From: Candidatus Peregrinibacteria bacterium CG11_big_fil_rev_8_21_14_0_20_49_14
GTDB lineage: Bacteria > Patescibacteriota > Gracilibacteria > Peribacterales > Peribacteraceae
DNA: 64,000 bases
Assembly (NCBI GenBank): GCA_002787035.1
Contig: PCVP01000025.1
Span: 5,076 to 69,075 of the forward strand
Reading direction: 5' to 3'
In this document: one piece after another, positions 1 through 64,000 of the stretch
Layout: every line of letters begins with the position of its first letter
Numbering within the stretch: position 1 is the first letter of the stretch
The notes under the pieces: model-generated
The model's input: the letters and a program-made list of their open reading frames with translations, nothing else
The model's database searches: none
Told to the model about the DNA's origin: nothing
Translations under genes and position numbers: made by a program

Positions 1-37
1 TCTGAGCCCATGCCATGGACTTGTAGTGTGACGGTAT

Positions 38-976
38 TCATGAATGAGGGTGGAAAGATGAATGTTGTTTCAAATCAATTTCAGATGCTTCTGCTGCGTC
101 CGTACAATCTGTTTCTGTCTGAAGAGTTGAGAAGTACATGCCAAAACGCTCCTTAAGCATATCGTGTACTTCACAGCGAATGCCATCTGCTTTCGCAGAG
201 TCTTCCACGACAAGATGTGCCGAAAAAACATTCTTACTCGAAGTCAGACTCCATGCATGGATATGATGGACATCACGAATGCCGGGAATGGCATGTATTG
301 CATCCAGTATCGTGTGAATATCCAGGTCTTTTGGAGTTCTTTGCAGGAGAATATTCAGACTATCGCGAATGATTCCCCACGATGCCCAAAACAGTACCAA
401 GCCGAATGCCATACCAAGCAGAGGATCTACGACAAGAAATCCTGTGAAACGAATAACAAGTGCGGAAATGATGATAATAATGCTGCCGACAAATGTTTGA
501 AGAACGTGCCAGAACGCTCCCTTCATATTCAGATTATCCTTTTGCCCTTTCAGTAAAAGCCACATGGAAATACATTCTGTAATCAGGCCACCGAGTGCCG
601 CTGCAAGCATAGGTCCTGTCGGCAGTTCAATTGGTTGCATAAGGCGCATGGCTCCCATCCAGAGTACGAGAAATGCCATGGCAGCAAGAAAAAGTCCGTT
701 GAAGAGTGCGCCGACTATCTCTGCTCGAATCAGGCCAAAGGTCTGAAAGTCAGTAGCCTTACGCTGCGCAAAACGCCCTGCTACCAGAGCGATAAGCACT
801 CCGCCAACCGCCGAGAACGTATGGAAAGCATCTGAAATGACAGAAATAGATCCTGTCCACAAGCCGATGCCAAGTTCTATGAGGAAGTAGATTCCTGTCA
901 GCCAGCCTGTAATTGCCAATGCTCGTGCATCTGTAGATGCCGGCATATGGCCCGAGTGTGAAGGGGGATTCTTCAT
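38..976 (-). CDS. CDF-family cation transporter with altered metal site
   Basis: A 312-aa membrane protein with the cation diffusion facilitator fold: about six transmembrane helices in residues 20-215, then a cytoplasmic C-terminal domain with the HAIPGIRDVHHIHAW motif typical of CzcD/ZitB-type Zn/Co/Cd exporters. The family's transport site is HxxxD in TM2 and HxxxD in TM5. Here TM2 reads SDAFHTFSA and TM5 reads WHVLQTF, so both second Asp residues are replaced (Ala and Thr) while both His remain. Metal choice or activity may therefore differ from ordinary zinc exporters. It is the last gene of a minus-strand operon headed by a CsoR-like repressor, and its ATG overlaps the upstream stop by 4 bp (973-976). 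Family assignment is firm; substrate is unknown. Confidence 0.85.
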   Translation of the reverse strand: MKNPPSHSGHMPASTDARALAITGWLTGIYFLIELGIGLWTGSISVISDAFHTFSAVGGVLIALVAGRFAQRKATDFQTFGLIRAEIVGALFNGLFLAAMAFLVLWMGAMRLMQPIELPTGPMLAAALGGLITECISMWLLLKGQKDNLNMKGAFWHVLQTFVGSIIIIISALVIRFTGFLVVDPLLGMAFGLVLFWASWGIIRDSLNILLQRTPKDLDIHTILDAIHAIPGIRDVHHIHAWSLTSSKNVFSAHLVVEDSAKADGIRCEVHDMLKERFGMYFSTLQTETDCTDAAEASEIDLKQHSSFHPHS

Positions 977-1620
977 GATGATGAAGGCAAAAAACGAGGA
1001 ATAAATCTCCTTGGTACTTTTTTGCGATATTTTTCATACTCTTGTCCAAGTTTTCTCATACAATCTTTCTCTTCAACGAAGGCCAGCCGGTAATACACAA
1101 TCAGAAGAACGGGGAACATTGCGAGCGTAATGATTGTCGGCCATTGGAACAGGAAGCCAAGCATTATCAGAACGAATCCGTCATATTGCGGGTGGCGCAC
1201 ATATTTGTAGAGCCCCCCGGATGCCACCATTCCCTTTTTTTGTGCGTTATATAATTCTTTCCATGCTGAAGAGATCATTACAAATCCTGCGACAATAAGA
1301 ATGTTGCTGATAATATGAAGGATTCCGAAATGGGGGTTACTCCCGGAACCAAAGAATATTTCAAGCAAGTGCCCGTTTTCATGCGCATACAGATCGATAC
1401 CCGGGTATCGCCGTGTTAGCCAGCCTGAGAAGAAGTATATGGTCAGTGGGAAGCCGTACATTTCGGTAAACAGTGCTACAATGAATGCGGAGAAAGCGCC
1501 GAATGTATGCCAGTCAGTTTTGGTCTTGGGCTTAAAAAGGCTCAGCGCAAATGCAAGAATAAGAACCGAGTTGATGATAACCAGTGACCATAGGCCGTAA
1601 TCATAGCTTGGAGGATTCAT
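973..1620 (-). CDS. Isoprenylcysteine carboxyl methyltransferase (ICMT/PEMT-like) membrane protein
   Basis: A 215-aa integral membrane protein with about five hydrophobic helices and the ICMT/phospholipid-methyltransferase signature GLYKYVRHPQYDGF near residue 140, followed by the usual C-terminal EEKxxxxxxGxEYxxYxxxVPRFIP-like block (EEKDCMRKLGQEYEKYRKKV). Bacterial members are SAM-dependent methyltransferases of unknown substrate and often sit in metal-resistance loci with DUF2933-type proteins, as here. The start overlaps the preceding 51-aa gene by 4 bp and the stop overlaps the CDF gene by 4 bp, which points to translational coupling in one operon. Confidence 0.85.
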   Translation of the reverse strand: MNPPSYDYGLWSLVIINSVLILAFALSLFKPKTKTDWHTFGAFSAFIVALFTEMYGFPLTIYFFSGWLTRRYPGIDLYAHENGHLLEIFFGSGSNPHFGILHIISNILIVAGFVMISSAWKELYNAQKKGMVASGGLYKYVRHPQYDGFVLIMLGFLFQWPTIITLAMFPVLLIVYYRLAFVEEKDCMRKLGQEYEKYRKKVPRRFIPRFLPSSS

Positions 1621-1772
1621 GCGACGGGCGCAGAAGGGGATTTCACAAAAGGTGTCTGTAGTACTGCAGTGCTATATTTTCCGGCGCGGACAGTGCTCCA
1701 AAGTACTGCCATCATTGAAATGAGAGAGAACAAACTGAGAGCCACAAACCACGGTGATATGAGAAATTTCAT
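1617..1772 (-). CDS. Small membrane protein, 51 aa
   Basis: Starts at the ATG at 1772-1770 (MKFLISPWFVALSLFSLISM). The N-terminal half is one hydrophobic helix, and the rest is a short polar tail ending SPSAPVA. No family is recognised. It is supported by its 4-bp ATGA overlap with the methyltransferase start and by its position in the gap between two operon genes. A longer upstream reading in this frame runs through the DUF5676-like gene and is probably spurious. Probably a small helper of the metal operon, by context only. Confidence 0.55.
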   Translation of the reverse strand: MKFLISPWFVALSLFSLISMMAVLWSTVRAGKYSTAVLQTPFVKSPSAPVA

Positions 1773-1792
1773 GAATGATAACAAGGAGGGAA

Positions 1793-2056
1793 TCACTCTG
1801 TAGAAAACATATTCAAACTGGAAGATATGACCCAGCCGACCACGAGGCCTAAAAAAATACTTTCTATTATCCCGACAACAAAGCTGGTTGCATTGATGCC
1901 GGAAAAACCGGGGAAAGTCATACGCAATACATTCATATGCAATTCGTAGAGAACGGGATCTCTCAGTGCGAAGCTCCAGAAAAAACAAATAATGAAAAAG
2001 ACTCCGGAAAAAAGAGCAAGACCCTTGGCCCATTGAACGACAGAAAAGGTGGACAT
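1793..2056 (-). CDS. DUF5676-like small membrane protein
   Basis: An 87-aa protein with two or three hydrophobic helices (residues about 8-28 and 55-80) and a short loop. Size, helix pattern and neighbours fit the DUF5676 family of small membrane proteins found beside DUF2933 and metal-sensing repressors; the assignment is from recollection of family style, not a search. It lies 17 bp after the DUF2933-like gene in the same orientation. Function unknown, likely linked to copper or other metal stress by operon membership. Confidence 0.6.
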   Translation of the reverse strand: MSTFSVVQWAKGLALFSGVFFIICFFWSFALRDPVLYELHMNVLRMTFPGFSGINATSFVVGIIESIFLGLVVGWVISSSLNMFSTE

Positions 2057-2073
2057 GATTAAAAGGGGGAGAA

Positions 2074-2298
2074 TTAATGGCAGTTTTTTCCGTTGTGACT
2101 GTCAGCGTGGGAAGAGTCGGATTTGACACCGTGGCTGTGGCCTCCGAATGTATGCATGAGCGGACAAAGAAGAAGAAGAAAAAACGGCCAGTTTTGTGTT
2201 ACGAAATCCCATTTATACAAGAATCCTGCTCCGATTATTCCGGTAATAACTGCGAGAATGATGATAAAAAATCGATTATGGCGGAGGCAGCAGAACAT
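2074..2298 (-). CDS. DUF2933-like small His-rich membrane protein
   Basis: A 74-aa protein: one or two transmembrane helices (residues about 9-30 and 36-48) containing the DUF2933 hallmark CPLMHTFGGHSHG, then a hydrophilic His-rich tail (SHADSHNGKNCH). Members of this family occur in heavy-metal resistance operons, and the His/Cys tail could bind metal, though this is not proven. It follows the repressor gene by 25 bp and is transcribed with it. Confidence 0.75.
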   Translation of the reverse strand: MFCCLRHNRFFIIILAVITGIIGAGFLYKWDFVTQNWPFFLLLLCPLMHTFGGHSHGVKSDSSHADSHNGKNCH

Positions 2299-2323
2299 AA
2301 GCGGATATGGTAAAAGTGGGAAA

Positions 2324-2593
2324 TCAGCGAGTGGAAAGACCGATTACTTTCAGCAGTTCGTGTACGAAAGTATCTTGATCCTTTTCGGATGCAAGTTTCT
2401 TGGGAGCACATGTTTTCATATGGCTCTCTAGAATTCGTGCTTGTACATGATCGAGATGACCTTTCATTGCCAAGACATTCCGAAGTATTTCCGGACAATG
2501 CTCATCTTCATCCAGCATTCTGTGCACTTTTTTACTCAGACCATCCAGACGCTTCAGCGCTGCAAGTGCCTTTTCTTTTTGGTCAGGTAACAT
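2324..2593 (-). CDS. CsoR/FrmR/RcnR-family metal-sensing repressor
   Basis: An 89-aa all-helical protein of the DUF156 family. It shows the CsoR-type ligand pattern: a Cys in HCPEILRNV near residue 33 and a HxxxC pair in ESHMKTC near residues 57-62, the W-X-Y-Z layout (C-H-C) of Cu(I)-sensing members. Family members bind GC-rich operators as tetramers and release DNA on metal binding. It is the first gene of the minus-strand operon with two small membrane proteins, a methyltransferase and a CDF transporter, and a palindromic operator candidate lies 10 bp upstream of its ATG. Copper is the best guess for the effector, but other metals or aldehydes are possible. Confidence 0.85.
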   Translation of the reverse strand: MLPDQKEKALAALKRLDGLSKKVHRMLDEDEHCPEILRNVLAMKGHLDHVQARILESHMKTCAPKKLASEKDQDTFVHELLKVIGLSTR

Positions 2594-2602
2594 AGCATAT
2601 AG

Positions 2603-2648
2603 TGGTAGTGGGTAGGGGTACCATATTATTATGGCTTATAAGTGTCAA
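2603..2648 (-). promoter_or_regulatory. Promoter and candidate CsoR-like operator of the metal operon
   Basis: On the minus strand TTGACA (2648-2643) is followed after 17 nt by TATGGT (2625-2620), a reasonable sigma-70 pair. The -10 overlaps a 21-bp element with perfect 5-bp arms (TGGTA at 2623-2619 and TACCA at 2607-2603) around a C-rich core. C/G-rich cores with inverted arms are typical of CsoR operators. A bound repressor here would block the -10 box, consistent with autoregulation. Confidence 0.55.
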
Positions 2649-2756
2649 TATCAACTGTCTGTTCAAATAGAAATTTCTACATGTATATATAATTGCGTGA
2701 CCGTACTTTTTTTGCAGATGGGTGAGTATTGATACTTCTTTACGGAAAAAGCCTTG

Positions 2757-2762
2757 TACAAT
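2757..2762 (+). promoter_or_regulatory. -10 box close to the rlmN start
   Basis: TACAAT ends 6 nt before the ATG at 2769. With a normal -10 to start-site distance the transcript would begin at or next to the ATG, giving a leaderless mRNA. A TTGATA at 2729-2734 is too far away (22 nt) to be a good -35. Confidence 0.4.
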
Positions 2763-2768
2763 GCTTCC

Positions 2769-3839
2769 ATGACCGTCGCTCCTCGTAACCGTCATGACCG
2801 TTTTTTAGAGCTCTTCCCCAAAGAGCCTGCGTTTCGCTTGCGCCAAATAGAGAAGGCATACTTCACGTCGTCTATGACCGGCTGGGAGAGTGTGACTACG
2901 CTTTCCAAAGATATGCGAACAGTGCTTGAGCGAGAAATTCCGTGGATCAGCTGCAAGGCGGTCACCACGCTTTCGAGTAACAGGGGAGACACGCACAAGG
3001 TGGTACTGGAAGGATACGACGGTCAATTGTATGAGAGTGTACTTATGGCAAACATGAGGAACCAATGGACTATTTGTGTCTCTTCTCAAATCGGTTGTGC
3101 CATGGGCTGCACGTTCTGTGCCACGGGCACCATGGGGCTGAAACGCAATTTATCTTCCGATGAAATCGCAGACCAGTATCGTTTCTGGAGAGCGTTTCTC
3201 ACAGAGCGGCCGGAACTTCCTCAACGCATAAGTAATGTCGTATTCATGGGTATGGGAGAACCGTTGGTGAATCTGGAAAACGTGAAAGCGGCCATTCATA
3301 CGTGGCTTCAAAATACGGATCTCGGACCTACGCGCATTACAGTTTCCACTGTAGGAGTGCTGCCCGTACTCGAAGAAATTTTAAAAGACCCTTTGTGGCC
3401 ACCCGTACGCATAGCAATCTCATTGCACAGTCCGGAAGAAGAAAGCAGGCGCAAAATAGTACCTACCACTGCGCCGCATTTTCACACCCGTCTTGCCAAG
3501 TGGACACATGATTATCAGGAAGTGCATGGCAATCGCAGGCACCATGTCACGTTTGAATACACGCTGATTTCAGGAGTGAACGACAATGCGGAAGAAGCAA
3601 AAAGGCTGGTGCAATTCGTTCGCAAGACCAGTGCGGTAAAAGTGAACGTGATTCCGTTAAACCCCGTAAGCGGAAAGGCGTTTACCGCCAGCTCTCGCCA
3701 GGGAATCGAAGACTTTAAAACAGTATTGCTCAATGCGGGAATAAATGTGACCGAGCGCAAAACCATGGGGCAAGATATAGCGGCAGCGTGCGGACAGTTG
3801 GCTCTTACCGTGAAGAGCGGAGGAAAGGTGGTGGGTTAA
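2769..3839 (+). CDS. rlmN: 23S rRNA (adenine2503-C2)-methyltransferase RlmN
   Basis: A radical-SAM methyltransferase of about 356 aa that methylates A2503 of 23S rRNA (and tRNA A37 in some bacteria). The CxxxCxxC iron-sulfur motif reads CAMGCTFC, followed by the family's ATGTMGLKRNL, NVVFMGMGEPL, STVGVLP, ISLHSP and EYTLISGVND blocks. The methyl-carrying C-terminal Cys is in AAACGQL. I chose the ATG at 2769 over an upstream TTG at 2754 because a -10-like TACAAT lies just before it and the conserved part needs no more. The stop overlaps the stop of the convergent downstream gene by 4 bp. Confidence 0.95.
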   Translation: MTVAPRNRHDRFLELFPKEPAFRLRQIEKAYFTSSMTGWESVTTLSKDMRTVLEREIPWISCKAVTTLSSNRGDTHKVVLEGYDGQLYESVLMANMRNQWTICVSSQIGCAMGCTFCATGTMGLKRNLSSDEIADQYRFWRAFLTERPELPQRISNVVFMGMGEPLVNLENVKAAIHTWLQNTDLGPTRITVSTVGVLPVLEEILKDPLWPPVRIAISLHSPEEESRRKIVPTTAPHFHTRLAKWTHDYQEVHGNRRHHVTFEYTLISGVNDNAEEAKRLVQFVRKTSAVKVNVIPLNPVSGKAFTASSRQGIEDFKTVLLNAGINVTERKTMGQDIAAACGQLALTVKSGGKVVG

Positions 3840-4519
3840 CATGCATCTGTTTTCTCGTATATCTGCACCTTTCCATGCGGACATGTTCGTTTGCAGGTAA
3901 ACCCCCGCATCATCAGCGCGACCGAGGGGTGGGCAGTGGGAAACACAGCTTCATCCACACTCAAAACAAGTGTGTTTGCATCGTTTAAAATCACCAGATC
4001 TCCGTTTTTGCTGCAGCGATCCAGCTCGTTGTAGAGCGCTTCGAGGTAGGGGATTACGACATCCGATACATTGGAAGGATCTTCGCAAAACTCTTTGAGC
4101 GGTTGCAGCCCCGAAATATAGATACCCCTCACGTATTGTCCGCTGTGTTCTTCCAGTTGTGCCATGAATGCCAATATATCGGTCAGATGCGTATGTATCG
4201 TCATGCCACCATCAGTGGTGCGGACGGGATTGTGTAATCGTGTCCCCAAAACATCGGCATCGTTATCTGCTTCCACATAGGTGCAGACACCAAGCAGTGT
4301 GGCGATATCGACAACAGAGAGATCTGCAGTTTCCGGCTTTGCAAGGCCACAGGGAACATCTATGAGTGTGCCTCCCAAAAGTTTGGACCGAAGAAACTCT
4401 CCGAGTTCGGTAAGAGCTCCGTCGGAGACACACGCTTTTTGCAGCCACTCTGTCCATGAAATTTCAGGCTCGCCGTACCATTGCATATTTTCAATGAACG
4501 CACCGTATTTCTGAGTCAT
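3836..4519 (-). CDS. Hypothetical protein with a methyltransferase-like core
   Basis: A 227-aa soluble protein. Residues 45-85 resemble the first half of a SAM-methyltransferase Rossmann fold (GGTLIDVPCGLAKP then ATLLGVCTYVEAD, an acidic residue ending a second strand), but the classical GxGxG is weak. A later strand is VILNDANTLVLSVDE. No confident family. It converges with rlmN with overlapping stops, and its start is preceded by the lipoprotein gene in the same direction, 34 bp upstream. Substrate and activity cannot be stated. Confidence 0.6.
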   Translation of the reverse strand: MTQKYGAFIENMQWYGEPEISWTEWLQKACVSDGALTELGEFLRSKLLGGTLIDVPCGLAKPETADLSVVDIATLLGVCTYVEADNDADVLGTRLHNPVRTTDGGMTIHTHLTDILAFMAQLEEHSGQYVRGIYISGLQPLKEFCEDPSNVSDVVIPYLEALYNELDRCSKNGDLVILNDANTLVLSVDEAVFPTAHPSVALMMRGFTCKRTCPHGKVQIYEKTDAC

Positions 4520-4553
4520 ACATTCAGTATTTCACCTTGTATCTCCCGTGTCT

Positions 4554-6083
4554 TCATAATTGCATATCAAATAAGATCACAGGGTCTTCCCAGTTGCGGA
4601 GTTCCTCTTCGGTCTGTACGTATCCTCGTAAGTCCGTTGCAGTTCCCTTGTGAACAGCAAGATGCAAATGAGGCCTTTCGCCGCTTGTTTGAGGGCTGAA
4701 ACCTTTTCCTAAACTTCCAATTATGTCTCCGCGTCGCAGCATATCTCCTCGTACGTAGTGTATGGTATCCATATTTAAATGACCGTACAGAACAGTGAAA
4801 GACCCGGCATTTGTTTCGCACGATTGCACCAACACTCCGCCGTAGCCTCGTATGGTATCCCGTAATTCCACTCTGCCTTTACAGAGAGCAGAGACGGTTA
4901 TGTTCGTTTCATCTTCCTCCGCAAAAACCTCAAAATCCGTTCCTGTATGGTAGCCACGGAATACTTCCGGTTGTATGGGTGATGTATCGGGATCTATGAA
5001 AATACCGAACGGCTTTTTGGTGATGCGACTCATATCGTAGACAGGCACCGTCACGGATTTCTCCCTAAGGTTTGATGCAAAAAACGATACGGTTCTTTGC
5101 ATAAAATCTTCCCACTTTGGAATGAACTCATGTTTTTCTCCTTCATACACGACGTAGTTCACGTCTTTGTTCAGGCTCGTAAGTTCTCGATGCAAAAATT
5201 CCGACCACTCTACCGGGACATCGCTATCCTTTGTGCCATGAAACAACAGAATGGGGTCATCTATCACATTCAGGGCGCTCAATGAGGAGAGGGCATTCCA
5301 GACTGCGGGACTTTGCTCCCTCGTACCGAGGAGTGCTCGCGTGTTATCTCCCTCTTCACGCATAGAGCGCCAACGCATGAAGTTTTCCCACGCATCGCTG
5401 TGCACAGGAGCGTACAGAACGACTGCATCTACCATTTCGGGATGTGCCGTGGCGATATTCAGAGTCACTCCGCCACCGAGCGAATGACCAAGCATGCCTA
5501 CACGGGAGGAGTCTACATTCGGCAGTCGGGCCTGACGCACGGCGTTGATGGCATTCGCACTGTCCATGCTGTATTCCAGTCCCGCATCGTACACCATCCG
5601 CGTATCCGGACTCGGGTCAGATTCTCCGTGTCCGCGGTAATCTGTGTGCAGTACGGCAAAGCCATGACGAGCAAGGTAGTCCTGCTCCCGTTTCAGGCCT
5701 CGGCCGACTGTGTAGACAGACGGTGCTATAAAACCGTGATTCAGAATAATCAACGGAAAAGGCCCTTCGCCCTTAGGAATGTTCAGTATGCCGCTTATCC
5801 GAAGCCCGTTGCTTCGGTAGGAAATTTGGTGGCGAGTGTATGCGGAGTTTTCTGCAAGAACAGTTTCGAGAGTGAGCCCTGTTCCCACGAGTTGCATACC
5901 GGAAAAATGTGCTATGGATAACTGCGACGGTACTGTTTCCATTTCCCTTTTGCTTGGCACATTCCTGCTCTGTGGCACAGGTACGGAATCTGTTTCCGTT
6001 TGAGGTGCTACGAAGGGGTTTGGCCACGGCTCGGCACATGCCGTGAGTAAGAGCACACAGCCCAAAACAATCATCTTCTTCAT
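4554..6083 (-). CDS. Lipoprotein fusing alpha/beta hydrolase and M23 peptidase domains
   Basis: A 509-aa exported protein with a lipobox (VLLLTAC, Cys near residue 16), so probably anchored to the outer face of the membrane. Residues about 80-345 form an S9/dienelactone-hydrolase type alpha/beta hydrolase: oxyanion region NHGF, nucleophile GHSLGGG, acid in HGTKDSDVP, and His in EGEKHEF. Residues about 370-500 form an M23 (LytM-like) domain with HTGTD for the first zinc ligands, YGHLN, and the second HxH in PHLHLAVH. All catalytic positions appear present in both halves. M23 enzymes cut peptidoglycan cross-bridges; the hydrolase may remove an ester or peptide from the same wall material. This domain pair is unusual. 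Confidence 0.85.
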   Translation of the reverse strand: MKKMIVLGCVLLLTACAEPWPNPFVAPQTETDSVPVPQSRNVPSKREMETVPSQLSIAHFSGMQLVGTGLTLETVLAENSAYTRHQISYRSNGLRISGILNIPKGEGPFPLIILNHGFIAPSVYTVGRGLKREQDYLARHGFAVLHTDYRGHGESDPSPDTRMVYDAGLEYSMDSANAINAVRQARLPNVDSSRVGMLGHSLGGGVTLNIATAHPEMVDAVVLYAPVHSDAWENFMRWRSMREEGDNTRALLGTREQSPAVWNALSSLSALNVIDDPILLFHGTKDSDVPVEWSEFLHRELTSLNKDVNYVVYEGEKHEFIPKWEDFMQRTVSFFASNLREKSVTVPVYDMSRITKKPFGIFIDPDTSPIQPEVFRGYHTGTDFEVFAEEDETNITVSALCKGRVELRDTIRGYGGVLVQSCETNAGSFTVLYGHLNMDTIHYVRGDMLRRGDIIGSLGKGFSPQTSGERPHLHLAVHKGTATDLRGYVQTEEELRNWEDPVILFDMQL

Positions 6084-6210
6084 ATACGAAGTATAGAAGG
6101 GAAGTGTGCGAAAGTAACTGCTTCATACTATCTCTAATACAAATAGAATAAGCATTTTTGCTCCGTAGCCAAATACTCCCCCTTCTTTCCATTATGTTTC
6201 AATTTATCTG

Positions 6211-6216
6211 TATACT
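6211..6216 (+). promoter_or_regulatory. -10 box upstream of the ECF sigma gene
   Basis: TATACT ends 9 nt before the ATG at 6226, leaving a 5' leader of only a few nucleotides and no Shine-Dalgarno sequence. No clear -35 was found; ATGTTT and TTTCAA lie in about the right zone. Confidence 0.35.
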
Positions 6217-6225
6217 GAAGTATGC

Positions 6226-6741
6226 ATGATTCCTAACCAAATTAATTCTTCGGAGGATCTTGAAGCAGTTTTTTATGCTCTTAACGAAGATATCTACGGT
6301 TATATTATGGGTCGTGTGCGTTCGCAAGTAGTAGCGGAAGATATCGCACAAGAAGTGTTTGTAAAGGCATGGGAAAAAAGAACTCAGTTTAACTCCGAAA
6401 AGGGTTCGTTGAAAAATTGGATTTATGGCATAGCACTCAACGCTGTCTATGATTACTTTCGCAGGCAAAAAAACAGAAGAACGGAGGAGTTGAGAGAAGA
6501 TTTTTCGGATGCGAAAGATATTAAGTCTGACACGGCAATAAAACTTCTGCATTCTCAAATAATGGATCAAATGCAGTTCCTCAGCCAAAAAGATCAAGAT
6601 GTTCTTCTTTTGCGCTACGCTCAGGAGCTTTCAGTAGAAGAGATAGCAGAGGTGATGAATATGAACTATTCGGCAACGAAAGTTGCGCTTCATAGAGCCA
6701 CAAAAAAACTAAAAGAAAGATGTAACCGTTTCATGCCGTAG
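6226..6741 (+). CDS. ECF-type RNA polymerase sigma factor
   Basis: A 171-aa sigma-70 family protein of ECF size. Region 2 (residues 10-80) includes VRSQVVAEDIAQEVFVKAWEK, the -10 recognising helix, and LKNWIYGIALNAVYDYFRRQKNRR. Region 4 (residues 112-165) includes LSQKDQDVLLLRY, LSVEEIAEVMNM and the recognition helix YSATKVALHRATKKLKE. Followed after 32 bp by a single-span membrane protein, the usual place for its anti-sigma factor. It probably directs the downstream surface-protein genes, though no operator data can be seen here. Confidence 0.93.
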   Translation: MIPNQINSSEDLEAVFYALNEDIYGYIMGRVRSQVVAEDIAQEVFVKAWEKRTQFNSEKGSLKNWIYGIALNAVYDYFRRQKNRRTEELREDFSDAKDIKSDTAIKLLHSQIMDQMQFLSQKDQDVLLLRYAQELSVEEIAEVMNMNYSATKVALHRATKKLKERCNRFMP

Positions 6742-6773
6742 GCGTATCAGCTTATGGCTTTCCATCTCTTACT

Positions 6774-8009
6774 ATGATTAACGATAACGACATTACACAG
6801 GCCCTTAAATCCCAAAAAAGTAAGCCGTCCAAAGAGTGGCAAGATTCCACCTTGAAACGCTTAAATGAAATATCTTCAAAAAATTATGTAACCGATACGT
6901 CGGGAATACGTATAAGCCTACGTGACACAGTGAAGTCACTGGCTTCTATTTTCTTTCCCACCTCTACTATGAATCCGATGCTTCTTAAATCCATAGGCTC
7001 TCTGACTGTGGCATGTGTTCTTGCTGTCGGTACATCTGCGGTAGCAGACAGTGCAACACCTGAAAATTCCGTTTTATATTCCATAGATAGGGGGTTTGAA
7101 AAGATAGAATTAGCATTTGCCGGACTAAGCGGCAATGCAGCGGTTGCTCACAAATATCTTTCTTTGGCAGAGGAGCGTGCTTTGGAAATAGATGTTCTTC
7201 TTGGCGGTGAAGCATCTGCACCCTTTGCATTCAGTCCTTTACTCATTGAAGTTGCCTATGCTCAAAGCATAGGAGCAAATGCAACCCTTCGTGCGCATAT
7301 CGAACTTTTGGTGGAAGATTGCAGCTATGCATTGCAAGAAGCGGTAAATATTTTGGAAAAAATTGCAGATTCTGCTTCTGCTACAACACGTACGAAACTT
7401 GCTATTGCTATTGAGACAACCTCACAGAGTATCTCTCAGCGGCTAGAAGCTAGTGTGCAAGCTACTGCCGAAACAGATGTACGCCCCGTAGTTTCCAAGG
7501 GTATCAGTACTGCAAAATCTATTGAGCGCCAAGCGCGCAATATGCAGGTGCAAGCTGACTCAGAAGTACAAGCAGAAGCTGAAGTATCACAAGACCACAC
7601 CATGGAAGATAATGATGATGATTCAGATAAGAACAGTGATACCTCTATTAAGGTGGATATCGATACTGGTCTTCCTCTTGTGGACATAAAGAATGTGGGG
7701 GGACTGAATATGAATCTGGAAACAGGCGACAATACTCAGAAGAACGATTCCGGTGTGATTTCTGAGACGAAGACACAGCAAGATACCGAGACATCTTCTG
7801 AATCAAAACAGGAATTTCAAGGTCAAAAACAGACTTCCGGTACGCAGGGTACTTTAGAAGTGGACTTCTCAAGTACTGTTCGTACCAAGACCACTGTAGA
7901 CGGCAATACAGAGACGAATACAGGGATACAGAACGATATAAATTCACAAGTAGAATCGAATATACAAACAGATATACAAGGCAGTACAGTACCTAATTTT
8001 TTGAACTAG
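6774..8009 (+). CDS. DUF5667-containing membrane protein, probable anti-sigma factor
   Basis: A 411-aa protein. Residues 1-65 are cytoplasmic and polar; one transmembrane helix lies at about 70-90 (LLKSIGSLTVACVLAVGTSA). Next comes a DUF5667-like outside domain beginning SVLYSIDRGFEKIELAFA and continuing with the YLSLAEERALEIDVLL helix. From about residue 260 the tail is acidic and Ser/Thr/Gln-rich (repeated QTDT, SETKTQ, QSNIQ-like stretches) and probably unfolded. Position right after an ECF sigma gene and the one-span topology support an anti-sigma role, though no classical zinc-binding anti-sigma motif (HxxxCxxC) is visible in the N-terminus. Confidence 0.7.
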   Translation: MINDNDITQALKSQKSKPSKEWQDSTLKRLNEISSKNYVTDTSGIRISLRDTVKSLASIFFPTSTMNPMLLKSIGSLTVACVLAVGTSAVADSATPENSVLYSIDRGFEKIELAFAGLSGNAAVAHKYLSLAEERALEIDVLLGGEASAPFAFSPLLIEVAYAQSIGANATLRAHIELLVEDCSYALQEAVNILEKIADSASATTRTKLAIAIETTSQSISQRLEASVQATAETDVRPVVSKGISTAKSIERQARNMQVQADSEVQAEAEVSQDHTMEDNDDDSDKNSDTSIKVDIDTGLPLVDIKNVGGLNMNLETGDNTQKNDSGVISETKTQQDTETSSESKQEFQGQKQTSGTQGTLEVDFSSTVRTKTTVDGNTETNTGIQNDINSQVESNIQTDIQGSTVPNFLN

Positions 8010-8040
8010 TTTTATATTTTTACTCATCTTTATTGTGAAC

Positions 8041-9009
8041 ATGAAGACCATTACAACATCGGCACTTGCTCTCTTTATCCCTATTACGGCATCTGCGTTA
8101 GGCATTCAGGTCATGATCGACGGTCAGGCAGTTGTATTCTCAGATGTTTCTCAATCCGCTTGGTTTTCTACTTACGTGCGCAGTGCCGCGGAAGCAGGCA
8201 TTGTGAGCGGGTACAAGAATAAGGAAGGAAAGCTGACAGGATTATTTGGTCCAAGTAATAACATTACAATTGCAGAAGCTCTGAAAATAGCAGTGGAAGG
8301 GGCAGGATACGACAATGAACTCTACGGTGCTCAAATCTCCAGTGGTGTTGATCATTGGGCGTCTTCGTATGTTTCTGTTGCGAAGGCAGAAGGGTTTGCT
8401 GTTATAGACGAACGAACACGGCTGGATACACCGGCAACAAGGGCACAAGTATCTGCCATATTTACGTCTGCGTTCGATGTCGATACCGAAACACCCGTAG
8501 GCAATCGCTACGATGATGTTACGTTTGGTACGAATCATGCGTTCTCCATCGAAGCGCTCAGTAGAGATGGCGTCGTCTCCGGAGATACGGATACAAGTGG
8601 TAAAGCTACCGGTACGTTTAGACCCACGGAGAGAATTAATAGGGCAGAAGTAGCAAAGATAGTAAGCGAAGCCCGTGCGAAGTACGGAACACCAGGTAAC
8701 GGTAAGAGTCCTTCGGATACAGAAGCTTTTCAGGCTGAAGACAACGTAGTCGCATATACAAAATCCGGATTTTCGCCGCAGGTATTACGTATAAAAAAAG
8801 GTGAATCTGTCACATTTTCAAATATGACAACCGGAGGACTTTGGGTAGCCAGTGATCCTCATCCCGCACATACCAATCTTTCGAGTTTCAATGCTCTTAA
8901 AGCTGTCATGCAGGGGGGTACATACACATATACCTTCACTCAAATAGGTAGCTGGAGTTACCACAACCATGCAGATGCCTCAATGAAAGGTACGATAATT
9001 GTTGAATAA
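8041..9009 (+). CDS. SLH-domain protein with C-terminal cupredoxin-like domain
   Basis: A 322-aa secreted protein; the ATG at 8041 gives a good signal peptide (MKTITTSALALFIPITASA). Two SLH units follow (FSDVSQSAWFSTYVRSAAE..GIVSGY near residues 35-100; YDDVTFGTNHAFSIEAL..GVVSGDTD near 155-220), which bind S-layer or wall polymer. Residues about 240-322 are a cupredoxin fold with IKKGESVTFSN, DPHPAHT and SYHNHADASMKGTIIV. In type-1 copper sites the ligand loop carries a Cys before the second His; here that place is His, so a blue-copper centre is unlikely, though His/Met could still bind copper. It is 31 bp after the DUF5667 gene and ahead of a strong hairpin. Confidence 0.87.
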   Translation: MKTITTSALALFIPITASALGIQVMIDGQAVVFSDVSQSAWFSTYVRSAAEAGIVSGYKNKEGKLTGLFGPSNNITIAEALKIAVEGAGYDNELYGAQISSGVDHWASSYVSVAKAEGFAVIDERTRLDTPATRAQVSAIFTSAFDVDTETPVGNRYDDVTFGTNHAFSIEALSRDGVVSGDTDTSGKATGTFRPTERINRAEVAKIVSEARAKYGTPGNGKSPSDTEAFQAEDNVVAYTKSGFSPQVLRIKKGESVTFSNMTTGGLWVASDPHPAHTNLSSFNALKAVMQGGTYTYTFTQIGSWSYHNHADASMKGTIIVE

Positions 9010-9024
9010 TTTTCTATGATTTAT

Positions 9025-9053
9025 ACCCGCGGAGAGTAACGCTCTCCGCGGGT
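9025..9053 (+). terminator. Hairpin terminator after the SLH-cupredoxin gene
   Basis: A perfect 12-bp stem (ACCCGCGGAGAG / CTCTCCGCGGGT) with a 5-nt loop, 15 bp after the stop codon. The T-tract after it is short (TTTG), so termination may be partly factor-dependent. Confidence 0.75.
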
Positions 9054-9078
9054 TTGCACACTATTTCTTCCTATACAT

Positions 9079-10038
9079 ATGTTCTTTCCTCGCAAATCAT
9101 CTTCAAAATTAGGATTATTGTTTGGAATATGTATTTCAGTCACTTCGTTTGTAGGTATTCACATCGGATTTATTGTTCTACATGAATTTGTAAACGAAGC
9201 GACCCCACGAAACAAAATTTCATATGCTTTTGACCGCAGACTTGAATTCGTGGAAAAGCTTACAGCGAATGTGCGTGGCGATTCTTCAAAAATTGAGACC
9301 AATACAAATCATGCTTCCGAACGGATAGAGGAATTGGAATATATGGTGTCTTACGAGAGTCAATCTGGCACATCTATGGTCGCTCTTAATCCGCTTCTTA
9401 CAGATGCGTTGTATTCCATGGAAACGTCAGTTCGTTCTTTGGAGAAATATACAGGTGCAGATGTGCACGACTTACATGCGTTTACTCTGGCCCTGTTTGT
9501 AGAATCATCGGTAGATGATATCTCGCGTCGCCTTCTGAATATAAAAGAGCATGCGAAGGAATCTGAAAAAGATCGTTTAACCGAAGCCATACTATCAGTA
9601 GAAAATTTTGTACAACGTTCAGTGGCAATCACAGATATTTTCGATGTTGAGCCGTCGATTGCGACTGCAATTCGAACTGATTTTCAAAATGGAATTGCAC
9701 TGCGAAGAGTCGCACAAGAAAAAATATACACGCAGAATACAGGCAGCGTTTGCGGAGTGAAAAATGCAACTTGCGAAACGAGTAGCGATTGTTGTGCGGA
9801 TCTTGGACTTATATGCTCGCCCGTTATAATTTCGGATGGTTCACATAGCAAAAGATGTATGGTGAATACCGTACTTCTTTGCAATATACGGTGTGAGTCG
9901 GGCACTTGGAATACGCCTCGGTCTTGTACTATGGGAGTTGCACCGCCCGATATTCCACATTGTAATGATCTGGAAGGAGATGAATGCAAAGTTGGAGAAA
10001 ACTCACAGCATTCACTTCGTGTTTGCTATAAGTCGTAA
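9079..10038 (+). CDS. Membrane-anchored DUF5667-like protein with Cys-rich tail
   Basis: A 319-aa protein with an N-terminal signal-anchor helix (residues 10-35) followed by an extracellular helical region that begins NKISYAFDRRLEFVEKL, matching the start of the DUF5667-like domain of the protein encoded at 6774-8009, so the two are likely paralogues. The last 100 residues hold many Cys (SVCGVKNATCETSSDCCADLG and later pairs), suggesting a small disulfide-bonded domain. It lies behind the hairpin at 9025-9053 and probably has its own promoter. Function unknown; perhaps part of the same sigma-controlled surface regulon. Confidence 0.75.
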   Translation: MFFPRKSSSKLGLLFGICISVTSFVGIHIGFIVLHEFVNEATPRNKISYAFDRRLEFVEKLTANVRGDSSKIETNTNHASERIEELEYMVSYESQSGTSMVALNPLLTDALYSMETSVRSLEKYTGADVHDLHAFTLALFVESSVDDISRRLLNIKEHAKESEKDRLTEAILSVENFVQRSVAITDIFDVEPSIATAIRTDFQNGIALRRVAQEKIYTQNTGSVCGVKNATCETSSDCCADLGLICSPVIISDGSHSKRCMVNTVLLCNIRCESGTWNTPRSCTMGVAPPDIPHCNDLEGDECKVGENSQHSLRVCYKS

Positions 10039-10113
10039 ATTTATGAATACGAAGAGAGTATCTTCATGCGGAAAATAGGAGAGGGCAGTGAATAAAAGTA
10101 GCTACTTTCGAAC

Positions 10114-10767
10114 TTACCAATGAATCCGTAAGGAAGACAACATGGAGTCTATTGTCTCTTGGAATCCCGCATTCGTGGGATCCGGAGCCATGTATGCAAT
10201 TTCCAGGAGTGAATTTTCATTCAACTCTATAAATATTCTTTTGGAGTCTCCGAGTGCGGACGCACTGAATTCTTTGGTGGCAATTCCATTCATCATTCCG
10301 TCATGAAGAGGTTCTGTCACAGTCCCGATGTCTTTGTACTGCTCTAATTGAGAATCTATATATGATTGCATTCCCTCTGTGGCTTGTACCTTTCGTACGG
10401 AGAGAAGCAAGCCGTCGTACATCTCGGTCTGACCTCGTTGTGTCGGACCATGCAAATAAAATCGCACTTCTTCTTCGGAGTCTTCGTTGACGGTTAATTT
10501 CGGGTCGTACTGCATGGAAAAGCCCACGGTATCACTGTCGTACGTCTTCCAATTGTCATGCAGTGCAATCGGTTGGCATCCGCAGCCATTTTCATCATCG
10601 AATCGTTCAAAGCCCTCTATGCACATCACTTGTATGCGAGAGCACTCTTCGGCGCTCTTGCCGACATACATATCCGGGTTATCGGTACCTTTCGGCTGGG
10701 AAATGGCAATTCCTGTTACGGCCACAGCAACGATAATGCCAATGATGATGAGCAGTTTTTTATTCAC
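10114..10767 (-). CDS. Membrane-anchored hypothetical protein
   Basis: A 217-aa protein with an N-terminal signal anchor (KKLLIIIGIIVAVAVTGIAIS). A short Cys-rich segment (AEECSRIQVMCIEGFERFDDENGCGCQP) resembles a small Kazal/trypsin-inhibitor-like knot. Residues 72-217 form an alpha/beta domain beginning DSDTVGFSMQYDPKLTV, a pattern common in secreted CPR proteins and loosely like PsbP-type domains. On the minus strand a TATAGG box lies 9 nt ahead of its ATG. No function can be assigned. Confidence 0.7.
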   Translation of the reverse strand: MNKKLLIIIGIIVAVAVTGIAISQPKGTDNPDMYVGKSAEECSRIQVMCIEGFERFDDENGCGCQPIALHDNWKTYDSDTVGFSMQYDPKLTVNEDSEEEVRFYLHGPTQRGQTEMYDGLLLSVRKVQATEGMQSYIDSQLEQYKDIGTVTEPLHDGMMNGIATKEFSASALGDSKRIFIELNENSLLEIAYMAPDPTNAGFQETIDSMLSSLRIHW

Positions 10768-10817
10768 AGAACGAAATCCTATACAGAGAATGACACTTAT
10801 TCAAGTGCGGCAAAGAT

Positions 10818-11480
10818 TCAGTACCGAAACAGCGGATACGGAGATGGAAAAAGTTTCTCAATTGTCCGTAAGTCGTCTGCGGTTACGTAGCCCTTAAACA
10901 TGTAGCCGGACTCGTGTGCCATGCGAGTGATGATTTGCAGATGCGTATGGGTAAACCAGCCACCGCTATCGGCGTAATTCCCAGTGGAACCAAGAATGTC
11001 TCCGGCTTGCAGTATGTCGCCTTCTTGTACGACATGTTTCGCATTCAAATGGCCGTAGAGTGAATAGCATTCTTCGAATGCACCTTCGTGTCGAAGGACC
11101 ACGTATCCTCCGTAACTTCCCACCTCCTCTTCTTTGCCGACCAGGAATACCGTCCCTGCCACAGGTGCGTGCACCTGAAATCCCGCAGGGACAATTACAT
11201 CCACTCCCGCATGGAAAATACGCCCTTCGGAAATCATTTGCGGATAGTTTCGGAGCGTCGTGGAGCGTTCTTCCAGATATCGGCCGATGCCCCAAGTGCA
11301 TGTGCTTGCACGGAGTTCGTCGAAAACAATTTGTTGGAATCCGTCAAAATCCGTTGTATCGAAAGAGAGTGTCTTGGGGTTTCGCGATGAGAAATCAAAG
11401 ATGTAAGGCTCTCCTTCCAGTTGATTCCCAAACAATGGGAAAATGTCGCTTTGCCGACGGAGAAGGTGAAAAGGGTACAT
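10818..11480 (-). CDS. M23-family peptidase-domain protein
   Basis: A 220-aa protein whose residues 95-205 form an M23 (LytM/Duplicated Hybrid Motif) domain: FHAGVDV (His and Asp zinc ligands), VHAPVAGTV, YGHLN and the second HxH in THTHLQI. The N-terminal 90 residues are unrecognised and there is no signal peptide, so export is unclear. The start is 1 bp from the stop of the upstream formyltransferase-like gene, so the two form an operon. It shares its domain type with the C-terminal half of the lipoprotein at 4554-6083. Confidence 0.85.
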   Translation of the reverse strand: MYPFHLLRRQSDIFPLFGNQLEGEPYIFDFSSRNPKTLSFDTTDFDGFQQIVFDELRASTCTWGIGRYLEERSTTLRNYPQMISEGRIFHAGVDVIVPAGFQVHAPVAGTVFLVGKEEEVGSYGGYVVLRHEGAFEECYSLYGHLNAKHVVQEGDILQAGDILGSTGNYADSGGWFTHTHLQIITRMAHESGYMFKGYVTADDLRTIEKLFPSPYPLFRY

Positions 11481-11481
11481 A

Positions 11482-12408
11482 TCATTGGGGGGTAAGTTGT
11501 GACGTATGGCGATTCATATGCATGAAGATATGTTCAACATAGTGGCGTAACCCCGTCGTAAGCAGGGGCAGTTTTGCCTGTTGGTAATTGCGATACCGCA
11601 GATGTTGAGGATCGTCGTAGGGATACACGGGCGTTCCTTCCATATGCGCAATCGGAGGACCGTCATCAATGACACTGTTCACAAGATGGAGAGTCGCACC
11701 TGTAATGGTATGGTCATCGGTCTGTGCGCGGTCTATGGAATCTTGCGTCGGTGTCGGACCCCGAAAGCAGTAGGGATGATCTGCGAGGGTAATGGCAGGA
11801 TGAATATTCAGTACGCGACCGTAGAGCCCGTGCTCTTTTGCAATGAGATGTTCTATGCGAGCCATGTAATGGTCAGAAAGCAGTATGTCCGCATTGCATT
11901 GCCGCATGCGCTCCGCGACTTGGCGTTCGAATTCAGTTTTCAGTTCGGCTTTCTGAGCGGGGTCATCTGCGGTTCGTACTTTGCGAAATGTTGAGGGTAT
12001 CCAATGGGTCATATTTTCACCTGCAATCAATTCGCCGGATTCGTTCCGTAAGTGGTGAAGATGAATCCATGGTTCATAGGGCTTTGGCTGTGCGGGGTAC
12101 GGAGATCCTTTCATGTCTTGTTCCATGTCGTCGTTGATAATTCCTACCACTTCTATCAATCCCGAAAGTGCACCACCTTCACGAGATTCATTTATCAGTC
12201 GCTCCACCGCACCTTCCATATAGCGCCATCCTTCCGGTGTGCTGACACTGGAGCCGTTCTTATCGCAGGAACCGACATCTCGAACAGAAGTAAGCACCAT
12301 CAGTTTCACAGGGTTGCGGGGCTGTTCGGGTTGAGCGGGCGGGGTGAGCCAATGCATGGTACTGCGGTAATGAGAAGGGGAATGTGACATGAGATAATGG
12401 GTATACAT
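11482..12408 (-). CDS. GART-like formyltransferase
   Basis: A protein of 302-308 aa (ATG at 12408 or 12390). The C-terminal half has the formyltransferase catalytic triad found in PurN and methionyl-tRNA formyltransferase: Asn and His in VLNIHPA and Asp in VNSVIDDGPPI, with a GATLHLV strand between. Before this, ADILLSDHYMARIEHLI fits the usual N-terminal Rossmann half. Formyltransferases of this fold use 10-formyl-THF; the acceptor here is unknown, and the length and N-terminus do not match standard PurN (about 200 aa). It is the first gene of an operon with the M23 peptidase, which hints at a cell-wall or sugar-nucleotide substrate. Confidence 0.75.
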   Translation of the reverse strand: MYTHYLMSHSPSHYRSTMHWLTPPAQPEQPRNPVKLMVLTSVRDVGSCDKNGSSVSTPEGWRYMEGAVERLINESREGGALSGLIEVVGIINDDMEQDMKGSPYPAQPKPYEPWIHLHHLRNESGELIAGENMTHWIPSTFRKVRTADDPAQKAELKTEFERQVAERMRQCNADILLSDHYMARIEHLIAKEHGLYGRVLNIHPAITLADHPYCFRGPTPTQDSIDRAQTDDHTITGATLHLVNSVIDDGPPIAHMEGTPVYPYDDPQHLRYRNYQQAKLPLLTTGLRHYVEHIFMHMNRHTSQLTPQ

Positions 12409-12461
12409 ACAAAAATAGCTCCGGGAAGGAGCTAGAGATTCCGAAATACATTCAGGTATCA

Positions 12462-12564
12462 GCAGCTGTCCTTCCCAGTGTGGGAGGTCTTCTTCGCCTT
12501 CTTTTGCTTCAGAAGTGAGAGCTGCATAACACTGCGATCTTATCGCATCATTTTAACATGTCAA
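12462..12564 (-). promoter_or_regulatory. Promoter and structured 5' leader of the formyltransferase operon
   Basis: On the minus strand TTGACA (12564-12559) and TAAGAT (12542-12537) are 16 nt apart. The leader of about 120 nt contains a segment (12525-12462) closed by GCAGCT/AGCTGC with an inner hairpin CCTCCCA-cac-TGGGAAGG, then a second hairpin AGCTCC-ttccc-GGAGCT at about 12434-12418 just before the ATG. It may be a regulatory leader; it matches no riboswitch class I know. Confidence 0.35.
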
Positions 12565-12650
12565 GTACGGTAGACTTCTGCCGGATTCACTGCTCATGTA
12601 GAGAGAAACATCCGGATACTGTATGATGCAGTCGTACCCCTTAGTATTCT

Positions 12651-13253
12651 ATGGAAGAGGCTTTGATTGAATTCTTTTCGCTGCACAAACGTATTTTTCT
12701 GACATTCCATTTAATAGGAGTGGCAGTTGGTATGGGTGGTGCAACCATCACTGATATTCTCTTTTTTAACTTCTTACGGGATTTTAAAATTTCATCCAAG
12801 GAAGCGGAAGTAATGCGGATTCTTTCAAATGCAATTATGGTTGCCTTGGGCATACTCTATCTTTCGGGTATTGCTCTTTTTCTCTCCGATCCTTCAAAAT
12901 TTATGGAGTCATCTGCCTTTCTTTCGAAGGCATTTATTGTTCTTGTATTGACCGTTAACGGCATAACCATGCACAAGTTTATCGCACCGCATATGGTGGA
13001 ATTTTCTTTTTTGCGTCATCCGATCCATGCGCATCATACGATGCATACCATGCGCGCAGTCGCATTCGCCATGGGTGCCGTTTCTTTCACGTCATGGTAT
13101 TGCGTATTCTTCATAGCAATGCTGAAGTCGTATTTGCCCTTATCGGCAAGCGCATCGCACATCATCGGAGTGTATCTGCTCACTGTGACTTTGGCAGTAT
13201 GTGCCAGTCAGGTGCTGCATGTACATATTCGTAAGCGAAGTACGAATGAATAA
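12651..13253 (+). CDS. Polytopic membrane protein, unknown family
   Basis: A 200-aa protein with about five or six hydrophobic helices (residues 14-40, 57-80, 88-108, 130-155, 170-190). The first helix has a Gly/His-rich face (LTFHLIGVAVGMGGATITD) and a loop near residue 120 is His-rich (HPIHAHHTMHTM), which could bind metal or haem. I do not recognise the family. It is a single-gene unit transcribed away from the formyltransferase operon, with a TATGAT box about 20 nt before the ATG. Confidence 0.7.
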   Translation: MEEALIEFFSLHKRIFLTFHLIGVAVGMGGATITDILFFNFLRDFKISSKEAEVMRILSNAIMVALGILYLSGIALFLSDPSKFMESSAFLSKAFIVLVLTVNGITMHKFIAPHMVEFSFLRHPIHAHHTMHTMRAVAFAMGAVSFTSWYCVFFIAMLKSYLPLSASASHIIGVYLLTVTLAVCASQVLHVHIRKRSTNE

Positions 13254-13412
13254 ATCTTACTCCGGGATGATTTTGGATTCTGCAGGAGTCTAAAACATGC
13301 AAGATGAGTGTCCAAGATCGGATATTGTATGAACTCTATGTGTGGAATTCTTTTAAGTATGCAATGCACATTTGAGCCATGAACTTATTCATGTGATTTC
13401 TGTTATACAAAA

Positions 13413-13441
13413 ATCCTGCTGGCGGCTCGCGCCAGCAGGAT
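13413..13441 (-). terminator. Perfect hairpin, probable terminator
   Basis: A 12-bp stem ATCCTGCTGGCG / CGCCAGCAGGAT with a 5-nt loop. Read on the minus strand it is followed by TTTTGTATAAC, so it probably ends the pseudopilin remnant at 13469-13825. On the plus strand the T-tract is absent. The 160 bases between the membrane protein and this hairpin hold no gene. Confidence 0.6.
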
Positions 13442-13468
13442 GTATTGCCTTTCCTTCGTCAGTTGAAA

Positions 13469-13825
13469 CTACGGTCTTCTGAACTGATCGACTTCCCCTC
13501 CGCTTATGGAGGCCTGCGCCATCATCACCAACCGATCGGCGTCGTACGGCACGGTGACTACGTGTCCCTCGAGAAACAGGAAGTTCGATACGCCCCCTGC
13601 GTGATTACTTCCGAAACTGGTGCTCGATTGTTCGAACACCCAGGGCATTTCGATTTCATCGTTCCGACGGAAAACCCAGTCTTGAAACACTCTTCCGGGG
13701 GCTTGGTAGGTCGGCCTTCGCACAAAGGCCAAACCTGCATTGGCATCGTTTTTGAAGTTTTTTAAAAGAAAGTTCCGCGCAGCCTCGCTCAGCGCAATCA
13801 GTTGTTCTATTCTCGGTGATACAGA
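13469..13825 (-). pseudogene. H-X9-DG type pseudopilin remnant
   Basis: An open frame without a clear start codon (bounded by TGA at 13828-13826). It encodes the C-terminal part of a DUF1559/H-X9-DG type II pseudopilin-like protein: a SNHAGGVSNFLFLEGHVVTVPYD block matches the family's H..G.N.LF.DGHV ending. The N-terminal prepilin helix (FTLIELL-type) that should precede it is missing; upstream lies only the terminator of the giant surface-protein gene. It is therefore probably a truncated gene, though a short product from a TTG at 13732 cannot be excluded. Confidence 0.5.
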
Positions 13826-13854
13826 TCAAACAGGTGCAATCCATTTACTTGCAA

Positions 13855-13880
13855 CGAGGGGTCTGCGCGCAGACCCCTCG
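13855..13880 (-). terminator. Hairpin terminator of the giant surface-protein gene
   Basis: CGAGGGGTCTG / CAGACCCCTCG, an 11-bp perfect stem with loop CGCG, 10 bp past the stop codon of the gene at 13891-19755. No strong T-tract follows. Confidence 0.65.
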
Positions 13881-13890
13881 TACGCTGCAA

Positions 13891-16800
13891 TTATCGTATG
13901 TATCCAAGCTCAATGAGCTTTGTAAATATTTTAGCAACCTCTGCGCGATTGATAGGATCGTTCGGACGAACATTTCCGGTGGGTTTTCCGTCTCGGTCGG
14001 TATCGCCACTGATCACCCCAAGCTTTGCAAGAAGGAGAATGGCTTGGGCATGGGGGTGATTGCTACGGATGTCCGTGAAGGAAACATCAGGAAGCATCGG
14101 CACTTCTTCCTCTTGTTTCAGAGCATCGCCAGTGGCGGTGAGCACTGATCCAGAACCGATGAGTCTGCCGCTCCCACTGAGAGTTTCACCCGTGCCCGTG
14201 AGCGTACCGCTATCGATCTCCGTCATCTTTTTTGGCGCAGGTTCAGTGATTTCCAGAACCTCCACAAGCGTTTGTATCACTTCTCCGCGCCGTGCAGAAT
14301 CTCGTACATCGGGGGAATCGAGATACACACTCAAGCCGAATTCTTCTGCGCGACCGATATACAAGGAAGACCAATCCCCCTGTGCACTCGGGTTCTTCGC
14401 TGGTAAGCTCCCTGGCCCGAATCGCGCCGCTTCAAGAGCCATTTTCGCGATCTCACCGTAGGTCACTCTATTGCCCGGCCCAAACTCTCCCTTTGGATTG
14501 CCTTGCTCATTTCTGTACCCGGAGGCAATGCCAGCACGCATGATGGTCGCCACGAACGGCGCGAACCACTCCTGCACGGAAACGTCGCGGAAGGTGACAT
14601 CGTTGTCCTCAATGGACATCACCAGATATCCGCGCACGCTGCGCAGGTGTGTCGTATCCACGACTTCTCTGGGAGGAGCATTGGTATGGAGCGACGCTGC
14701 AGCATGTATTCCGTTGATGGCGCCGGCGCTCGGCAGAGACCTCCGCCCCCCCCCTCCACCGCCACCACTGCTTCCACCACCACTGCTTCCACCACCGCCA
14801 CCACTACTTCCACCACCACCGCCACCACTACTTCCGCCACCGGTCGGCACAACGGGAGCGAAGGTGGAGAAGTGAGACGTCACCATCGTGATGGTGTTAT
14901 TCTCCGTATCAACGGTCGTGGATAGCGGCGTCCATTGCCCGTTCTCCCATACCGCTCCGACCAGCGCGGCTTCTGTTCCACCGGCTGCCGTAACATCTGC
15001 TTCGGTATAGGGAATCGTGATGGTGACGGACGCCGACAAGTCAGAAACCTTCTGACCGTCCGCCGCGGTCGCGCTGATTTCGTACCCCTTGCCCCCTGGG
15101 ACAACAGCAGTCGGGGTTTCATCGGCTACGGCCGTTGTCTGTTTTGTACTAATGGATGTTGCATCGGAAGCATTGCCAAGTGCTCCGGCGGGGACATTCA
15201 TCTTGAAGGAACTCCCGATATTCGTGTCATAGACGAGCCCGCCGCGCGACGGTGTCATCGTTGATGTCTTTGGATCTTTTCGCGTGTAGCCGGAAATGGC
15301 GGTGAGCGAAAGATTCGCTGTTGCGGAACCTCCAGTGGAAAGTGTGACGGAGGTCGAGGCAGATTCATACCCCTCCGATCGCGCTTTGATCGTCCAAGTA
15401 CCTGCCGTGAGATTCAATGTGTAATTGTTTCCGCCTCCTGTTTGTGTCGTGTCGACATCGGCAAAGGCGAACGTGCCGTCCGCGTTTTCTGCAATCACGA
15501 CTGTGCCGACTGTGATGCCGGTGGATGACAGCGTCACACGACCGCTAATGGTTCCGTCCGCCGCAGTAAGCGTTCGATTAGTTCCACTGGAAACGTTCGC
15601 GCCGTTTACGGTAATGGTCGTCGGTGCCGCGCTATCGATACAGCCCGGTTTGCCGGCCGATAGACGGTATGTGCCGTTGGGCAGGCTGATGGAAAATGTG
15701 CCTCCACTTGCGCTTGTAGCCTTCGTAACACGGCCATTGGTGCTGTCACCGAAGATGATCGATGCGCCGATGGTGCAGGAGGTCGAATCCGAGGAGATCG
15801 TGCCCGAGACAACGTAGATGGCGGAAGGAGCCATGGTGACGGAAGCAACATTGTTCGCAGTGACAGTGACCGACTCTGAACCAATGAGTCCCATACCTGG
15901 ACTTTGTGCCTTCACGGTATACGTTCCGGCGGGAACGGGAATCTCATACACGCCCGGTGTGGTATTCACACTCGTGCTGTTGCCGCGTCCGTTACTGTCT
16001 CGCGCTTCCACGAAAGCATTGTTAATAATGCTGGATCCCGTAAGCGTCACTTTGATCGTTCCTGCCTCCGCCATACTGAGATCCTGGCTGCTCAATGTCT
16101 GCCCTGCCGTAATGGTGATGCTAGAGAGAGGGGTGAGTGGTCCGGAGCCGGGTACGAATCCTTCGATGGTGTAATTACTTCCTGCTTGTACTTTTAAGGA
16201 ATACCCGCCGCTTGCGTCTGTCACGGTGCCATTGCCTCCACTCGCTCCGAAGATATTCACGAATGCCCCGGCAACGGCTGTTCCTCCTTTTGTGATCGTG
16301 CCTGTGACTGTTCCAAAGTCACCCGCCACGGCTTGTATATTTTGTCCCGTTGCATTCGATCCCGCAGCAACTACCACGGTCAGTGCAGGCAACTCACCGT
16401 ACTGAGGAGCATGTGCGAACACTTTGTATCGACCTGAGCGCACGTAGATGGTGTAGTTGCCAGAGGTGTCCGTTGGCGTACCCATGAACGGACCATTGGG
16501 ATTGTCCGATGAATCCACCTCCTGTGCCATGACATGGGCGTACGAAATGGCATTGCCGTCTTCATCCAGCACGCGGCCGGAAATGTACAGATTGCCTTTG
16601 GCTACTTTGAGGAGCAGATTGTCAGAGCCGTTATCACCGTCATTCACAAGAAGTACTCCTTTGCTGTACACATCGGCCGTGCTATTGCTGTCACTTGCGC
16701 CGCTGTTGTCCCGCACTGTCACTTCAATGGGAGCGGTCGGTGGCATGCCGGGAATGCCTGCGTCCACATAGTATACTCCATTCTGAACTTTAACGTTGAA

Positions 16801-19755
16801 GTTTCCGTTGGCATCTGTTTGAGCCATGCCACCATTCAATGCTCCTGTGCCTGTGGGTCGGGCCAAAACGAATGCATCGGCAATGCCCGTTCCACCACCA
16901 TCCACTACTTTGCCTTTGATTGTTCGATTGGCGCTTGCGAGCGTAAGGCTCGTTTCATAGGTACCAACGCCGTTTATTTTCATCTGTTGGGGTTTGGGAG
17001 GCATGAAGGTGAAATCGGGCATAGACGGGGGACCCAGAGACGGATCTTTCGGTATCCATGGCCCCACGCCGATCTCCCACGTACCGTCCGATACGGGTAG
17101 GGTGACCGAGCGGGAAGCATTGCCGTTCCATAAAACTTCGCGAACAATATGGCCTCCACCGTTCGTGGATGTGGAATTGAAGGCGAAGACGTCCAGGTCC
17201 GTATTGCTTGGAATACCCCCCACGGTGATCGAAATATTACGGTCAGAGGAACGGAACGCAAAATTCACCCCGGTACTGTTCTGTCCTCCGCTGAGTTGAA
17301 CATCACGGAAGAACGGTCCGCCGATGTAGCTGCCGGTTGCAAGCGGCGGAATATTGAGATTGTAGAAGCCGTTATTGAGAAGCGTAAAGGAGTAGGCGCC
17401 ATTGACGTCCGTTGTCTGGCAGCTGAAACCGTTGGAGCCACCGAGGCATACCTTAATGTTCGCAATGCCCGGCTCCGATCCATTCTTTGTTCCGTCATTC
17501 GCCGTGCCGCCTCCATCACCGTTGTCGTTATACACCGTCCCCGCGATCGTTTGAGTCCCCGGAGTCATGAGAAAGAAGGGCTGACTCGTTAGGGTATTGA
17601 GCACTGAGCCATCGAGCCCTTTCGTTTTGATGTCCACGCTGTAACCCGACGTCGTAAAGTCTTTGGGAATGCTGGAATTAGAAATCCCCTGGAGAAGGAA
17701 ACGCAGACGATCACCGGCCGTCGTCGCTGCGCCACCTGTCGTGATTGTCACGGTTCTGGCTGTAGCATCGCAGACGATGGATGCAATGGTAATAGCTCCC
17801 GTTGCAGGACCGTTGATATCGCTGTTGTCCGGCACATTCGCAATGTCCTCACACTCCGACGCCCCCCCGTCATCCACTATTGCAAAGCCGCTTGGCATAG
17901 TGAAGACAATCGTGCCGCCAAGGGGAATGGACGTCGCTGCGGCGAATTCCACCTCGTACGCGCTGATTGCACTGGCCATCGGAGTACGTGGCAACACGCG
18001 GATACCATTCCCGAAGTTGAATTCGCCTGAGACGCCATCATGGACGTTCGATACTGTCCCCTTCGCGAGATTTCCTGATCCTGTTGTTTCCATCAGGTTA
18101 CCAGCGAGGTCTTTCATCCGTATTGCACCCGTGCTGGTGGCGGTCTTCACAAGGAACGTTTGGTCGGGTGGCAAGAGAAGGTCAAAGATTGTCGCTGTGA
18201 GCGTACTCGGTTCGTACTCGATCCGTTTATTGCTCAGGCTTACCGTGCTGCCGATGGGTGACTGGAGTGTCCAGTTGTTGATGTTGTTCACAACGCTGGA
18301 TATGTCGCTCGATGCACCGTTTCTCGATTCATTATCGAACTGCAAAGGCTCTGTGAACGAGACTTCCACCGAAAAATTGTTCGCGTTTGCAAAACTTATT
18401 TTCGGCTTTGTCGTGTCGCTTACGCCACCGTTGATGATGTTGCCTGTCGTAAAGGCAATGACCTTTTGTTGATTGCCGCCCGTCGCTCTGTCGCCATCGA
18501 AGTTATTGCCGGCGAGATCAAGCACATTTGTTGTGATGACAACAAAATACTTCGTGCTTGCCTCAAGCAAAGCCGTCGGCGAAATGACTGCTGCGTCGAG
18601 TTCAGGGAAGTAGTCGACGGCGCTTGTTACCACCACATCAACACCGGCATCAAAGGCGCCATTGTCATCAAAATCTTCGTACAGGAGGATACTGGTGCTA
18701 TCGACACTGCCGTCATCGACCGATTCGCTGAAACCGATGTTGATATTGTAGATGGCACGGTCGACTCCCGTCGCATTATTCGCGGGGTACGTCCCTTTGA
18801 GGGTGGGGCCGAGTGTGTCGCTGCCTGTTGCTGTGAAGGAGACGAAATGTGTAAAGGGCATGCCGATGCCGTCACTGTTCTGCACTCCTCCCGCTCCATC
18901 GAAAGCCCCTTGAATCATGAGAACGTACTGCTGGCCTGCAGCGATGCCGGCACCGCCCGTCGATGCAATCGAGCCGCCGGGGGATTTCTTGCCCGGTGTA
19001 ATAATCAGTTCACTTCCGGTTGAATTCCATGCCATGTTGCAGTCTGTCGGCAGAGCAGGATTGGCACCGACACTGGCGCAGGCAAGGAGATTGGTGTCAT
19101 TGGCAGGCCGTCCATTTTCCGCTGCAAACAGCTTGATGTTTTGCGGAGAGAGAACAGATCCGGTGTTGTCGGTTCGCATGACGGTTGATGCGCCGCTTCC
19201 GCCAACACTGAAGTACACACGCATTTTTGCGTTGGATGGGAATGTTGTTCCCGCGCGGGGAACACCCCCGATCACAAAGGGGGGAGGAATAAAGTCGGCG
19301 CCGCCGGTAAACGAGTTTGTCTGGAATTGGTACGCTGCATTTGCACTGAGCGCCATGCCCGTGGCCGTCTTGATACCGGTTGTGAGTGTGAATGTGTACC
19401 ATGTGTTGCCTAGAAGCGGTTGTCCGTCGGCCATGTGGTCGCATTCGATACGGTTGCCCCCTTTTAGGAGCGCAGTGATACAGAGATTGTCACCCGTCGG
19501 CGTTCCGCCCTGTACGTTCCCATCGTTCGTCTGCAGCCGGACGGTCCCGCTCGCTCCCACCGTGAGCGTCGCGCCGCTGAGCGGCAGATCGAATTCGCGA
19601 TCAATGAACGCTTCCACGGGCACACCTGTTTGGCCGTCGGACGGGCCGCCGTTATTCGTGGGGTCAAAAGCCAACGCGGCGCTGCTCAATACGAAGAGGA
19701 GAACAAAAAAATACATCCGTAGAAGATGATTTTTCCTCACTATGGAAGACAACAT
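13891..19755 (-). CDS. Giant SLH-anchored multidomain surface protein (1954 aa)
   Basis: Starting at the ATG at 19755, the product has a signal peptide (LRMYFFVLLFVLSSAALA). The first ~450 residues hold Ig-like Big_5-type modules (DTLGPTLKGTYPANNATGVD, FSESVDDGSVD). An SdrD-B/Cna-B-like unit follows (IAGTVYNDNGDGG..GIANIKVCLGG). After it come many carboxypeptidase-regulatory-like beta repeats (IKGKVVDGGGTGIADAFVLARP, ISGRVLDEDGNAISYAHV, GTVTGTITKGGTAVAGAFV, ISGRVTLSSTGITVG). A ZU5-like region, a Gly/Ser linker of about 35 residues and C-terminal SLH units (FRDVSVQEWFAPFV..GIASGYRNE; FTDIRSNHPHAQAILLL..GVISGDTD) end the chain, with a SGTLTGTGETLSGSG stretch between SLH units. Probably a stalk-like adhesin or S-layer component. 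The region looks modestly more GC-rich than its flanks. Confidence 0.92.
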   Translation of the reverse strand: MLSSIVRKNHLLRMYFFVLLFVLSSAALAFDPTNNGGPSDGQTGVPVEAFIDREFDLPLSGATLTVGASGTVRLQTNDGNVQGGTPTGDNLCITALLKGGNRIECDHMADGQPLLGNTWYTFTLTTGIKTATGMALSANAAYQFQTNSFTGGADFIPPPFVIGGVPRAGTTFPSNAKMRVYFSVGGSGASTVMRTDNTGSVLSPQNIKLFAAENGRPANDTNLLACASVGANPALPTDCNMAWNSTGSELIITPGKKSPGGSIASTGGAGIAAGQQYVLMIQGAFDGAGGVQNSDGIGMPFTHFVSFTATGSDTLGPTLKGTYPANNATGVDRAIYNINIGFSESVDDGSVDSTSILLYEDFDDNGAFDAGVDVVVTSAVDYFPELDAAVISPTALLEASTKYFVVITTNVLDLAGNNFDGDRATGGNQQKVIAFTTGNIINGGVSDTTKPKISFANANNFSVEVSFTEPLQFDNESRNGASSDISSVVNNINNWTLQSPIGSTVSLSNKRIEYEPSTLTATIFDLLLPPDQTFLVKTATSTGAIRMKDLAGNLMETTGSGNLAKGTVSNVHDGVSGEFNFGNGIRVLPRTPMASAISAYEVEFAAATSIPLGGTIVFTMPSGFAIVDDGGASECEDIANVPDNSDINGPATGAITIASIVCDATARTVTITTGGAATTAGDRLRFLLQGISNSSIPKDFTTSGYSVDIKTKGLDGSVLNTLTSQPFFLMTPGTQTIAGTVYNDNGDGGGTANDGTKNGSEPGIANIKVCLGGSNGFSCQTTDVNGAYSFTLLNNGFYNLNIPPLATGSYIGGPFFRDVQLSGGQNSTGVNFAFRSSDRNISITVGGIPSNTDLDVFAFNSTSTNGGGHIVREVLWNGNASRSVTLPVSDGTWEIGVGPWIPKDPSLGPPSMPDFTFMPPKPQQMKINGVGTYETSLTLASANRTIKGKVVDGGGTGIADAFVLARPTGTGALNGGMAQTDANGNFNVKVQNGVYYVDAGIPGMPPTAPIEVTVRDNSGASDSNSTADVYSKGVLLVNDGDNGSDNLLLKVAKGNLYISGRVLDEDGNAISYAHVMAQEVDSSDNPNGPFMGTPTDTSGNYTIYVRSGRYKVFAHAPQYGELPALTVVVAAGSNATGQNIQAVAGDFGTVTGTITKGGTAVAGAFVNIFGASGGNGTVTDASGGYSLKVQAGSNYTIEGFVPGSGPLTPLSSITITAGQTLSSQDLSMAEAGTIKVTLTGSSIINNAFVEARDSNGRGNSTSVNTTPGVYEIPVPAGTYTVKAQSPGMGLIGSESVTVTANNVASVTMAPSAIYVVSGTISSDSTSCTIGASIIFGDSTNGRVTKATSASGGTFSISLPNGTYRLSAGKPGCIDSAAPTTITVNGANVSSGTNRTLTAADGTISGRVTLSSTGITVGTVVIAENADGTFAFADVDTTQTGGGNNYTLNLTAGTWTIKARSEGYESASTSVTLSTGGSATANLSLTAISGYTRKDPKTSTMTPSRGGLVYDTNIGSSFKMNVPAGALGNASDATSISTKQTTAVADETPTAVVPGGKGYEISATAADGQKVSDLSASVTITIPYTEADVTAAGGTEAALVGAVWENGQWTPLSTTVDTENNTITMVTSHFSTFAPVVPTGGGSSGGGGGGSSGGGGGSSGGGSSGGGGGGGRRSLPSAGAINGIHAAASLHTNAPPREVVDTTHLRSVRGYLVMSIEDNDVTFRDVSVQEWFAPFVATIMRAGIASGYRNEQGNPKGEFGPGNRVTYGEIAKMALEAARFGPGSLPAKNPSAQGDWSSLYIGRAEEFGLSVYLDSPDVRDSARRGEVIQTLVEVLEITEPAPKKMTEIDSGTLTGTGETLSGSGRLIGSGSVLTATGDALKQEEEVPMLPDVSFTDIRSNHPHAQAILLLAKLGVISGDTDRDGKPTGNVRPNDPINRAEVAKIFTKLIELGYIR
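14742..14841 (-). repeat. Low-complexity Gly/Ser linker coding repeat
   Basis: Runs of CCACC/GCCACC and CTTCC on the plus strand encode an almost pure Gly-Ser linker between the beta repeats and the SLH units of the giant surface protein. Such trinucleotide-rich tracts can change length by slippage. Confidence 0.8.
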
Positions 19756-19779
19756 AAGTTGGAGGGGGCAAATAGACAC

Positions 19780-20393
19780 GATTAGTCTATAAGAACTTTA
19801 ATTTAAAAGTATCTTTACAACTGTTCTTTGTAGATCCATATAATATTCCATAGTTCGTACTTTTCTTGCAGTCTTAAAAAGTCTGCTGCTGAAATCGATC
19901 TCTTATTTATTAAGTTGATCACGCCGCCTGATAACCGCAAATCTGTAGGTTATGAGCGGTGCAGTTGCAATGCAGATCGGCCATGTGGACGTTCACCTAC
20001 TCCATAGTCCTATGAAAACTGCCGATGAAGCTTTGTGCTGTTTCCGATTGCAGAAGATCAGTATCTGCAAAGAATCCCTCAATCGTGTTTGAAGGTATCG
20101 TCCAGTGCGACAAAAAAAGAATTGGCTCCCAAGTTCAAGTACTCTCATAGAGCTTCTGGCGGATGCGGGGTATTGGAAGGGGGTGGCGGTGAAACTGAGG
20201 ATTATCAATGTGTGTATGAACGATGCCTGTAGCGTGGTTGCATGTTTTTCTCATTCCTCGTACCGTACTTCCTTTTTTTGCACGTTTGCTCGGTATTCCA
20301 TTTACTTCATCCAATGTATCTTCTGTGACAAATGCATTTCATACGAGAAGCATCGATATCTGCGCACTTAAGGAAAGAAAAGATGTTCATATG
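19780..20393 (-). other. 614-bp intergenic region, no gene seen
   Basis: No open frame here has coding character. It separates the giant surface gene and the SDR gene, both on the minus strand. On the minus strand a TATAGA box near 19789-19784 could serve the giant gene. The stretch at 20136-20155 encodes STLIELL in one frame, recalling a prepilin start, but the following helix is absent. Confidence 0.4.
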
Positions 20394-21155
20394 TTAAAAA
20401 GAGTGCCACCCTCCATCCACGTAGATGGTCGCACCCGTGACGTAGCTTGCTTCTTGTGATGCAAGAAAAATAATGGCACCGGATACCTCTTCCGGTTTGC
20501 CCATACGATGCAGTGGAATATGTTCAAGAATGGCTTTTTTTGCCTCCTCGGAGATACGTACACCTTCAACTCGCGGTATTTCAATCACACCGAGTGCGAT
20601 AGCGTTCACATTGATACCGAGCGGCGCCCATTCGTCCGCAAGAGTTTCGTTCATGCCAATCATTCCTCCTTTGGATGCAGTCGCATGTGCCGGACCACCG
20701 AAGCCGATACCTTCACCGGCGGGGGCGATCCAAGAAATATTTATAATGCGTCCCCATGTGTTTTTTGCCATTTCTTTTGCCGCGCGCTGCGCGCACAGAA
20801 ACTGTCCTTTCAAATTCACACTGATGGTTTCATCCCATTCCCGTTCAGTGATTTCCAGAGCAGGCTTCGGTTTAAATACTCCTGCACAGTTAATGAGAAT
20901 GTCCAAGCGCCCGAATTGTTGTCCGACTTTCTCAATAGTTGTATCTATCTGGGCTTTCCTGGACACATCCATTCCAAAACAGTGCGCATCTCCTCCCATC
21001 GCAACAATCTCTGCTACAGCGTCTTTGCACAATTCTTCGGTTGTATTTGTCAGGACAACTTTGGCTCCCTGCGATGCCAGAGCGATTGCATACACTCTCC
21101 CCAAGGTGGGTTGTGCGCCGGTAATAAGGGCAATTTTGCCGTAGAGGTTGAACAT
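20394..21155 (-). CDS. SDR-fold oxidoreductase with degenerate catalytic residues
   Basis: A 253-aa short-chain dehydrogenase/reductase-like protein starting MFNLYGKIALITGAQ at 21155; the longer upstream reading has no family similarity. The fold is clear: LITGAQPTLGR (altered TGxxxGxG), ILINCAGVF (altered NNAG), VNLKGQFLCAQ, GRIINIS, VNAIALGVIEIP and SYVTGATIYVDGGW. The active site is not: the catalytic Tyr of YxxxK is Ala (HATASKGG) and the catalytic Ser position after NIS is Trp. It may bind NAD(P) without standard SDR chemistry, or do a different reaction. Closest family in general pattern is FabG/glucose dehydrogenase-like. Confidence 0.85.
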   Translation of the reverse strand: MFNLYGKIALITGAQPTLGRVYAIALASQGAKVVLTNTTEELCKDAVAEIVAMGGDAHCFGMDVSRKAQIDTTIEKVGQQFGRLDILINCAGVFKPKPALEITEREWDETISVNLKGQFLCAQRAAKEMAKNTWGRIINISWIAPAGEGIGFGGPAHATASKGGMIGMNETLADEWAPLGINVNAIALGVIEIPRVEGVRISEEAKKAILEHIPLHRMGKPEEVSGAIIFLASQEASYVTGATIYVDGGWHSF

Positions 21156-21271
21156 TGTGAGGGGGATGGAGTGCGTTGTGCTTTGAAGCCCGGCAAGTGC
21201 TTCCGAGTTACAATGAGTTTTTTTGTCATGGGAAGGCAAGAAAGGAAATGCAATTATAAATGGCATGATCG

Positions 21272-21649
21272 TTACGAAGGCCTTGCTGCTTTTATGCTTC
21301 GCATTTTTGTTTCGAGAGCAGCAACCTTTGTTTGAAGCTTGTCCTTGGCTACCTTGCGATGATGCATCTCCGCGACGTAATCATCGCGGATTTCTTTCGA
21401 TACATTTACCAGCTCTTCACCCTGTTTCTTCAGTTCTTCCAAAAACTTGCGTTCCTTGATTGCGTTACTATCTATCTGGCGTTGCTTTTCCTTCTCCGTT
21501 GTCGCCATATTCGCAGCTTCGGTTCGTTTCTCGCTATCTCGTCGCGCTTGTTGCACTTCCAGCGCACTTTTGCGATTGCGATTGAGGCGTTCCTCATCGC
21601 TCACAATTGCTGTGATGCGCGACTGCAGTGCTGTGATGTCATCGGACAT
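21272..21649 (-). CDS. Coiled-coil hypothetical protein
   Basis: A 125-aa highly charged protein predicted to be almost entirely helical: heptad-like runs of Glu, Lys, Arg and Leu from residue 5 to 118 (ALQSRITAIVSDEERLNRNR, KFLEELKKQGEELVNVSKEI, KVAALETKMRSI). No signal peptide or family. It lies between the SDR gene and an SLH gene in the same orientation, with about 40-120 bp gaps, so it may be its own unit. Confidence 0.6.
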   Translation of the reverse strand: MSDDITALQSRITAIVSDEERLNRNRKSALEVQQARRDSEKRTEAANMATTEKEKQRQIDSNAIKERKFLEELKKQGEELVNVSKEIRDDYVAEMHHRKVAKDKLQTKVAALETKMRSIKAARPS

Positions 21650-21690
21650 AGGATTTTTGGAGGGAAGAGAGACAAGAATTGTTCACCGTA

Positions 21691-22488
21691 CTACCGTGAT
21701 ATGCGTGCGCTGTTTCGACTTTCTGCCTCTGCGACAATCGAACGACGACTTGGCCTGTTATATGTATTGGAAACGACGGGAGACTTCGGTGTGCTGACAA
21801 CGGGTGTGATGGGATTCCTTTGATACAAGGAATTGTTACTTTGATTGAATCCCATGCTGATCTTCTCCGTTGCATCCACTTTCAGTCGATAGACAATCTG
21901 TGCCATATCGGCACGCGATAGTGTTTGGTTTAGGCGTCTGATATTCGCAGGAATTGCATGCAGATCGGAAAGACTTTGCACATATGGGCGGTACCAAAAT
22001 TCTCCGGTTTGATATGCACCAATACTCAGAGTGAACACATTAGAGATAATCTTTGCCGCTTCAACGAAGTTAATGGAATCCGCCGGATGGAACGTACCGT
22101 CAGGATACCCGTCAATTAACTTCTTGATTTTTGCAAAACACACATTCTCTGCGTACCAAGCACCTTTTGATACATCAGAGAAGAAAACTTTCGTTGTGCT
22201 ACTTGGTGTATTTGCACTCACACAGTTCCCCATACCATTGGTGTCCAAAATAAAGGGATTGATGATGAACTCCACAAATTCTGCCCGGTTGATAATCATG
22301 TTGGGTTTGAATGTGCCATCCAGATATCCTTTGACCACATTCTGTGTTCGCAGATATTCAATGGCCTCGTAGTTCGGATTGTTTACGGCAACGTCCGTGA
22401 ATGGTTGCAGGGAAAATGTTGTGTTTTGTGCAAATGCAGAACCTGTAAAACCGAGAAGGCCGATGATAGTGAGAAGTAGAGAGCGCAT
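21691..22488 (-). CDS. SLH-domain surface protein (265 aa)
   Basis: Start taken at 22488, giving a clean signal peptide (MRSLLLTIIGLLGFTGSAFA, cut before QNTTF). Two or three SLH units follow: FTDVAVNNPNYEAIEYLRTQNVVKGYLDGTFKP, then FFSDVSKGAWYAENVCFAKIKKLIDGYPDGTFHP, then a third, weaker one around YRPYVQSLSDLHAIP. The C-terminal 60 residues are polar and Ser/Asn-rich. The organisation is similar to the SLH protein at 47836-48975. Likely part of the S-layer or anchored to the wall; enzymatic activity is not evident. Confidence 0.88.
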   Translation of the reverse strand: MRSLLLTIIGLLGFTGSAFAQNTTFSLQPFTDVAVNNPNYEAIEYLRTQNVVKGYLDGTFKPNMIINRAEFVEFIINPFILDTNGMGNCVSANTPSSTTKVFFSDVSKGAWYAENVCFAKIKKLIDGYPDGTFHPADSINFVEAAKIISNVFTLSIGAYQTGEFWYRPYVQSLSDLHAIPANIRRLNQTLSRADMAQIVYRLKVDATEKISMGFNQSNNSLYQRNPITPVVSTPKSPVVSNTYNRPSRRSIVAEAESRNSARISR

Positions 22489-22544
22489 AATAAAAAAGGG
22501 AAATGAAGCGATTACAGCGTGAGAGAGGGCGGAGAAATCTTCAG

Positions 22545-22817
22545 CTATCTGGGCCCCCGATACGCACGGTAGAGAGATGTTGCCTCTTCCGTAAGAGAGT
22601 GCGTACAGATCTCGACAACAGGAAGAGCTATGTCTGCATTGAGACAAACGTACACGAGAGTTGTGAAGTCCTGACCAATCAGTTTACCGTTCGCCGGACT
22701 GCAAGCCGTATGATCGGTGCGGGAACAGAAGATGGTTGTTGCGACGCTGCATGTGAGGGGAGCGGTACCATTGGAGAATCGCGATGCTTGCCGTTGTTTG
22801 ACCATAAGGTTACTCAT
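22545..22817 (-). CDS. Possible small Cys-containing protein
   Basis: A 90-aa reading frame (start 22817 or 22805) with four to six Cys (PLTCSVATTIFCSRTDHTACSP, VYVCLNA, VEICTHS) and plausible composition but no recognised family or signal peptide. It lies just downstream of the IS-like element, so it could be the cut-off end of a gene interrupted by the insertion, or a chance frame. Confidence 0.35.
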   Translation of the reverse strand: MSNLMVKQRQASRFSNGTAPLTCSVATTIFCSRTDHTACSPANGKLIGQDFTTLVYVCLNADIALPVVEICTHSLTEEATSLYRAYRGPR

Positions 22818-22881
22818 GTGAAATCGAATCCTGTTCTTATGTAAAAATTTCCGCAAGGACATGCGGAATACATCATGTCGC

Positions 22882-23844
22882 CTATAGTCATGGGACTCCA
22901 TACTCTATTGGACTGATTTCATCTGTTTTTGTGTTTTTTTCGACCACTGCTTCAAGAAGTTTGATGGCATGAGATCGACAATGGCGTATGCCTGCGCTTT
23001 CGGGCTAAGAAGACGGTGATTATATTTCCATTCCAGTTCTTTGAGGTAGAGACCGGTATTTTTCTTCCGTATACCGTGATGTTTGAGCATGCGTTCTTTC
23101 ATCCACGACCAGAAATGTTCCACTCCATCTGTGTGGTCGGTCGTATCGGAAAATCGTAGAAACTTTCCTCCGCGTATGAATCCGGCATAAGCGCAATATT
23201 GGCTCTTGCCGATTATTTCTTTGTCATTAAAAATCGTTTCAAAATGAAATGGAATGCTGTCGTCTCGAAGAACATCGATAAATATTTTTCCGTTTTTTAG
23301 GTATGTAACACCAAAAATAGGAGCATCACCTTTTTTCGTGTTTTTGTGGTTTATGCCTTGTTTCGTGTGTTGCAGGACTGTGCTTTCGGAGCTACTGCGG
23401 TCAGTATCCTCCACTGTTGTCAACAAATGCATTTGTTCCTCAAGGAGATTCTGCTGCGCAAGTAGTATACGAAAGTGTTTATAGCAATCAGCGACAAGCC
23501 GATACCGAAGCTTCGTAAGATCCGATGTTTGTTGTGCCGAAAAATCGAGGCAGAAGCAGACGAGAATATCAGCATATTGCTTCAGCTTCGTTTTATCTGT
23601 TTTTTTATCGGGATCGAATTTCTTGACGCAAACGCTGCACTTTTTGCGTCCGTCTTTCAGTGTATACAGCTTTGTACGATTTCTGCATGACGGGCAGAGA
23701 AAATGACGTGATCCATCCTGTGTATAATCCAAGTGCGTCTCTTGTAACTTTGCCAATACTGCAGCGGATTGAATAATCATAAGGTAAATGAAAAGCATAC
23801 CACACATTCGGTCCAAAGCCGTGGTGAGTTCCCAAATTTTATAG
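22882..23844 (-). mobile_element. IS1595-like insertion sequence
   Basis: The transposase gene is flanked by imperfect inverted repeats: CTATAGTCATGGGACTC at 22882-22898 and, on the other strand, CTATAAAATTTGGGAACTC at 23844-23826. These are my best guess for the terminal inverted repeats; no target duplication was confirmed. One copy only in this window. Confidence 0.5.
22905..23816 (-). CDS. IS1595-family (ISXO2-like) transposase
   Basis: A 303-aa protein with an N-terminal zinc ribbon (CPSCRNRT and, about 20 residues later, CSVCVKKF) and an ISXO2-like DDE/DDN nuclease domain. The domain holds VEDTDRSSSEST, KGDAPIFGVTYLKNGKIFIDV, then SDTTDHTDGVEHFWSWMKERM and YLKELEWKYNHRL, the last matching the family's ExxWS..K and RYNxR ending. 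The frame is intact, so it may be active. Start may be 23816 or the internal Met at 23798. Confidence 0.85.
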   Translation of the reverse strand: MDRMCGMLFIYLMIIQSAAVLAKLQETHLDYTQDGSRHFLCPSCRNRTKLYTLKDGRKKCSVCVKKFDPDKKTDKTKLKQYADILVCFCLDFSAQQTSDLTKLRYRLVADCYKHFRILLAQQNLLEEQMHLLTTVEDTDRSSSESTVLQHTKQGINHKNTKKGDAPIFGVTYLKNGKIFIDVLRDDSIPFHFETIFNDKEIIGKSQYCAYAGFIRGGKFLRFSDTTDHTDGVEHFWSWMKERMLKHHGIRKKNTGLYLKELEWKYNHRLLSPKAQAYAIVDLMPSNFLKQWSKKTQKQMKSVQ

Positions 23845-23939
23845 AGAAAAAGTTTTTATTGACAAAATTGGTACTATGCGGTTAATGCATCGTGTTGCGA
23901 ATGTTCCGAAGATTCTCTTTGATTAAGACGCAAAATATT

Positions 23940-24014
23940 TGGCTCCTCGGGCTGGATTCGAACCAGCAACCCTCTCGTTAACAGCGAGATGCTCTACCAT
24001 TGAGCTACCGAGGA
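23940..24014 (-). tRNA. tRNA-Asn (GUU)
   Basis: Read on the minus strand: acceptor TCCTCGG pairs with CCGAGGA, D arm AGCTCAATGGTAGAGC, anticodon stem-loop CTCGCTGTTAACGAG with anticodon GTT, T arm GCTGGTTCGAATCCAGC, then discriminator G and an encoded CCA. All arms fold. Copies of its first 16 nt recur twice upstream. Confidence 0.95.
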
Positions 24015-24240
24015 ATATGTGATGGTGATAGAAAGATCATACAGACAACCGAGCTTATGTATTTATGACGCCCTGCGGTAGCAGGGCTAGGCATTGAGCT
24101 ACCGAGGAATAGGGGATGGTGACTGAAGGATCATGCCAGCCAACCGAGCTGGCTTATTTTATGACGTCCTGCTTGTCACCCTGAGCACAGTCGAAGGGAG
24201 CAGGACTAGGCATTTAAGCTACCGAGAAATACGAAATAGC
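23998..24240 (-). repeat. Tandem repeats carrying the 5' end of tRNA-Asn
   Basis: Three tandem units start at 23998 (the real tRNA), 24092 and 24211. Each begins with CATTGAGCTACCGAGGA or a variant, i.e. the tRNA 5' end. Units 1 and 2 continue with ATGGTGA..GATCAT, ..CAACCGAGCT.., TATGACG and a hairpin ending CTAGG. Unit 1 spans 94 bp and unit 2 119 bp; unit 3 is partial. The small hairpin around CAACCGAGCT keeps its pairing with different bases in the two units (CATA/TATG versus GCCAGC/GCTGGC). The copies lie on the promoter side of the tRNA. Confidence 0.75.
24166..24206. repeat. REP-like palindrome inside a hairpin loop
   Basis: The outer stem GTCCTGC/GCAGGAC matches the hairpin of the first unit (GCCCTGC-ggta-GCAGGGC at 24070-24087). 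In place of the 4-nt loop sits TTGTCACCCTGAGCACAGTCGAAGGG (24173-24198), a REP-like motif of the CCTGAGC..GTCGAAGG type also found inside ileS. Confidence 0.6.
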
Positions 24241-24296
24241 CGCAGGCAGTATAAGCAAACCCAACGCATTTGAAAACGAATAGATGACTTCTTCTC

Positions 24297-25607
24297 CTAT
24301 GGTCTGAACGTACAAGAATCGCCCGTACAACTCTTTCGGCGTTTGGCGATTTCTGCGTATATTCTTCTCCCGATAGGAGGAATGCCGGGAATATAGAGAA
24401 AGGGGACTGCTATCCAGAGAGCCGGAAGATGCCACGCAATAATGCGGAATGCATCGAATCCCTTTTCTACTCTGCCACCGGGAAGATATATATGCATGGC
24501 TTTATCCAGCTCTTCGAATGTCAGCTCCGGTGCAACAGCTTTACGGGCTTCCACATTGTGGAAATCCACCAACGACAGTCTGTGAAGAAAATCCAACATC
24601 TTCAGCACGAAGACACTTCGTTGGCAAAATCCGCACTTACCGTCGAATAGCACGGAAAACTTGCCACTCGACGTTATATTGAGTGACGTTCGAATCGCAT
24701 TCATATCTTCTTCCAGCAGCAGCCCGCAGTATGCCGCCAACATGGCAGTGGAAAATGCGCCGACATCGAGCAGGATAAAAATACCGATATGGAACATAAC
24801 CCCCGAAAGAATGAGTGTTCGCTTCAGTGTTCCCGGTTGCACCCATTGCGGGAGTCGAGACGTGAGAGAGCGGGGAATCAGCAGCAATGCCCATGCGAGC
24901 AGGAACATGAGTGTGGCATACGAGATTGTCGCACTGAATACGGGATGACTGAGAGCATCTGCCATATCTTTTCCCCATCGGAAAAAGTGCGGATGGTGAA
25001 ATACGGCAGCCACCGCAGTGCCGTTTGTCCACATTGTGCCTGTCATTTTCTCCCACCCCGAGAATATATAAATCACTATAACCTGCCAGAGGAGAAGTCT
25101 GTACGGCCATATGGGCATTGTAAGCGGAGGAAGCAGTTTGTGCTCCTTCCACCAGGAGTTCCATTGCTTGGGTATTCTTTCCACGGAAAACGCTCTTATT
25201 TCCGGCGTGATACAGAGCAGAAATCCGAGGAGTCCCAGTACTTTGTCTCCGCCACCCAACGGAAACAGATTGCGCTCGTGGAAAGAAAGTAAGAGTACGG
25301 TGGTCAGTATGGTGCTTATGCGAGGCCACTTTCCTACGCATGCAGACAGTGCGGAAGTCAGCAGAAGAAAGTAGAGAATCCAAACTCCCGTACTTTCCAT
25401 ACCGTCCAATAGTGAAAATCTGTACGCACTTCGAAATGTTATTTCGCCGAGAGGAGTAGGTAGGAACCCGCTCTCGCTGTAGAAAAACGGTACGAAACGT
25501 ATGACACTGAGCATCCAGAAGAAGACCAGTCCTCCCCATAAGACTCGTAGCAGACCGAATCCGTTTGCTTGTATTTCACGAAAGAAGAAATTGCGAAAAG
25601 CGTTCAT
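24297..25607 (-). CDS. HTTM-domain membrane protein fused to DCC (DUF393) thioredoxin-like domain
   Basis: About 436 aa from the ATG at 25607, which overlaps the previous stop by 4 bp. Residues 1-300 are polytopic with HTTM-family features (LLRVLWGGLVFFWML, FHERNLFPLGGGD, IYIFSGWEKMTGTMW), the region related to vitamin K-dependent gamma-carboxylases. Residues about 318-430 form a DCC/DUF393 domain with the redox pair in VLFDGKCGFCQRSV. Such HTTM-DCC fusions are known in bacteria, substrate unknown; a membrane-linked oxidation or carboxylation reaction is a guess. It is co-transcribed with its usual type of partner upstream. Confidence 0.85.
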   Translation of the reverse strand: MNAFRNFFFREIQANGFGLLRVLWGGLVFFWMLSVIRFVPFFYSESGFLPTPLGEITFRSAYRFSLLDGMESTGVWILYFLLLTSALSACVGKWPRISTILTTVLLLSFHERNLFPLGGGDKVLGLLGFLLCITPEIRAFSVERIPKQWNSWWKEHKLLPPLTMPIWPYRLLLWQVIVIYIFSGWEKMTGTMWTNGTAVAAVFHHPHFFRWGKDMADALSHPVFSATISYATLMFLLAWALLLIPRSLTSRLPQWVQPGTLKRTLILSGVMFHIGIFILLDVGAFSTAMLAAYCGLLLEEDMNAIRTSLNITSSGKFSVLFDGKCGFCQRSVFVLKMLDFLHRLSLVDFHNVEARKAVAPELTFEELDKAMHIYLPGGRVEKGFDAFRIIAWHLPALWIAVPFLYIPGIPPIGRRIYAEIAKRRKSCTGDSCTFRP

Positions 25608-26200
25608 AATGAGGTGTGGGGACACTGAGCAGTGGCATCTATTCGAGAAACCCACTCCGGTTTCCAGTTCTTCCACCACGAAACACTGTGCGGATACGTG
25701 TGCATGGGAAGAACAAAATGATCAATACGAAGACGTACGGGCGTGTCCGGGGCTAGGTTGTACCGTGCACACACTTGCTTTGCGTAGTGTGCTCGTATGG
25801 GAAGATTTCGTTCTCTGTATTTGGATTCTTCCAATCGTCGAATGGTCTTGAGTTGTACGGCTGCGTTCCAGAAAGAGACGGTACGAGGCTGCACTTCATG
25901 CACTCTGTGCCACTTCCCGTCTTGCTCAGCCTCCACTGCAAAGGACGTTACTCTGCGAAGCGGGTCAGGTGCGAAGAGAGTCCACTTTTGCCACTGGCTT
26001 GTAAGCAGAGTGTAGGGCTTTGTCAGTTCGTAGAAGTCCTTGGTAAAGAGTTCAATGAAATCTGCGACGAGGCTTCCGCTTTTCAGTGCTCGCAATTTTT
26101 TCGTTTGATCGGAAAAATCCGGCATTGCATACGTGGCAACCGCCACCATATGCCAGATGCAAAACAGAGAGACTGCCCATTCTTTCTTCGTAAGACTCAT
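25604..26200 (-). CDS. HTTM-partner membrane-anchored protein
   Basis: A 198-aa protein with an N-terminal transmembrane helix (AVSLFCIWHMVAVATYAMP) and an outside domain with SQWQKWTLFAPDPLRR, a motif typical of proteins encoded next to HTTM genes (DUF5819-like style). The rest reads as a beta-rich domain (SFAVEAEQDGKWHRVHE, VRLRIDHFVLP). Its stop overlaps the HTTM-DCC start by 4 bp, so the two proteins are probably made together and may act as one complex. Confidence 0.75.
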   Translation of the reverse strand: MSLTKKEWAVSLFCIWHMVAVATYAMPDFSDQTKKLRALKSGSLVADFIELFTKDFYELTKPYTLLTSQWQKWTLFAPDPLRRVTSFAVEAEQDGKWHRVHEVQPRTVSFWNAAVQLKTIRRLEESKYRERNLPIRAHYAKQVCARYNLAPDTPVRLRIDHFVLPMHTYPHSVSWWKNWKPEWVSRIDATAQCPHTSL

Positions 26201-26261
26201 GAACAGATTGTATACATAGCTGCCGGGAAAAGAAGTTGCACATTGTCCCGAGAGACAGGCA

Positions 26262-27485
26262 TTACTTCTGCTTCGGAAGCAGCAGTACTATCTCTCTTCC
26301 CACGAAGTGGTCCGGTCTGCGGTAGAACAGCGTCGGCTTTTCTCCGTCTTCGGGCTCCACGGGGAGCACGATGTCGTACGGAAGCTCTTCTATGACTTTC
26401 CAAATCTTTTCCAAGAAAACCGCTTTGGTTTTGGTTCGCCAAACCGGCCATGTGCATACCAACGGTACTCCCGGAAGCGTTTCTGCCGCATTGCGAAGGA
26501 AGCCTTCTTGCAGTGCTTCGTTCTCCGCTTTTTCTTTCATGGCATCTTTGAGCGTGGGTTTCACTTTCATGGGTGTGCCAAGGCTTGTTTCCGTGACCAC
26601 AACGTCCGGAAGTTCTTTAAGCACAAACGGCTTAAGAGCATCGTGTTTCCATACAACGGAAGGTACTTCTTTTTTCAGTATCTTTTCTTCTTTTCGTATC
26701 CAGTCCAAATTTGTCGTGGTGCCTCCGATTGCCTTTTGAGCTTTATCGGATGCCAGTACCGGCCAGCCACGAAGCAGCGCCTCCATGGGTATCACTCCCG
26801 TGCCGCAAAACGGGTCGAACACCATAATCACAGGAGTTTTCTTTATGGCACTCTTACAGCCGTTTTCCGTGGCAAGCCATAGTCCGAAGTTCAGAAGTAT
26901 TTGTGCAAGTTTCGGAGGAAGGAGCCCTACGGTTGTGTCTCGCACGGGTTTTTCCATATCACGCTTTGTGTAGGAATCGATGTCTTGTGCGGCAATGGTT
27001 TTGCCTACCCAGAAGAGATCTTCCCCCATTATGACTGTCAGTTCACATCCTTGGCTGCCATCCAGCAGACCTGCATCGTGGAGCAGTACGGTTGCCGCAG
27101 GTTTACGGTCCGACCCTACGTATCTGCTGGCTCTGCCATCTTTTTTAAGCGCATCCTTACACTTGCGGTAGAGCTGACGTACCACCTTCGGAGAGACTCC
27201 AACAGTGCGTAGTCCGAATGTAACTTTGCCGCGTTTCTTCGTTATTTCATTCAGCAGAACCTTGGGCAGGTCTGCCAGAGAGAGTTCGCTGCCTCCTATT
27301 TGTTCTGCCAGTACCACCGTTCCACCCAGTGCATTGAGTACGGATGGTTTCAACGGTTCTGTTGCGCTGAAAAGCGCTATCTTTTTATCCAGTACTTTCT
27401 CCAAAGAAAATCCGGGTACCACCGCAGCAAGTTCTGCGGTACTGATGTGCGGTTGGTGTCCCAGGAAAGCGGCGTAATGTTGCAT
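26262..27485 (-). CDS. Trm11/Trm-G10-like RNA methyltransferase
   Basis: A 407-aa protein. The N-terminal ~170 residues match the THUMP-type arrangement of Trm11/UPF0020 proteins; the C-terminal half is a SAM methyltransferase with motif I VFDPFCGTGVIPMEALLRG and motif II PVLASDKAQKAI. Motif IV, normally (D/N)PPY, is replaced by VVTETSLGTP, related to the TEPYLG form I associate with some CPR relatives. It probably modifies guanosine N2 in tRNA or rRNA, but the changed motif IV leaves the target base uncertain. Confidence 0.8.
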   Translation of the reverse strand: MQHYAAFLGHQPHISTAELAAVVPGFSLEKVLDKKIALFSATEPLKPSVLNALGGTVVLAEQIGGSELSLADLPKVLLNEITKKRGKVTFGLRTVGVSPKVVRQLYRKCKDALKKDGRASRYVGSDRKPAATVLLHDAGLLDGSQGCELTVIMGEDLFWVGKTIAAQDIDSYTKRDMEKPVRDTTVGLLPPKLAQILLNFGLWLATENGCKSAIKKTPVIMVFDPFCGTGVIPMEALLRGWPVLASDKAQKAIGGTTTNLDWIRKEEKILKKEVPSVVWKHDALKPFVLKELPDVVVTETSLGTPMKVKPTLKDAMKEKAENEALQEGFLRNAAETLPGVPLVCTWPVWRTKTKAVFLEKIWKVIEELPYDIVLPVEPEDGEKPTLFYRRPDHFVGREIVLLLPKQK

Positions 27486-27561
27486 GTAGGCACCAGTCTT
27501 CAGCAGAAGTTCTCCAAACTCAAGAAATGAGAGTGGACAGTTGCTCGGTGCATCGTAGAGC

Positions 27562-28986
27562 TCAATCTTTTGCGGCTGTCGGCGGGGACAGTACGGAATG
27601 TACTATAAGGAACAATGCGGTCACTCCAATGGGTGCTATTTGCACAAGGCCGCGTGCGTATCCCGTTTGATTCAATGCTTCGGTGGAAAGTCCCGTAAAG
27701 AAGAAGAGAGGCAATTGGCCTATATAGAGCAGAAGGAAGAATGCGGTGAATATGACAGTGGCGCTTCGCAGAGACTCCTTTTGAAAGAACACAATGCATC
27801 CGAGTAGCAGGGGAATGAGCAATGCCCAGTTCCCCTCGAAGAATGTGTTAATAATTATGGCGTATGCCACACCCTCTTGCCACGCGATCTCCAATCCCGA
27901 TACGGATTTTGCGTTACCAAAGGGCAAATTGTGTGCCAGCTTAAACAAAATCCACGGTGCTCCCACAAGCAGCAATGCCATCGCAAAGTTGGAAACTGTT
28001 CTTCGTACCTGCTTTTCACCGAAGACATCATGTGCGTGTAAATGCCTCAAAATGAACACGAGGAGAAGGAGTATGACCGGCAGGTACAGCAGCAGTGCCT
28101 CGTTTTTGGTAAAAACGAGAAGCCCCGTAGCCAACGCGCCAAGTCGCAAAAAACTGGCGCTGTGTTCGTCGCTTTGAGCCGACACAGCTCCGTACAACAT
28201 GGAGACAGCTGCAAAAATATGAGCCGCCATAAACACATCTGCATACGGGGTCACTCCGTGCATGAAAAAGAGTGGCAGACTGCTGAGTCCGTACACTCCT
28301 GCCAATGCCCAAGCGGCGGGCATACGCCTACGCAGAGTGCAGTACACCAAAATAAGTACGCATAGAAACCAAACGAAATGAATGGAGTTCGCCAGTCCTT
28401 CATGCCATTGCCTTGCCATGTCGGTCAGCATTGTTTTGGTCATGGAGACAGTGGGAGGGTACGAACTTACGCCTCCTACGGCAGTAATATCGTTGCCGAT
28501 GGCAAACTCGAGCGTGAGTGCGTTGGTAATGCCAAACAGTTTTCCTCTCATGTTCCAGTTGTTAAACACGTCATCTTGGTACGGCGGTGTGCTTACCAAA
28601 ATCACTGCGCCAACTATCAACTTGAGCAGAGTCCAACACATCAGGGTGGCAAGGAGTATGGTAACGGGCTTGGACAGCCGCACATTCTTCGGGAGAGAGG
28701 GGACAGGTTTTACGTGCCATGAAACGTGGAAGCGCATCCATAGCAGGGAAACAAGAAGGAAATAGCTAACTTGTATGCCCAAAAACCCCGTGAGACTCAG
28801 CGACATAAACCCGGCAATATGTGCAAGGAACGAGAGGTACATACTCAATGTTGTTCCAAGCAAGCACCCAAGTGTCCATCGCTCCAGATTCAATAGAACA
28901 GGATGCTCCTTCTCAACTAAGCGGAGCGTGAGCCATCCCGAAACTGTGGGAAGCAGTAAGCCGACGGGGAGCAGAAGCAGCATCAT
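27562..28986 (-). CDS. GT-C type polytopic membrane protein
   Basis: A 474-aa protein with about eleven hydrophobic helices. A large outside loop after TM4 contains YQDDVFNNWNMRGKLF, an acidic motif of the type that binds metal and lipid-sugar donors in GT-C glycosyltransferases (PMT/ArnT-like). It overlaps the upstream signal-peptide gene by 4 bp (28983-28986). It probably transfers a sugar from a lipid carrier to a surface protein or glycan; the acceptor is unknown. Confidence 0.7.
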   Translation of the reverse strand: MMLLLLPVGLLLPTVSGWLTLRLVEKEHPVLLNLERWTLGCLLGTTLSMYLSFLAHIAGFMSLSLTGFLGIQVSYFLLVSLLWMRFHVSWHVKPVPSLPKNVRLSKPVTILLATLMCWTLLKLIVGAVILVSTPPYQDDVFNNWNMRGKLFGITNALTLEFAIGNDITAVGGVSSYPPTVSMTKTMLTDMARQWHEGLANSIHFVWFLCVLILVYCTLRRRMPAAWALAGVYGLSSLPLFFMHGVTPYADVFMAAHIFAAVSMLYGAVSAQSDEHSASFLRLGALATGLLVFTKNEALLLYLPVILLLLVFILRHLHAHDVFGEKQVRRTVSNFAMALLLVGAPWILFKLAHNLPFGNAKSVSGLEIAWQEGVAYAIIINTFFEGNWALLIPLLLGCIVFFQKESLRSATVIFTAFFLLLYIGQLPLFFFTGLSTEALNQTGYARGLVQIAPIGVTALFLIVHSVLSPPTAAKD

Positions 28987-30164
28987 GACTGTTCGCGGAA
29001 GATAAATGTTCCCGTTTCAAATTCATGCAGTATTCCCCCGGGTCGTGTGAGAACAACTCCTCTGCTTTCCAGCTGATTCTTTGGATTCAAAATCACATCC
29101 GGTCTCTTGTAGACAACCCACGTATCCTTGGTGCCGTCTTGTTCCGGTTCTGTTGGCACAATGGGGTACGTGTAATATCGAATCAGCCCCAAGTATGGCC
29201 ATCGCTGCGGCGCAAGGAATACATATTCTTTTCTGTCCTGTACGAGCGATGCCGCACCTGCGGCGAAATCCGTAAAGAATGATCGCTCTCTGAATGTGCG
29301 TTGCCCTATGGGTTTACTGAGGTAGGTGTCGTAATCATGTTTGGCGTTCCAAAGGAATTCCGTACCCATGCGAATGTCATATGTTATCCATAGCGCGGCC
29401 ATTACTCCCGCCAGCGTAGACATCGCTTTCTTTTTTCGCGCAGGATACTTTTTTATGCCATAGACGGTCCACGCCACTGCAATGCCCATGACAATGTAGA
29501 AGTAGCGGTTTGCAGACTGTTCCATGGGCGGAGTACTTTTAAACATCATTTCACGGCCAATGGGGGTGAATGCAATGTGCGGACCCCATAAAAAATTGAT
29601 GCTCGACGGTCGTATGGAGTCGAATGTCCAAAACGATCGCAGTGCCACCAGCAATTTCTCTACCGGATTCCACCCTTGCACGCGCAATCGATTGATAATC
29701 AGCTCACTGTCTGCAGGCAGACCGATGCCGATAAAATCGGTTCGCCTCTCCCATCGTTCGTATTTGGTCATATCCAGATAAATGCTCCCGACTCCGTTTG
29801 TGGGGGCAAGTCGCAAGGATGCTTTCGTCAGGTCATCGTTGTCCCGTCCTTTCTCATGCCAGTAGATGCCTGCTTCTATGTAGTCATCCGCTTTGTAGTC
29901 CAACGAAATCGTATCTATGGGATCTGCCGTAGAGACAGATCTTCCAAAGAGACTGCGTACGGTCGTGGATATCCGCAGACCTTCGGGAGTGGAAGTAAGA
30001 GAAGGGTCTCCCGCAACTTCCCATCCGCTTTCAAATGTTTCTCCCGCAAAACTCCACTCGGCACTGCGCATTGCATTCGCATGTGAGGGCGCAAGAGCAC
30101 CGAGAAACAGAGTACCTATGAGAAGAGAGCGAATATTCACGGAAGCATGGTACATCCTTTTCAT
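28983..30164 (-). CDS. Exported membrane protein, hypothetical
   Basis: A 393-aa protein with a signal peptide (SLLIGTLFLGALAPSHANA) and a beta-rich extracellular domain in residues 35-200 (TFESGWEVAGDPSLTSTPEGL, IDTISLDYKADDYIEAGIYW), which looks like a carbohydrate-binding or jelly-roll module. Two transmembrane helices follow (about 222-240 and 248-265) and a C-terminal outside domain. It is encoded between alaS (3-bp gap) and the GT-C protein (4-bp overlap), and likely works with the latter in glycan handling. Confidence 0.7.
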   Translation of the reverse strand: MKRMYHASVNIRSLLIGTLFLGALAPSHANAMRSAEWSFAGETFESGWEVAGDPSLTSTPEGLRISTTVRSLFGRSVSTADPIDTISLDYKADDYIEAGIYWHEKGRDNDDLTKASLRLAPTNGVGSIYLDMTKYERWERRTDFIGIGLPADSELIINRLRVQGWNPVEKLLVALRSFWTFDSIRPSSINFLWGPHIAFTPIGREMMFKSTPPMEQSANRYFYIVMGIAVAWTVYGIKKYPARKKKAMSTLAGVMAALWITYDIRMGTEFLWNAKHDYDTYLSKPIGQRTFRERSFFTDFAAGAASLVQDRKEYVFLAPQRWPYLGLIRYYTYPIVPTEPEQDGTKDTWVVYKRPDVILNPKNQLESRGVVLTRPGGILHEFETGTFIFREQS

Positions 30165-30167
30165 TTC

Positions 30168-32003
30168 CTATGCTGCCTGTGCGACATCTATTTCTTCGGG
30201 ACCTCCGGCAACAACCGCTTTTATGCGTCGCACACCCGAAGAGGAGCTCTCTTCCTTCTTTATGGTAAAGCTTCCCAGCATTCCCGTGCGGGCGACATGC
30301 GGACCGCCGCAAATTTCTTTGCTGAACGTCAGCTTGTCGTTTCCAATAACGTACACTTTCACTTCACTTTCGTACCGCTCGTCAAACACTCCTATGGCTC
30401 CTTCGTCTTTGGCTCCTTCCACCGTGGTGATGTGGTACACAACGGGCAGATCTTCTTTGATTGCCTGATTCACCAGTTTCTCCACATGCTCCAACTGATC
30501 CGGAGTCATTTTGTCATCATGAGAGAAATCGAAGCGTAATCTTTCTGCGGTAATATTGGATCCTTTCTGGTACACATGGTCTCCCAATACTTTTCGCAGT
30601 GCGGCATTGAGCAAGTGCGTTGCCGTATGGAGTTTGGTGGTTTCTGCACTGTGGTCTGCCAGACCCCCCGAAAACTTCTTTTCCGCTCCCGCACGAGAGA
30701 GTTTTTGGTGCTCTGCAAACGCTTGTTGAAATCCTTCCATATCCACTTTCATGTGATTTTCTGCGGCAAGTTCTTGTGTCATTTCTATGGGAAAACCATA
30801 GGTATCGTACAGATGAAATGCCGCGAGTCCGTCTATGGTATTGCCTGCCTGCTCCACTGTTTTTTGGAATTGTTTCATGCCTTCGTGCAGTGCTTTGCCA
30901 AACTGTGTTTCTTCATGGCTCAGCGCATCACAGATTTCCTTCTTCTTTTCGGCAAGATGCCCGTAGAAGCTGCCGTACTGTTCTATGACCGTTTCGGCAA
31001 TATTCGGAGAGAATGAACCGTTATGCTCTATGCCCAGAGCCCGAGCGGAACGAATGGCACGGCGAATAAGTCGACGAAGTACGTAACCCTGATCCACATT
31101 GCTCGGTGTAATGCCGTCTCCGATTATAAACACCGCTGCTTTTATATGGTCCGTGATGATACGTGCATGGCGTAACGTATCGGGATTCAGTTTGCCTTTT
31201 ACCATTTCCTGCACGTCCTCATGCATGCGTAGCACGCGCTCGAGTATCGGTTTCATTGCATCTGTTTCGTACACATTATCCACTCCCTGCATGACGGCTG
31301 CCGTTCGCTCCAGACCCATGCCAGTATCCACATTTTGCTGCGTTAGTGGCTCGAACGTACCGTCGTCTTTTTTGTTGTACTGCATGAACACGTCGTTCCA
31401 AATTTCAAGCCAGTCATCTTCGTTTACGGCAGGATTGCCGTGCGGTTCTCCATTTCCCACCCAGTAGAACATCTCGGTATCCGGTCCGCACGGACCGGTT
31501 TGCCCGGCAGGACCCCACCAGTTTTCCTTTTTGGGCAGGAATGCGATGCGGTCTTCGGGAATACCGACTGTTTTCCAGTATCCTGCCGCTTCTTCGTCTT
31601 TCGGTGCATCGCTGTCTCCTTCAAAGCAGCTGACCGCGAGCATTTCTTTTGGAATTTCCAAAACCTTCGTCAGAAACTCGAAGCTCATTTCTATTGCTTC
31701 TTTTTTGAAATAATCACCCAAGCTCCAGTTGCCCATCATTTCAAAACAGGTGAGGTGGGACGAGTCGCCCACTTCGTCTATGTCCTGTGTGCGAATGCAC
31801 CGTTGAATATCTGTCAGTCTGTTTCCCGCGGGGTGCGTTTCCCCTATGAGATAGGGGACCAACGGATGCATACCGGCTGTAGTAAAGAGTACCGTCGGGT
31901 CGTTTTCGGGTATGAGCGGTGCTCCGGGTACCACCGCATGACCGTGGCTGCGGAAGAAATCCAGATACGCTTGCCGAATCTCATTGGTGCTTCGCGGAGG
32001 CAT
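30168..32003 (-). CDS. alaS: Alanyl-tRNA synthetase, short form without C-Ala
   Basis: A 611-aa class II synthetase that charges tRNA-Ala. The aminoacylation core has IRQAYLDFFRSHGH, PLIPENDPTVLFTTAGM, NWWGPAGQTGPCGPDTE and NVDQGYVLRRLIRRAIR. The editing domain keeps its zinc ligands: HTATHLL and CGGPHV. The protein ends about 50 residues after the last motif, so the C-Ala dimerisation/tRNA-binding domain of normal AlaRS (about 870 aa) is absent, which is typical of many CPR. I chose the ATG at 32003 because the conserved MPPRSTNEIRQ start follows; a -10-like TATACT lies 12 nt before it. Confidence 0.95.
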   Translation of the reverse strand: MPPRSTNEIRQAYLDFFRSHGHAVVPGAPLIPENDPTVLFTTAGMHPLVPYLIGETHPAGNRLTDIQRCIRTQDIDEVGDSSHLTCFEMMGNWSLGDYFKKEAIEMSFEFLTKVLEIPKEMLAVSCFEGDSDAPKDEEAAGYWKTVGIPEDRIAFLPKKENWWGPAGQTGPCGPDTEMFYWVGNGEPHGNPAVNEDDWLEIWNDVFMQYNKKDDGTFEPLTQQNVDTGMGLERTAAVMQGVDNVYETDAMKPILERVLRMHEDVQEMVKGKLNPDTLRHARIITDHIKAAVFIIGDGITPSNVDQGYVLRRLIRRAIRSARALGIEHNGSFSPNIAETVIEQYGSFYGHLAEKKKEICDALSHEETQFGKALHEGMKQFQKTVEQAGNTIDGLAAFHLYDTYGFPIEMTQELAAENHMKVDMEGFQQAFAEHQKLSRAGAEKKFSGGLADHSAETTKLHTATHLLNAALRKVLGDHVYQKGSNITAERLRFDFSHDDKMTPDQLEHVEKLVNQAIKEDLPVVYHITTVEGAKDEGAIGVFDERYESEVKVYVIGNDKLTFSKEICGGPHVARTGMLGSFTIKKEESSSSGVRRIKAVVAGGPEEIDVAQAA

Positions 32004-32189
32004 AAGAGTGGGCAGAGTATAGCAGGTGCGTAACGGCACACTACTCCCTCTTCCCTTTTTCTTGGCTTAGGACAATGCCGTACCGGAGTAGTCCGTACAT
32101 CGCATGAGTTTCCCTCTTGCTCTTTTGTACGTGTGAGAGCCATTATAGGTCACTTACTTATCAGATGTTTTTCTTGTATAAAAGTCAAG

Positions 32190-32195
32190 TATACG
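32190..32195 (+). promoter_or_regulatory. -10 box upstream of the RsbW-like gene
   Basis: TATACG, 15 nt before the ATG at 32211, with a second TATAAA a little upstream. Pyrimidine-rich sequence (CTACTTTTGCTTCTC) fills the gap and there is no Shine-Dalgarno. Confidence 0.35.
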
Positions 32196-32210
32196 CTACT
32201 TTTGCTTCTC

Positions 32211-33215
32211 ATGCCCGGTGAGGTATATACAGAGTCGGCAGTGGAAGAACGACCGTTTGTAATAGGTCCGTTGTCGCCGGAGGAAGAAGAATTTATTCCT
32301 GAGTACATCAGGAAAAACCTGCAGAGAGTACGCGATGAGGGCATAGATGGAAATGATGCAAACATAAAAGTTCCTGGGATTACCGCAGCAATCGGTGCGC
32401 TTATTACAGAGATAGATGGCTATTTAAAGAGATGTCTTCTGAGCGGTATTTTGACTCAACGACAGTGCAGTGATGCCATGGAACGTATTGCTGCCGCGGG
32501 GAGGGGAAAGGGTCTGGAGCACGAGCCGGAGGTCGTGACGAATGTGTATGAGAGAGTGCTGAATAAAATTACAATGGAGGTTAAAATTGCGTTGGAGGAA
32601 GCATTGGTGAATCATCTGGAGCATGGCAATAAAGACCCTTTTAAAACCATTGAAGGAAAATACTGGGTAGATTCCGACGGTCATTTTCATTCGTGGTCGT
32701 TTGACCACGGTGATGGTTTTGAGCCCGCAGCGATTGCCGACCCTACAGATTCCGATCATCTTGAAATTCCCAATGGCAGAGGTCTTCTGCTTGAAAAAAT
32801 GTTTATGGACACGGTGGAATACGGTTCTCAAGGAACGTCCGGGCAGATTGGCACGAGTGTGCACATGACGAAACTTACCGGTACGTTGACGCAACGAATG
32901 GTAGAAGCGGATGAGGATGATGATCCTGAAGATGGAGAAAAGAATGGTTTTCCAGAGCTCGCCCTAGACAGATACGTTCGTCATGCCATGCATGGTATTC
33001 TTGATGACAGGCAAAAAAATCAGGACGCAGATGCCAAAAAAGAGGCAGAACGAGTAAAGAATAAGCAATTAAGAGAAGCATGGTTCGGAGCGAAACAAAA
33101 ATTGATTACATGGTTGGAGGGAAAGTGGACCGTGCGTGAGCATTTGTCTGCGACAGTTGCCAACATAGGCAAAAGAGTACGGCGAAAGACGAAAGACCCG
33201 AAGCACGGAGAGTAA
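32211..33215 (+). CDS. RsbW-like GHKL ATPase-domain protein
   Basis: A 334-aa soluble protein from the ATG at 32211. Residues about 100-235 form a histidine-kinase-like ATPase domain of the anti-sigma (RsbW/SpoIIAB) type: N-box ALEEALVNHLEHGN, G1 box FDHGDGFEP, and the GRGLLLEKMFMDTVEYG segment with the lid and the SVHMTK last strand. The N-terminal 90 and C-terminal 100 residues are helical and charged, larger than in a stand-alone RsbW. Family members bind a partner sigma factor or phosphorylate an antagonist; the partner is not in this window, although an ECF sigma lies 25 kb away. Confidence 0.8.
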   Translation: MPGEVYTESAVEERPFVIGPLSPEEEEFIPEYIRKNLQRVRDEGIDGNDANIKVPGITAAIGALITEIDGYLKRCLLSGILTQRQCSDAMERIAAAGRGKGLEHEPEVVTNVYERVLNKITMEVKIALEEALVNHLEHGNKDPFKTIEGKYWVDSDGHFHSWSFDHGDGFEPAAIADPTDSDHLEIPNGRGLLLEKMFMDTVEYGSQGTSGQIGTSVHMTKLTGTLTQRMVEADEDDDPEDGEKNGFPELALDRYVRHAMHGILDDRQKNQDADAKKEAERVKNKQLREAWFGAKQKLITWLEGKWTVREHLSATVANIGKRVRRKTKDPKHGE

Positions 33216-33217
33216 TA

Positions 33218-33493
33218 CTATTTGGAGTCTTCGCTCTTCAACTCTTCGTATTTGTCGTAGAAGGAGTTGCCCACGGTTCCAATGAAGAACAATACTCCTT
33301 TTGTCAGTTTTTTTACGTTGTGCACATACTTGTTCTCATGTTTCTTGCCCGTAGGGGCAGGCATGTCTCCGACAGAGCGCATTTTTTCAAATCCCCATTC
33401 ACATATGTCATCCACACCGTTTTGAAGGTGCGCGAGACAGTGCCCTATGCAGTTCGCCCAAAAGTTGCCTTTGTCTCTCTTCATGCCGTCCAT
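33218..33493 (-). CDS. Small hypothetical protein
   Basis: About 91 aa from the ATG at 33493 (MDGMKRDKGNFWANCIGHCL). It has two or three Cys, a charged C-terminus (KYEELKSEDSK) and one moderately hydrophobic segment (TKGVLFFIGTVGNSF). It converges with the RsbW-like gene with 2 bp between stops. Longer upstream readings in the same frame look non-coding. No family recognised. Confidence 0.5.
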   Translation of the reverse strand: MDGMKRDKGNFWANCIGHCLAHLQNGVDDICEWGFEKMRSVGDMPAPTGKKHENKYVHNVKKLTKGVLFFIGTVGNSFYDKYEELKSEDSK

Positions 33494-33716
33494 ACTAACA
33501 AATATGGTGCATTTCTGCCAGAATGTCAGAAAAGCAGGGGAGCGGGAGTACAATACGCACAATCGTTCACAGCACTGCTCTTCGTTGTACACCATGTATG
33601 CTGCCGTTGCCCCCGCTTCGCCCCCTGCTTGTTGAATGTAGTATTTTGGGCAGAGCTACGGTGGGCAAGAGGAGTGAGTGTATGGTATTCTTTGGCTCTC
33701 GGTCGTTTACATCACT

Positions 33717-34129
33717 GGGGATGACAGGTTTCGACAGCGTGATTTCTAGCGTTCGCTAGCTTCTGTTCGGGATGGCAACGGTTCCCGATACCCACTTGTT
33801 GCACACTATAATTGCCGACTCTCTAGTTAGCAGAGCCAATCGTATTGCTGAAGGTGTTCTCGCTCGTATGAGCTTGACCCCTCAGTTTGCAATGGCTGCA
33901 TAAGTTCGCTCTACGCGAACGCGTCTCTCCTCCCATCCTCGCGTAAGAGGAAGAGGCGTCACTTAGCGAGGTGAGTATGAACCTGACGTGATTCATACTG
34001 ACATAAAGCGTCACCCCTCTCTGCCGATCTTGGCCTCATTCTTATGGCAGCGAGTATCGAACGAGGCATGACAGTATGAGCACGTTCTCTACACGTTGGA
34101 CCCGGGTTCAATTCCCGGCATCTCCACCA
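33717..34129 (+). ncRNA. ssrA: tmRNA (transfer-messenger RNA)
   Basis: Starts GGGGATGACAGGTTTCGACAGCG, where the first seven bases pair with CATCTCC before the 3' ACCA. The T arm is CCGGGTTCAATTCCCGG. A reading frame from GCC at 33814 to TAA at 33901 ends ..TPQFAMAA, the small hydrophobic end expected of a degradation tag; if GCC is the resume codon the tag has 29 codons, long for tmRNA. The last 22 bases overlap a convergent gene. Confidence 0.93.
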
Positions 34130-34629
34130 TGATTCGATAACTGATTATCAGAATCATCCGAGTCATCATCAAGTTTCGGAATTCTGTGTTCAACTATTAC
34201 CCTTCCATTGCGGTAAACAGTAACCCGATGAATGAGCAGACATACAATCTGTTCTTTCACCTGTTTGCTGATGGTTTTGTATTTTTTCCTGTATACCCTT
34301 GCTAATTTCTCCAGAGAATTGAGCATTTGCTCTTTCTCCTTTTCACCATTGACCAATCCCGTTAAGCGCTCCTCCTCTTTTACCAGTACTTCAATTTCAT
34401 CATTGATTTCCCTTGCGAGTTTATCGTGACGGTTCTCTGCAAGGGAACCACGCCCTAAAGCCCTTCCCAGACGTGTTAGCTCTGTGTCTTTTTCCTGTAA
34501 TGCTTCCCTTGTAACTACCAATTGATCTTCGTATTCCTGTAATTTGGATTCCTGCTTTAGCTTTCTTTCCAGTGCAGCAAGATATTGCTTGGGGTTATTC
34601 AGCAACTCTTCGATTCGAAAGGTTCTCAT
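34108..34629 (-). CDS. C-terminal remnant of a large serine recombinase at ssrA
   Basis: A 173-aa protein, highly charged and coiled-coil (residues 10-120: QEYEDQLVVTREALQEKDTE, EINDEIEVLVKEEERL), ending with VKEQIVCLLIHRVTVYRNGRV, which matches the last beta segment after the coiled coil of large serine recombinases (LVEKVVVYxDGRVEIxF type). The catalytic resolvase domain and zinc ribbon are absent. Its final codons (GGDAGN) are the antisense of the tmRNA 3' end, a common place for integrases beside their att site. The ATG overlaps the upstream HD gene stop by 4 bp. Alternatively it is an independent coiled-coil protein. Confidence 0.5.
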   Translation of the reverse strand: MRTFRIEELLNNPKQYLAALERKLKQESKLQEYEDQLVVTREALQEKDTELTRLGRALGRGSLAENRHDKLAREINDEIEVLVKEEERLTGLVNGEKEKEQMLNSLEKLARVYRKKYKTISKQVKEQIVCLLIHRVTVYRNGRVIVEHRIPKLDDDSDDSDNQLSNHGGDAGN

Positions 34630-35384
34630 TGTTGTTTTCTTTGAAGCGCCTCTTTCGTATCAGCCAACATGCCGTCTTCCATTTCCTGTTCAGTCAGCAT
34701 GCAATGGTCCCAAAGCTCTTGATACAGCGGGTCCATACTGAATCTGACTGTGCCATCCTTATCACTTGGAACCTCCGAAAGACCACTCTGGTATTCCGGA
34801 AGCAGAGGATTGGAAAGGAGCTGATTGAGAGCGCGTTGGTGAGTCAATAATTCATCCAAGTATTTCTCCGGTAGCCGTTCTTTCAGGAGGGTAACCTGAT
34901 TATCGATGTGCCACACTTTCCATTGCTTGATGGCATTAAACCGCTTCCAAATTTCCTCTCCTTGTTTCTCGTACGCGTCCGCAAGAGTGGAGAGGTTGTG
35001 CGTACAATCCGCGCAACTCACCATCAAGGATTCTTTCGAGGCAACCTTGAGGTGTTCTAGGTAGAGTTTCTTCCGTTCTTTCCAAGGAAGAGATTTGTCC
35101 TGTTCCGTTACTCCTTCGACGATTTCGAGTACGTTTGCTCCGAATTTCTGTCCGATCTCTGTGTGGTACTTGCCCTTTTCATTTTCCGGAACATCCTCCA
35201 AGACATCATGGAGAAGCCCGGCGATACAAGTGTCTTCATCGGCTCCCCAGTGGGTCAGAAGACCGAAGACGGCCATAGGATGAGTAATGTAGGGCAAACC
35301 ATCCCCCTTGCGGATCATGGGACTGTGCACGAAAACAGCCAATGATATGGCTTCCAGTAGTCTGGGAGTGAGAAAAGTATTCAT
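34626..35384 (-). CDS. Stand-alone HD-domain hydrolase, SpoT/MESH1-like
   Basis: A 252-aa protein starting MNTFLTPRLLEAISLAVFVHS at 35384. It has the HD metal pattern of (p)ppGpp hydrolases: YITHPMAVF (His), AGLLHDVLEDVP (HD), and CADCTHNLSTL (Asp), with PENEKGKYHTEIGQKFGANV where the Rel family has its equivalent helix. There is no synthetase domain, so it resembles small alarmone hydrolases. The C-terminal 90 residues are helical and unassigned. It is in an operon with the recombinase-remnant gene and probably belongs to the accessory segment next to ssrA. Confidence 0.75.
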   Translation of the reverse strand: MNTFLTPRLLEAISLAVFVHSPMIRKGDGLPYITHPMAVFGLLTHWGADEDTCIAGLLHDVLEDVPENEKGKYHTEIGQKFGANVLEIVEGVTEQDKSLPWKERKKLYLEHLKVASKESLMVSCADCTHNLSTLADAYEKQGEEIWKRFNAIKQWKVWHIDNQVTLLKERLPEKYLDELLTHQRALNQLLSNPLLPEYQSGLSEVPSDKDGTVRFSMDPLYQELWDHCMLTEQEMEDGMLADTKEALQRKQQ

Positions 35385-35685
35385 AGTTGAGTTGGTGAAA
35401 AAAATAAACGGTCGCGAAATCATTCGTTCCTCATGCGAGAATTGAATAATTTTCTGATTAGCCAATAGGAGGCGCCCGCTTATTTCTTTTCTTGTAAGGA
35501 AAGAGATGTTTTCTTCCCTTCCTTGAAACAATAAACCGAAAAGGCGCTGACAGCCGTTTTTGAAGCTGAGGTGCCATGTGCCTTAAGGGTAGCACGCCCT
35601 CTGTAATTTGTCACTCTGATTCATGGGCTTTTCTGCATAACAACAGCCGCAAAAAAAACAGTTCAATGAGCATGGCGTTCCGAAT

Positions 35686-35982
35686 GTGGATTACCTGCAA
35701 GACATCTTGCGTGCGCCTCGGGAGAAAATTGATAAAGTTGTCGGTCTAATGCCCACGCAAAAAACCAGTCTGCGGCTTACCGTATTCAAAGTTGAAAAAA
35801 CAAAGTGGAAGGCTGTTGCAAGCCGTCACAGGCTTCGTCTTTCTGAGTTCGTGCGATGGACGGTAAATACCAAGGTCAGAATCCCCACGTTGGATCTTGC
35901 AAAGAAACTGGAGAAAAAGAAACCTGAACAAATGTGCATCATCGACGTCACAAACTACGATGCCCAGTGTTCAATGTTTTGA
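35686..35982 (+). CDS. Small basic protein, possible DNA-binding
   Basis: About 98 aa from GTG at 35686; the first ATG in frame (35749) would shorten it. It is basic (pI clearly high), with TKWKAVASRHRLRLSEFVRW resembling a ribbon-helix-helix or mobilisation-type DNA-binding segment. No family is certain. The 300 bp between the HD gene start and this gene hold only a likely promoter zone. Confidence 0.4.
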   Translation: MDYLQDILRAPREKIDKVVGLMPTQKTSLRLTVFKVEKTKWKAVASRHRLRLSEFVRWTVNTKVRIPTLDLAKKLEKKKPEQMCIIDVTNYDAQCSMF

Positions 35983-36052
35983 TTTGAGTGGTGTGCGTAT
36001 AGAAGCGAAGCTGAATAAGGGCTAAACTAGCAACTCCATTCTACTTCTTACT

Positions 36053-36295
36053 ATGTCTAGTTTTGAAGAATATAGAGAGAGATTTAAAAAGCTGACCGAT
36101 GTCGAGCTCCAGGATACTTTGAACAAAGACTGTGGCAATCCCGGGTGGGTAGCAGCAAGGGGATTTTTTCTATCTGCTCTGAGAGAGGAATTTGAAAGTC
36201 GTGGTCTTGATTATTCAGTTGCCCAGGCTCAAGCCAAAATATTTTATGAGCAGAAGAAAAAGTTACAGTCACGAGGTGAGAGAAAACCGCTATGA
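36053..36295 (+). CDS. Small hypothetical protein (80 aa)
   Basis: A helical 80-aa protein (SSFEEYRERFKKLTDVELQD, LREEFESRGLDYSVAQAQAK) with no signal or membrane segment. Its stop overlaps the next ATG by 4 bp, so it is probably co-translated with the 40-aa membrane protein that follows. No family recognised. Confidence 0.5.
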   Translation: MSSFEEYRERFKKLTDVELQDTLNKDCGNPGWVAARGFFLSALREEFESRGLDYSVAQAQAKIFYEQKKKLQSRGERKPL

Positions 36296-36414
36296 ATATC
36301 GACCTCGACATCGACGGGACTATTGTCACTCGTGAATATGAACTTGCAATTGCGACGATACTTACGATATTTCTGATCTTTTACTTCATGATAGTGGAGT
36401 TTACTGGGAAATGA
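36292..36414 (+). CDS. Very small membrane protein (40 aa)
   Basis: ATG at 36292 overlaps the previous stop (ATGA). Translation begins MNIDLDIDGTIVTREYELAI, then one hydrophobic helix of about 17 residues (TILTIFLIFYFMIVEF) and a short tail TGK. The coupled start and the helix suggest a real small protein, perhaps a toxin-like or regulatory peptide, but this is unproven. Confidence 0.45.
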   Translation: MNIDLDIDGTIVTREYELAIATILTIFLIFYFMIVEFTGK

Positions 36415-36543
36415 GCTCCGACCAGCCTAGGATGAGTTGTTCAAGGCGGTGTAAACTTTTCCGCAGGATGTCCACCATTCGACTCGTCGTTCGCTTTCAG
36501 CGAACTCCTCGCTCATGGTAAACCACAAAATCCTTAATATGGT

Positions 36544-37506
36544 ATGGCATTACTTTTTGACCTATGCCATAATAAGGATATGTTAGATCCACGAATACAA
36601 AAACGGCTGGATGAGAAGCTCAAGAAATTAAATGCTCTTCGTCCGCTCAATATATCTCAAGTGCAAAAACTACGAGAACAGCTGGAGATTGAAATGACCT
36701 ACAACTCCAATGCAATTGAGGGGAACAGTCTAACCCTTCGTGAGACATGGCTCGTCTTGCACGAAGGAATTACCATCAAGGGGAAACCTCTTAAAGATCA
36801 TCTCGAAGCAAAAGACCATAGAGACGCATTGGAATTTTTGTACGAACTCGTTTCTGGCAACCAATGCACAATCTCTGAACATCTCATAAGGCAACTGCAC
36901 CAGCTTGTCGTAAGAGAAACAGAGAAGGAGTATGCAGGAAAATATCGCGATGGTGCTGTGATAATCGGAGGAGCAATGCACATTCCTCCTGATGCTTCAC
37001 AAGTTCCGGGACTCATGAAAGAACTGATGGAATGGCTCCAAAAGAATGAAAAGAAGCTCCATCCCGTTGTCTTATCTGCATTGTTGCATCACAAACTCGT
37101 TGCCATTCACCCCTTTTTCGATGGAAATGGAAGAACATCTCGTCTCGTCATGAATGTCACGTTGATGCGCAAGGGTATTCCACTGGCTGTCATTCTCAAG
37201 GCAGATCGCAAGAAATACTACACTGTGTTGCAGAAAGCAGACGACGGAAACACGGAACCGCTTGTGCTCTTTGTTGTCCAATCTGTTGAGCGCTCTCTGG
37301 ATCTCTATATTCGAACCTTTGCCAAAGAAGATACTGGAAAGTTGGTCAAATTGTCGGATGCCGCAAGGAGTGCAAAGTACAGCGCAAAGTACTTAAATCT
37401 CCTCGCGCGAACAGGTAAACTGTTTGCGGTCAAACGTGGTCGGTTGTGGTACACGACAAAAGAGGCAATCAGGGAGTATGAACAAGGTCGTTTACGGAAG
37501 CGGTAA
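36544..37506 (+). CDS. Fic-family protein, class II (N-terminal inhibitory motif)
   Basis: A protein of 308-320 aa (ATG at 36544 or 36580). The Fic core carries HPFFDGNGRT, the active-site motif for AMP transfer, near residue 195. An inhibitory helix motif, NSNAIEGN near residue 58, lies before the Fic domain, so this is a class II, self-inhibited enzyme. The C-terminal ~60 residues form a winged-helix-like segment (VKLSDAARSAKYSAKYLNLL..GKLFAVKRGRLWYTTKEAI), common in Fic/DOC-like regulators. Target protein unknown; it may act as a stress modulator or a toxin. It is in the accessory stretch after ssrA. Confidence 0.9.
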   Translation: MALLFDLCHNKDMLDPRIQKRLDEKLKKLNALRPLNISQVQKLREQLEIEMTYNSNAIEGNSLTLRETWLVLHEGITIKGKPLKDHLEAKDHRDALEFLYELVSGNQCTISEHLIRQLHQLVVRETEKEYAGKYRDGAVIIGGAMHIPPDASQVPGLMKELMEWLQKNEKKLHPVVLSALLHHKLVAIHPFFDGNGRTSRLVMNVTLMRKGIPLAVILKADRKKYYTVLQKADDGNTEPLVLFVVQSVERSLDLYIRTFAKEDTGKLVKLSDAARSAKYSAKYLNLLARTGKLFAVKRGRLWYTTKEAIREYEQGRLRKR

Positions 37507-37727
37507 TCTGCGCCTATTCTCCAAAATCCTACTCGTATGACCCATAAAAAATCAATCTCCACAAATAAAAATCTGGCATGCCTGCCACTGTCGCACATGT
37601 ACGACGCGGCCTGCCCGCCGAAGCTCACTATGCGGCTCACTGCGTTCGCTCACAGTCCTTCGATGTATCTGAAGGAGTGTGACTTCGTACGTCGAACAAC
37701 GACACGGCGTGGCGAAAACAAGTTACC
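37507..37727. other. Intergenic region with repeat-like palindromic sequence
   Basis: Holds a GC-rich patch (CGACGCGGCCTGCCCGCCGAAG near 37599-37623) and an imperfect palindrome CCTTCGATGTATCTGAAGG (37658-37676). These look like dispersed bacterial REP sequences rather than genes; no open frame is convincing. Confidence 0.4.
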
Positions 37728-37772
37728 GTGAAACGGAAACTTGTATACACTGATCTTCTCCGGAAAGAGAAG

Positions 37773-37952
37773 ATGGCAACTATCAGATGTCCAAAGTGCG
37801 AAAAGAATTCCGAAGCGGAAATACCCGTGGGACAATGTCAGTACTTTTATGTTTGTCCACACTGCAGCGAACGCCTAAAAGCACAAGGAGAGGATTGTTG
37901 TGTGTTCTGCTCCTATGCAGATGTACCTTGTCTAACTGCACAGCAATACTGA
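37773..37952 (+). CDS. Small Cys-rich zinc-ribbon protein (GDCCVFCSY-type)
   Basis: A 59-aa protein from the ATG at 37773, preceded by a purine-rich GGAAAGAGAAG (one of few SD-like sequences here). It has CPKCEKN and CPHCSER zinc knuckles and a C-terminal EDCCVFCSYADVPC motif. This Cys-rich signature occurs in short bacterial proteins of unknown role, often in mobile or metal-related regions. Probably a zinc- or metal-binding ribbon. Confidence 0.65.
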   Translation: MATIRCPKCEKNSEAEIPVGQCQYFYVCPHCSERLKAQGEDCCVFCSYADVPCLTAQQY

Positions 37953-38052
37953 TTCAAATACCATCATGGTAACTCCTGTACGGAAGCGACAAAGCTTTGG
38001 AGAAAGATTTTTTCTGTGTTGTAACCACCTTTGATCAAAATTTGTATTCAAG

Positions 38053-38058
38053 TATACT
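38053..38058 (+). promoter_or_regulatory. -10 box of the AroK-like/ATP-grasp cluster
   Basis: TATACT ends 6 nt before the ATG at 38065, so transcription would begin at or beside the start codon (leaderless-like). A TTTGAT near 38032 could be part of the -35. Confidence 0.4.
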
Positions 38059-38064
38059 GCCTTC

Positions 38065-38664
38065 ATGTTCCGGGGCGCCAAGTATGGCAGTGACTCAGTT
38101 TCCGATGAAATCCGGAACCGCTGCGTGGCAATCGTCGGTATGAATGCGACGGGAAAGAGTAACTTCGGAAGAGCATTGGCATCTGCGTTGCACATGAAGA
38201 GGTGCGATATAGATGCTGCCTTTGTACGGCAATATGGTGCTATTCAGGCTTTTATAGAGAAAGAGGGGAATGAAAAATACAGAAAATATGAAGAAGAATT
38301 GGTACTGCGTTCCATACAGCCGGGGTACGTACTTGTGCTGAGCGGCGGAGCCATAGAATCCGAAGCGGTACGAAAGTCACTCGCGAAGAATGCAGCAGTT
38401 ATTTGGATTCGTGCAGGCAAAAAACGTGTGATGAGAAATATTTCGAATGCAAAAAGAGAGCGACATGAATTTGTCGGTAAAGATGTGCGAAAAACCGCGG
38501 AAGACCTGCTTGCAATCAGAGATCCTCTGTACCGAGAAGTGGCAGATATTACCCTTGCGGAACGTGTGCGCTATTCGCAGTATATTCCCGTTGCCATCAG
38601 AGAGCTTCGTACGTTCCACGGTCACGAACCTTCGGTTTCCGAGTCGCAAAATAAATGCTCTTGA
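38065..38664 (+). CDS. AroK-like P-loop kinase
   Basis: A 199-aa P-loop kinase of the shikimate/gluconate-kinase type. Walker A is VGMNATGKSNFGRAL near residue 25, the substrate/DxD region is MKRCDIDAAF, and SGGAIE near residue 94 matches the GG loop of shikimate kinase; an arginine-rich lid (NAKRERHEF) follows. The usual shikimate-binding residues are only partly kept and no other aro genes are nearby, so the substrate may not be shikimate. It heads a co-directional cluster with a double ATP-grasp ligase and an acyltransferase, 36 bp upstream of the former. Confidence 0.75.
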   Translation: MFRGAKYGSDSVSDEIRNRCVAIVGMNATGKSNFGRALASALHMKRCDIDAAFVRQYGAIQAFIEKEGNEKYRKYEEELVLRSIQPGYVLVLSGGAIESEAVRKSLAKNAAVIWIRAGKKRVMRNISNAKRERHEFVGKDVRKTAEDLLAIRDPLYREVADITLAERVRYSQYIPVAIRELRTFHGHEPSVSESQNKCS

Positions 38665-38700
38665 AGCTGTTACAGACAGTGTATACTGTGCGAGCTTGCA

Positions 38701-41112
38701 ATGAAGAAACATGACACATCACTGAACGGAAAAACCCTTCTTGTTGTTAATACCGGTTCTCCCAAGAAGCGTTTTATTTTTCAGCGGTTAAAAAAATTGG
38801 GTATCAGGGTAGTGGTGATAAACAAGGAAAAGAACTGGGCGCAGCCCTACGTGGATGAATGGATTCTCACGGACACATACGATCGTTTGGCCGCGGTGGA
38901 TGCGGTGCGTGTTTGGGTAAATGCCTCCAAATCAAACAGATTTGACGGTATTACCACGTACTGGGAAGACGATGTTCCTCTTGCCGCACGTTTATGTGCG
39001 GAATTTAAAATGATGGGCAATTCTTTGGAAGCTGCGAATATTACGCGAGACAAATATCGTATGCAGGAACGACTGAAACAATGCGGTTTCAATTTTATAG
39101 ATCAGCGATTGCTCAAAACGGAGAAACAGCTGGAAGAAGCCATGAAGCATATCGGTTTTCCCGCAGTCATGAAGCCGGTGGCGGGAAGTGACAGCCAGTT
39201 TGTGCTGCGTGTGGACGACGAACAACATGCCCGCGATGCTTTCTCGTATCTGCGCCGAAATTGCAATGCCGCATACGATCCCATTTTTCAATTCAACAGA
39301 CATTTTCTGTATCAGAAATTCATAGAAGGTCCCGAGTTCAGCATGGAGTGCTATTGCCAACACGGTGTGCCGCACATTGTGGGAGTGCATGAAAAAACAA
39401 TTATGAAACCGCCGTTTTTCATGGAAACGGGAGATTATTGTCCTCCGAGAATAGATGAAGAAGAGCTTGGCGAACTAAACGATGCGGTGAAAAACGCATT
39501 GATAGTGTTCGATATTCAAAACAGCTTGGCTCATGCGGAAATAAAACTGACTGACGACGGACCGATGATCATAGAAATTGCCTCTCGCATGGGCGGAGAC
39601 TACACCTACGACAATGTTCTCAGTGCGTACGGGTTCGATATGGTCGACGCATCGGCCTACATCGCGTTGGGTCAAAACGTAAAACAGAAGGCGAAAGAAA
39701 CGGGCAAATGTATTGTCAGTCATTTCTTCATACCCGAACATTCTGGCATTATTGCGAAGTTCCGCGGAAAAGATGAACTGAAGAAAGCGGGATTCAGCAG
39801 CTCGTTTTCCAAGAGCATAGGTGATTCTGTCTTTGTGCCCCCCGCAGGATACGAAAATGTCGGGTGGATTACATCCGTTGCGTCATCGTTCGCATCGGCA
39901 GAAAAAAATCTCTCGAACATACTGGGGAAGGTGGCAATAGAAGTGACGCCGTTTCGCAGTACGTCTTCCATCGGACGAACGAAGAGGCGTGGCAGAACGG
40001 GAGCGGCATCTCTGGCGAATACTCACTCGAGACAAGGGGCAAAAATAGAGAAAATTCGCACGCTTCCCAGACGGTCGCTCCGTAAGCTTCATGTGGGCAT
40101 AGCATGCAACGTGTATCAATCAAACGGTGCCAATGCAGTCGAAGCAGATTTGATGTCTGTGGGACGCAACATAGAAAACACCCTCATAGAGAGAGGGTAC
40201 AAGGTCACATTCATAGACTTCAACGATGTGCCGAAAGCAATAGAGCAATTGGCCTCGGAAGGCATAGATATTGTGTTTAATGTGTGTGAGCGCATTAACG
40301 ACAGCAGTTTACTGGAGCCGCATGCCGCCTCTATTCTCGATATCATGCAAATTCCGTACACGGGTTCCAATCCGTTTACTTTGGGTCTCTGCATAGACAA
40401 AATCCGCGTAAAGAAACTGCTCGCGTTCCATGATATTCCGACTCCGCGGTGGGACTACGCATATGCGATGGACGACGCGATAAGCGACGATCTTCGCTAT
40501 CCGCTCATCGTCAAACCCGCCAATACGGATAACTCCATAGGTATTACCAATAATTCGGTGGTGACAAACACCAAAGAGTTACAGCGACAAATGGAAGAAG
40601 TGATAGTGCAGTTGGGCAGCCCCGCACTGGTGGAAGAATACATAGAAGGCGACGAGTACGATGTGTCCATTATCGGGAATGACGAAGAAGATTTGAAAGT
40701 ACTTCCGTTATCACGATCCATCTTCACGGCAATGCCCGAGGGGTACTGGCATATTTATCCTTTCGATGCCAAGTGGACCGAAGAAGATGCGTACGAGAGA
40801 ATAGTCATAGACAGGCCCGCAAAGATTCCGGGTCGCTTGGCTTCGCTTATTTCGGAAGTGGCTCTCGATACCTACAACATTCTGGATTGTCACGACTACG
40901 GTCGTGTGGAAATTCGTACGGATGCCGAGGGGAATCCCTATGTATTGGAGTTAAATCCGAATCCTTCCATCAGTATCGGCGATTGTGTGCCGAACTGTGC
41001 GAAGCTGCTGGGTATGGACTACGGAGACTTTTTGGAAGAAATAATGCGTATGACCATCCGTCGCTACAAAGACCGTCCTCCGTACTATCATTTGCAGACA
41101 AGTATCCTCTGA
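38701..41112 (+). CDS. Double ATP-grasp carboxylate-amine ligase
   Basis: An 803-aa protein with two ATP-grasp enzymes in one chain. Module 1 (residues ~1-420): pre-ATP-grasp LLVVNTGSPKKRFIFQRL, lysine in FPAVMKPVAGSDSQFV, IEGPEFSMECYC and the metal site HAEIKLTDDGPMIIEIASRMGG, as in BacD/PurK-like ligases. A basic linker (SIGRTKRRGRTGAASL) separates module 2 (~465-800): D-Ala-D-Ala ligase-like, with LHVGIACNVYQ, VNVCERIND, LIVKPANTDNSIGI, VEEYIEGDEYDV and RVEIRTDAEGNPYVLELNPNP. Both sites look intact. It could build a dipeptide or ligate amino acids to a carrier in two steps. Upstream: a -10-like TATACT at 38682-38687 with TTGAAG at 38661-38666. Confidence 0.85.
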   Translation: MKKHDTSLNGKTLLVVNTGSPKKRFIFQRLKKLGIRVVVINKEKNWAQPYVDEWILTDTYDRLAAVDAVRVWVNASKSNRFDGITTYWEDDVPLAARLCAEFKMMGNSLEAANITRDKYRMQERLKQCGFNFIDQRLLKTEKQLEEAMKHIGFPAVMKPVAGSDSQFVLRVDDEQHARDAFSYLRRNCNAAYDPIFQFNRHFLYQKFIEGPEFSMECYCQHGVPHIVGVHEKTIMKPPFFMETGDYCPPRIDEEELGELNDAVKNALIVFDIQNSLAHAEIKLTDDGPMIIEIASRMGGDYTYDNVLSAYGFDMVDASAYIALGQNVKQKAKETGKCIVSHFFIPEHSGIIAKFRGKDELKKAGFSSSFSKSIGDSVFVPPAGYENVGWITSVASSFASAEKNLSNILGKVAIEVTPFRSTSSIGRTKRRGRTGAASLANTHSRQGAKIEKIRTLPRRSLRKLHVGIACNVYQSNGANAVEADLMSVGRNIENTLIERGYKVTFIDFNDVPKAIEQLASEGIDIVFNVCERINDSSLLEPHAASILDIMQIPYTGSNPFTLGLCIDKIRVKKLLAFHDIPTPRWDYAYAMDDAISDDLRYPLIVKPANTDNSIGITNNSVVTNTKELQRQMEEVIVQLGSPALVEEYIEGDEYDVSIIGNDEEDLKVLPLSRSIFTAMPEGYWHIYPFDAKWTEEDAYERIVIDRPAKIPGRLASLISEVALDTYNILDCHDYGRVEIRTDAEGNPYVLELNPNPSISIGDCVPNCAKLLGMDYGDFLEEIMRMTIRRYKDRPPYYHLQTSIL

Positions 41113-41116
41113 ACGT

Positions 41117-42040
41117 ATGTCTGCAATTTCGTCTGTCGTCGTAGAGGATTTGGAGCAAGCCAAAGATGTGTGGAACGCACTTTCCCCGCATGAAAGTCTG
41201 TATGACGAATGGGAGTTTCGCAGATTATTTTATAATCCTGCGAAGTCAGCATTGCGATTCATTGTGGCGAAAGACAGCAGCAACAAGCCGATAGCATTGC
41301 TGCCGTTGCAGCAAAGCACCATTCAGGGCTCACTGACTCTGGAGTTCTTCGGCGGGCAGTTTATGGAGTGCAATCGTTTATTTACGCACCCCATGCATTC
41401 GGAACTGTCTTTGGAAGATTTTCTTTCCGTGCTGCCGGGAAATTACTGGCTGGATTACATCATTCCCATGGATGAATTCACGAAAAATTTGCCCTTGGAT
41501 GACTACGCATACAGTTTGCCGATTGCAGGATATACGAATGTTGCAGATTTTTTTGCAAAGAAAATCGATTCGGATTCCATTCGCCAGGCCATACGAAAAT
41601 TACTGCTACATCCGTTTACCTTCAGGGAAGGTACGTTCGAAGACCTTTCGCCTATGGTGCTGCTTTTGGAAAAACAATTCGGTACGGAGTCGCTCTTCGC
41701 GGAACCGGCATATCTCGCCGCTTTACGCACGTTGCTAGAGGGCGATATTCCGTGCGATTTTCGCGTTCTTTGCAGCGGGGGGGTTCCCGTAAGTTTTGCT
41801 TTTTCCGTTCTCTACGCGGGGTGTTACTATTTTCTGGCTACCGCAACAGACAGATCTGCGTACAAAGATATCGGTAAACTCATTATCTATCATGTCATAG
41901 ACAGAGCAATTTCGAAGGGGTGTTCGCATGTGGAAGCTGCGGCAGGGGATTGCGGCTGGAAGGAGCGTTGGGAATTTGAAAGAATACCTCTCCATGAGTA
42001 CAAAAGCGGTGTTCCTTCTCAAGAAGAAGGCAGAGAGTAA
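41117..42040 (+). CDS. GNAT/FemAB-like acyltransferase (BioF2-like)
   Basis: A 307-aa protein with the GNAT-fold features of the BioF2/cellulose-biosynthesis and FemAB-like families: YDEWEFRRLFYNPAKSALRFIVAKDSS, IALLPLQQST, LTLEFFGGQFMECNRLF, SFAFSVLYAGCYYFLATATD, KDIGKLIIYHVIDRAISKGC and AAAGDCGWKERW. FemAB-type enzymes attach amino acids to peptidoglycan from aminoacyl-tRNA; BioF2-like ones acylate amines. It starts 4 bp after the ATP-grasp stop, so the two gene products likely act in one pathway. Confidence 0.8.
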   Translation: MSAISSVVVEDLEQAKDVWNALSPHESLYDEWEFRRLFYNPAKSALRFIVAKDSSNKPIALLPLQQSTIQGSLTLEFFGGQFMECNRLFTHPMHSELSLEDFLSVLPGNYWLDYIIPMDEFTKNLPLDDYAYSLPIAGYTNVADFFAKKIDSDSIRQAIRKLLLHPFTFREGTFEDLSPMVLLLEKQFGTESLFAEPAYLAALRTLLEGDIPCDFRVLCSGGVPVSFAFSVLYAGCYYFLATATDRSAYKDIGKLIIYHVIDRAISKGCSHVEAAAGDCGWKERWEFERIPLHEYKSGVPSQEEGRE

Positions 42041-42047
42041 GTTATTT

Positions 42048-43133
42048 CTACCACCATTTCTTCCATTTAAAGAGCACGAGCATGACAATGGTAAGCAACA
42101 TCATGCCTCCCCATACCGCAGGGTATCCCCATGGCAACTCCAATTCAGGCATGTAGTGAAAATTCATTCCGTATACACCGACAATGAACGTAAGAGGAAT
42201 GAAAATGGTAGAGACAACAGTCAGTGTTTTCATGACAGTATTCATTCTGTGACTCATCACGGAGAGATAATTATCCAACATGTTCGCAAGTAATTCACGG
42301 TACGTATCTGCCGTATCTGTTGCCTGAATCGCATGATCTTGGAGATCACGGAAAAACGGACGAGTTTTCTTTTGAATCAACACGGATTCAGAGCGATTCA
42401 GAGAACCTACAACATCTCGCATGGGCTGTATTGTTTTCCTCGCAAACAGGACTTGCTGTCTGAGTTGGTAGATTCTTGTCATTACTTCATTACTTGGTTC
42501 CGACATTGTGTCTTCTTCCAAGTCTTCAATGCGATCTCCCATTGTATTTAAGATTGCAAAATATGAGTCTACGACTGCATCAAATAATCTGTAAAAAAGG
42601 TAATCTGCGCCGGATTTACGAATTTTACCCAGTCCTTTACGCAGTCGTTCTCCGGTGGGGTCGAATGCATCTTCCGGCTGCTCTTGCAGCGAAACCACGA
42701 TATTGTCCTTTAGAATCAAGCTTATGTGCTCCACTCCGACATGTCCGTTCTCATCCTGCAGGTGCAGTATTTTTATGACGGCAAAGAGGCAGTCCTCAAA
42801 TTCTTCTATTTTTGGTCTCTGCGACGTGTTCACGATGTCTTCCAAGAGAAGAGAGTGTAAATTCAGTTGCATGCCGATAGTATTTATCAGTCGTGTATCG
42901 TCTATTCCGTCCACATTTATCCATGTCACACCTTTGTACTTTGTAAGGTCAGGAAGTTCTTTTATATCTTTCAGTACGGTTTCATCACATTTGGATTCAT
43001 CATATCGCCAAATTGTGATTGTAGGCTTTTCCACTTTCTTCTTGCCGATGTGCGTCAGCGTGCCGGGAGATTCGCCTTTTTTCGAATGTGTTTTTACAAA
43101 AAGGGGTATGTGCGGAATTTTTCGATTGTTCAT
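42048..43133 (-). CDS. corA: CorA-family magnesium/cobalt transporter
   Basis: A 361-aa CorA protein. The large cytoplasmic N-domain ends in the long stalk helix (residues ~180-295) and two C-terminal helices; the pore signature GMN appears as VGVYGMNFHYMPELELPWGYP, followed by a basic tail KWKKWW. It imports Mg2+ (or Co2+/Ni2+) as a pentamer. Its stop is 7 bp from that of the convergent acyltransferase gene, and a DUF155 protein lies upstream in the same direction. Confidence 0.93.
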   Translation of the reverse strand: MNNRKIPHIPLFVKTHSKKGESPGTLTHIGKKKVEKPTITIWRYDESKCDETVLKDIKELPDLTKYKGVTWINVDGIDDTRLINTIGMQLNLHSLLLEDIVNTSQRPKIEEFEDCLFAVIKILHLQDENGHVGVEHISLILKDNIVVSLQEQPEDAFDPTGERLRKGLGKIRKSGADYLFYRLFDAVVDSYFAILNTMGDRIEDLEEDTMSEPSNEVMTRIYQLRQQVLFARKTIQPMRDVVGSLNRSESVLIQKKTRPFFRDLQDHAIQATDTADTYRELLANMLDNYLSVMSHRMNTVMKTLTVVSTIFIPLTFIVGVYGMNFHYMPELELPWGYPAVWGGMMLLTIVMLVLFKWKKWW

Positions 43134-43212
43134 AGGAAGAAGTATCTCTTATCTTCCTTTGCAAAGGAAGAATTTTTACCCGTAGGTTCCGCGATCAGCA
43201 ATGAGTTTTATA

Positions 43213-44019
43213 TTACGCTGCTCCCCATAGGTCGTAGACAAACAGCACTATTTCAACGGCAATGAGTACGATAATCGTCACTTCCAACCAGAAAGATTTT
43301 CGTGCTTCCAACAGGTGAAGAATAAACTCCGAATGTTGCATAAGCAGTTCCAATTTATAGGTGAGTTGCTTGTGTCGCATTTCAATTTCATATTCTTCCA
43401 ATAAGTCCTTGTAAAAATCGCAGAGATCGGTGTCGTCCCATACGAGATCCGGCGTATCTAACATCGACATGGAAATCGATGTTATTTGGTGCACATCCAT
43501 AGCTTCACCGGATATGCGCAACATTTTTCTGTTGGACACATAGCCCAATAAAGAGCTCTTCTTGCGCGTTACCAGTGGTTGAAATTGCAGTGTCAGCTTT
43601 TCTAGATTGAGTTCTTGCTTTTCTAATCCCAGTGACCGTGCGAGAATCAGTGAAATAACTGCGATAGATTTGGAATCGATAGACGGGACAGTTATACGAT
43701 CGTCTCGAAAACTGAATTGTGAACCCTCTTCCACTTTTCCCGTTTCTCGGAGAGGGGACTCTTGCACATGTACAATATGTTCGGCGATGTCTGCGAAGAA
43801 CCGTTGTTCTTCATTGGCAGAAAAATCCCAAAAAACCACGACTCCAAACGGGAAAATAACAACATTCTTCTTCTTCCATTGCACGATAAGAGGATTTCTC
43901 ATAACAATACTCTCCCGATTACTTTTGATCATCGGTTTCAAGGCAATGGAATCGCCGATATGAACAGCAGATACTCTTATGTTCGTAGTATACACCTCCT
44001 TCGAGCAATGTTTATTCAT
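43213..44019 (-). CDS. RMD1/YagE-family (DUF155) membrane-anchored protein
   Basis: About 268 aa from the ATG at 44019. The family core is present: VVIFPFGVVVFWDFSANEEQRF, SIDSKSIAVISLILARSLGLEKQE and DLVWDDTDLCDFYKDLLEEYEIEMR, followed by a long helix and one C-terminal transmembrane span (VTIIVLIAVEIVLFVYDLWG). RMD1/DUF155 proteins occur from bacteria to mitochondria; their molecular role is unsettled. It lies 79 bp upstream of corA in the same direction, and its overall shape (soluble head, stalk helix, C-terminal anchor) recalls CorA. Confidence 0.8.
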   Translation of the reverse strand: MNKHCSKEVYTTNIRVSAVHIGDSIALKPMIKSNRESIVMRNPLIVQWKKKNVVIFPFGVVVFWDFSANEEQRFFADIAEHIVHVQESPLRETGKVEEGSQFSFRDDRITVPSIDSKSIAVISLILARSLGLEKQELNLEKLTLQFQPLVTRKKSSLLGYVSNRKMLRISGEAMDVHQITSISMSMLDTPDLVWDDTDLCDFYKDLLEEYEIEMRHKQLTYKLELLMQHSEFILHLLEARKSFWLEVTIIVLIAVEIVLFVYDLWGAA

Positions 44020-44143
44020 TCTCTTATTTTTATGTATGAGCGGCAATTACATAGCATGAAAGTCACCCATGCCTCCACAAATTCTTTTTTCGAATTCCAT
44101 TCGTGTATAGCTTGTTTCCGAGGTATGATTCTTCCTCACCTTC

Positions 44144-44392
44144 ATGGAGATCCAAACTGTCATCCTAGGCGTTCTTTGTGCGTTGTCACTGCTCGTGATG
44201 CCGGTGCTTCTTCGTGACTACAAAAAAACGTCGGCTAAGCGTAATCATTTACTTGCAGCATTGTCTGCAGATAGCAAAACATTGCGATCCAACTCGAGCA
44301 AGATTGGCATTCTCTATGCCGCCATGACTTTTATTTGGATCATCGCGGCAATCATTGTTTTCTTACTGCTTTCACGGGGTTTCATTTTATGA
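44144..44392 (+). CDS. Small two-helix membrane protein
   Basis: An 82-aa protein with helices at residues about 3-22 and 56-80 and a short basic loop between. The ATG at 44144 is preceded by TATGAT and a pyrimidine-rich gap. Its stop overlaps the next gene by 4 bp, so it opens the three-gene MscS operon. No family recognised; it may be an accessory subunit of the channel. Confidence 0.6.
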   Translation: MEIQTVILGVLCALSLLVMPVLLRDYKKTSAKRNHLLAALSADSKTLRSNSSKIGILYAAMTFIWIIAAIIVFLLLSRGFIL

Positions 44393-44910
44393 CAGACCAG
44401 CTCACGCAAGAGCGGCTTATTTATGCGGTCAGTACCCACTGGGCGAAGTATGTTTCCAGAGCACTGATTGCTCATTTGCTTGCAGGCACAGCCATCATCT
44501 TAGTAGTCATAGCTTTCGTGACAGCCCCTAAAATGCATGAAATCGGACAAGATATTTTTCTGGTGGGAGTGTTGCTTTTTTTCTTCGCACACCATTTCTT
44601 CTTTCACAAGCTGATGAGTGAAGCACTGCTCGATATTATCATTACCGACGAACGGGTGATTTACTTTGATGATTGCCTGCTGACATGTGATGACGAGCAC
44701 GAAATACCGATTCATAAATTAACGGGTGTGGAAGTACGGCAGCATGGTCTTATTCAGAATTTTCTGAACTATGGGATAGTATGGTTTGATACGGGAGGGG
44801 GTATAGTGGAGTTGAAAAGGTCCATTCCTTTTGTTCCGCACCCCGATGAGTTGGTCAGTACGATTACCGAACTTATGCGTCGCAACAGACTATACGATTC
44901 TCATTCATGA
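44389..44910 (+). CDS. Membrane protein with bacterial PH-like domain
   Basis: A 173-aa protein with two transmembrane helices (about 24-45 and 58-76) followed by a bPH_2/DUF304-like beta domain: ALLDIIITDERVIYFDDCLL, EIPIHKLTGVEVRQHGLI, YGIVWFDTGGGIVELKRSIPF. Start and stop both overlap neighbours by 4 bp. PH-like membrane proteins of this type are common, with unknown ligand; context suggests membrane-tension or envelope functions with MscS. Confidence 0.7.
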   Translation: MTDQLTQERLIYAVSTHWAKYVSRALIAHLLAGTAIILVVIAFVTAPKMHEIGQDIFLVGVLLFFFAHHFFFHKLMSEALLDIIITDERVIYFDDCLLTCDDEHEIPIHKLTGVEVRQHGLIQNFLNYGIVWFDTGGGIVELKRSIPFVPHPDELVSTITELMRRNRLYDSHS

Positions 44911-46340
44911 ACATGCGTTACAGATCTATCGGCATTTGCTTTACGATTTTGTGTGCTGTCGCACAGACCGTACATGCGCAGGATGAGTCATTGAAGACTA
45001 TCATCATAGATGAAACTCTGCTCAAACAGCTCTATGAAAGGCAGTTGCGGTATCCCGATGATACGTACATTCAAAAGCGCATAGCGGATGAACGAGGAGT
45101 CATACGAGATTTCATAGAAGAAGAGCTGCAGAAAATTGTCACTCCACCGGTGGAAGAAATAGAGTTGGACGCTTCGGAATTTCCCAAAGCCATAGACAGG
45201 CAAAAAAATGTTGTTGCCGGTCTGGAAGACAGACTTCGCGAACGAAAAGTGGATTTGGATCTCTTGCAGACAGAGGAAAAGAAATACTATTTGGATCCTC
45301 GGGTAGGCACAGGTGTTCTTACGGACGACAAGTTCCGTCTGACGAGATCTCACGAAGGTCTGCTAGCAAAAAAAGCAATCATAGAAGAGAGGATTGCAGT
45401 GGTGGAGTTGCTGCTGCATCAGCAAAAGAGTCGCTACGACAAATTGCTTGTTCAGCAGCGCTTACAGCATTTCAGTCTGTTTATAAGCATAGGGAAATAC
45501 TTGCTGGTCATATTTTTTGTGTGGTTTTTAGAAGCCTACATTCGCAGAAAATATCTTTCTCAAATTCACGACGCGGAGAAACGATACACAATTACAAAGG
45601 TGTTTTCCTCGGTGACATACGTCATGCTCTTCGGTTGGTTGATAGCAACTCTTTTTGCCAAGCAGCCGGGAATTCTAGCTTCGTTTGCCATTGTGGGTGC
45701 CGGTATTGCCATAGCTCTTCAGGATGTGGTGAAAGATATTTTGGGATGGATGGTCATATTGCAGCATCGCCTCTTTTCCACGGGAGATCGCATTACCATC
45801 GGTGAGTACACGGGTGAAGTGGTGGATATAAATATGCTTCGGGTAACCCTGTTGGAAGTGGGGCTTCCACCCAATGTCATTCTTGAGCATACGGGAAAAA
45901 TTTTGTCGTTACCCAATGCCCTTGTTCTTACGCAGGCCATTACCAATCACAGTAAGACATCTGACTTTGTGAATGCGGAAATGCATATCACGATTACGTT
46001 TGAGAGTAATTCCGTAAAAGCGAAAGCGATTCTCGGAGAAGTTCTGCAGGAAGAAACATTGCGTTTTACGGAAGCAGAACGAATTCAGTATATGCGGAGA
46101 ACACGTTCCATGTATGTGCAGCGTCAGATATCCGGACCTGCCGTCTATATGGAAATTTCCGCAGACGGTGTGAATTTCATTCTTCATTTTTCCACTCCCA
46201 TCGGAGAGAGGCGCTCTGTGGTAACCAAGCTTTCTGAATGTATTCTTGCAAGATTCAATGAAGAAGACGATATCACACTGGCATACAAGACCATTCGTTA
46301 CTACAAAGAGGGAGAGGGTAGGAGTGACAGCAGGCAGTAA
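44907..46340 (+). CDS. MscS-family mechanosensitive channel
   Basis: A 477-aa protein with a signal peptide (ICFTILCAVAQTVHAQ), a periplasmic-type coiled region to about residue 175, then three transmembrane helices and the MscS core: FAIVGAGIAIALQDVVKDILGW (pore helix TM3) and the beta domain HRLFSTGDRITIGEYTGEVVDINMLRVTL. The C-terminal alpha/beta domain follows. It releases solutes upon hypo-osmotic shock. Start is the ATG at 44907 overlapping the prior stop, or an in-frame ATG two codons later. Confidence 0.92.
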   Translation: MNMRYRSIGICFTILCAVAQTVHAQDESLKTIIIDETLLKQLYERQLRYPDDTYIQKRIADERGVIRDFIEEELQKIVTPPVEEIELDASEFPKAIDRQKNVVAGLEDRLRERKVDLDLLQTEEKKYYLDPRVGTGVLTDDKFRLTRSHEGLLAKKAIIEERIAVVELLLHQQKSRYDKLLVQQRLQHFSLFISIGKYLLVIFFVWFLEAYIRRKYLSQIHDAEKRYTITKVFSSVTYVMLFGWLIATLFAKQPGILASFAIVGAGIAIALQDVVKDILGWMVILQHRLFSTGDRITIGEYTGEVVDINMLRVTLLEVGLPPNVILEHTGKILSLPNALVLTQAITNHSKTSDFVNAEMHITITFESNSVKAKAILGEVLQEETLRFTEAERIQYMRRTRSMYVQRQISGPAVYMEISADGVNFILHFSTPIGERRSVVTKLSECILARFNEEDDITLAYKTIRYYKEGEGRSDSRQ

Positions 46341-46385
46341 GCAGCGGGCATCGATGAGCGGGAAGCGGGCAGCATGAGCAGGAAG
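46326..46385 (+). repeat. GC-rich tandem repeat (AGCGGGCAGC type)
   Basis: GACAGCAGGCAGTAAGCAGCGGGC followed by further AGCGGGAAGCGGGCAGC units. It begins inside the last codons of the MscS gene. The same unit recurs at 50612-50672 and inside ileS at 54397-54455, so it is a dispersed repeat family. Confidence 0.6.
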
Positions 46386-46429
46386 CTGTAAGCCTCTGTG
46401 TGGTACAAAAGCCATATTGTATGAGAAAT

Positions 46430-46457
46430 TTGACATTTTATGGAAAAAGAATACAAT
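46430..46457 (+). promoter_or_regulatory. Sigma-70-like promoter
   Basis: TTGACA at 46430-46435 and TACAAT at 46452-46457 with 16 nt between, the best promoter in the window. The transcript would start near 46464 and reach the ATG at 46483 through a pyrimidine-rich leader. Confidence 0.65.
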
Positions 46458-46482
46458 CTACTCCTCATTTCCCATCATTCCC

Positions 46483-46923
46483 ATGGTCAACACTCTCGAA
46501 CAGGAACCGGATTCTACGGAAAGCACTGCAATCATTCAGCTGAAAGCTGATGGCTCTCAGGAAACTGTGACAGACGAAACAGGCTCATTGAAAGAAGCAG
46601 GCGATGTTCGTGCGGTGGCGGGAAATATTACGGACAGACGTATTCAAGATCTTCTCACTCAAAAGCTTGCGGAAGGTGCAACGGAGTTCGGTATAGATGT
46701 CAGTCAGGTCGGTGCGTCCGAAACGGTGATAGCTCAACTGAAGAAGCAGCAGGTCAAACTTCGTGAAAAGGGAATCACCATGGATATCCTCGGTTTGGAT
46801 TCTGCGGATCTTCAGCGGGCGGATGTGAAAGAAATGCAGCAAACGAGCGGCGTGAAAGTATTTACGCAGAGAGACACAGGCAAAGCTGTTTCCGCAGAAA
46901 AGGAAACAAAACTTGCCGCCTAA
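46483..46923 (+). CDS. Hypothetical soluble protein (146 aa)
   Basis: Starts MVNTLEQEPDSTESTAIIQL at 46483, the start nearest the promoter. It is acidic to neutral, Gln/Thr-rich with a short helical core (RIQDLLTQKLAEGATEFGID, VIAQLKKQQVKLREKGITMD). No signal or membrane helix. Followed after 6 bp by the next gene. Confidence 0.6.
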   Translation: MVNTLEQEPDSTESTAIIQLKADGSQETVTDETGSLKEAGDVRAVAGNITDRRIQDLLTQKLAEGATEFGIDVSQVGASETVIAQLKKQQVKLREKGITMDILGLDSADLQRADVKEMQQTSGVKVFTQRDTGKAVSAEKETKLAA

Positions 46924-46929
46924 AGCAGC

Positions 46930-47265
46930 ATGCCACCCGAAAGACAGGAACGCGAAAACATCACCCTCCCTCCCGTGAGTGCGGATGTCGCTATGCCTGA
47001 TTTTCTTGTGGAAGCGGGGTACAAGCCGAATGCCGTACCGCGTGTACGCATAGAAGGTCACAAGAATTCCGTATCGTACAACTTCAGATTCCAAGCAAAT
47101 CTTCAGGATGGATGTATTATTGAACAGGTAGAGAATCTGTTGGAGCACAGAGGCGCGACGGGGAGCATAGGCTACGTTCGTCGTGAAGCGGAGCGCTACA
47201 TGCGCGATATTCTCAGCGGTGCGGCTCTTGTACGCTCATCTCAGAGGAAGAGGCCTGCGGCGTAG
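46930..47265 (+). CDS. Hypothetical protein (111 aa)
   Basis: A small, basic, soluble protein: VRIEGHKNSVSYNFRFQANLQDG and a helical VRREAERYMRDILSGAALV segment near the C-terminus. No family recognised. It is co-directional with the upstream gene (6-bp gap) and converges with the next one (4-bp gap). Confidence 0.55.
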   Translation: MPPERQERENITLPPVSADVAMPDFLVEAGYKPNAVPRVRIEGHKNSVSYNFRFQANLQDGCIIEQVENLLEHRGATGSIGYVRREAERYMRDILSGAALVRSSQRKRPAA

Positions 47266-47269
47266 AGAT

Positions 47270-47647
47270 TCACTGGCTTGCCCCTCCAAAGAGTGAGCGC
47301 ACATGTAATCTGGCAAACCAGCTTCTTGCTTTAACGGTGAAGCCGGGTACGTGCATAATCTGAAACACAGATTGCACATGCATGGTATCCACGTCGTCCA
47401 ATTCCTCTTCGGGTTTGTGTTTTACAGCCCAGAAACTAAGCCCGACTTCATGTTCTCGCAGCTCATTGAAAGTCGGGTCTTCATTGTTTGCAGCCAGTCC
47501 GTTTCGGTGTTTTGCGAATTCGGGGTGAGAACTGAGGAGATTCATAACGGTAGCGAGTTCTGCGTACGTCGTGGGTAGCTCCAAGCTCGGAAGAGATTCC
47601 TCGCGAGTCGTTTCAGCTTCTCTTTGTGCCAAGATATCGGTTGTCAT
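47270..47647 (-). CDS. Hypothetical protein (125 aa)
   Basis: Soluble, acidic N-terminus, then ELREHEVGLSFWAVKHKPEEE and a C-terminal basic part (VKARSWFARLHVRSLF). No family or signal is seen. It is transcribed toward the 46.5-47.3 kb pair and has its own start at 47647. Confidence 0.55.
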   Translation of the reverse strand: MTTDILAQREAETTREESLPSLELPTTYAELATVMNLLSSHPEFAKHRNGLAANNEDPTFNELREHEVGLSFWAVKHKPEEELDDVDTMHVQSVFQIMHVPGFTVKARSWFARLHVRSLFGGASQ

Positions 47648-47835
47648 AATAGAGAAAGAAAAATGTATATATCCTTTCTACGTACTATGGCTTTTCGTGG
47701 TCAATGTGTCCGAAACCGAAGGAGCGGCACAGTTCAAAACTATTACAGGCGTATGGAGAAAAGTATTCCATTTTTCGTATTCACTTCGCAGCAGCTGTTC
47801 ACTTTGTGAACAAATTGCAGCCATGGAAAAGTATG

Positions 47836-48975
47836 TTATCGCTTCTTCTCAATGAGAGAGAACGAGCGCAGCAACTGGTCGAACTGACGCGTAGCAACGA
47901 GATTCCCGGCAGAGCAGAGAGCCGTGAGTCGGTATACTCGTCCTTTTGTCATAATCAGTGCTCGTTTGGAGCCGCAACCCACAGAGTAGTCTTCGTAGAC
48001 TATTGTCCAAATCGGATCTGCAAGCACGTCTTCCAACACGGTGATGTACGGACTGTTATCGAAGTCCGAAATCAGAAGATCCGTATCGATATTATCGTAG
48101 CCATCTATATAGAAACTTCGTTCGTTGCATTTGCCGAATCCGGGGCAAGATTGATCGTCGTGACCCAAGTAGACTCGCCAGCTTGAACGTTGCACGGGTA
48201 CGCCGTCATTGGATATTCCGCGTGCCTGAAAGAAAGGAGGAGGCCACGTATCGGGGTAGGTAAGGGCAAAGCCCTCTGTTTTGCGTACGTAAGGGAGTCG
48301 GGGAATTGTTTCTGCGAGGTCGGCATAGGTAAGGGTGCGCTTGGAGGTGACAGTAGTTGCCAGGTGCGCATTGGTAAGGCGGTAAATCATCTCCGCCATT
48401 TCTCCGCGAGTAATGGGGTACTGAAAGCCCCGAATAGTGGGCGGTATGGCATTCAAATCAGCCAAATCTTCCACGTACGGCTTGTACCAGACATCTTGTT
48501 TCGCACGAATGTCATGTCGTTCCGGACTTAAGATTCCGTACGAGTTGGCGAGAATCTTTGCCGCTTCCGCAAAATTGATTCCGTCCTCGGGACGGAAAGT
48601 GCCATCCGGGTACCCTTGAATAATTTCTGCCAGAATACCGACACAGAGGTACGGACCGTACCAGTCCAGATAACTCACATCGTCAAAACGAATAACATCC
48701 AGAGCTTCTTTACTGTCAGGCAGACTTTCGACGCATGTTTCTATGACGAATTCGGAAAAAAGGGTGCTTACGATTATTTTTGTGAATTCCGCCCGAGAAA
48801 TCGGCAAGTCCGCACGAAAACTTCTGTCGGGATACCCGCGTACTATGCCTTCTCTCATAATGTAGTCTATTGCTTCACCGTATGGGTGATCATCCGGTAC
48901 GTCCCAGAACCGTGCGGATGCGGTTGGAGCGACGGAAACAAGACCGATGATGAGCAGTACGCGAAGAGTCCTCAT
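47836..48975 (-). CDS. SLH-domain surface protein with C-terminal domain
   Basis: A 379-aa secreted protein with a signal peptide (MRTLRVLLIIGLVSVAPTASA). Three SLH units: FWDVPDDHPYGEAIDYIMREG..YPDRSFRAD, FDDVSYLDWYGPYLCVGILAEII..YPDGTFRPEDG, and a weaker VWYKPYVEDLADLNAIP. After them a beta-rich domain of about 170 residues (GFALTYPDTWPPPFF) of unknown type. Upstream of the FTR1 gene in opposite orientation. Likely anchored in the cell envelope. Confidence 0.88.
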   Translation of the reverse strand: MRTLRVLLIIGLVSVAPTASARFWDVPDDHPYGEAIDYIMREGIVRGYPDRSFRADLPISRAEFTKIIVSTLFSEFVIETCVESLPDSKEALDVIRFDDVSYLDWYGPYLCVGILAEIIQGYPDGTFRPEDGINFAEAAKILANSYGILSPERHDIRAKQDVWYKPYVEDLADLNAIPPTIRGFQYPITRGEMAEMIYRLTNAHLATTVTSKRTLTYADLAETIPRLPYVRKTEGFALTYPDTWPPPFFQARGISNDGVPVQRSSWRVYLGHDDQSCPGFGKCNERSFYIDGYDNIDTDLLISDFDNSPYITVLEDVLADPIWTIVYEDYSVGCGSKRALIMTKGRVYRLTALCSAGNLVATRQFDQLLRSFSLIEKKR

Positions 48976-49062
48976 ATGCAGAGGACTGCATCATACCATT
49001 GACCGAGATAAAAGTGGGAGTATGCTTGGCGCAGGTTGCATCATTTCGCCGCAACAATTCGT

Positions 49063-49908
49063 ATGACCGCCGCATCGCTTATAACTCTGCGTGAAACTCT
49101 GGAAGCCTCACTCATTGTGGGAATAGTGCTTGCATACCTGCAATGCACCCATAATCAGAGGTACAATATCACCATATGGTTCGGTGTGTTGGCGGGGGTG
49201 GTAGTGAGCTTGATTCTTGCCATTTTTTTCCAGCTTGCCTTTGGCGGTTTTGAGGGTCGTGCAGAAGCTTTGTATGAAGGATTTGCCATGCTTCTCGGTG
49301 CCGGACTTATGACGTGGATGATTCTCTGGATGCTTCGCCAGCGTCGTACGATTCGGAAAGATGTGGAGCAGCAGGTGGAATTTCACCTGGAAAATGACCA
49401 TCCGTGGGGACTCTTTTCCCTGGTATTTTTCAGTACGGCGCGCGAGGGCATTGAGACAGTGATTTTTTTGCAGGCAGCTCTGGTTCATTCAGGTGGTGTG
49501 TGGCAAATGTTCGGAGGACTTCTTGGCATCGCTGTTGCCATTATCATCAGCTTCTTCCTTTTTAAGGGGATTGTACTGGTGTCGTTGCGGCAGTTCTTTT
49601 CCGTCACAAGCTTGCTTCTCATTCTATTTGCTGCCGGATTGATTGCTCACGGCATTCATGAGCTGCAGGAAGCGGCTCTTCTTCCTGTTCTTATCGACAA
49701 CGTGTGGGATATCAACCCTGTGGTGCTATCGGAAGGCGTCTATCCTCTGCTGCATGAAAAAGGTGCAATAGGAGGTATTGTTAAGAGTTTGTTCGGATAC
49801 AACGGCAATCCTTCGTTTTTGGAGATTATGGGTTACTTACTCTATCTTCTCGGTATTACTTTGGTATGGCGTCGCATTGGCGATACGCCAGCGGCAGTCC
49901 AGATTTGA
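49063..49908 (+). CDS. FTR1-family iron permease
   Basis: A 281-aa protein from the ATG at 49063. It has about seven transmembrane helices and the two REXXE motifs of FTR1/EfeU iron permeases: LRETLEASL in TM1 and TAREGIETV near residue 138. FTR1 moves ferric or ferrous iron through the membrane, usually with a partner multicopper oxidase or EfeO/B, neither of which is next to it here. The acidic and His residues in loops fit metal handling. Confidence 0.92.
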   Translation: MTAASLITLRETLEASLIVGIVLAYLQCTHNQRYNITIWFGVLAGVVVSLILAIFFQLAFGGFEGRAEALYEGFAMLLGAGLMTWMILWMLRQRRTIRKDVEQQVEFHLENDHPWGLFSLVFFSTAREGIETVIFLQAALVHSGGVWQMFGGLLGIAVAIIISFFLFKGIVLVSLRQFFSVTSLLLILFAAGLIAHGIHELQEAALLPVLIDNVWDINPVVLSEGVYPLLHEKGAIGGIVKSLFGYNGNPSFLEIMGYLLYLLGITLVWRRIGDTPAAVQI

Positions 49909-49966
49909 GTACGGGTAGCTTGTTGAATTTCTGCTACCATGCGACCGTATTTCCCCCTGTTTTCTT

Positions 49967-50161
49967 ATGAATGAAGATGAAGTTCGAAAGAAATGCGAAG
50001 CATTTGTGCAAGGTCTCGGACTCCCGTGTTTCATAGTATTTGGCTGGGAGAAGGAGAGTAACCAATTCGGTATGGTGTCTTCCTACAACAAAATGCCTGT
50101 GCAGGCGGTAATCAAAGGAATGTCATGGGCTCTCAACGACATTGTCAGTAAGTCCATGTAA
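49967..50161 (+). CDS. Small hypothetical protein (64 aa)
   Basis: A 64-aa soluble protein: MNEDEVRKKCEAFVQGLGLP then CFIVFGWEKESNQFGMVSSYN and a helical end. It converges with the holin-like gene with 1 bp between stops. Size and composition look coding, but no family is recognised. Confidence 0.55.
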   Translation: MNEDEVRKKCEAFVQGLGLPCFIVFGWEKESNQFGMVSSYNKMPVQAVIKGMSWALNDIVSKSM

Positions 50162-50162
50162 C

Positions 50163-50564
50163 TTACTTTCCGTTCAGCATAGCTTTTATGATCCAGTTTC
50201 CGACTCCCAAGATTGTCGCGACGACTATCCAGCCCCACAGCTTGCCGTGAATATTCAGGGTGACGAGGTTTTCCTGCATGTTGTCCACAATGTACGTGGT
50301 GAGCTGCACAAAGACTCCGTTTACTATGATGATTGCCAGAATGGTTGCAAACAGTTTCAGAGGAAGCGTGAAAATTTCCAGCAGCGGTCGTACGAAGATA
50401 TTCATGAGAGTGAGCAGAGAGCCCACGATAATGTAGGCGGCAAGACCGCCGGTTATTTCGAAGTACGCGTAGAAATATGTGGCAAGAAACCATACCAATG
50501 CAATATTCAGCACTGCTCGCAGTAACACTCGTGCCGGGAGAGAAAGACCTCCTTCGGATGCCAT
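50163..50564 (-). CDS. Phage-holin-4_2-superfamily membrane protein
   Basis: A 133-aa protein with four hydrophobic helices and the PF04020-type pattern: ALNIALVWFLATYF, AYIIVGSLLTLMNIFVRPLLEIFTLPL and the last helix VVATILGVGNWIIKAML. Despite the name, chromosomal members are usually not phage proteins; their role is unknown. There is no phage gene nearby. Confidence 0.8.
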   Translation of the reverse strand: MASEGGLSLPARVLLRAVLNIALVWFLATYFYAYFEITGGLAAYIIVGSLLTLMNIFVRPLLEIFTLPLKLFATILAIIIVNGVFVQLTTYIVDNMQENLVTLNIHGKLWGWIVVATILGVGNWIIKAMLNGK

Positions 50565-50611
50565 ATAAATGAAGTGTACGTAAATTTTGGTTGCCTGAGA
50601 AGAAGGAACTC

Positions 50612-50672
50612 AGCAGAAAGCGGGCAGCAGGCAGCGGGCAGCGATTAGCGGGCAGCGGGGAGCGATCAGCTT
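50612..50672 (+). repeat. GC-rich tandem repeat between ileS and the holin-like gene
   Basis: Several AGCGGGCAGC units with one-base variants (AGCGGGCAGCAGGCAGCGGGC, then AGCGATTAGCGGGCAGCGGG), the same family as at 46326-46385. No gene here. Confidence 0.6.
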
Positions 50673-50674
50673 CA

Positions 50675-53600
50675 CTATGATGTGTGTTCTATCTTTGTGA
50701 ACCGAATGTGAACCGAACGGTCTCCGATTTCCATGGGATGATCTTCTCCTTTGGTATCTTCAAATTTTGCACGTGTTTCCTGCGCTATCAGTTCGCCGAA
50801 GTGCTCCAAAATATCATCCGCGCCATCAATACTGAGCGTGATGATATCCGTAAACGAAAGCCCAGCCTCTTTGCGCAGGCGTTGTACGGCACGAATAATG
50901 TCTCGTGCGTCTCCTTCCAGTTGAAGTTCCGGCGAAACTGTCGTATCCATACTCACCACCACACCGCGGTCCGCTGCGACGTTTTCGCCTTCTCTGCTTC
51001 TGTACACAAGCGTTGCCTCCTCGGGAGTGAGAGTTTCATCCAGTATCAAAATATTTCCGTTTTCTTCCATTTGGAATTCTCCCTCTTTTCCTGCGTGTAT
51101 AATTTCTTGTACACGCGCACCGAAACGAGGGCCCACTTTACGGGCGTCCACCTGTACGTAACTTTCAGCCAAGGTTTCGGGATCTTCAGCGAATGCAATT
51201 TCTTTGACGTTGAGCTCTTGTCGCAGCAGCGTGAGATCTTCTTCCGCAAAGCGTACGGAGTTTCGCAGTGCCGGTGGCAATGCCACTGTGGCTTTGGTAA
51301 GCGGCTGTCGGATTTTCACTTTTTGCTCCGCTCGTACGGAAAGGCCGAGAGAAACAATCAGACGCATCAGGCGATTTTTGGTAATGAGCTCCGATTCTTC
51401 CTTCGTGAGTTTTCTGGCTTCAGGCCAGTCTGTCATATGAATGGAATGATGCTCTTCTTCCACCAGATTTAAGTAGATGGCATCTGTAATGTACGGGCAG
51501 AACGGTGCCAGCAGCTGTGAAACGGTCAGTAAGACGTCATGGAGTGTCGCCAGCGCATCCTGCCTGTCTTCGTCTTCTCGGTCTCCCGAAGAATCCGGCA
51601 CATCTATGGCGCCCTTTCCTGCGAAGCGACGACGGGAGAGTCGAACATACCAGTTTGTAAGAGCGTCTATGGTTTCATGGATTTCCGCACAGGTGGCCGA
51701 AAGGTCGTAGTTATCCAGTTCTTTTGTCATTCTGTTTACCAAGTCCTGCGCCTCTGCGCGCATCCACATATCCAGAGGATGCTTTGAGTGACGCCTCGTT
51801 TCCGTTGCTTCGAACTCGGCGGCATTGGCGTAGGTTACGAAGAAACTGTACGTATTCCACAGAGGCAGAAGCACGTTGCGAACGGTTTCTTCCACCAGTT
51901 TCTCCGAAAAGCGCAGATCTTCCGCACGTACGGCGGGGCTGCTCATAAGCGAGAAGCGTACGGCATCCGCTCCGTGGCGAGACACGACTTCCAACGGGTC
52001 GGGGTAGTTACGGAGTCTTTTGCTCATTTTCTTGCCGTCTTCCGCCAAGACGATTCCGTTTACAATTACATTCTTAAACGGTGTTTCTTCAAAGAGTGCG
52101 GTAGAGAGTACCATGAGTGTGTAGAACCATGCTCTGGTCTGGTCCAAACCTTCTGCGATGAAATCTGCGGGGAATCCCGGCGGTTCTTTACGGTCCCTGT
52201 CGCCCAGTTCAAACGGATAGTGCTTCTGTGCGTAGGGCATGGAACCGCTTTCGAACCAGCAATCCAGAACCTCGGGAATTCTTTTGAGCCTCTGGTTCAT
52301 TGTAAATGTTTCGACCGATCCGTTTTCCGGTACGTAGGCGAGGGCTTCTTTGTAAGACAAGTTCTGTGACACGATTTTCATAAACTGCATGAGGCCTCGA
52401 TGGCCTGCTATCAGCACTTTTTTTCCGGCGTATTTCTCAAGCAGCATATCCGTCGCTTTCTCCACTCTCACGAGGTACTGCCCGAACGATTCGCCGCCTT
52501 CGGGTGTGCAGTTACGAATCACACCGTTTTTGGTTTCCACCGGAGCAGGCTGCATTTTTTGCACTTCCACGAGTGTTTTTCCTCCCCAGTTACCCAAATT
52601 GCGTTCCCGGAGTTCCGGCATGGGCTCTTCCATGGGTATGCCGAGCTCTTTCGAGAGAATCTCCGCCGTTTCTCTTGTTCGTTTCAAATCCGAGGACACA
52701 ATGCAGTCAAATTTCTGCCTTTTTAAGCTCTTAGCCAGGTCTACTATCTGCTTCTTGCCGTTATCGTTCAGCGGAATATCGCATTCTCCGCCTTGTAGTT
52801 TCTTCTCCTTGTTCCAGTCGGTTTCTCCGTGACGCACCATGGTGACTTGTATGCTTTTATCCGACTCGGAGCCCGCCCACGAAATATCATCCACTCTGTC
52901 TTTATGAAGATCCATTTGCTCGGTGCGCTCGTGATCCCAGAAGAATGTGAACGGCTGCGCGTACTTCGGGTACGGTTGGTGTGAGAGCTTTACGGGGTCT
53001 TGCTTGGTGAAGAATGCGCGTATGTTTTGCACAGGATCTGCGTGCGTTACCACCAGAATGTGCTCGCTGCGGTGCTTGGGGAGCGTTTCTTCCAGAAACG
53101 AACCGATGCGCTGCGCAACTTCGTCCCATGTTTCCATGCCTTCGAAATGGTAGATGCTTTCCGGTTTACCGGACTCCAGCTTATGAGCACGTTTCGCTTT
53201 GATGAACGAGAGATCAGAAAAATCCACCGTCTTTCCTTCGTATTTTCCGAACGATACTTCGCGCAAGCGCTCATCCACTACGACCTCGGCGTCCAGTTCC
53301 TTGGCAAGAAGCTCGGCTGTCTGCCTGGTACGAGCGAGAGGGGAGCAGTAAATGGTCTGAATTTGTTCGTTAGAAAAATGACGAGCGGTTCGTAGTACTT
53401 GCGATTTTCCCGCATCGGTAAGATCCGTACCCGGCTCTTCTCCCTGGTAAATGGGAATAAGATTTCCTTCGCTCTCACCGTGACGAATGGCGGTGATTTT
53501 CGTGAAGCGAATTTTCTTCTCTCTCATCAGGTCGTCTCTGCTTCCTATCACGTCCATATCGCCCGTATCGGAGCATCGCCAAATCGGGAGAGGCGTTCCC

Positions 53601-55132
53601 CAGTATCTGTTACGAGAAATTGCCCAGTCACGCGCACCTTCCAGCCAGTTTCCGTAACGGCCGTCACGAATATGGCTCGGTACCCACTCGGTTTTCGCGT
53701 TATTGGCGAGCATTTTACCCTTTATTTTCTCCACGCTCACAAACCACGAACTCGTTGCGTAATTCAGAAGAGGAGAGTCGCATCGCCAGCAATGCGGATA
53801 GCTGTGCTTGTACTTCTGGGTGCTGAAGACAGATCCCGCTTTCTCCAGATGTTCTATGACTTTTCTGTCCGTCTTGGTGGGGTCGTCCTTCGGTTTTACT
53901 TCCGTGCCTGCAAAATCGGTGACTGCATCCGTAAATTTACCGTCCATCGTAATGTGTTGCAGCAACGGCAGTTTTTCTCTTTCACCCGTACGAAAGTCAT
54001 CTTCTCCGAAACCGGGGGCGATATGCACCACGCCGGTTCCGTCATCCGTTGTTACGAAATCGCCTTCCACGATTTTGAATGCGGTTTTGCCGTACTCTTT
54101 CTCAAAATAGGGGAAGAGGGGCTTATATTTTTTGCCTATCAGATCTTTTCCTTTAAACGACTTTCCGGTGAGGCAAGGCATTTCAGGAATCGGCTCCCCC
54201 TCTTGTACGGTTTCAGCGAACAGTAGGGGATGAAGAATGCTTTTCGGATCTTTTCTGTTTTCCCAAACGTCCTTTGCAACAATCAATATTTCATCATCTT
54301 TCCTGAATTGTACGTACTCAACTGTCGGATTTACAGCCAAGAGCAAATTCCCCGGAAGTGTCCACGGTGTAGTGGTCCACGCAAGCACATACGTCTTGCT
54401 GCCCGCTGCCCGCCTGCCCTGAGCTCTGTCGAAGGGCTGCCCGCTGCCCGCTTCTTCCAGTTCAAACTTCGCAACCACAGACTGGTCGGTACTATCTGCG
54501 TAGCCCTGCGTCACCTCGAAATTGGAGAGGGGAGTGACGCATCGGGGGCACACATGCATGGGCTTGTGCCCTTCGTAGATCAGCCCTTTCTTCTGCAGTT
54601 CACTGAAAGCCCACCACATGCTCTCCATGTACTCGGGATCCATGGTGCGGTAGTCCCAGTCCATATCCACCCAGCGTCCCATGCGTTCCACCACGGAGCG
54701 CCAGTCTGACGTGTAGCGTTGCACCGATGAACGACAGAGATCATTAAACCAACCCACGCCCTTCTCCTCTATCTCCTGCTTGTTTCCTATGCCATGTTCC
54801 TGCTCTATCAGGTTTTCTATTGGAAGACCGTGGCAGTCCCACCCGAAGCGACGTTCCACATGCTTGCCGCGCATTGTTTGGTATCGCGGAATTACGTCTT
54901 TTATGGTTCCTGCAAGCAGGTGACCGTAATGCGGCAGTCCCGTGGCAAAAGGGGGACCGTCGTAAAATGAGAATGATTCTTGGCTGTTTCCCGAGAGACC
55001 GTCCAGCTTATCGCCGGAACCGGCACTGCGCATGTGCATGCTTCGCTTGAAGATATCTTCTTCTTTCCAATATTGAAGAATTCCTTCTTCGAGGTCGGGC
55101 AGGCTCTGTTTTGGATCTACGGGGTCAAACAT
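50675..55132 (-). CDS. ileS: Isoleucyl-tRNA synthetase with two inserted histidine-phosphatase domains
   Basis: From the ATG at 55132 the product is 1485 aa; related IleRS are about 1000-1100. Normal IleRS parts: HYGH (residues 68-71, the HIGH motif), TTPWTLPGN and TGVVHIAPGFGEDD in the editing domain, WFESGSMPYAQ, KMSKR (1035-1039) and the anticodon-binding tail. Extra parts: residues ~541-735 and ~761-945 are two histidine-phosphatase (phosphoglycerate-mutase-like) domains. Domain 1 has RHGE (550), LART (601-603), E625, H697; domain 2 has RHGE (767), LKRT (816-819), E843, H911. The IleRS motif DLHKDRVDD (741-749) lies between them, so they are two separate insertions. Residues ~227-246 are repeat-derived. 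All core motifs remain, so charging activity is likely kept. Confidence 0.95.
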   Translation of the reverse strand: MFDPVDPKQSLPDLEEGILQYWKEEDIFKRSMHMRSAGSGDKLDGLSGNSQESFSFYDGPPFATGLPHYGHLLAGTIKDVIPRYQTMRGKHVERRFGWDCHGLPIENLIEQEHGIGNKQEIEEKGVGWFNDLCRSSVQRYTSDWRSVVERMGRWVDMDWDYRTMDPEYMESMWWAFSELQKKGLIYEGHKPMHVCPRCVTPLSNFEVTQGYADSTDQSVVAKFELEEAGSGQPFDRAQGRRAAGSKTYVLAWTTTPWTLPGNLLLAVNPTVEYVQFRKDDEILIVAKDVWENRKDPKSILHPLLFAETVQEGEPIPEMPCLTGKSFKGKDLIGKKYKPLFPYFEKEYGKTAFKIVEGDFVTTDDGTGVVHIAPGFGEDDFRTGEREKLPLLQHITMDGKFTDAVTDFAGTEVKPKDDPTKTDRKVIEHLEKAGSVFSTQKYKHSYPHCWRCDSPLLNYATSSWFVSVEKIKGKMLANNAKTEWVPSHIRDGRYGNWLEGARDWAISRNRYWGTPLPIWRCSDTGDMDVIGSRDDLMREKKIRFTKITAIRHGESEGNLIPIYQGEEPGTDLTDAGKSQVLRTARHFSNEQIQTIYCSPLARTRQTAELLAKELDAEVVVDERLREVSFGKYEGKTVDFSDLSFIKAKRAHKLESGKPESIYHFEGMETWDEVAQRIGSFLEETLPKHRSEHILVVTHADPVQNIRAFFTKQDPVKLSHQPYPKYAQPFTFFWDHERTEQMDLHKDRVDDISWAGSESDKSIQVTMVRHGETDWNKEKKLQGGECDIPLNDNGKKQIVDLAKSLKRQKFDCIVSSDLKRTRETAEILSKELGIPMEEPMPELRERNLGNWGGKTLVEVQKMQPAPVETKNGVIRNCTPEGGESFGQYLVRVEKATDMLLEKYAGKKVLIAGHRGLMQFMKIVSQNLSYKEALAYVPENGSVETFTMNQRLKRIPEVLDCWFESGSMPYAQKHYPFELGDRDRKEPPGFPADFIAEGLDQTRAWFYTLMVLSTALFEETPFKNVIVNGIVLAEDGKKMSKRLRNYPDPLEVVSRHGADAVRFSLMSSPAVRAEDLRFSEKLVEETVRNVLLPLWNTYSFFVTYANAAEFEATETRRHSKHPLDMWMRAEAQDLVNRMTKELDNYDLSATCAEIHETIDALTNWYVRLSRRRFAGKGAIDVPDSSGDREDEDRQDALATLHDVLLTVSQLLAPFCPYITDAIYLNLVEEEHHSIHMTDWPEARKLTKEESELITKNRLMRLIVSLGLSVRAEQKVKIRQPLTKATVALPPALRNSVRFAEEDLTLLRQELNVKEIAFAEDPETLAESYVQVDARKVGPRFGARVQEIIHAGKEGEFQMEENGNILILDETLTPEEATLVYRSREGENVAADRGVVVSMDTTVSPELQLEGDARDIIRAVQRLRKEAGLSFTDIITLSIDGADDILEHFGELIAQETRAKFEDTKGEDHPMEIGDRSVHIRFTKIEHTS
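54397..54455 (-). repeat. Repeat-derived in-frame insertion in ileS
   Basis: Encodes SGQPFDRAQGRRAAGS between the editing-domain segments ELEEAG and KTYVLAWTTTPWTLPGN. The DNA has GCGGGCAGCGGGCAGC on both sides of CCTTCGACAGAGCTCAGGGC, i.e. the GCGGGCAGC repeat combined with the REP-like motif seen at 24173-24198. It keeps the frame. Confidence 0.75.
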
Positions 55133-55219
55133 CGTGGCGACAGTGTAGGACAAATAGTCTTTCGAAGCGAAGTAAGAGGGTTTTTTTGATCTCCTACCTC
55201 CAGTATAATTATGTGCCTT

Positions 55220-55690
55220 ATGAAAGGCGAAAGGCCCATAACAGAGGCAGATCTTACGCAGGCTGAAGACAGCTTGGAATCTCTCAGTACCAAACCATGC
55301 TATTTTGCTCACGAAGATACGGAACTTGCAAATCCCAAGCAATGTTCAGTGCAGGTACAAGAGAAGCGATTAGGTTGTGCGCATTCCGCACAGGTTGTAT
55401 TGCACGATGCCGTACGTCTTTTAGATTTACTCCCTCGGAACAAATCCTGGCATGCTCAAGAATATCGAGACCGTATACGATGTGCCATGCTTCAACTCGG
55501 AAGATTGGATATTGGTGCAAGCAGTGAGTATGACACGAATCGATTTGCACTTGTGCAACTTTCTACCGAACATTCGAAAGTAGGATTAAAACAGTCAACT
55601 ATCGATGGGCAAATACAGGCAATTTCTCTTTTAAATGACATTCGCGAAGAATTACTTCTTCGGATTAGAGCTGCACGCAAACCTGTGTAG
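55220..55690 (+). CDS. Hypothetical protein (156-159 aa)
   Basis: Start at 55220 or 55211; a TATAAT at 55204-55209 almost abuts the first ATG, so the second (MKGERPITEADLTQ) is more likely and nearly leaderless. Helical and soluble: VVLHDAVRLLDLLPRNKSWH, QAISLLNDIREELLLRI. No family recognised. It diverges from ileS and converges with the asparaginase, whose stop overlaps nothing. Confidence 0.6.
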   Translation: MKGERPITEADLTQAEDSLESLSTKPCYFAHEDTELANPKQCSVQVQEKRLGCAHSAQVVLHDAVRLLDLLPRNKSWHAQEYRDRIRCAMLQLGRLDIGASSEYDTNRFALVQLSTEHSKVGLKQSTIDGQIQAISLLNDIREELLLRIRAARKPV

Positions 55691-56707
55691 CTAGTCGGGA
55701 ATCGTGACTTCTCCCGCAATGTTTCTGGCAAATATGTCCTCGATGTCTTTGCTTTTTTGTGTTTGTCCCAGTGCCCATTTTAATTTAACGTATGCGGCTT
55801 CCGGCGTCATATCTCCCGTCGGAATAACGCCGAGATCCATGACACTTTGACCCACTTCATAGAGGTACATACGCGTCGTACCGTAAATGCACTGCGTGGA
55901 AATAAGTACGGGAATACCCATTTTACGCGCTTGATCAATGGCGGGGAGTAAGTTGCATTCTTGGTTCGGAATATTTCCGGGTCCGAATGATTCCAAAATA
56001 AGTCCGTCGATTTTGGAATTGATCATCGAGTCCAAGACTCGGGGCTCAAGTCCCGGAACGATTTTCAATACGGCCACATTTCCTGCGAACTTTTTTTGTA
56101 TATCCAACGCTCCTCCGTGCCGTCGCGTGATAGTATTGTACGTGATTTCCGGCTGCAAACGAATGGAACCCAGTTCCGGAAACACGGGAGAAATAAACGC
56201 ATTACGCTCACTTTCGCTCACTTTCATACTTCGATTTCCTCGCAGAATCTTTGTGCCGAATACTATGGCAACTTCGGCAAAGTCCATAGTGGCCGCAAGG
56301 CAGGCATTCACCATATTGGTGACGGCATCGGATCCCAGAATTTCCGGAGGCACTTGTGACCCCGTAAAAATAACCGGCTTTCCAAGATTTCCGAGTGCAT
56401 AAGAGAGGGCAGAGGCGGAATATGCCATGGTATCGGTGCCATGAATCACGACAAAGCCGTCGAAGTTTCCGTATTCTTTCGCAATAATTTCCGCAATGTT
56501 AGACCAATGATGAGGTTGAATATTCGTACTGTCTAAGTTTGTTACGGTTTGCGTTTTCACATGAAATTCAGATTTGAGAAGGGGCGCGTATTCCACAAGT
56601 TCATCTATGCTCAGCTCAGGTTGCAGCGCGGATGTGCGCGTATCCTGTCTCATTCCGATTGTGCCTCCGCAGTAGAGAAGAAGAAGTGATGGTTTGGCAG
56701 GACTCAT
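55691..56707 (-). CDS. ansA: Type I L-asparaginase
   Basis: A 338-aa asparaginase: YCGGTIGM with the nucleophile Thr, the second catalytic group in VIHGTDTMAYSASAL (Thr-Asp), and TGSQVPPEILGSDAVTN. Members hydrolyse Asn to Asp and ammonia. Two more asparaginase-fold genes lie within 6 kb. Its stop and the end of the 55220 gene adjoin. The ATG is 9 bp after the stop of the Rel/SpoT gene, so the two probably form an operon, rel first. Confidence 0.92.
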   Translation of the reverse strand: MSPAKPSLLLLYCGGTIGMRQDTRTSALQPELSIDELVEYAPLLKSEFHVKTQTVTNLDSTNIQPHHWSNIAEIIAKEYGNFDGFVVIHGTDTMAYSASALSYALGNLGKPVIFTGSQVPPEILGSDAVTNMVNACLAATMDFAEVAIVFGTKILRGNRSMKVSESERNAFISPVFPELGSIRLQPEITYNTITRRHGGALDIQKKFAGNVAVLKIVPGLEPRVLDSMINSKIDGLILESFGPGNIPNQECNLLPAIDQARKMGIPVLISTQCIYGTTRMYLYEVGQSVMDLGVIPTGDMTPEAAYVKLKWALGQTQKSKDIEDIFARNIAGEVTIPD

Positions 56708-56716
56708 AGCAGATGG

Positions 56717-58780
56717 TTACGGAGAGATACGAACGATTCGTGTGATATCGGACTGACTGAACAGATATTCGTAGGCTATGCGAACAGTGCCGATACGATC
56801 CGTATGAAAACCGAGTGTCACACTTGTACGGTCGAACTGAAGCAATGCAATAGGAGTATCAAGTAGATTTTGCAGGTTCGCAATGGTTTTAAGCGGGTTG
56901 CTACCCGGCTCAAAGGACCACATAAGCGCAAAGTAAAACGGATGTTCCAACAGAGCGGGGTTTCCAATGCTGAGCGGTACCAATTCTTTGGTATGGCGCA
57001 ATGGTTTTTCTTTTTCATTGCTCTCCACGGAAAGCACTTCTATGACATCCGGTCGTATTTGCAGTCCTATCACTTTCTTTCGCTGGAGGCTTTCTATGGA
57101 TGTACGCAGTATAAATCGAATTTTCTGAAGAGGAGTCAGTCTTGCAGTAAATTGAAAACATCGTGGGTCGAGCAGAAGCAACTCTTCTGCCAGACACTGT
57201 TCCTTCATAAGATCAAAGGGATTTACAATACCGCAACCGACGTTTTCAACCTCGCTTCTCTGCGCGCAGAGTTTTCGCAGCAGAGATTTTTTCCACTCCG
57301 TCGAATTGAAAGGATCCATGGAGATATCCAACATATGAGAAAGCAGCTCCTTTCCACGTCGGTATTTTTCACGTTTTGAAAGAACACGAAGTCCTTCCAC
57401 AAGCAGCTTTTGACCAAGTGATGAGTGCACGTAGTTCAGGTCTTCCGCCGTACGCTGAATACCTTTCTTTGCACTGATAATTTCTATGACATCGGCATCT
57501 TTAATAATGCGCTTCAAGTTTGACTCCTCGCTGTTTACTATCGCATTCGTTGCGTACAAACCGGTGTTTTCAGACACGTAATATGCCACATCCAACATGC
57601 TGGAGTGGCACGGAAGATCTATGAATTCCTGCTTCTCTCCCACTACATGCACACGGCAACGCTCGCCGAGAATTTCACTTTGTACGGCTTGGAAAAAATG
57701 CGGAAGATCTTCGGTATCGTTTTCGAGTGACGTAAGTTGTTCCACCCAAAGAGGCAACCGTCCCCACGGTTTCTCCCCTTTCTTTTGAAACGGTATCGTT
57801 GCGCCGAAACGCCCTTGAATATCCATATCTTTTGTCTGCACTATTATTTTTATGGGATTTCCCAGAGAGGACATTACCGTCGTATGAAGCGCCTGATACC
57901 CGTTGGCTTTGGGATGAGAGATATAGTCGTGAATATGGTGGGGAAGTGAAGAAGAAAACTGATGTAAGTAGTTCAGTATGCGGTAGCAGTCATCTTGCTT
58001 CTTTGTGATGATGTAGACGCGATAGAACGTTTCTATATGCTGGAGCAGCGTCATTTGTGCCTGCGTAGATTCGTAGATGCCGTGCAGATGCCTCGGACGC
58101 AGCTCAATGTCGGCGGACGCAAATCCGTTTTCTTTCATAAAGACTCTCATTCGTTGCACCCATCGTTGGAGATGCTTGATGTCTTTTTCTGTCGCAGCTT
58201 TCTGTCTCCGCTCCAGGAGATCGTACTCCGTAGGTTCCAGAGCCTTAAATGCCAGATCAGAAAGTTCTTGGTACCAGTTGCGAATACCGAGAAGGTTTGC
58301 AAGAGGACAGAATATATCTCGTGTTTCTCTGGCTATGCGTTGTTGTTTTTCCTTACGAAGGTGGTCGATGGTTTGCATATTGTGCAAGCGGTCTGCCAAT
58401 TTGATGAAAATGACTCGCATATCGTGACCCATGGCACGGAACATTTTGCGAATTGACTGCATGTTTCGTTCATTGGGGCCTATGTCTTTTTCAATTTTTT
58501 CCACTTTGGTTACGCCTTCAACCAGCTTTGCAACCGTAGGGCCAAAATCTTTTTTAATGTCTTCTATGGTTATATCCGTATCCTCCACGGTGTCATGCAA
58601 CAGTGCTGCGGCTATGGTTTCTTCTCCCGCATGGATACCCTTAAGAATGTGAGCGACCGCAATGGGGTGTTCTATGTATGGGGAGCCGGAAGCTCTTTTT
58701 TGACCTTCGTGGGCTTTTTTTGCCGTCTGCAAAGCCTTACGATACGGGCCTTTGGTCGCAGAATGTGAAGATTTGGTCAT
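56717..58780 (-). CDS. RelA/SpoT-family protein, hydrolase with decayed synthetase
   Basis: A 687-aa protein. The N-terminal HD hydrolase is intact: YIEHPIAVAHIL (H38) and AALLHDTVEDTDIT (H62-D63). The synthetase region (~195-345) is recognisable (RPRHLHGIY for RPKHxYSIY, ISHPKANGYQALHTTV) but the acidic catalytic positions are missing: IETFYRV where family members have D-L-x-A-x-R-V, and KIIVQT in place of the E-x-Q-x-R-T Glu. TGS (~370-435) and downstream regions are present. So it probably hydrolyses (p)ppGpp and cannot make it. Start 58780 is preceded by TATAAT (58796-58791) 10 nt away. Confidence 0.88.
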   Translation of the reverse strand: MTKSSHSATKGPYRKALQTAKKAHEGQKRASGSPYIEHPIAVAHILKGIHAGEETIAAALLHDTVEDTDITIEDIKKDFGPTVAKLVEGVTKVEKIEKDIGPNERNMQSIRKMFRAMGHDMRVIFIKLADRLHNMQTIDHLRKEKQQRIARETRDIFCPLANLLGIRNWYQELSDLAFKALEPTEYDLLERRQKAATEKDIKHLQRWVQRMRVFMKENGFASADIELRPRHLHGIYESTQAQMTLLQHIETFYRVYIITKKQDDCYRILNYLHQFSSSLPHHIHDYISHPKANGYQALHTTVMSSLGNPIKIIVQTKDMDIQGRFGATIPFQKKGEKPWGRLPLWVEQLTSLENDTEDLPHFFQAVQSEILGERCRVHVVGEKQEFIDLPCHSSMLDVAYYVSENTGLYATNAIVNSEESNLKRIIKDADVIEIISAKKGIQRTAEDLNYVHSSLGQKLLVEGLRVLSKREKYRRGKELLSHMLDISMDPFNSTEWKKSLLRKLCAQRSEVENVGCGIVNPFDLMKEQCLAEELLLLDPRCFQFTARLTPLQKIRFILRTSIESLQRKKVIGLQIRPDVIEVLSVESNEKEKPLRHTKELVPLSIGNPALLEHPFYFALMWSFEPGSNPLKTIANLQNLLDTPIALLQFDRTSVTLGFHTDRIGTVRIAYEYLFSQSDITRIVRISP

Positions 58781-58790
58781 TGTTAGAATT

Positions 58791-58796
58791 ATTATA
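58791..58796 (-). promoter_or_regulatory. -10 box of the rel-asparaginase operon
   Basis: TATAAT on the minus strand, 10 nt before the ATG at 58780, giving a leader of only about 3-4 nt. No strong -35 is visible 17 nt further upstream (ATCTAA). Confidence 0.5.
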
Positions 58797-58832
58797 CAGA
58801 AAGATCTTGTATTTTAGATTGTTTATTTTATA

Positions 58833-60185
58833 ATGATTCTTCCTATAAGTCGAATTCCATCACACTCTTACTCTATCGCTAATTCTAGCACAAATCGGTC
58901 TCCCCTCAATGTACATGTATTGGGTGGCACAATCGCATGCGATGAGCATGACGTTGCTTGCACACAGGCCTCAAGAGACCCGCAGAAGGTACTTCTTCCG
59001 GAACCCGGAAAAATTCGTCGTATCATCGAAGGGGAAGTTCCTGCATCCGTGATGGACAGAGTGCAATTTGATTCCAAAAAAAACTACTCGGAAAGTAGTC
59101 CTGTCATAGACAGCGCAGATCTCAATGTGGCGATTCTTATGCAGAACATTGCTGATGTGCGAGAAATGACAAAGCAGCAGACCAATATTCTTCTCGTGTG
59201 CGGTACGGATAACGCAGCGTATCTCATGCAGGCCTTGGCGGAGGGTGTGAATCCTGAATGGTTGGGTGATAACAATATTATAGTCGTGGTTTCACAGAAA
59301 CATGCTCCTCACATACCGGAGAATGCCTCGGGTCCCGTGTGTCCTCCCGGTACCGAAGCGGTGGATAACATTACCAATGCAATCTACCTCGGAACTCGCA
59401 AGGAAATGGAAGGGCGCATAGGGCTCTACTGCGGAGGAAAAAGAGGTGTATTGCTTGCTCCGAGAGGGTTGGTAAAAGCAAATACGGAGTCTTTGCAGCC
59501 TTTCGGATGTCGGTATAGAGCGATTGCAAAGTCAGATGACTCCGAAGTGCCAAACTGGCAATTTACACGAAAAGGACCCGAAGACATTCCGCGAGGACGC
59601 AGTCATAAGTACAAATTGTCACCGGGCGTAGAAAACTGGGGATTCAGTCCCACATCCGATTACGGAAATCTGCCTGCAGCCATGGCAGGAATGATGGCTA
59701 TGAGAAAAGGGAGCGGAAACGTACGAGCTTTCTCAAGAATTGCAGAAATGATTCAAAATTTCAGAGAAGGTTCTATGAGACGGAGAAATGATTGTAACGC
59801 GATAGTTGTGCAAGCACCCGGCTCGGCAAATCTTCGCCAGAACGAAGAAGAGCTTGCCTGCGTAAATGAAGCCGGTGAAATAGGGGTGAAGGGGGGAGTG
59901 CCTGTTGTGCTTATCAGTGATCCTTTGCAGCCGCATTGGGCAAAAGGTGGATTTATATACGGCGGAGATTTTGAACTGATGCGACAGCAAATGGACAAAG
60001 CTGCGGGAGGAGTGGGGAGAAGCCCCGTACTCAGCGGAGGAAAACTTTCGCTGCCCGAAGCCCAACTCGTTGCGTCTCAGTCGACATACAGGGGTAGAAA
60101 TAAGCATAAACATGGCGGAAGAGATCTCGTGGAATATGTGCGGAAATGTTTTGCTGATTACGAAGCACGTCTTCGCGGGCAGTAA
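58833..60185 (+). CDS. Divergent asparaginase-fold protein
   Basis: About 440-450 aa. The asparaginase signs are VLGGTIACDEHD (nucleophile region) and LLVCGTDNAAYLMQAL (TD pair), with a long middle part (IIVVVSQKHAP, GLYCGGKRGVLLAPRG) and a C-terminal half matching the small lobe (NAIVVQAPGSAN, GVPVVLISDPLQ). Insertions make it longer than type I enzymes. The ATG at 58833 overlaps a TATAAT (58829-58834), so the true start may be further in, though no other ATG precedes the conserved part. Substrate unknown; a different amide is possible. Confidence 0.75.
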   Translation: MILPISRIPSHSYSIANSSTNRSPLNVHVLGGTIACDEHDVACTQASRDPQKVLLPEPGKIRRIIEGEVPASVMDRVQFDSKKNYSESSPVIDSADLNVAILMQNIADVREMTKQQTNILLVCGTDNAAYLMQALAEGVNPEWLGDNNIIVVVSQKHAPHIPENASGPVCPPGTEAVDNITNAIYLGTRKEMEGRIGLYCGGKRGVLLAPRGLVKANTESLQPFGCRYRAIAKSDDSEVPNWQFTRKGPEDIPRGRSHKYKLSPGVENWGFSPTSDYGNLPAAMAGMMAMRKGSGNVRAFSRIAEMIQNFREGSMRRRNDCNAIVVQAPGSANLRQNEEELACVNEAGEIGVKGGVPVVLISDPLQPHWAKGGFIYGGDFELMRQQMDKAAGGVGRSPVLSGGKLSLPEAQLVASQSTYRGRNKHKHGGRDLVEYVRKCFADYEARLRGQ

Positions 60186-60255
60186 TCGGTAACCTCGTAC
60201 CGTTATGACAGCACAATATTCTTTCGGCAAGAATTCAAAATTCTCGCAAAAATAG

Positions 60256-61482
60256 TTGATCTACAGGCAAATATTCTTATTATTTAATATCCTCCATACG
60301 TCAAGAATTGCAGAGAATCGTTCTCTGTATTCTTATAGCCATGAGTTCCGAAATTTCTTGTCTCCATTGATTGCTCAACATGCGTCTCCAGAGGGTAAAA
60401 AGCCATCCCTAGTGGTCATAGGAGAGGGGGGTGCCATATCTTCCAGAAGGGAAGGTGATGAAATACTACCATGCAAAGAGGCACTGGCTTTTTTGATACA
60501 GAATGTCCCCGAGGCTCTGATCGGACTCTTTCATCGTATTCGTCCAAGCACGGCATTCGAGCAGCCCATGGTACTGAGTTCGGATGCAACTACCGAGCGT
60601 ATTGAGGGATTTGCAAACAAATTGAGGAAAATTGCGCATGGTACGAAGCAGAATGTTCTTGCACTTATCGGAGCACATGCGGCTCCAAAATATGCCGCAG
60701 CAGTAGCGGAAGCGCTGTGCGCAGATGATATGAATATTCGCTGTAAAGGTTCGGATCAAATTTCGGGGCAAAGATCTGTGCTTCTTGCGTGTGCGCGCAA
60801 TACTCCGTATGAATATCCTTCGGATGCGCAAAATACTGTCAACGATGCAGTGATGCTTTCTGCAATGCCCGAAATGAGAGGGAGAGCAGGGCTGCTTTTT
60901 CATGGGAAGGTGTTTGCTTTGCCCGGTTTGCAACGAAAGGGCGAGCCGATCGAATTCGATTCGCGTTTTCCTACGATAGCACACAGAGATGAACAGTCGG
61001 AAGATTGGTATTTTTCCGAGACTTCTCCCGCGCATTTTCCCCATGGTGAATGCGGAGAAAAATTTCTTTTGGATTCCGGCATACAGCGTTTTGACATTCG
61101 AGGAGACGAGCAGGAGAGTATACTGGCTGCCATACATGCTTCCGCAAGTAAGGGGAAGTTAAGTGGTATGGTATTACAGACGGCTGCAAGATCCGGAGGG
61201 CATCTTCGAGAAGATAATGTCGATATTCTGAGTCAGTTGGATACATTGGAAATACCGGGAATCGTGGTATGCGATACCCTGCATAAAGCAGGAAACGGCA
61301 CTCATGCAAACGGACAGAAATTTGAATACAGACATCTTTTTGACGGAAGAGGACTGCTGAGTGAGGAGGTGCAGATTCTGCTCGCTCGTTGGGTGGCACA
61401 GGCCAAAAGTGTCGGCATAAACGACAAAGAAGCACTTGTCGACTTTGTACGACAAAAGCTATCGGCACACTCCGGTACATAG
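60256..61482 (+). CDS. Degenerate asparaginase-fold paralogue
   Basis: About 375-408 aa; start uncertain (TTG at 60256, or a weak start near 60358). It is clearly related to the protein encoded at 58833-60185 in order and pattern, but the nucleophile motif is GEGGAISSRREGD and the TD motif is ALIGAHAAPKYAAAV, so catalytic Thr, Thr and Asp are lost. Other shared stretches: RGRAGLLFHGKVFALPGLQ, LSGMVLQTAARSGGH, GIVVCDTLHKAGNGTHANG. It may be a binding or regulatory partner of the neighbour. Confidence 0.7.
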   Translation: MIYRQIFLLFNILHTSRIAENRSLYSYSHEFRNFLSPLIAQHASPEGKKPSLVVIGEGGAISSRREGDEILPCKEALAFLIQNVPEALIGLFHRIRPSTAFEQPMVLSSDATTERIEGFANKLRKIAHGTKQNVLALIGAHAAPKYAAAVAEALCADDMNIRCKGSDQISGQRSVLLACARNTPYEYPSDAQNTVNDAVMLSAMPEMRGRAGLLFHGKVFALPGLQRKGEPIEFDSRFPTIAHRDEQSEDWYFSETSPAHFPHGECGEKFLLDSGIQRFDIRGDEQESILAAIHASASKGKLSGMVLQTAARSGGHLREDNVDILSQLDTLEIPGIVVCDTLHKAGNGTHANGQKFEYRHLFDGRGLLSEEVQILLARWVAQAKSVGINDKEALVDFVRQKLSAHSGT

Positions 61483-61499
61483 GAGAAGGGTCATTTGTA

Positions 61500-61985
61500 T
61501 CAGCGAGAATCGAGCAGGCTGAGAATGTAGTGCTGCACATTGGCAAATATTTCCTTTCGGTTATCCAGAGCGGTTATCTCTTCATAAGTGAACCAGCGTA
61601 TTTCCGAACCTTCTTTCTCTTCCAGAGTGAGCTGTTGGTTTTCATTCGTCGGGCGTGCGAGGTAGAGAAAATCCATATGTTGGTGAGCGGGCTCTCCTCG
61701 TTCTTCGCTTGCGGGAATATTTTCCAGAAGCAGTGCTATGGGTTTTTTGAGCATGTGTCCTTCGTGTGCGTTTTCTGCAAACAGGTTTTCCTGTGCATCA
61801 CCTATTATCTCCACATCCAATCCTGTTTCCTCCTTACATTCGCGTCTTGCCGTCTCTTCCGGTGTTTCATTGGTATCTATGTGCCCGCCGGGGGGCATCC
61901 ATCTTTGGAGTCTTTTGTGCCAAAGCAGCAAGGTGCGGTTCTGCGAATCGATGATAAATGCCGTTGCGGTAAAGTGCTTCTGCAT
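61500..61985 (-). CDS. Nudix hydrolase
   Basis: A 161-aa Nudix protein. The Nudix box fits GX5EX7REUXEEXGU exactly: GHIDTNETPEETARRECKEETGL, with preceding RLQRWMPPGG. It hydrolyses a nucleoside-diphosphate-linked compound; a house-cleaning role (oxidised dNTP, NDP-sugar) is likely, the substrate unknown. It converges with the asparaginase-like gene at 60256-61482, 17 bp between stops. Confidence 0.92.
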   Translation of the reverse strand: MQKHFTATAFIIDSQNRTLLLWHKRLQRWMPPGGHIDTNETPEETARRECKEETGLDVEIIGDAQENLFAENAHEGHMLKKPIALLLENIPASEERGEPAHQHMDFLYLARPTNENQQLTLEEKEGSEIRWFTYEEITALDNRKEIFANVQHYILSLLDSR

Positions 61986-62048
61986 TGGTACTTCACTTGA
62001 AATTTGATAGAATCCTACCCCACGCTTCGTCTTCTTCCCACTTCTTTT

Positions 62049-62603
62049 ATGGTTCTTATAGACGATAACTCCACCGTGCTCTCCATTGGCGACTCCATGC
62101 CTGCTTTTTCACTTCCTGCCACAGACGGCATAACGGTGGACTGCACTCTGATTCGAGACCCCATACTTGCCGTGGTATTTACGTGTAACCATTGTCCGTA
62201 TGCGAAGGCGTACGAAGACAGGCTCATTGCGTTGGCGGAAGATTTTGACGAAGAAGGTGTGCAGTTTGTGCTTATAAACAGCAACGATTCAACCAATTAT
62301 CCGGAAGATTCTTTCGAGAATATGAAGGAAAAACACGATGAAAAAAGATATCCGTTTCCGTACTGTCTCGACAAGTCTCAGAAGGTAGCTCAGGCATACG
62401 GAGCGCTGTGCACACCGCACTGCTTCGTATTCAACCACGATCGCATTTTAAAATACAAAGGTCGCATAGACGATAACTGGGCGCACCCCGATGCGGTGAC
62501 GGAACACAATTTACACGATGCTCTGCGTGCTCTTGTGGAAGGAAAAGAACCTCCTGTTCACGCGGTAAATGCGATCGGATGTTCCATAAAATGGAAACAG
62601 TAG
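62049..62603 (+). CDS. Thioredoxin-fold protein (AhpC/TlpA-like)
   Basis: A 184-aa protein from the ATG at 62049. The thioredoxin fold has the redox pair in VFTCNHCPYAKAYEDR (CxxC), a KEKHDEKRYPFPYCLDKSQ region and the cis-Pro-like loop GALCTPHCFVFNHD. It belongs to the thioredoxin-like/redoxin group with the CNHCPYAKAYEDR motif. No signal peptide, so it is probably cytoplasmic, reducing a protein or peroxide. Stops 2 bp before the stop of the convergent metallophosphoesterase. Confidence 0.88.
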   Translation: MVLIDDNSTVLSIGDSMPAFSLPATDGITVDCTLIRDPILAVVFTCNHCPYAKAYEDRLIALAEDFDEEGVQFVLINSNDSTNYPEDSFENMKEKHDEKRYPFPYCLDKSQKVAQAYGALCTPHCFVFNHDRILKYKGRIDDNWAHPDAVTEHNLHDALRALVEGKEPPVHAVNAIGCSIKWKQ

Positions 62604-62605
62604 AT

Positions 62606-63580
62606 TTACGACGCATCGAGTATCAGTACCTCCGGCCACGCAAGCAGGCGTGCTCGGGCCCATGTTTCACCCACACCGCGAGTAATGGCAAGCTGAGTGG
62701 AAGGATCTGTTGTAAATAGGCCTTGATCGTACTTTTGGCTGATGCGGATGGGCATCGGTCGTATGGGCCCCAGAAACGGGAGGCGTATCTGTCCGCCATG
62801 CGTGTGTCCGCTTACAATAAGATCTGCTCTCGCACTGCGAGAGTCTTCTATCACATCCGGGTTATGAGAAAGCAGTATGGTGGTGACATTTTCTGGGAGC
62901 TGGTCGAATGCGGCATCCAAATCCGCGTCTCCAGTCCAGAGATCGTCTATACCCGCTATGGCGAGTGTATCGACACCTCGACTGATACTGTGTTGGTTCC
63001 GCAGCATATGTACTCCCAGCCGTTCCAGTTCCGCCGCTATGTCTTCTCCGCGGTTTAGCGTGGAGTACCGTGTGCCAAAGATTGTGGCGTGTTCTCCCTG
63101 ATCATGATTTCCCAAAACGCCGAATACACCCAATGAAGCGCGAATATCGGCCAAGGGAGCAAGAGCAGAAAAATCAGACTCATCTGCGTACAAAAAATCT
63201 CCGACAAGCAACACGATATCCGGCAACGTATTGTTAATGGTACGTACAAGTTGTTCGGTAAATCGTATTCCTTTATACGGTCCGACGTGCAAGTCCGATA
63301 CCACTGCTATCTTCAGCGGTTCTGAAACGGGCAAGTTCACCGAGTACTGTGTTACGCGTATCATTCTCGGTTCCACGAAAGAGCCGTATACCACTGTTGC
63401 GCCTATGCAGAAGCTCACAATTCCTACGGCAGAGATTGCCGCAGCAAGGATGGGTCGGGCCTTCTTTCGTCGGGCACACAGTATGCAGACAAGACACACA
63501 CTCAGTGCCACTGCGATAAGAAGTGCAATGGTAAGATCCCAAACGAAAATGGAAGGCTGAAGCAAAAACACTGGCGGCAT
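62606..63580 (-). CDS. Membrane-anchored metallophosphoesterase (YkuE/LpxH-like)
   Basis: A 324-aa protein with two N-terminal transmembrane helices (about 12-32 and 44-68) and a calcineurin-type phosphoesterase domain: AVVSDLHVGPYKG, IVLLVGDFLYADESD, GVLGNHDQGEHA, LLSHNPDVI and SGHTHGGQIRLPFLGP. All five metal-binding blocks are present. Related YkuE-type enzymes cleave phosphate esters of lipids or nucleotides at the membrane; the domain is probably outside. Substrate uncertain. Confidence 0.9.
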   Translation of the reverse strand: MPPVFLLQPSIFVWDLTIALLIAVALSVCLVCILCARRKKARPILAAAISAVGIVSFCIGATVVYGSFVEPRMIRVTQYSVNLPVSEPLKIAVVSDLHVGPYKGIRFTEQLVRTINNTLPDIVLLVGDFLYADESDFSALAPLADIRASLGVFGVLGNHDQGEHATIFGTRYSTLNRGEDIAAELERLGVHMLRNQHSISRGVDTLAIAGIDDLWTGDADLDAAFDQLPENVTTILLSHNPDVIEDSRSARADLIVSGHTHGGQIRLPFLGPIRPMPIRISQKYDQGLFTTDPSTQLAITRGVGETWARARLLAWPEVLILDAS

Positions 63581-63636
63581 TTTAGGTGGGAAGCAGACTA
63601 TGAGCCAGCCCCGTATTTTCAGCTATGATGCTCACC

Positions 63637-64000
63637 ATGCAGGTCAGCGATATTCCACATTCCCTCGGCACGGTACTGCGCAACAGATTTGTGTGGTTTT
63701 ACGGGTTCTTGGCGCTGGTCATAACGCTGGTGTTTACGGCATTGGTGCCGTTTCATCAGGATGAGTTCATTCATTACATTTTCATTCGTTGTGCCCAGCA
63801 TCCGTATCTGCAGATGTTTGTACAGGAAGATTGCACGGGATTCTGGCATTTAAATTTTCTCAACACAGGTTTACTTCTGCCGCTGCGAGCGTACTGGTAT
63901 GCAGGAAGCATACCGGCTTTGTTTTATTATCCGCTGTACCTTGTATGGACATCGCCGACTTCGGCACGCTTACTCGGTGTGTTGTGGCTTCTGGTGCAGG
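63637..64000 (+). CDS. GT-C-like membrane glycosyltransferase, partial (cut by window end)
   Basis: Reads open from ATG at 63637 (or 63628/63625) to the window edge. One transmembrane helix (GFLALVITLVFTALVPF) is followed at once by HQDEFIHYIF, the acidic first-loop motif (D-E) of dolichol- or undecaprenyl-linked GT-C enzymes, then a hydrophobic region (LLPLRAYWYAGSIPALFYYP). A TATGAT box ends 7 nt before the 63637 ATG. The family call is tentative because only ~120 codons are visible. Confidence 0.6.
   Translation, partial: MQVSDIPHSLGTVLRNRFVWFYGFLALVITLVFTALVPFHQDEFIHYIFIRCAQHPYLQMFVQEDCTGFWHLNFLNTGLLLPLRAYWYAGSIPALFYYPLYLVWTSPTSARLLGVLWLLVQ

Follow-up and report, generated by a model that had tools for sequence, protein, structure and literature searches.

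Histidine phosphatase domains within isoleucyl-tRNA synthetases of Patescibacteria

Few enzymes are as conserved as aminoacyl-tRNA synthetases, and the catalytic domains found inserted in them so far are, to our knowledge, mainly editing (deacylase) domains. The isoleucyl-tRNA synthetase (IleRS) gene in a 64,000-nucleotide stretch of DNA from Candidatus Peregrinibacteria bacterium CG11_big_fil_rev_8_21_14_0_20_49_14 (the whole stretch is called the window here) raises the question of whether two histidine phosphatase (RHG) domains genuinely reside inside such an enzyme, how they came there and what they might do.

The window synthetase and its two RHG domains

The initial annotation of the window described an ileS product of about 1485 aa with two complete RHG domains. 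This description was borne out: the product is 1485 aa long, its first methionine (MFDPVDPKQ) lies at 55132, the residue numbers are exact, and Pfam returned two PF00300 stretches together with tRNA-synt_1 (split), Anticodon_1 and DUF5915 (E 2.5e-80; table 1). The TIGR00392 score was 846 bits against a curated cut-off of 621, and the HIGH-like PHYGH and the KMSK at residue 1035 both remain, as had been claimed. By its profile score, HIGH, KMSK and anticodon-binding domain, the protein is an isoleucyl-tRNA synthetase that is predicted to charge tRNA-Ile with isoleucine. No second IleRS was found in the window genome (1.44 Mb, 98.6% complete), in which the remaining matches are ORFs of ValRS, LeuRS or MetRS size. 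The window also encodes a RelA/SpoT-type protein (HD + RelA_SpoT + TGS; 56717-58780), which lies two genes away from ileS, on the far side of an asparaginase.

Table 1. Position of ileS and of the motifs and domains of its product in the window
Feature	Position	Strand	Basis
ileS, isoleucyl-tRNA synthetase, TIGR00392	50675..55132	-	profile match; sole IleRS in genome
HIGH motif of synthetase (DGPPFATGLPHYGH)	54920..54961	-	motif position
RDWAISRNRYWGTPLP, immediately N-terminal of site A	53585..53632	-	motif position
RHG domain 1 (D1, site A), residues ~541-735, PhoE/PSP-like	52928..53512	-	profile, alignment, fold
D1 catalytic RHGESEGN (R550 H551)	53462..53485	-	motif, alignment
D1 LARTRQ 599-604, second catalytic Arg R601	53321..53338	-	motif, alignment
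D1 second catalytic His H697	53042..53044	-	motif, alignment
IleRS motif DLHKDRVDD (741-749), separating both inserts	52886..52912	-	motif position
RHG domain 2 (D2, site B), residues ~761-945, CobC/PhoE-like	52298..52852	-	profile, alignment
D2 catalytic RHGETDWN (R767 H768)	52811..52834	-	motif, alignment
D2 LKRTRE 816-821, second catalytic Arg R818	52670..52687	-	motif, alignment
D2 second catalytic His H911	52400..52402	-	motif, alignment
DCWFESGS, immediately C-terminal of site B	52241..52264	-	motif position
KMSK motif of synthetase	52019..52030	-	residue 1035

The two RHG inserts add about 390 residues to the protein. They scored 150.6 and 127.6 bits with PF00300 (cut-off 21.7), and these are the only PF00300 domains of the window genome. 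The residues of histidine phosphatase branch 1 (R-H, second R, acid Glu, second His) are complete in D1 and D2, and the catalytic residues lie exactly where they had been placed (RHGE 550, LART 601 and H697; RHGE 767, LKRT 816 and H911). The further claim that the domains occupy two neighbouring loops, and not one tandem cassette, was confirmed by the DLHKDRVDD motif (741-749) between them. D1 and D2 are thus predicted, from their sequences, to be catalytically competent RHG phosphatases.

The window domains share their fold and the R-H-R-E-H set with branch 1 phosphatases (PF00300; PhoE/Hydrogenobacter PspA/CobC), from which they differ in being nested in a synthetase and in falling, singly, below every NCBIfam cut-off. 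Their nearest NCBIfam models are dPGM_arch/PspA for D1 and ribazole_cobC for D2, and the MutT1 model NF052459 is a weak match of D2. With the CobC model TIGR03162, D2 reached 122.6 and D1 85.9 bits against a cut-off of 162.9; the whole protein scores 198, above the cut-off, because the two domains add up. With the glycolytic dPGM model TIGR01258, D1 reached 23.3 and D2 41.9 of the 81.7 bits required. Since this cut-off was missed and the genome encodes a 505-aa PF01676 (iPGM-type) protein, a role of the domains as glycolytic mutase is unlikely.

An AF2 model of residues 1-1200 (pLDDT 87.6, pTM 0.87) had IleRS structures as its best PDB matches (7d5c, 8wnd, 8c8v and 1ile). D1 folded alone (pLDDT 87.4) adopted the PGAM-like alpha/beta fold; D2 was modelled within residues 1-1200 only. 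In the fold comparison D1 came closest to PhoE, to phosphoserine phosphatase of the PspA type and to 9mmh, a phosphatase of the riboflavin pathway (Z about 22; Z 22 to 4ij6, 1ebb and 1h2e), so that phosphatases and not mutases head the list. The D1 stretch 644-660 combines residues conserved across the order in the alignment with low model confidence, and might close over the pocket as a mobile cap.

Insertion sites across Patescibacteria

The initial annotation had named the joining of separate genes in assembly as one finding that would overturn it. With D1 as query, the site-A insert was found in 69 of the 74 genomes of the order Peribacteria, covering 39 of its 40 genera and always in frame; because the same domain sits in frame in so many genomes, an assembly error is excluded. 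Named relatives in the order are Candidatus Peribacteria and Peregrinibacteria. Two of the five genomes without a D1 match (G004 and G055) showed no C-terminal fragment of ileS; the other three (G024, G047 and G065) were outside that sample. ORFs of at least 1433 aa, the length expected with two inserts, occur in 47 genomes of the order, and at least two RHG domains were confirmed directly in those fetched. Eight genomes have site A alone (ORF 1255-1377), and one (G051) has three RHG domains, A followed by two B domains in tandem. D2 evolves fast and has been lost repeatedly within the order. Many relatives in the order additionally keep a free RHG gene.

RHG insertions were also sought in other patescibacterial IleRS, as had been proposed, and many carry them: besides A and B, two further sites, C and D, as well as insertions in ValRS came to light. 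Across the class and phylum, IleRS ORFs measure about 950-1070 residues without an insert, 1120-1300 with one and 1440-1570 with two or three, three being the maximum per protein. Reading the genes defined four sites. Site A follows GSRDDL and precedes DLHxxxVD; site B follows DLHxxxVD and precedes RIPEVLDCWF; site C lies about 80 residues past KMSK, after FFxTYANIDGW; site D follows DCWFESGAMPYGSVHYPF. Most of the order combines A and B, A alone also occurring there as well as in Yanofsky-, Nomura-, Taylor-, Jorgensen- and Giovannonibacteria. Family f9 has B only, and C only was seen in f6, f22 and f13; A is combined with C in f5 and in one f22 genome (G171), and B, D and C occur together in G090. 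Many patescibacterial IleRS have no insert, which argues that it is dispensable for charging.

ValRS with one to three RHG domains occurs in at least three families (f6, f15 and one f53 genome), mostly with the insert at the corresponding position, flanked by the WWG motif and DTLDTWFSS. The window genome's own ValRS has no RHG domain. In both synthetases the RHG domains lie mostly in the catalytic half.

Among the 80 loci that the scan listed, the insert-free IleRS loci from other phyla showed no RHG insert. One apparent occurrence outside Patescibacteria, a site-A insert in PowLak16_MAG37, titled Spirochaetia, was rejected; this MAG is probably mislabelled, because the record is small (400 kb) and its IleRS is placed among patescibacterial ones.

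Several loci depart from these patterns. The CP1 region of the L116 (G482) IleRS (residues ~290-480) is about 130 residues longer, and the addition has no Pfam match. In G439 (L351:2451-5877), ileS with a site-A RHG is spread over two overlapping frames, by frameshift or sequencing error. The ileS ORFs of L138 and L139 extend N-terminally beyond the IleRS start, by 430 and 914 open codons, with no Pfam match in these stretches. RHG domains were also seen fused C-terminally to a SerA-like D-2-hydroxyacid dehydrogenase protein (L277:2178-3608, G164), possibly joining dehydrogenase and phosphoserine phosphatase, and to a membrane protein that by eye looks DedA/SNARE-associated-like (L348:1323-2660 and L349:1867-3177).

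Origins, constraint and free relatives

A tree check of D1 and D2 as possible duplicates had also been suggested. A recent tandem duplication is ruled out: the two are 24% identical and belong to separate, older clades of site-A and site-B domains. D1 falls among site-A domains from other families; D2 is placed with those at site B in f9 and f6 (support 97/90 and 91/84 in two trees). A single clade for site A is compatible with the data (AU p 0.34). Site C had separate origins in f6, f5, f22 and f13, and the ValRS inserts form one further clade (100/98). On a quick tree of the IleRS core, insert status needs 21 changes, which implies frequent gains and losses, or transfers. On the evidence of these trees, Patescibacteria took up the RHG domain into IleRS on several occasions, and into ValRS independently.

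We then considered whether the inserts are conserved as enzymes. The set of IleRS-inserted domains comprised 109, two of them truncated; in all 107 complete ones R1, H1, R2, E/D and H2 are present, with E changed to D in one. In the alignment, the catalytic set appears incomplete in about 6 of the 22 ValRS copies. Mean identity is 60% for D1 against 63% for the synthetase core, and 41% for D2. The dN/dS of D1 was about 0.07 and 0.06 in two pairs and that of D2 0.21 in one, synonymous sites being near saturation in further pairs. These sequence comparisons show D1 to be under purifying selection. The site-C domains of f6 evolve faster than their own core. The strong constraint on the catalytic residues supports an active phosphatase.

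Fusion or neighbourhood of genes is a classical sign of functional linkage, and free RHG genes beside ileS provide a second form of it. In a Patescibacteria UBA4067 locus (L176), a free RHG gene (4721-5308) lies directly upstream of an insert-free ileS (5305-8112), overlaps its start and groups with site-A inserts in trees. A phylum search with this RHG returned first one free gene (in G433) and then 16 matches in long site-A synthetase ORFs, which precede every further free RHG. The IleRS of G433 is insert-free, and its A-type free RHG does not adjoin ileS. In a second locus (L111, G150), ileS with site C, VOC, tRNA_edit PF04073 and RHG follow one another, adjacent or overlapping; this free RHG is sister of the G090 site-D insert (98/87 and 98/88 in two trees), on whose side the branch is long. 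One clade (96/96) unites all sampled site-A inserts, the site-C inserts of f6 and f13, the site-D insert and exactly two free genes. Both of these adjoin ileS, and the remaining sampled free RHGs of the class fall outside the clade.

An RHG gene near ileS in Urinicoccus was rejected as IleRS-associated, being outside this clade; in this non-patescibacterial genus and in Phycicoccus the proximity may be chance. Directly upstream of the free RHG and ileS of L176 we noted a RhuM-Fic protein (3716-4720), itself preceded by an argS-like gene.

A possible role at the synthetase and its alternatives

We lean towards the reading that the RHG domains are active accessory phosphatases of isoleucine and valine charging, acting in cis, or operon-coupled where free. 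The window protein would be a functional type-2-like IleRS with two RHG phosphatases in its connective loop, between RYWGTPLP and DCWFESGS; these would act in cis on charging, and the free versions would serve as operon-coupled accessory enzymes. In RHG enzymes the first His takes the phosphate from a monoester, giving a phospho-His intermediate. The first His of the inserted domains would do the same, with the two Arg binding the phosphate, the Glu serving as acid/base and water releasing phosphate from phospho-His. We infer that the domains are active and meet their substrate at the synthetase.

As to that substrate, the initial annotation had put forward AMP, diadenosine polyphosphate, an alarmone or a modified substrate as candidates. 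Removal of a phosphate from a tRNA 3' end suits an RHG enzyme chemically. Our first-choice guess, a doubtful one, is that the 3' end of the tRNA is blocked by phosphate or pyrophosphate, whose removal would make damaged or toxin-modified tRNA chargeable again. Pyrophosphorylation of the CCA end by toxins has been described (PMC11559606). With low confidence we extend the idea to repair or proofreading in cis, by IleRS and ValRS, of phosphorylated tRNA (or of phosphorylated enzyme). We know of no phosphatase-type quality control in any aminoacyl-tRNA synthetase. IleRS and ValRS have a class Ia core in common; this, together with the editing gene in one RHG-ileS operon, points to tRNA or its charging and not to a free metabolite.

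The main rival, which we consider unlikely, is that a generic metabolic phosphatase with a housekeeping task outside aminoacylation is parked in permissive surface loops of a protein whose gene is always expressed. The window genome has PF00300 inside its IleRS only, as would suit this explanation, yet many relatives in the order keep a free RHG besides. Among known folds, broad-specificity PhoE and phosphoserine phosphatase come nearest, other proteins also carry RHG fusions (the SerA-like protein of L277 and the DedA-like-looking membrane protein of L348 and L349), and IleRS tolerates another domain elsewhere, as NCBIfam ileS_w_GNAT illustrates. Repeated separate recruitment into IleRS and ValRS, however, would not be expected of an unrelated function, nor would free relatives beside ileS. 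It is improbable that the domains drive the reaction forward by hydrolysing the AMP or PPi that amino acid activation releases. By textbook chemistry AMP, which has a phosphomonoester, is formed at the synthetase, and in IleRS and ValRS the RHG domains are located mainly in the catalytic half, but such by-product removal would suit every synthetase, and the inserts were seen in these two only. Moreover, PPi removal by RHG is not needed, because the window genome has two PF00719 pyrophosphatases, and for a reduced genome the destruction of AMP would presumably be a waste.

HipA-type kinases modify synthetases close to KMSK-like motifs, and some RHG proteins (SixA, PGAM5) have protein substrates. 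Such enzymes lend some plausibility to the removal of phosphate from the synthetase itself, for example from a KMSK-loop serine hit by a HipA-like kinase toxin. We nevertheless regard this as quite improbable: the insertion sites vary in chain distance from KMSK, the nearest folds are small-molecule phosphatases and no kinase came to notice next to ileS. Very improbable is a structural or tRNA-binding appendage without catalysis, which the loss of catalytic residues in some ValRS copies would fit and their completeness in all 107 complete IleRS-inserted domains contradicts.

The architecture has partial precedents. Compared with IleRS (TIGR00392), of the IleRS2-like kind, the window protein keeps all core motifs and adds its ~390 residues. 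NF040702 (ileS_w_GNAT) describes an IleRS with an extra enzyme domain, there an N-acetyltransferase; the window protein scored 274 against its 1999 bits, and the Pfam scan of the window IleRS returned no GNAT. RHG is found on a nucleic-acid enzyme in the actinobacterial RNase H/CobC-type phosphatase NF005567 and tethered to a nucleotide-processing enzyme in mycobacterial MutT1 (NF052459), but in both it is terminal and no synthetase is involved. MutT1 consists of a Nudix domain and this terminal RHG. For an RHG-synthetase fusion we found no paper in the openly accessible journal literature and no NCBIfam model. An inserted catalytic domain in a synthetase is thus of a known kind; the RHG function may be new. 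Repeated and selected insertion over much of Patescibacteria suggests that tRNA charging in this very large and mostly uncultured bacterial group is accompanied by a phosphate chemistry that has gone unrecognised, and the question is directly testable with recombinant protein. Annotation pipelines should be alert to these genes, which score simultaneously as synthetase and as CobC-like phosphatase.
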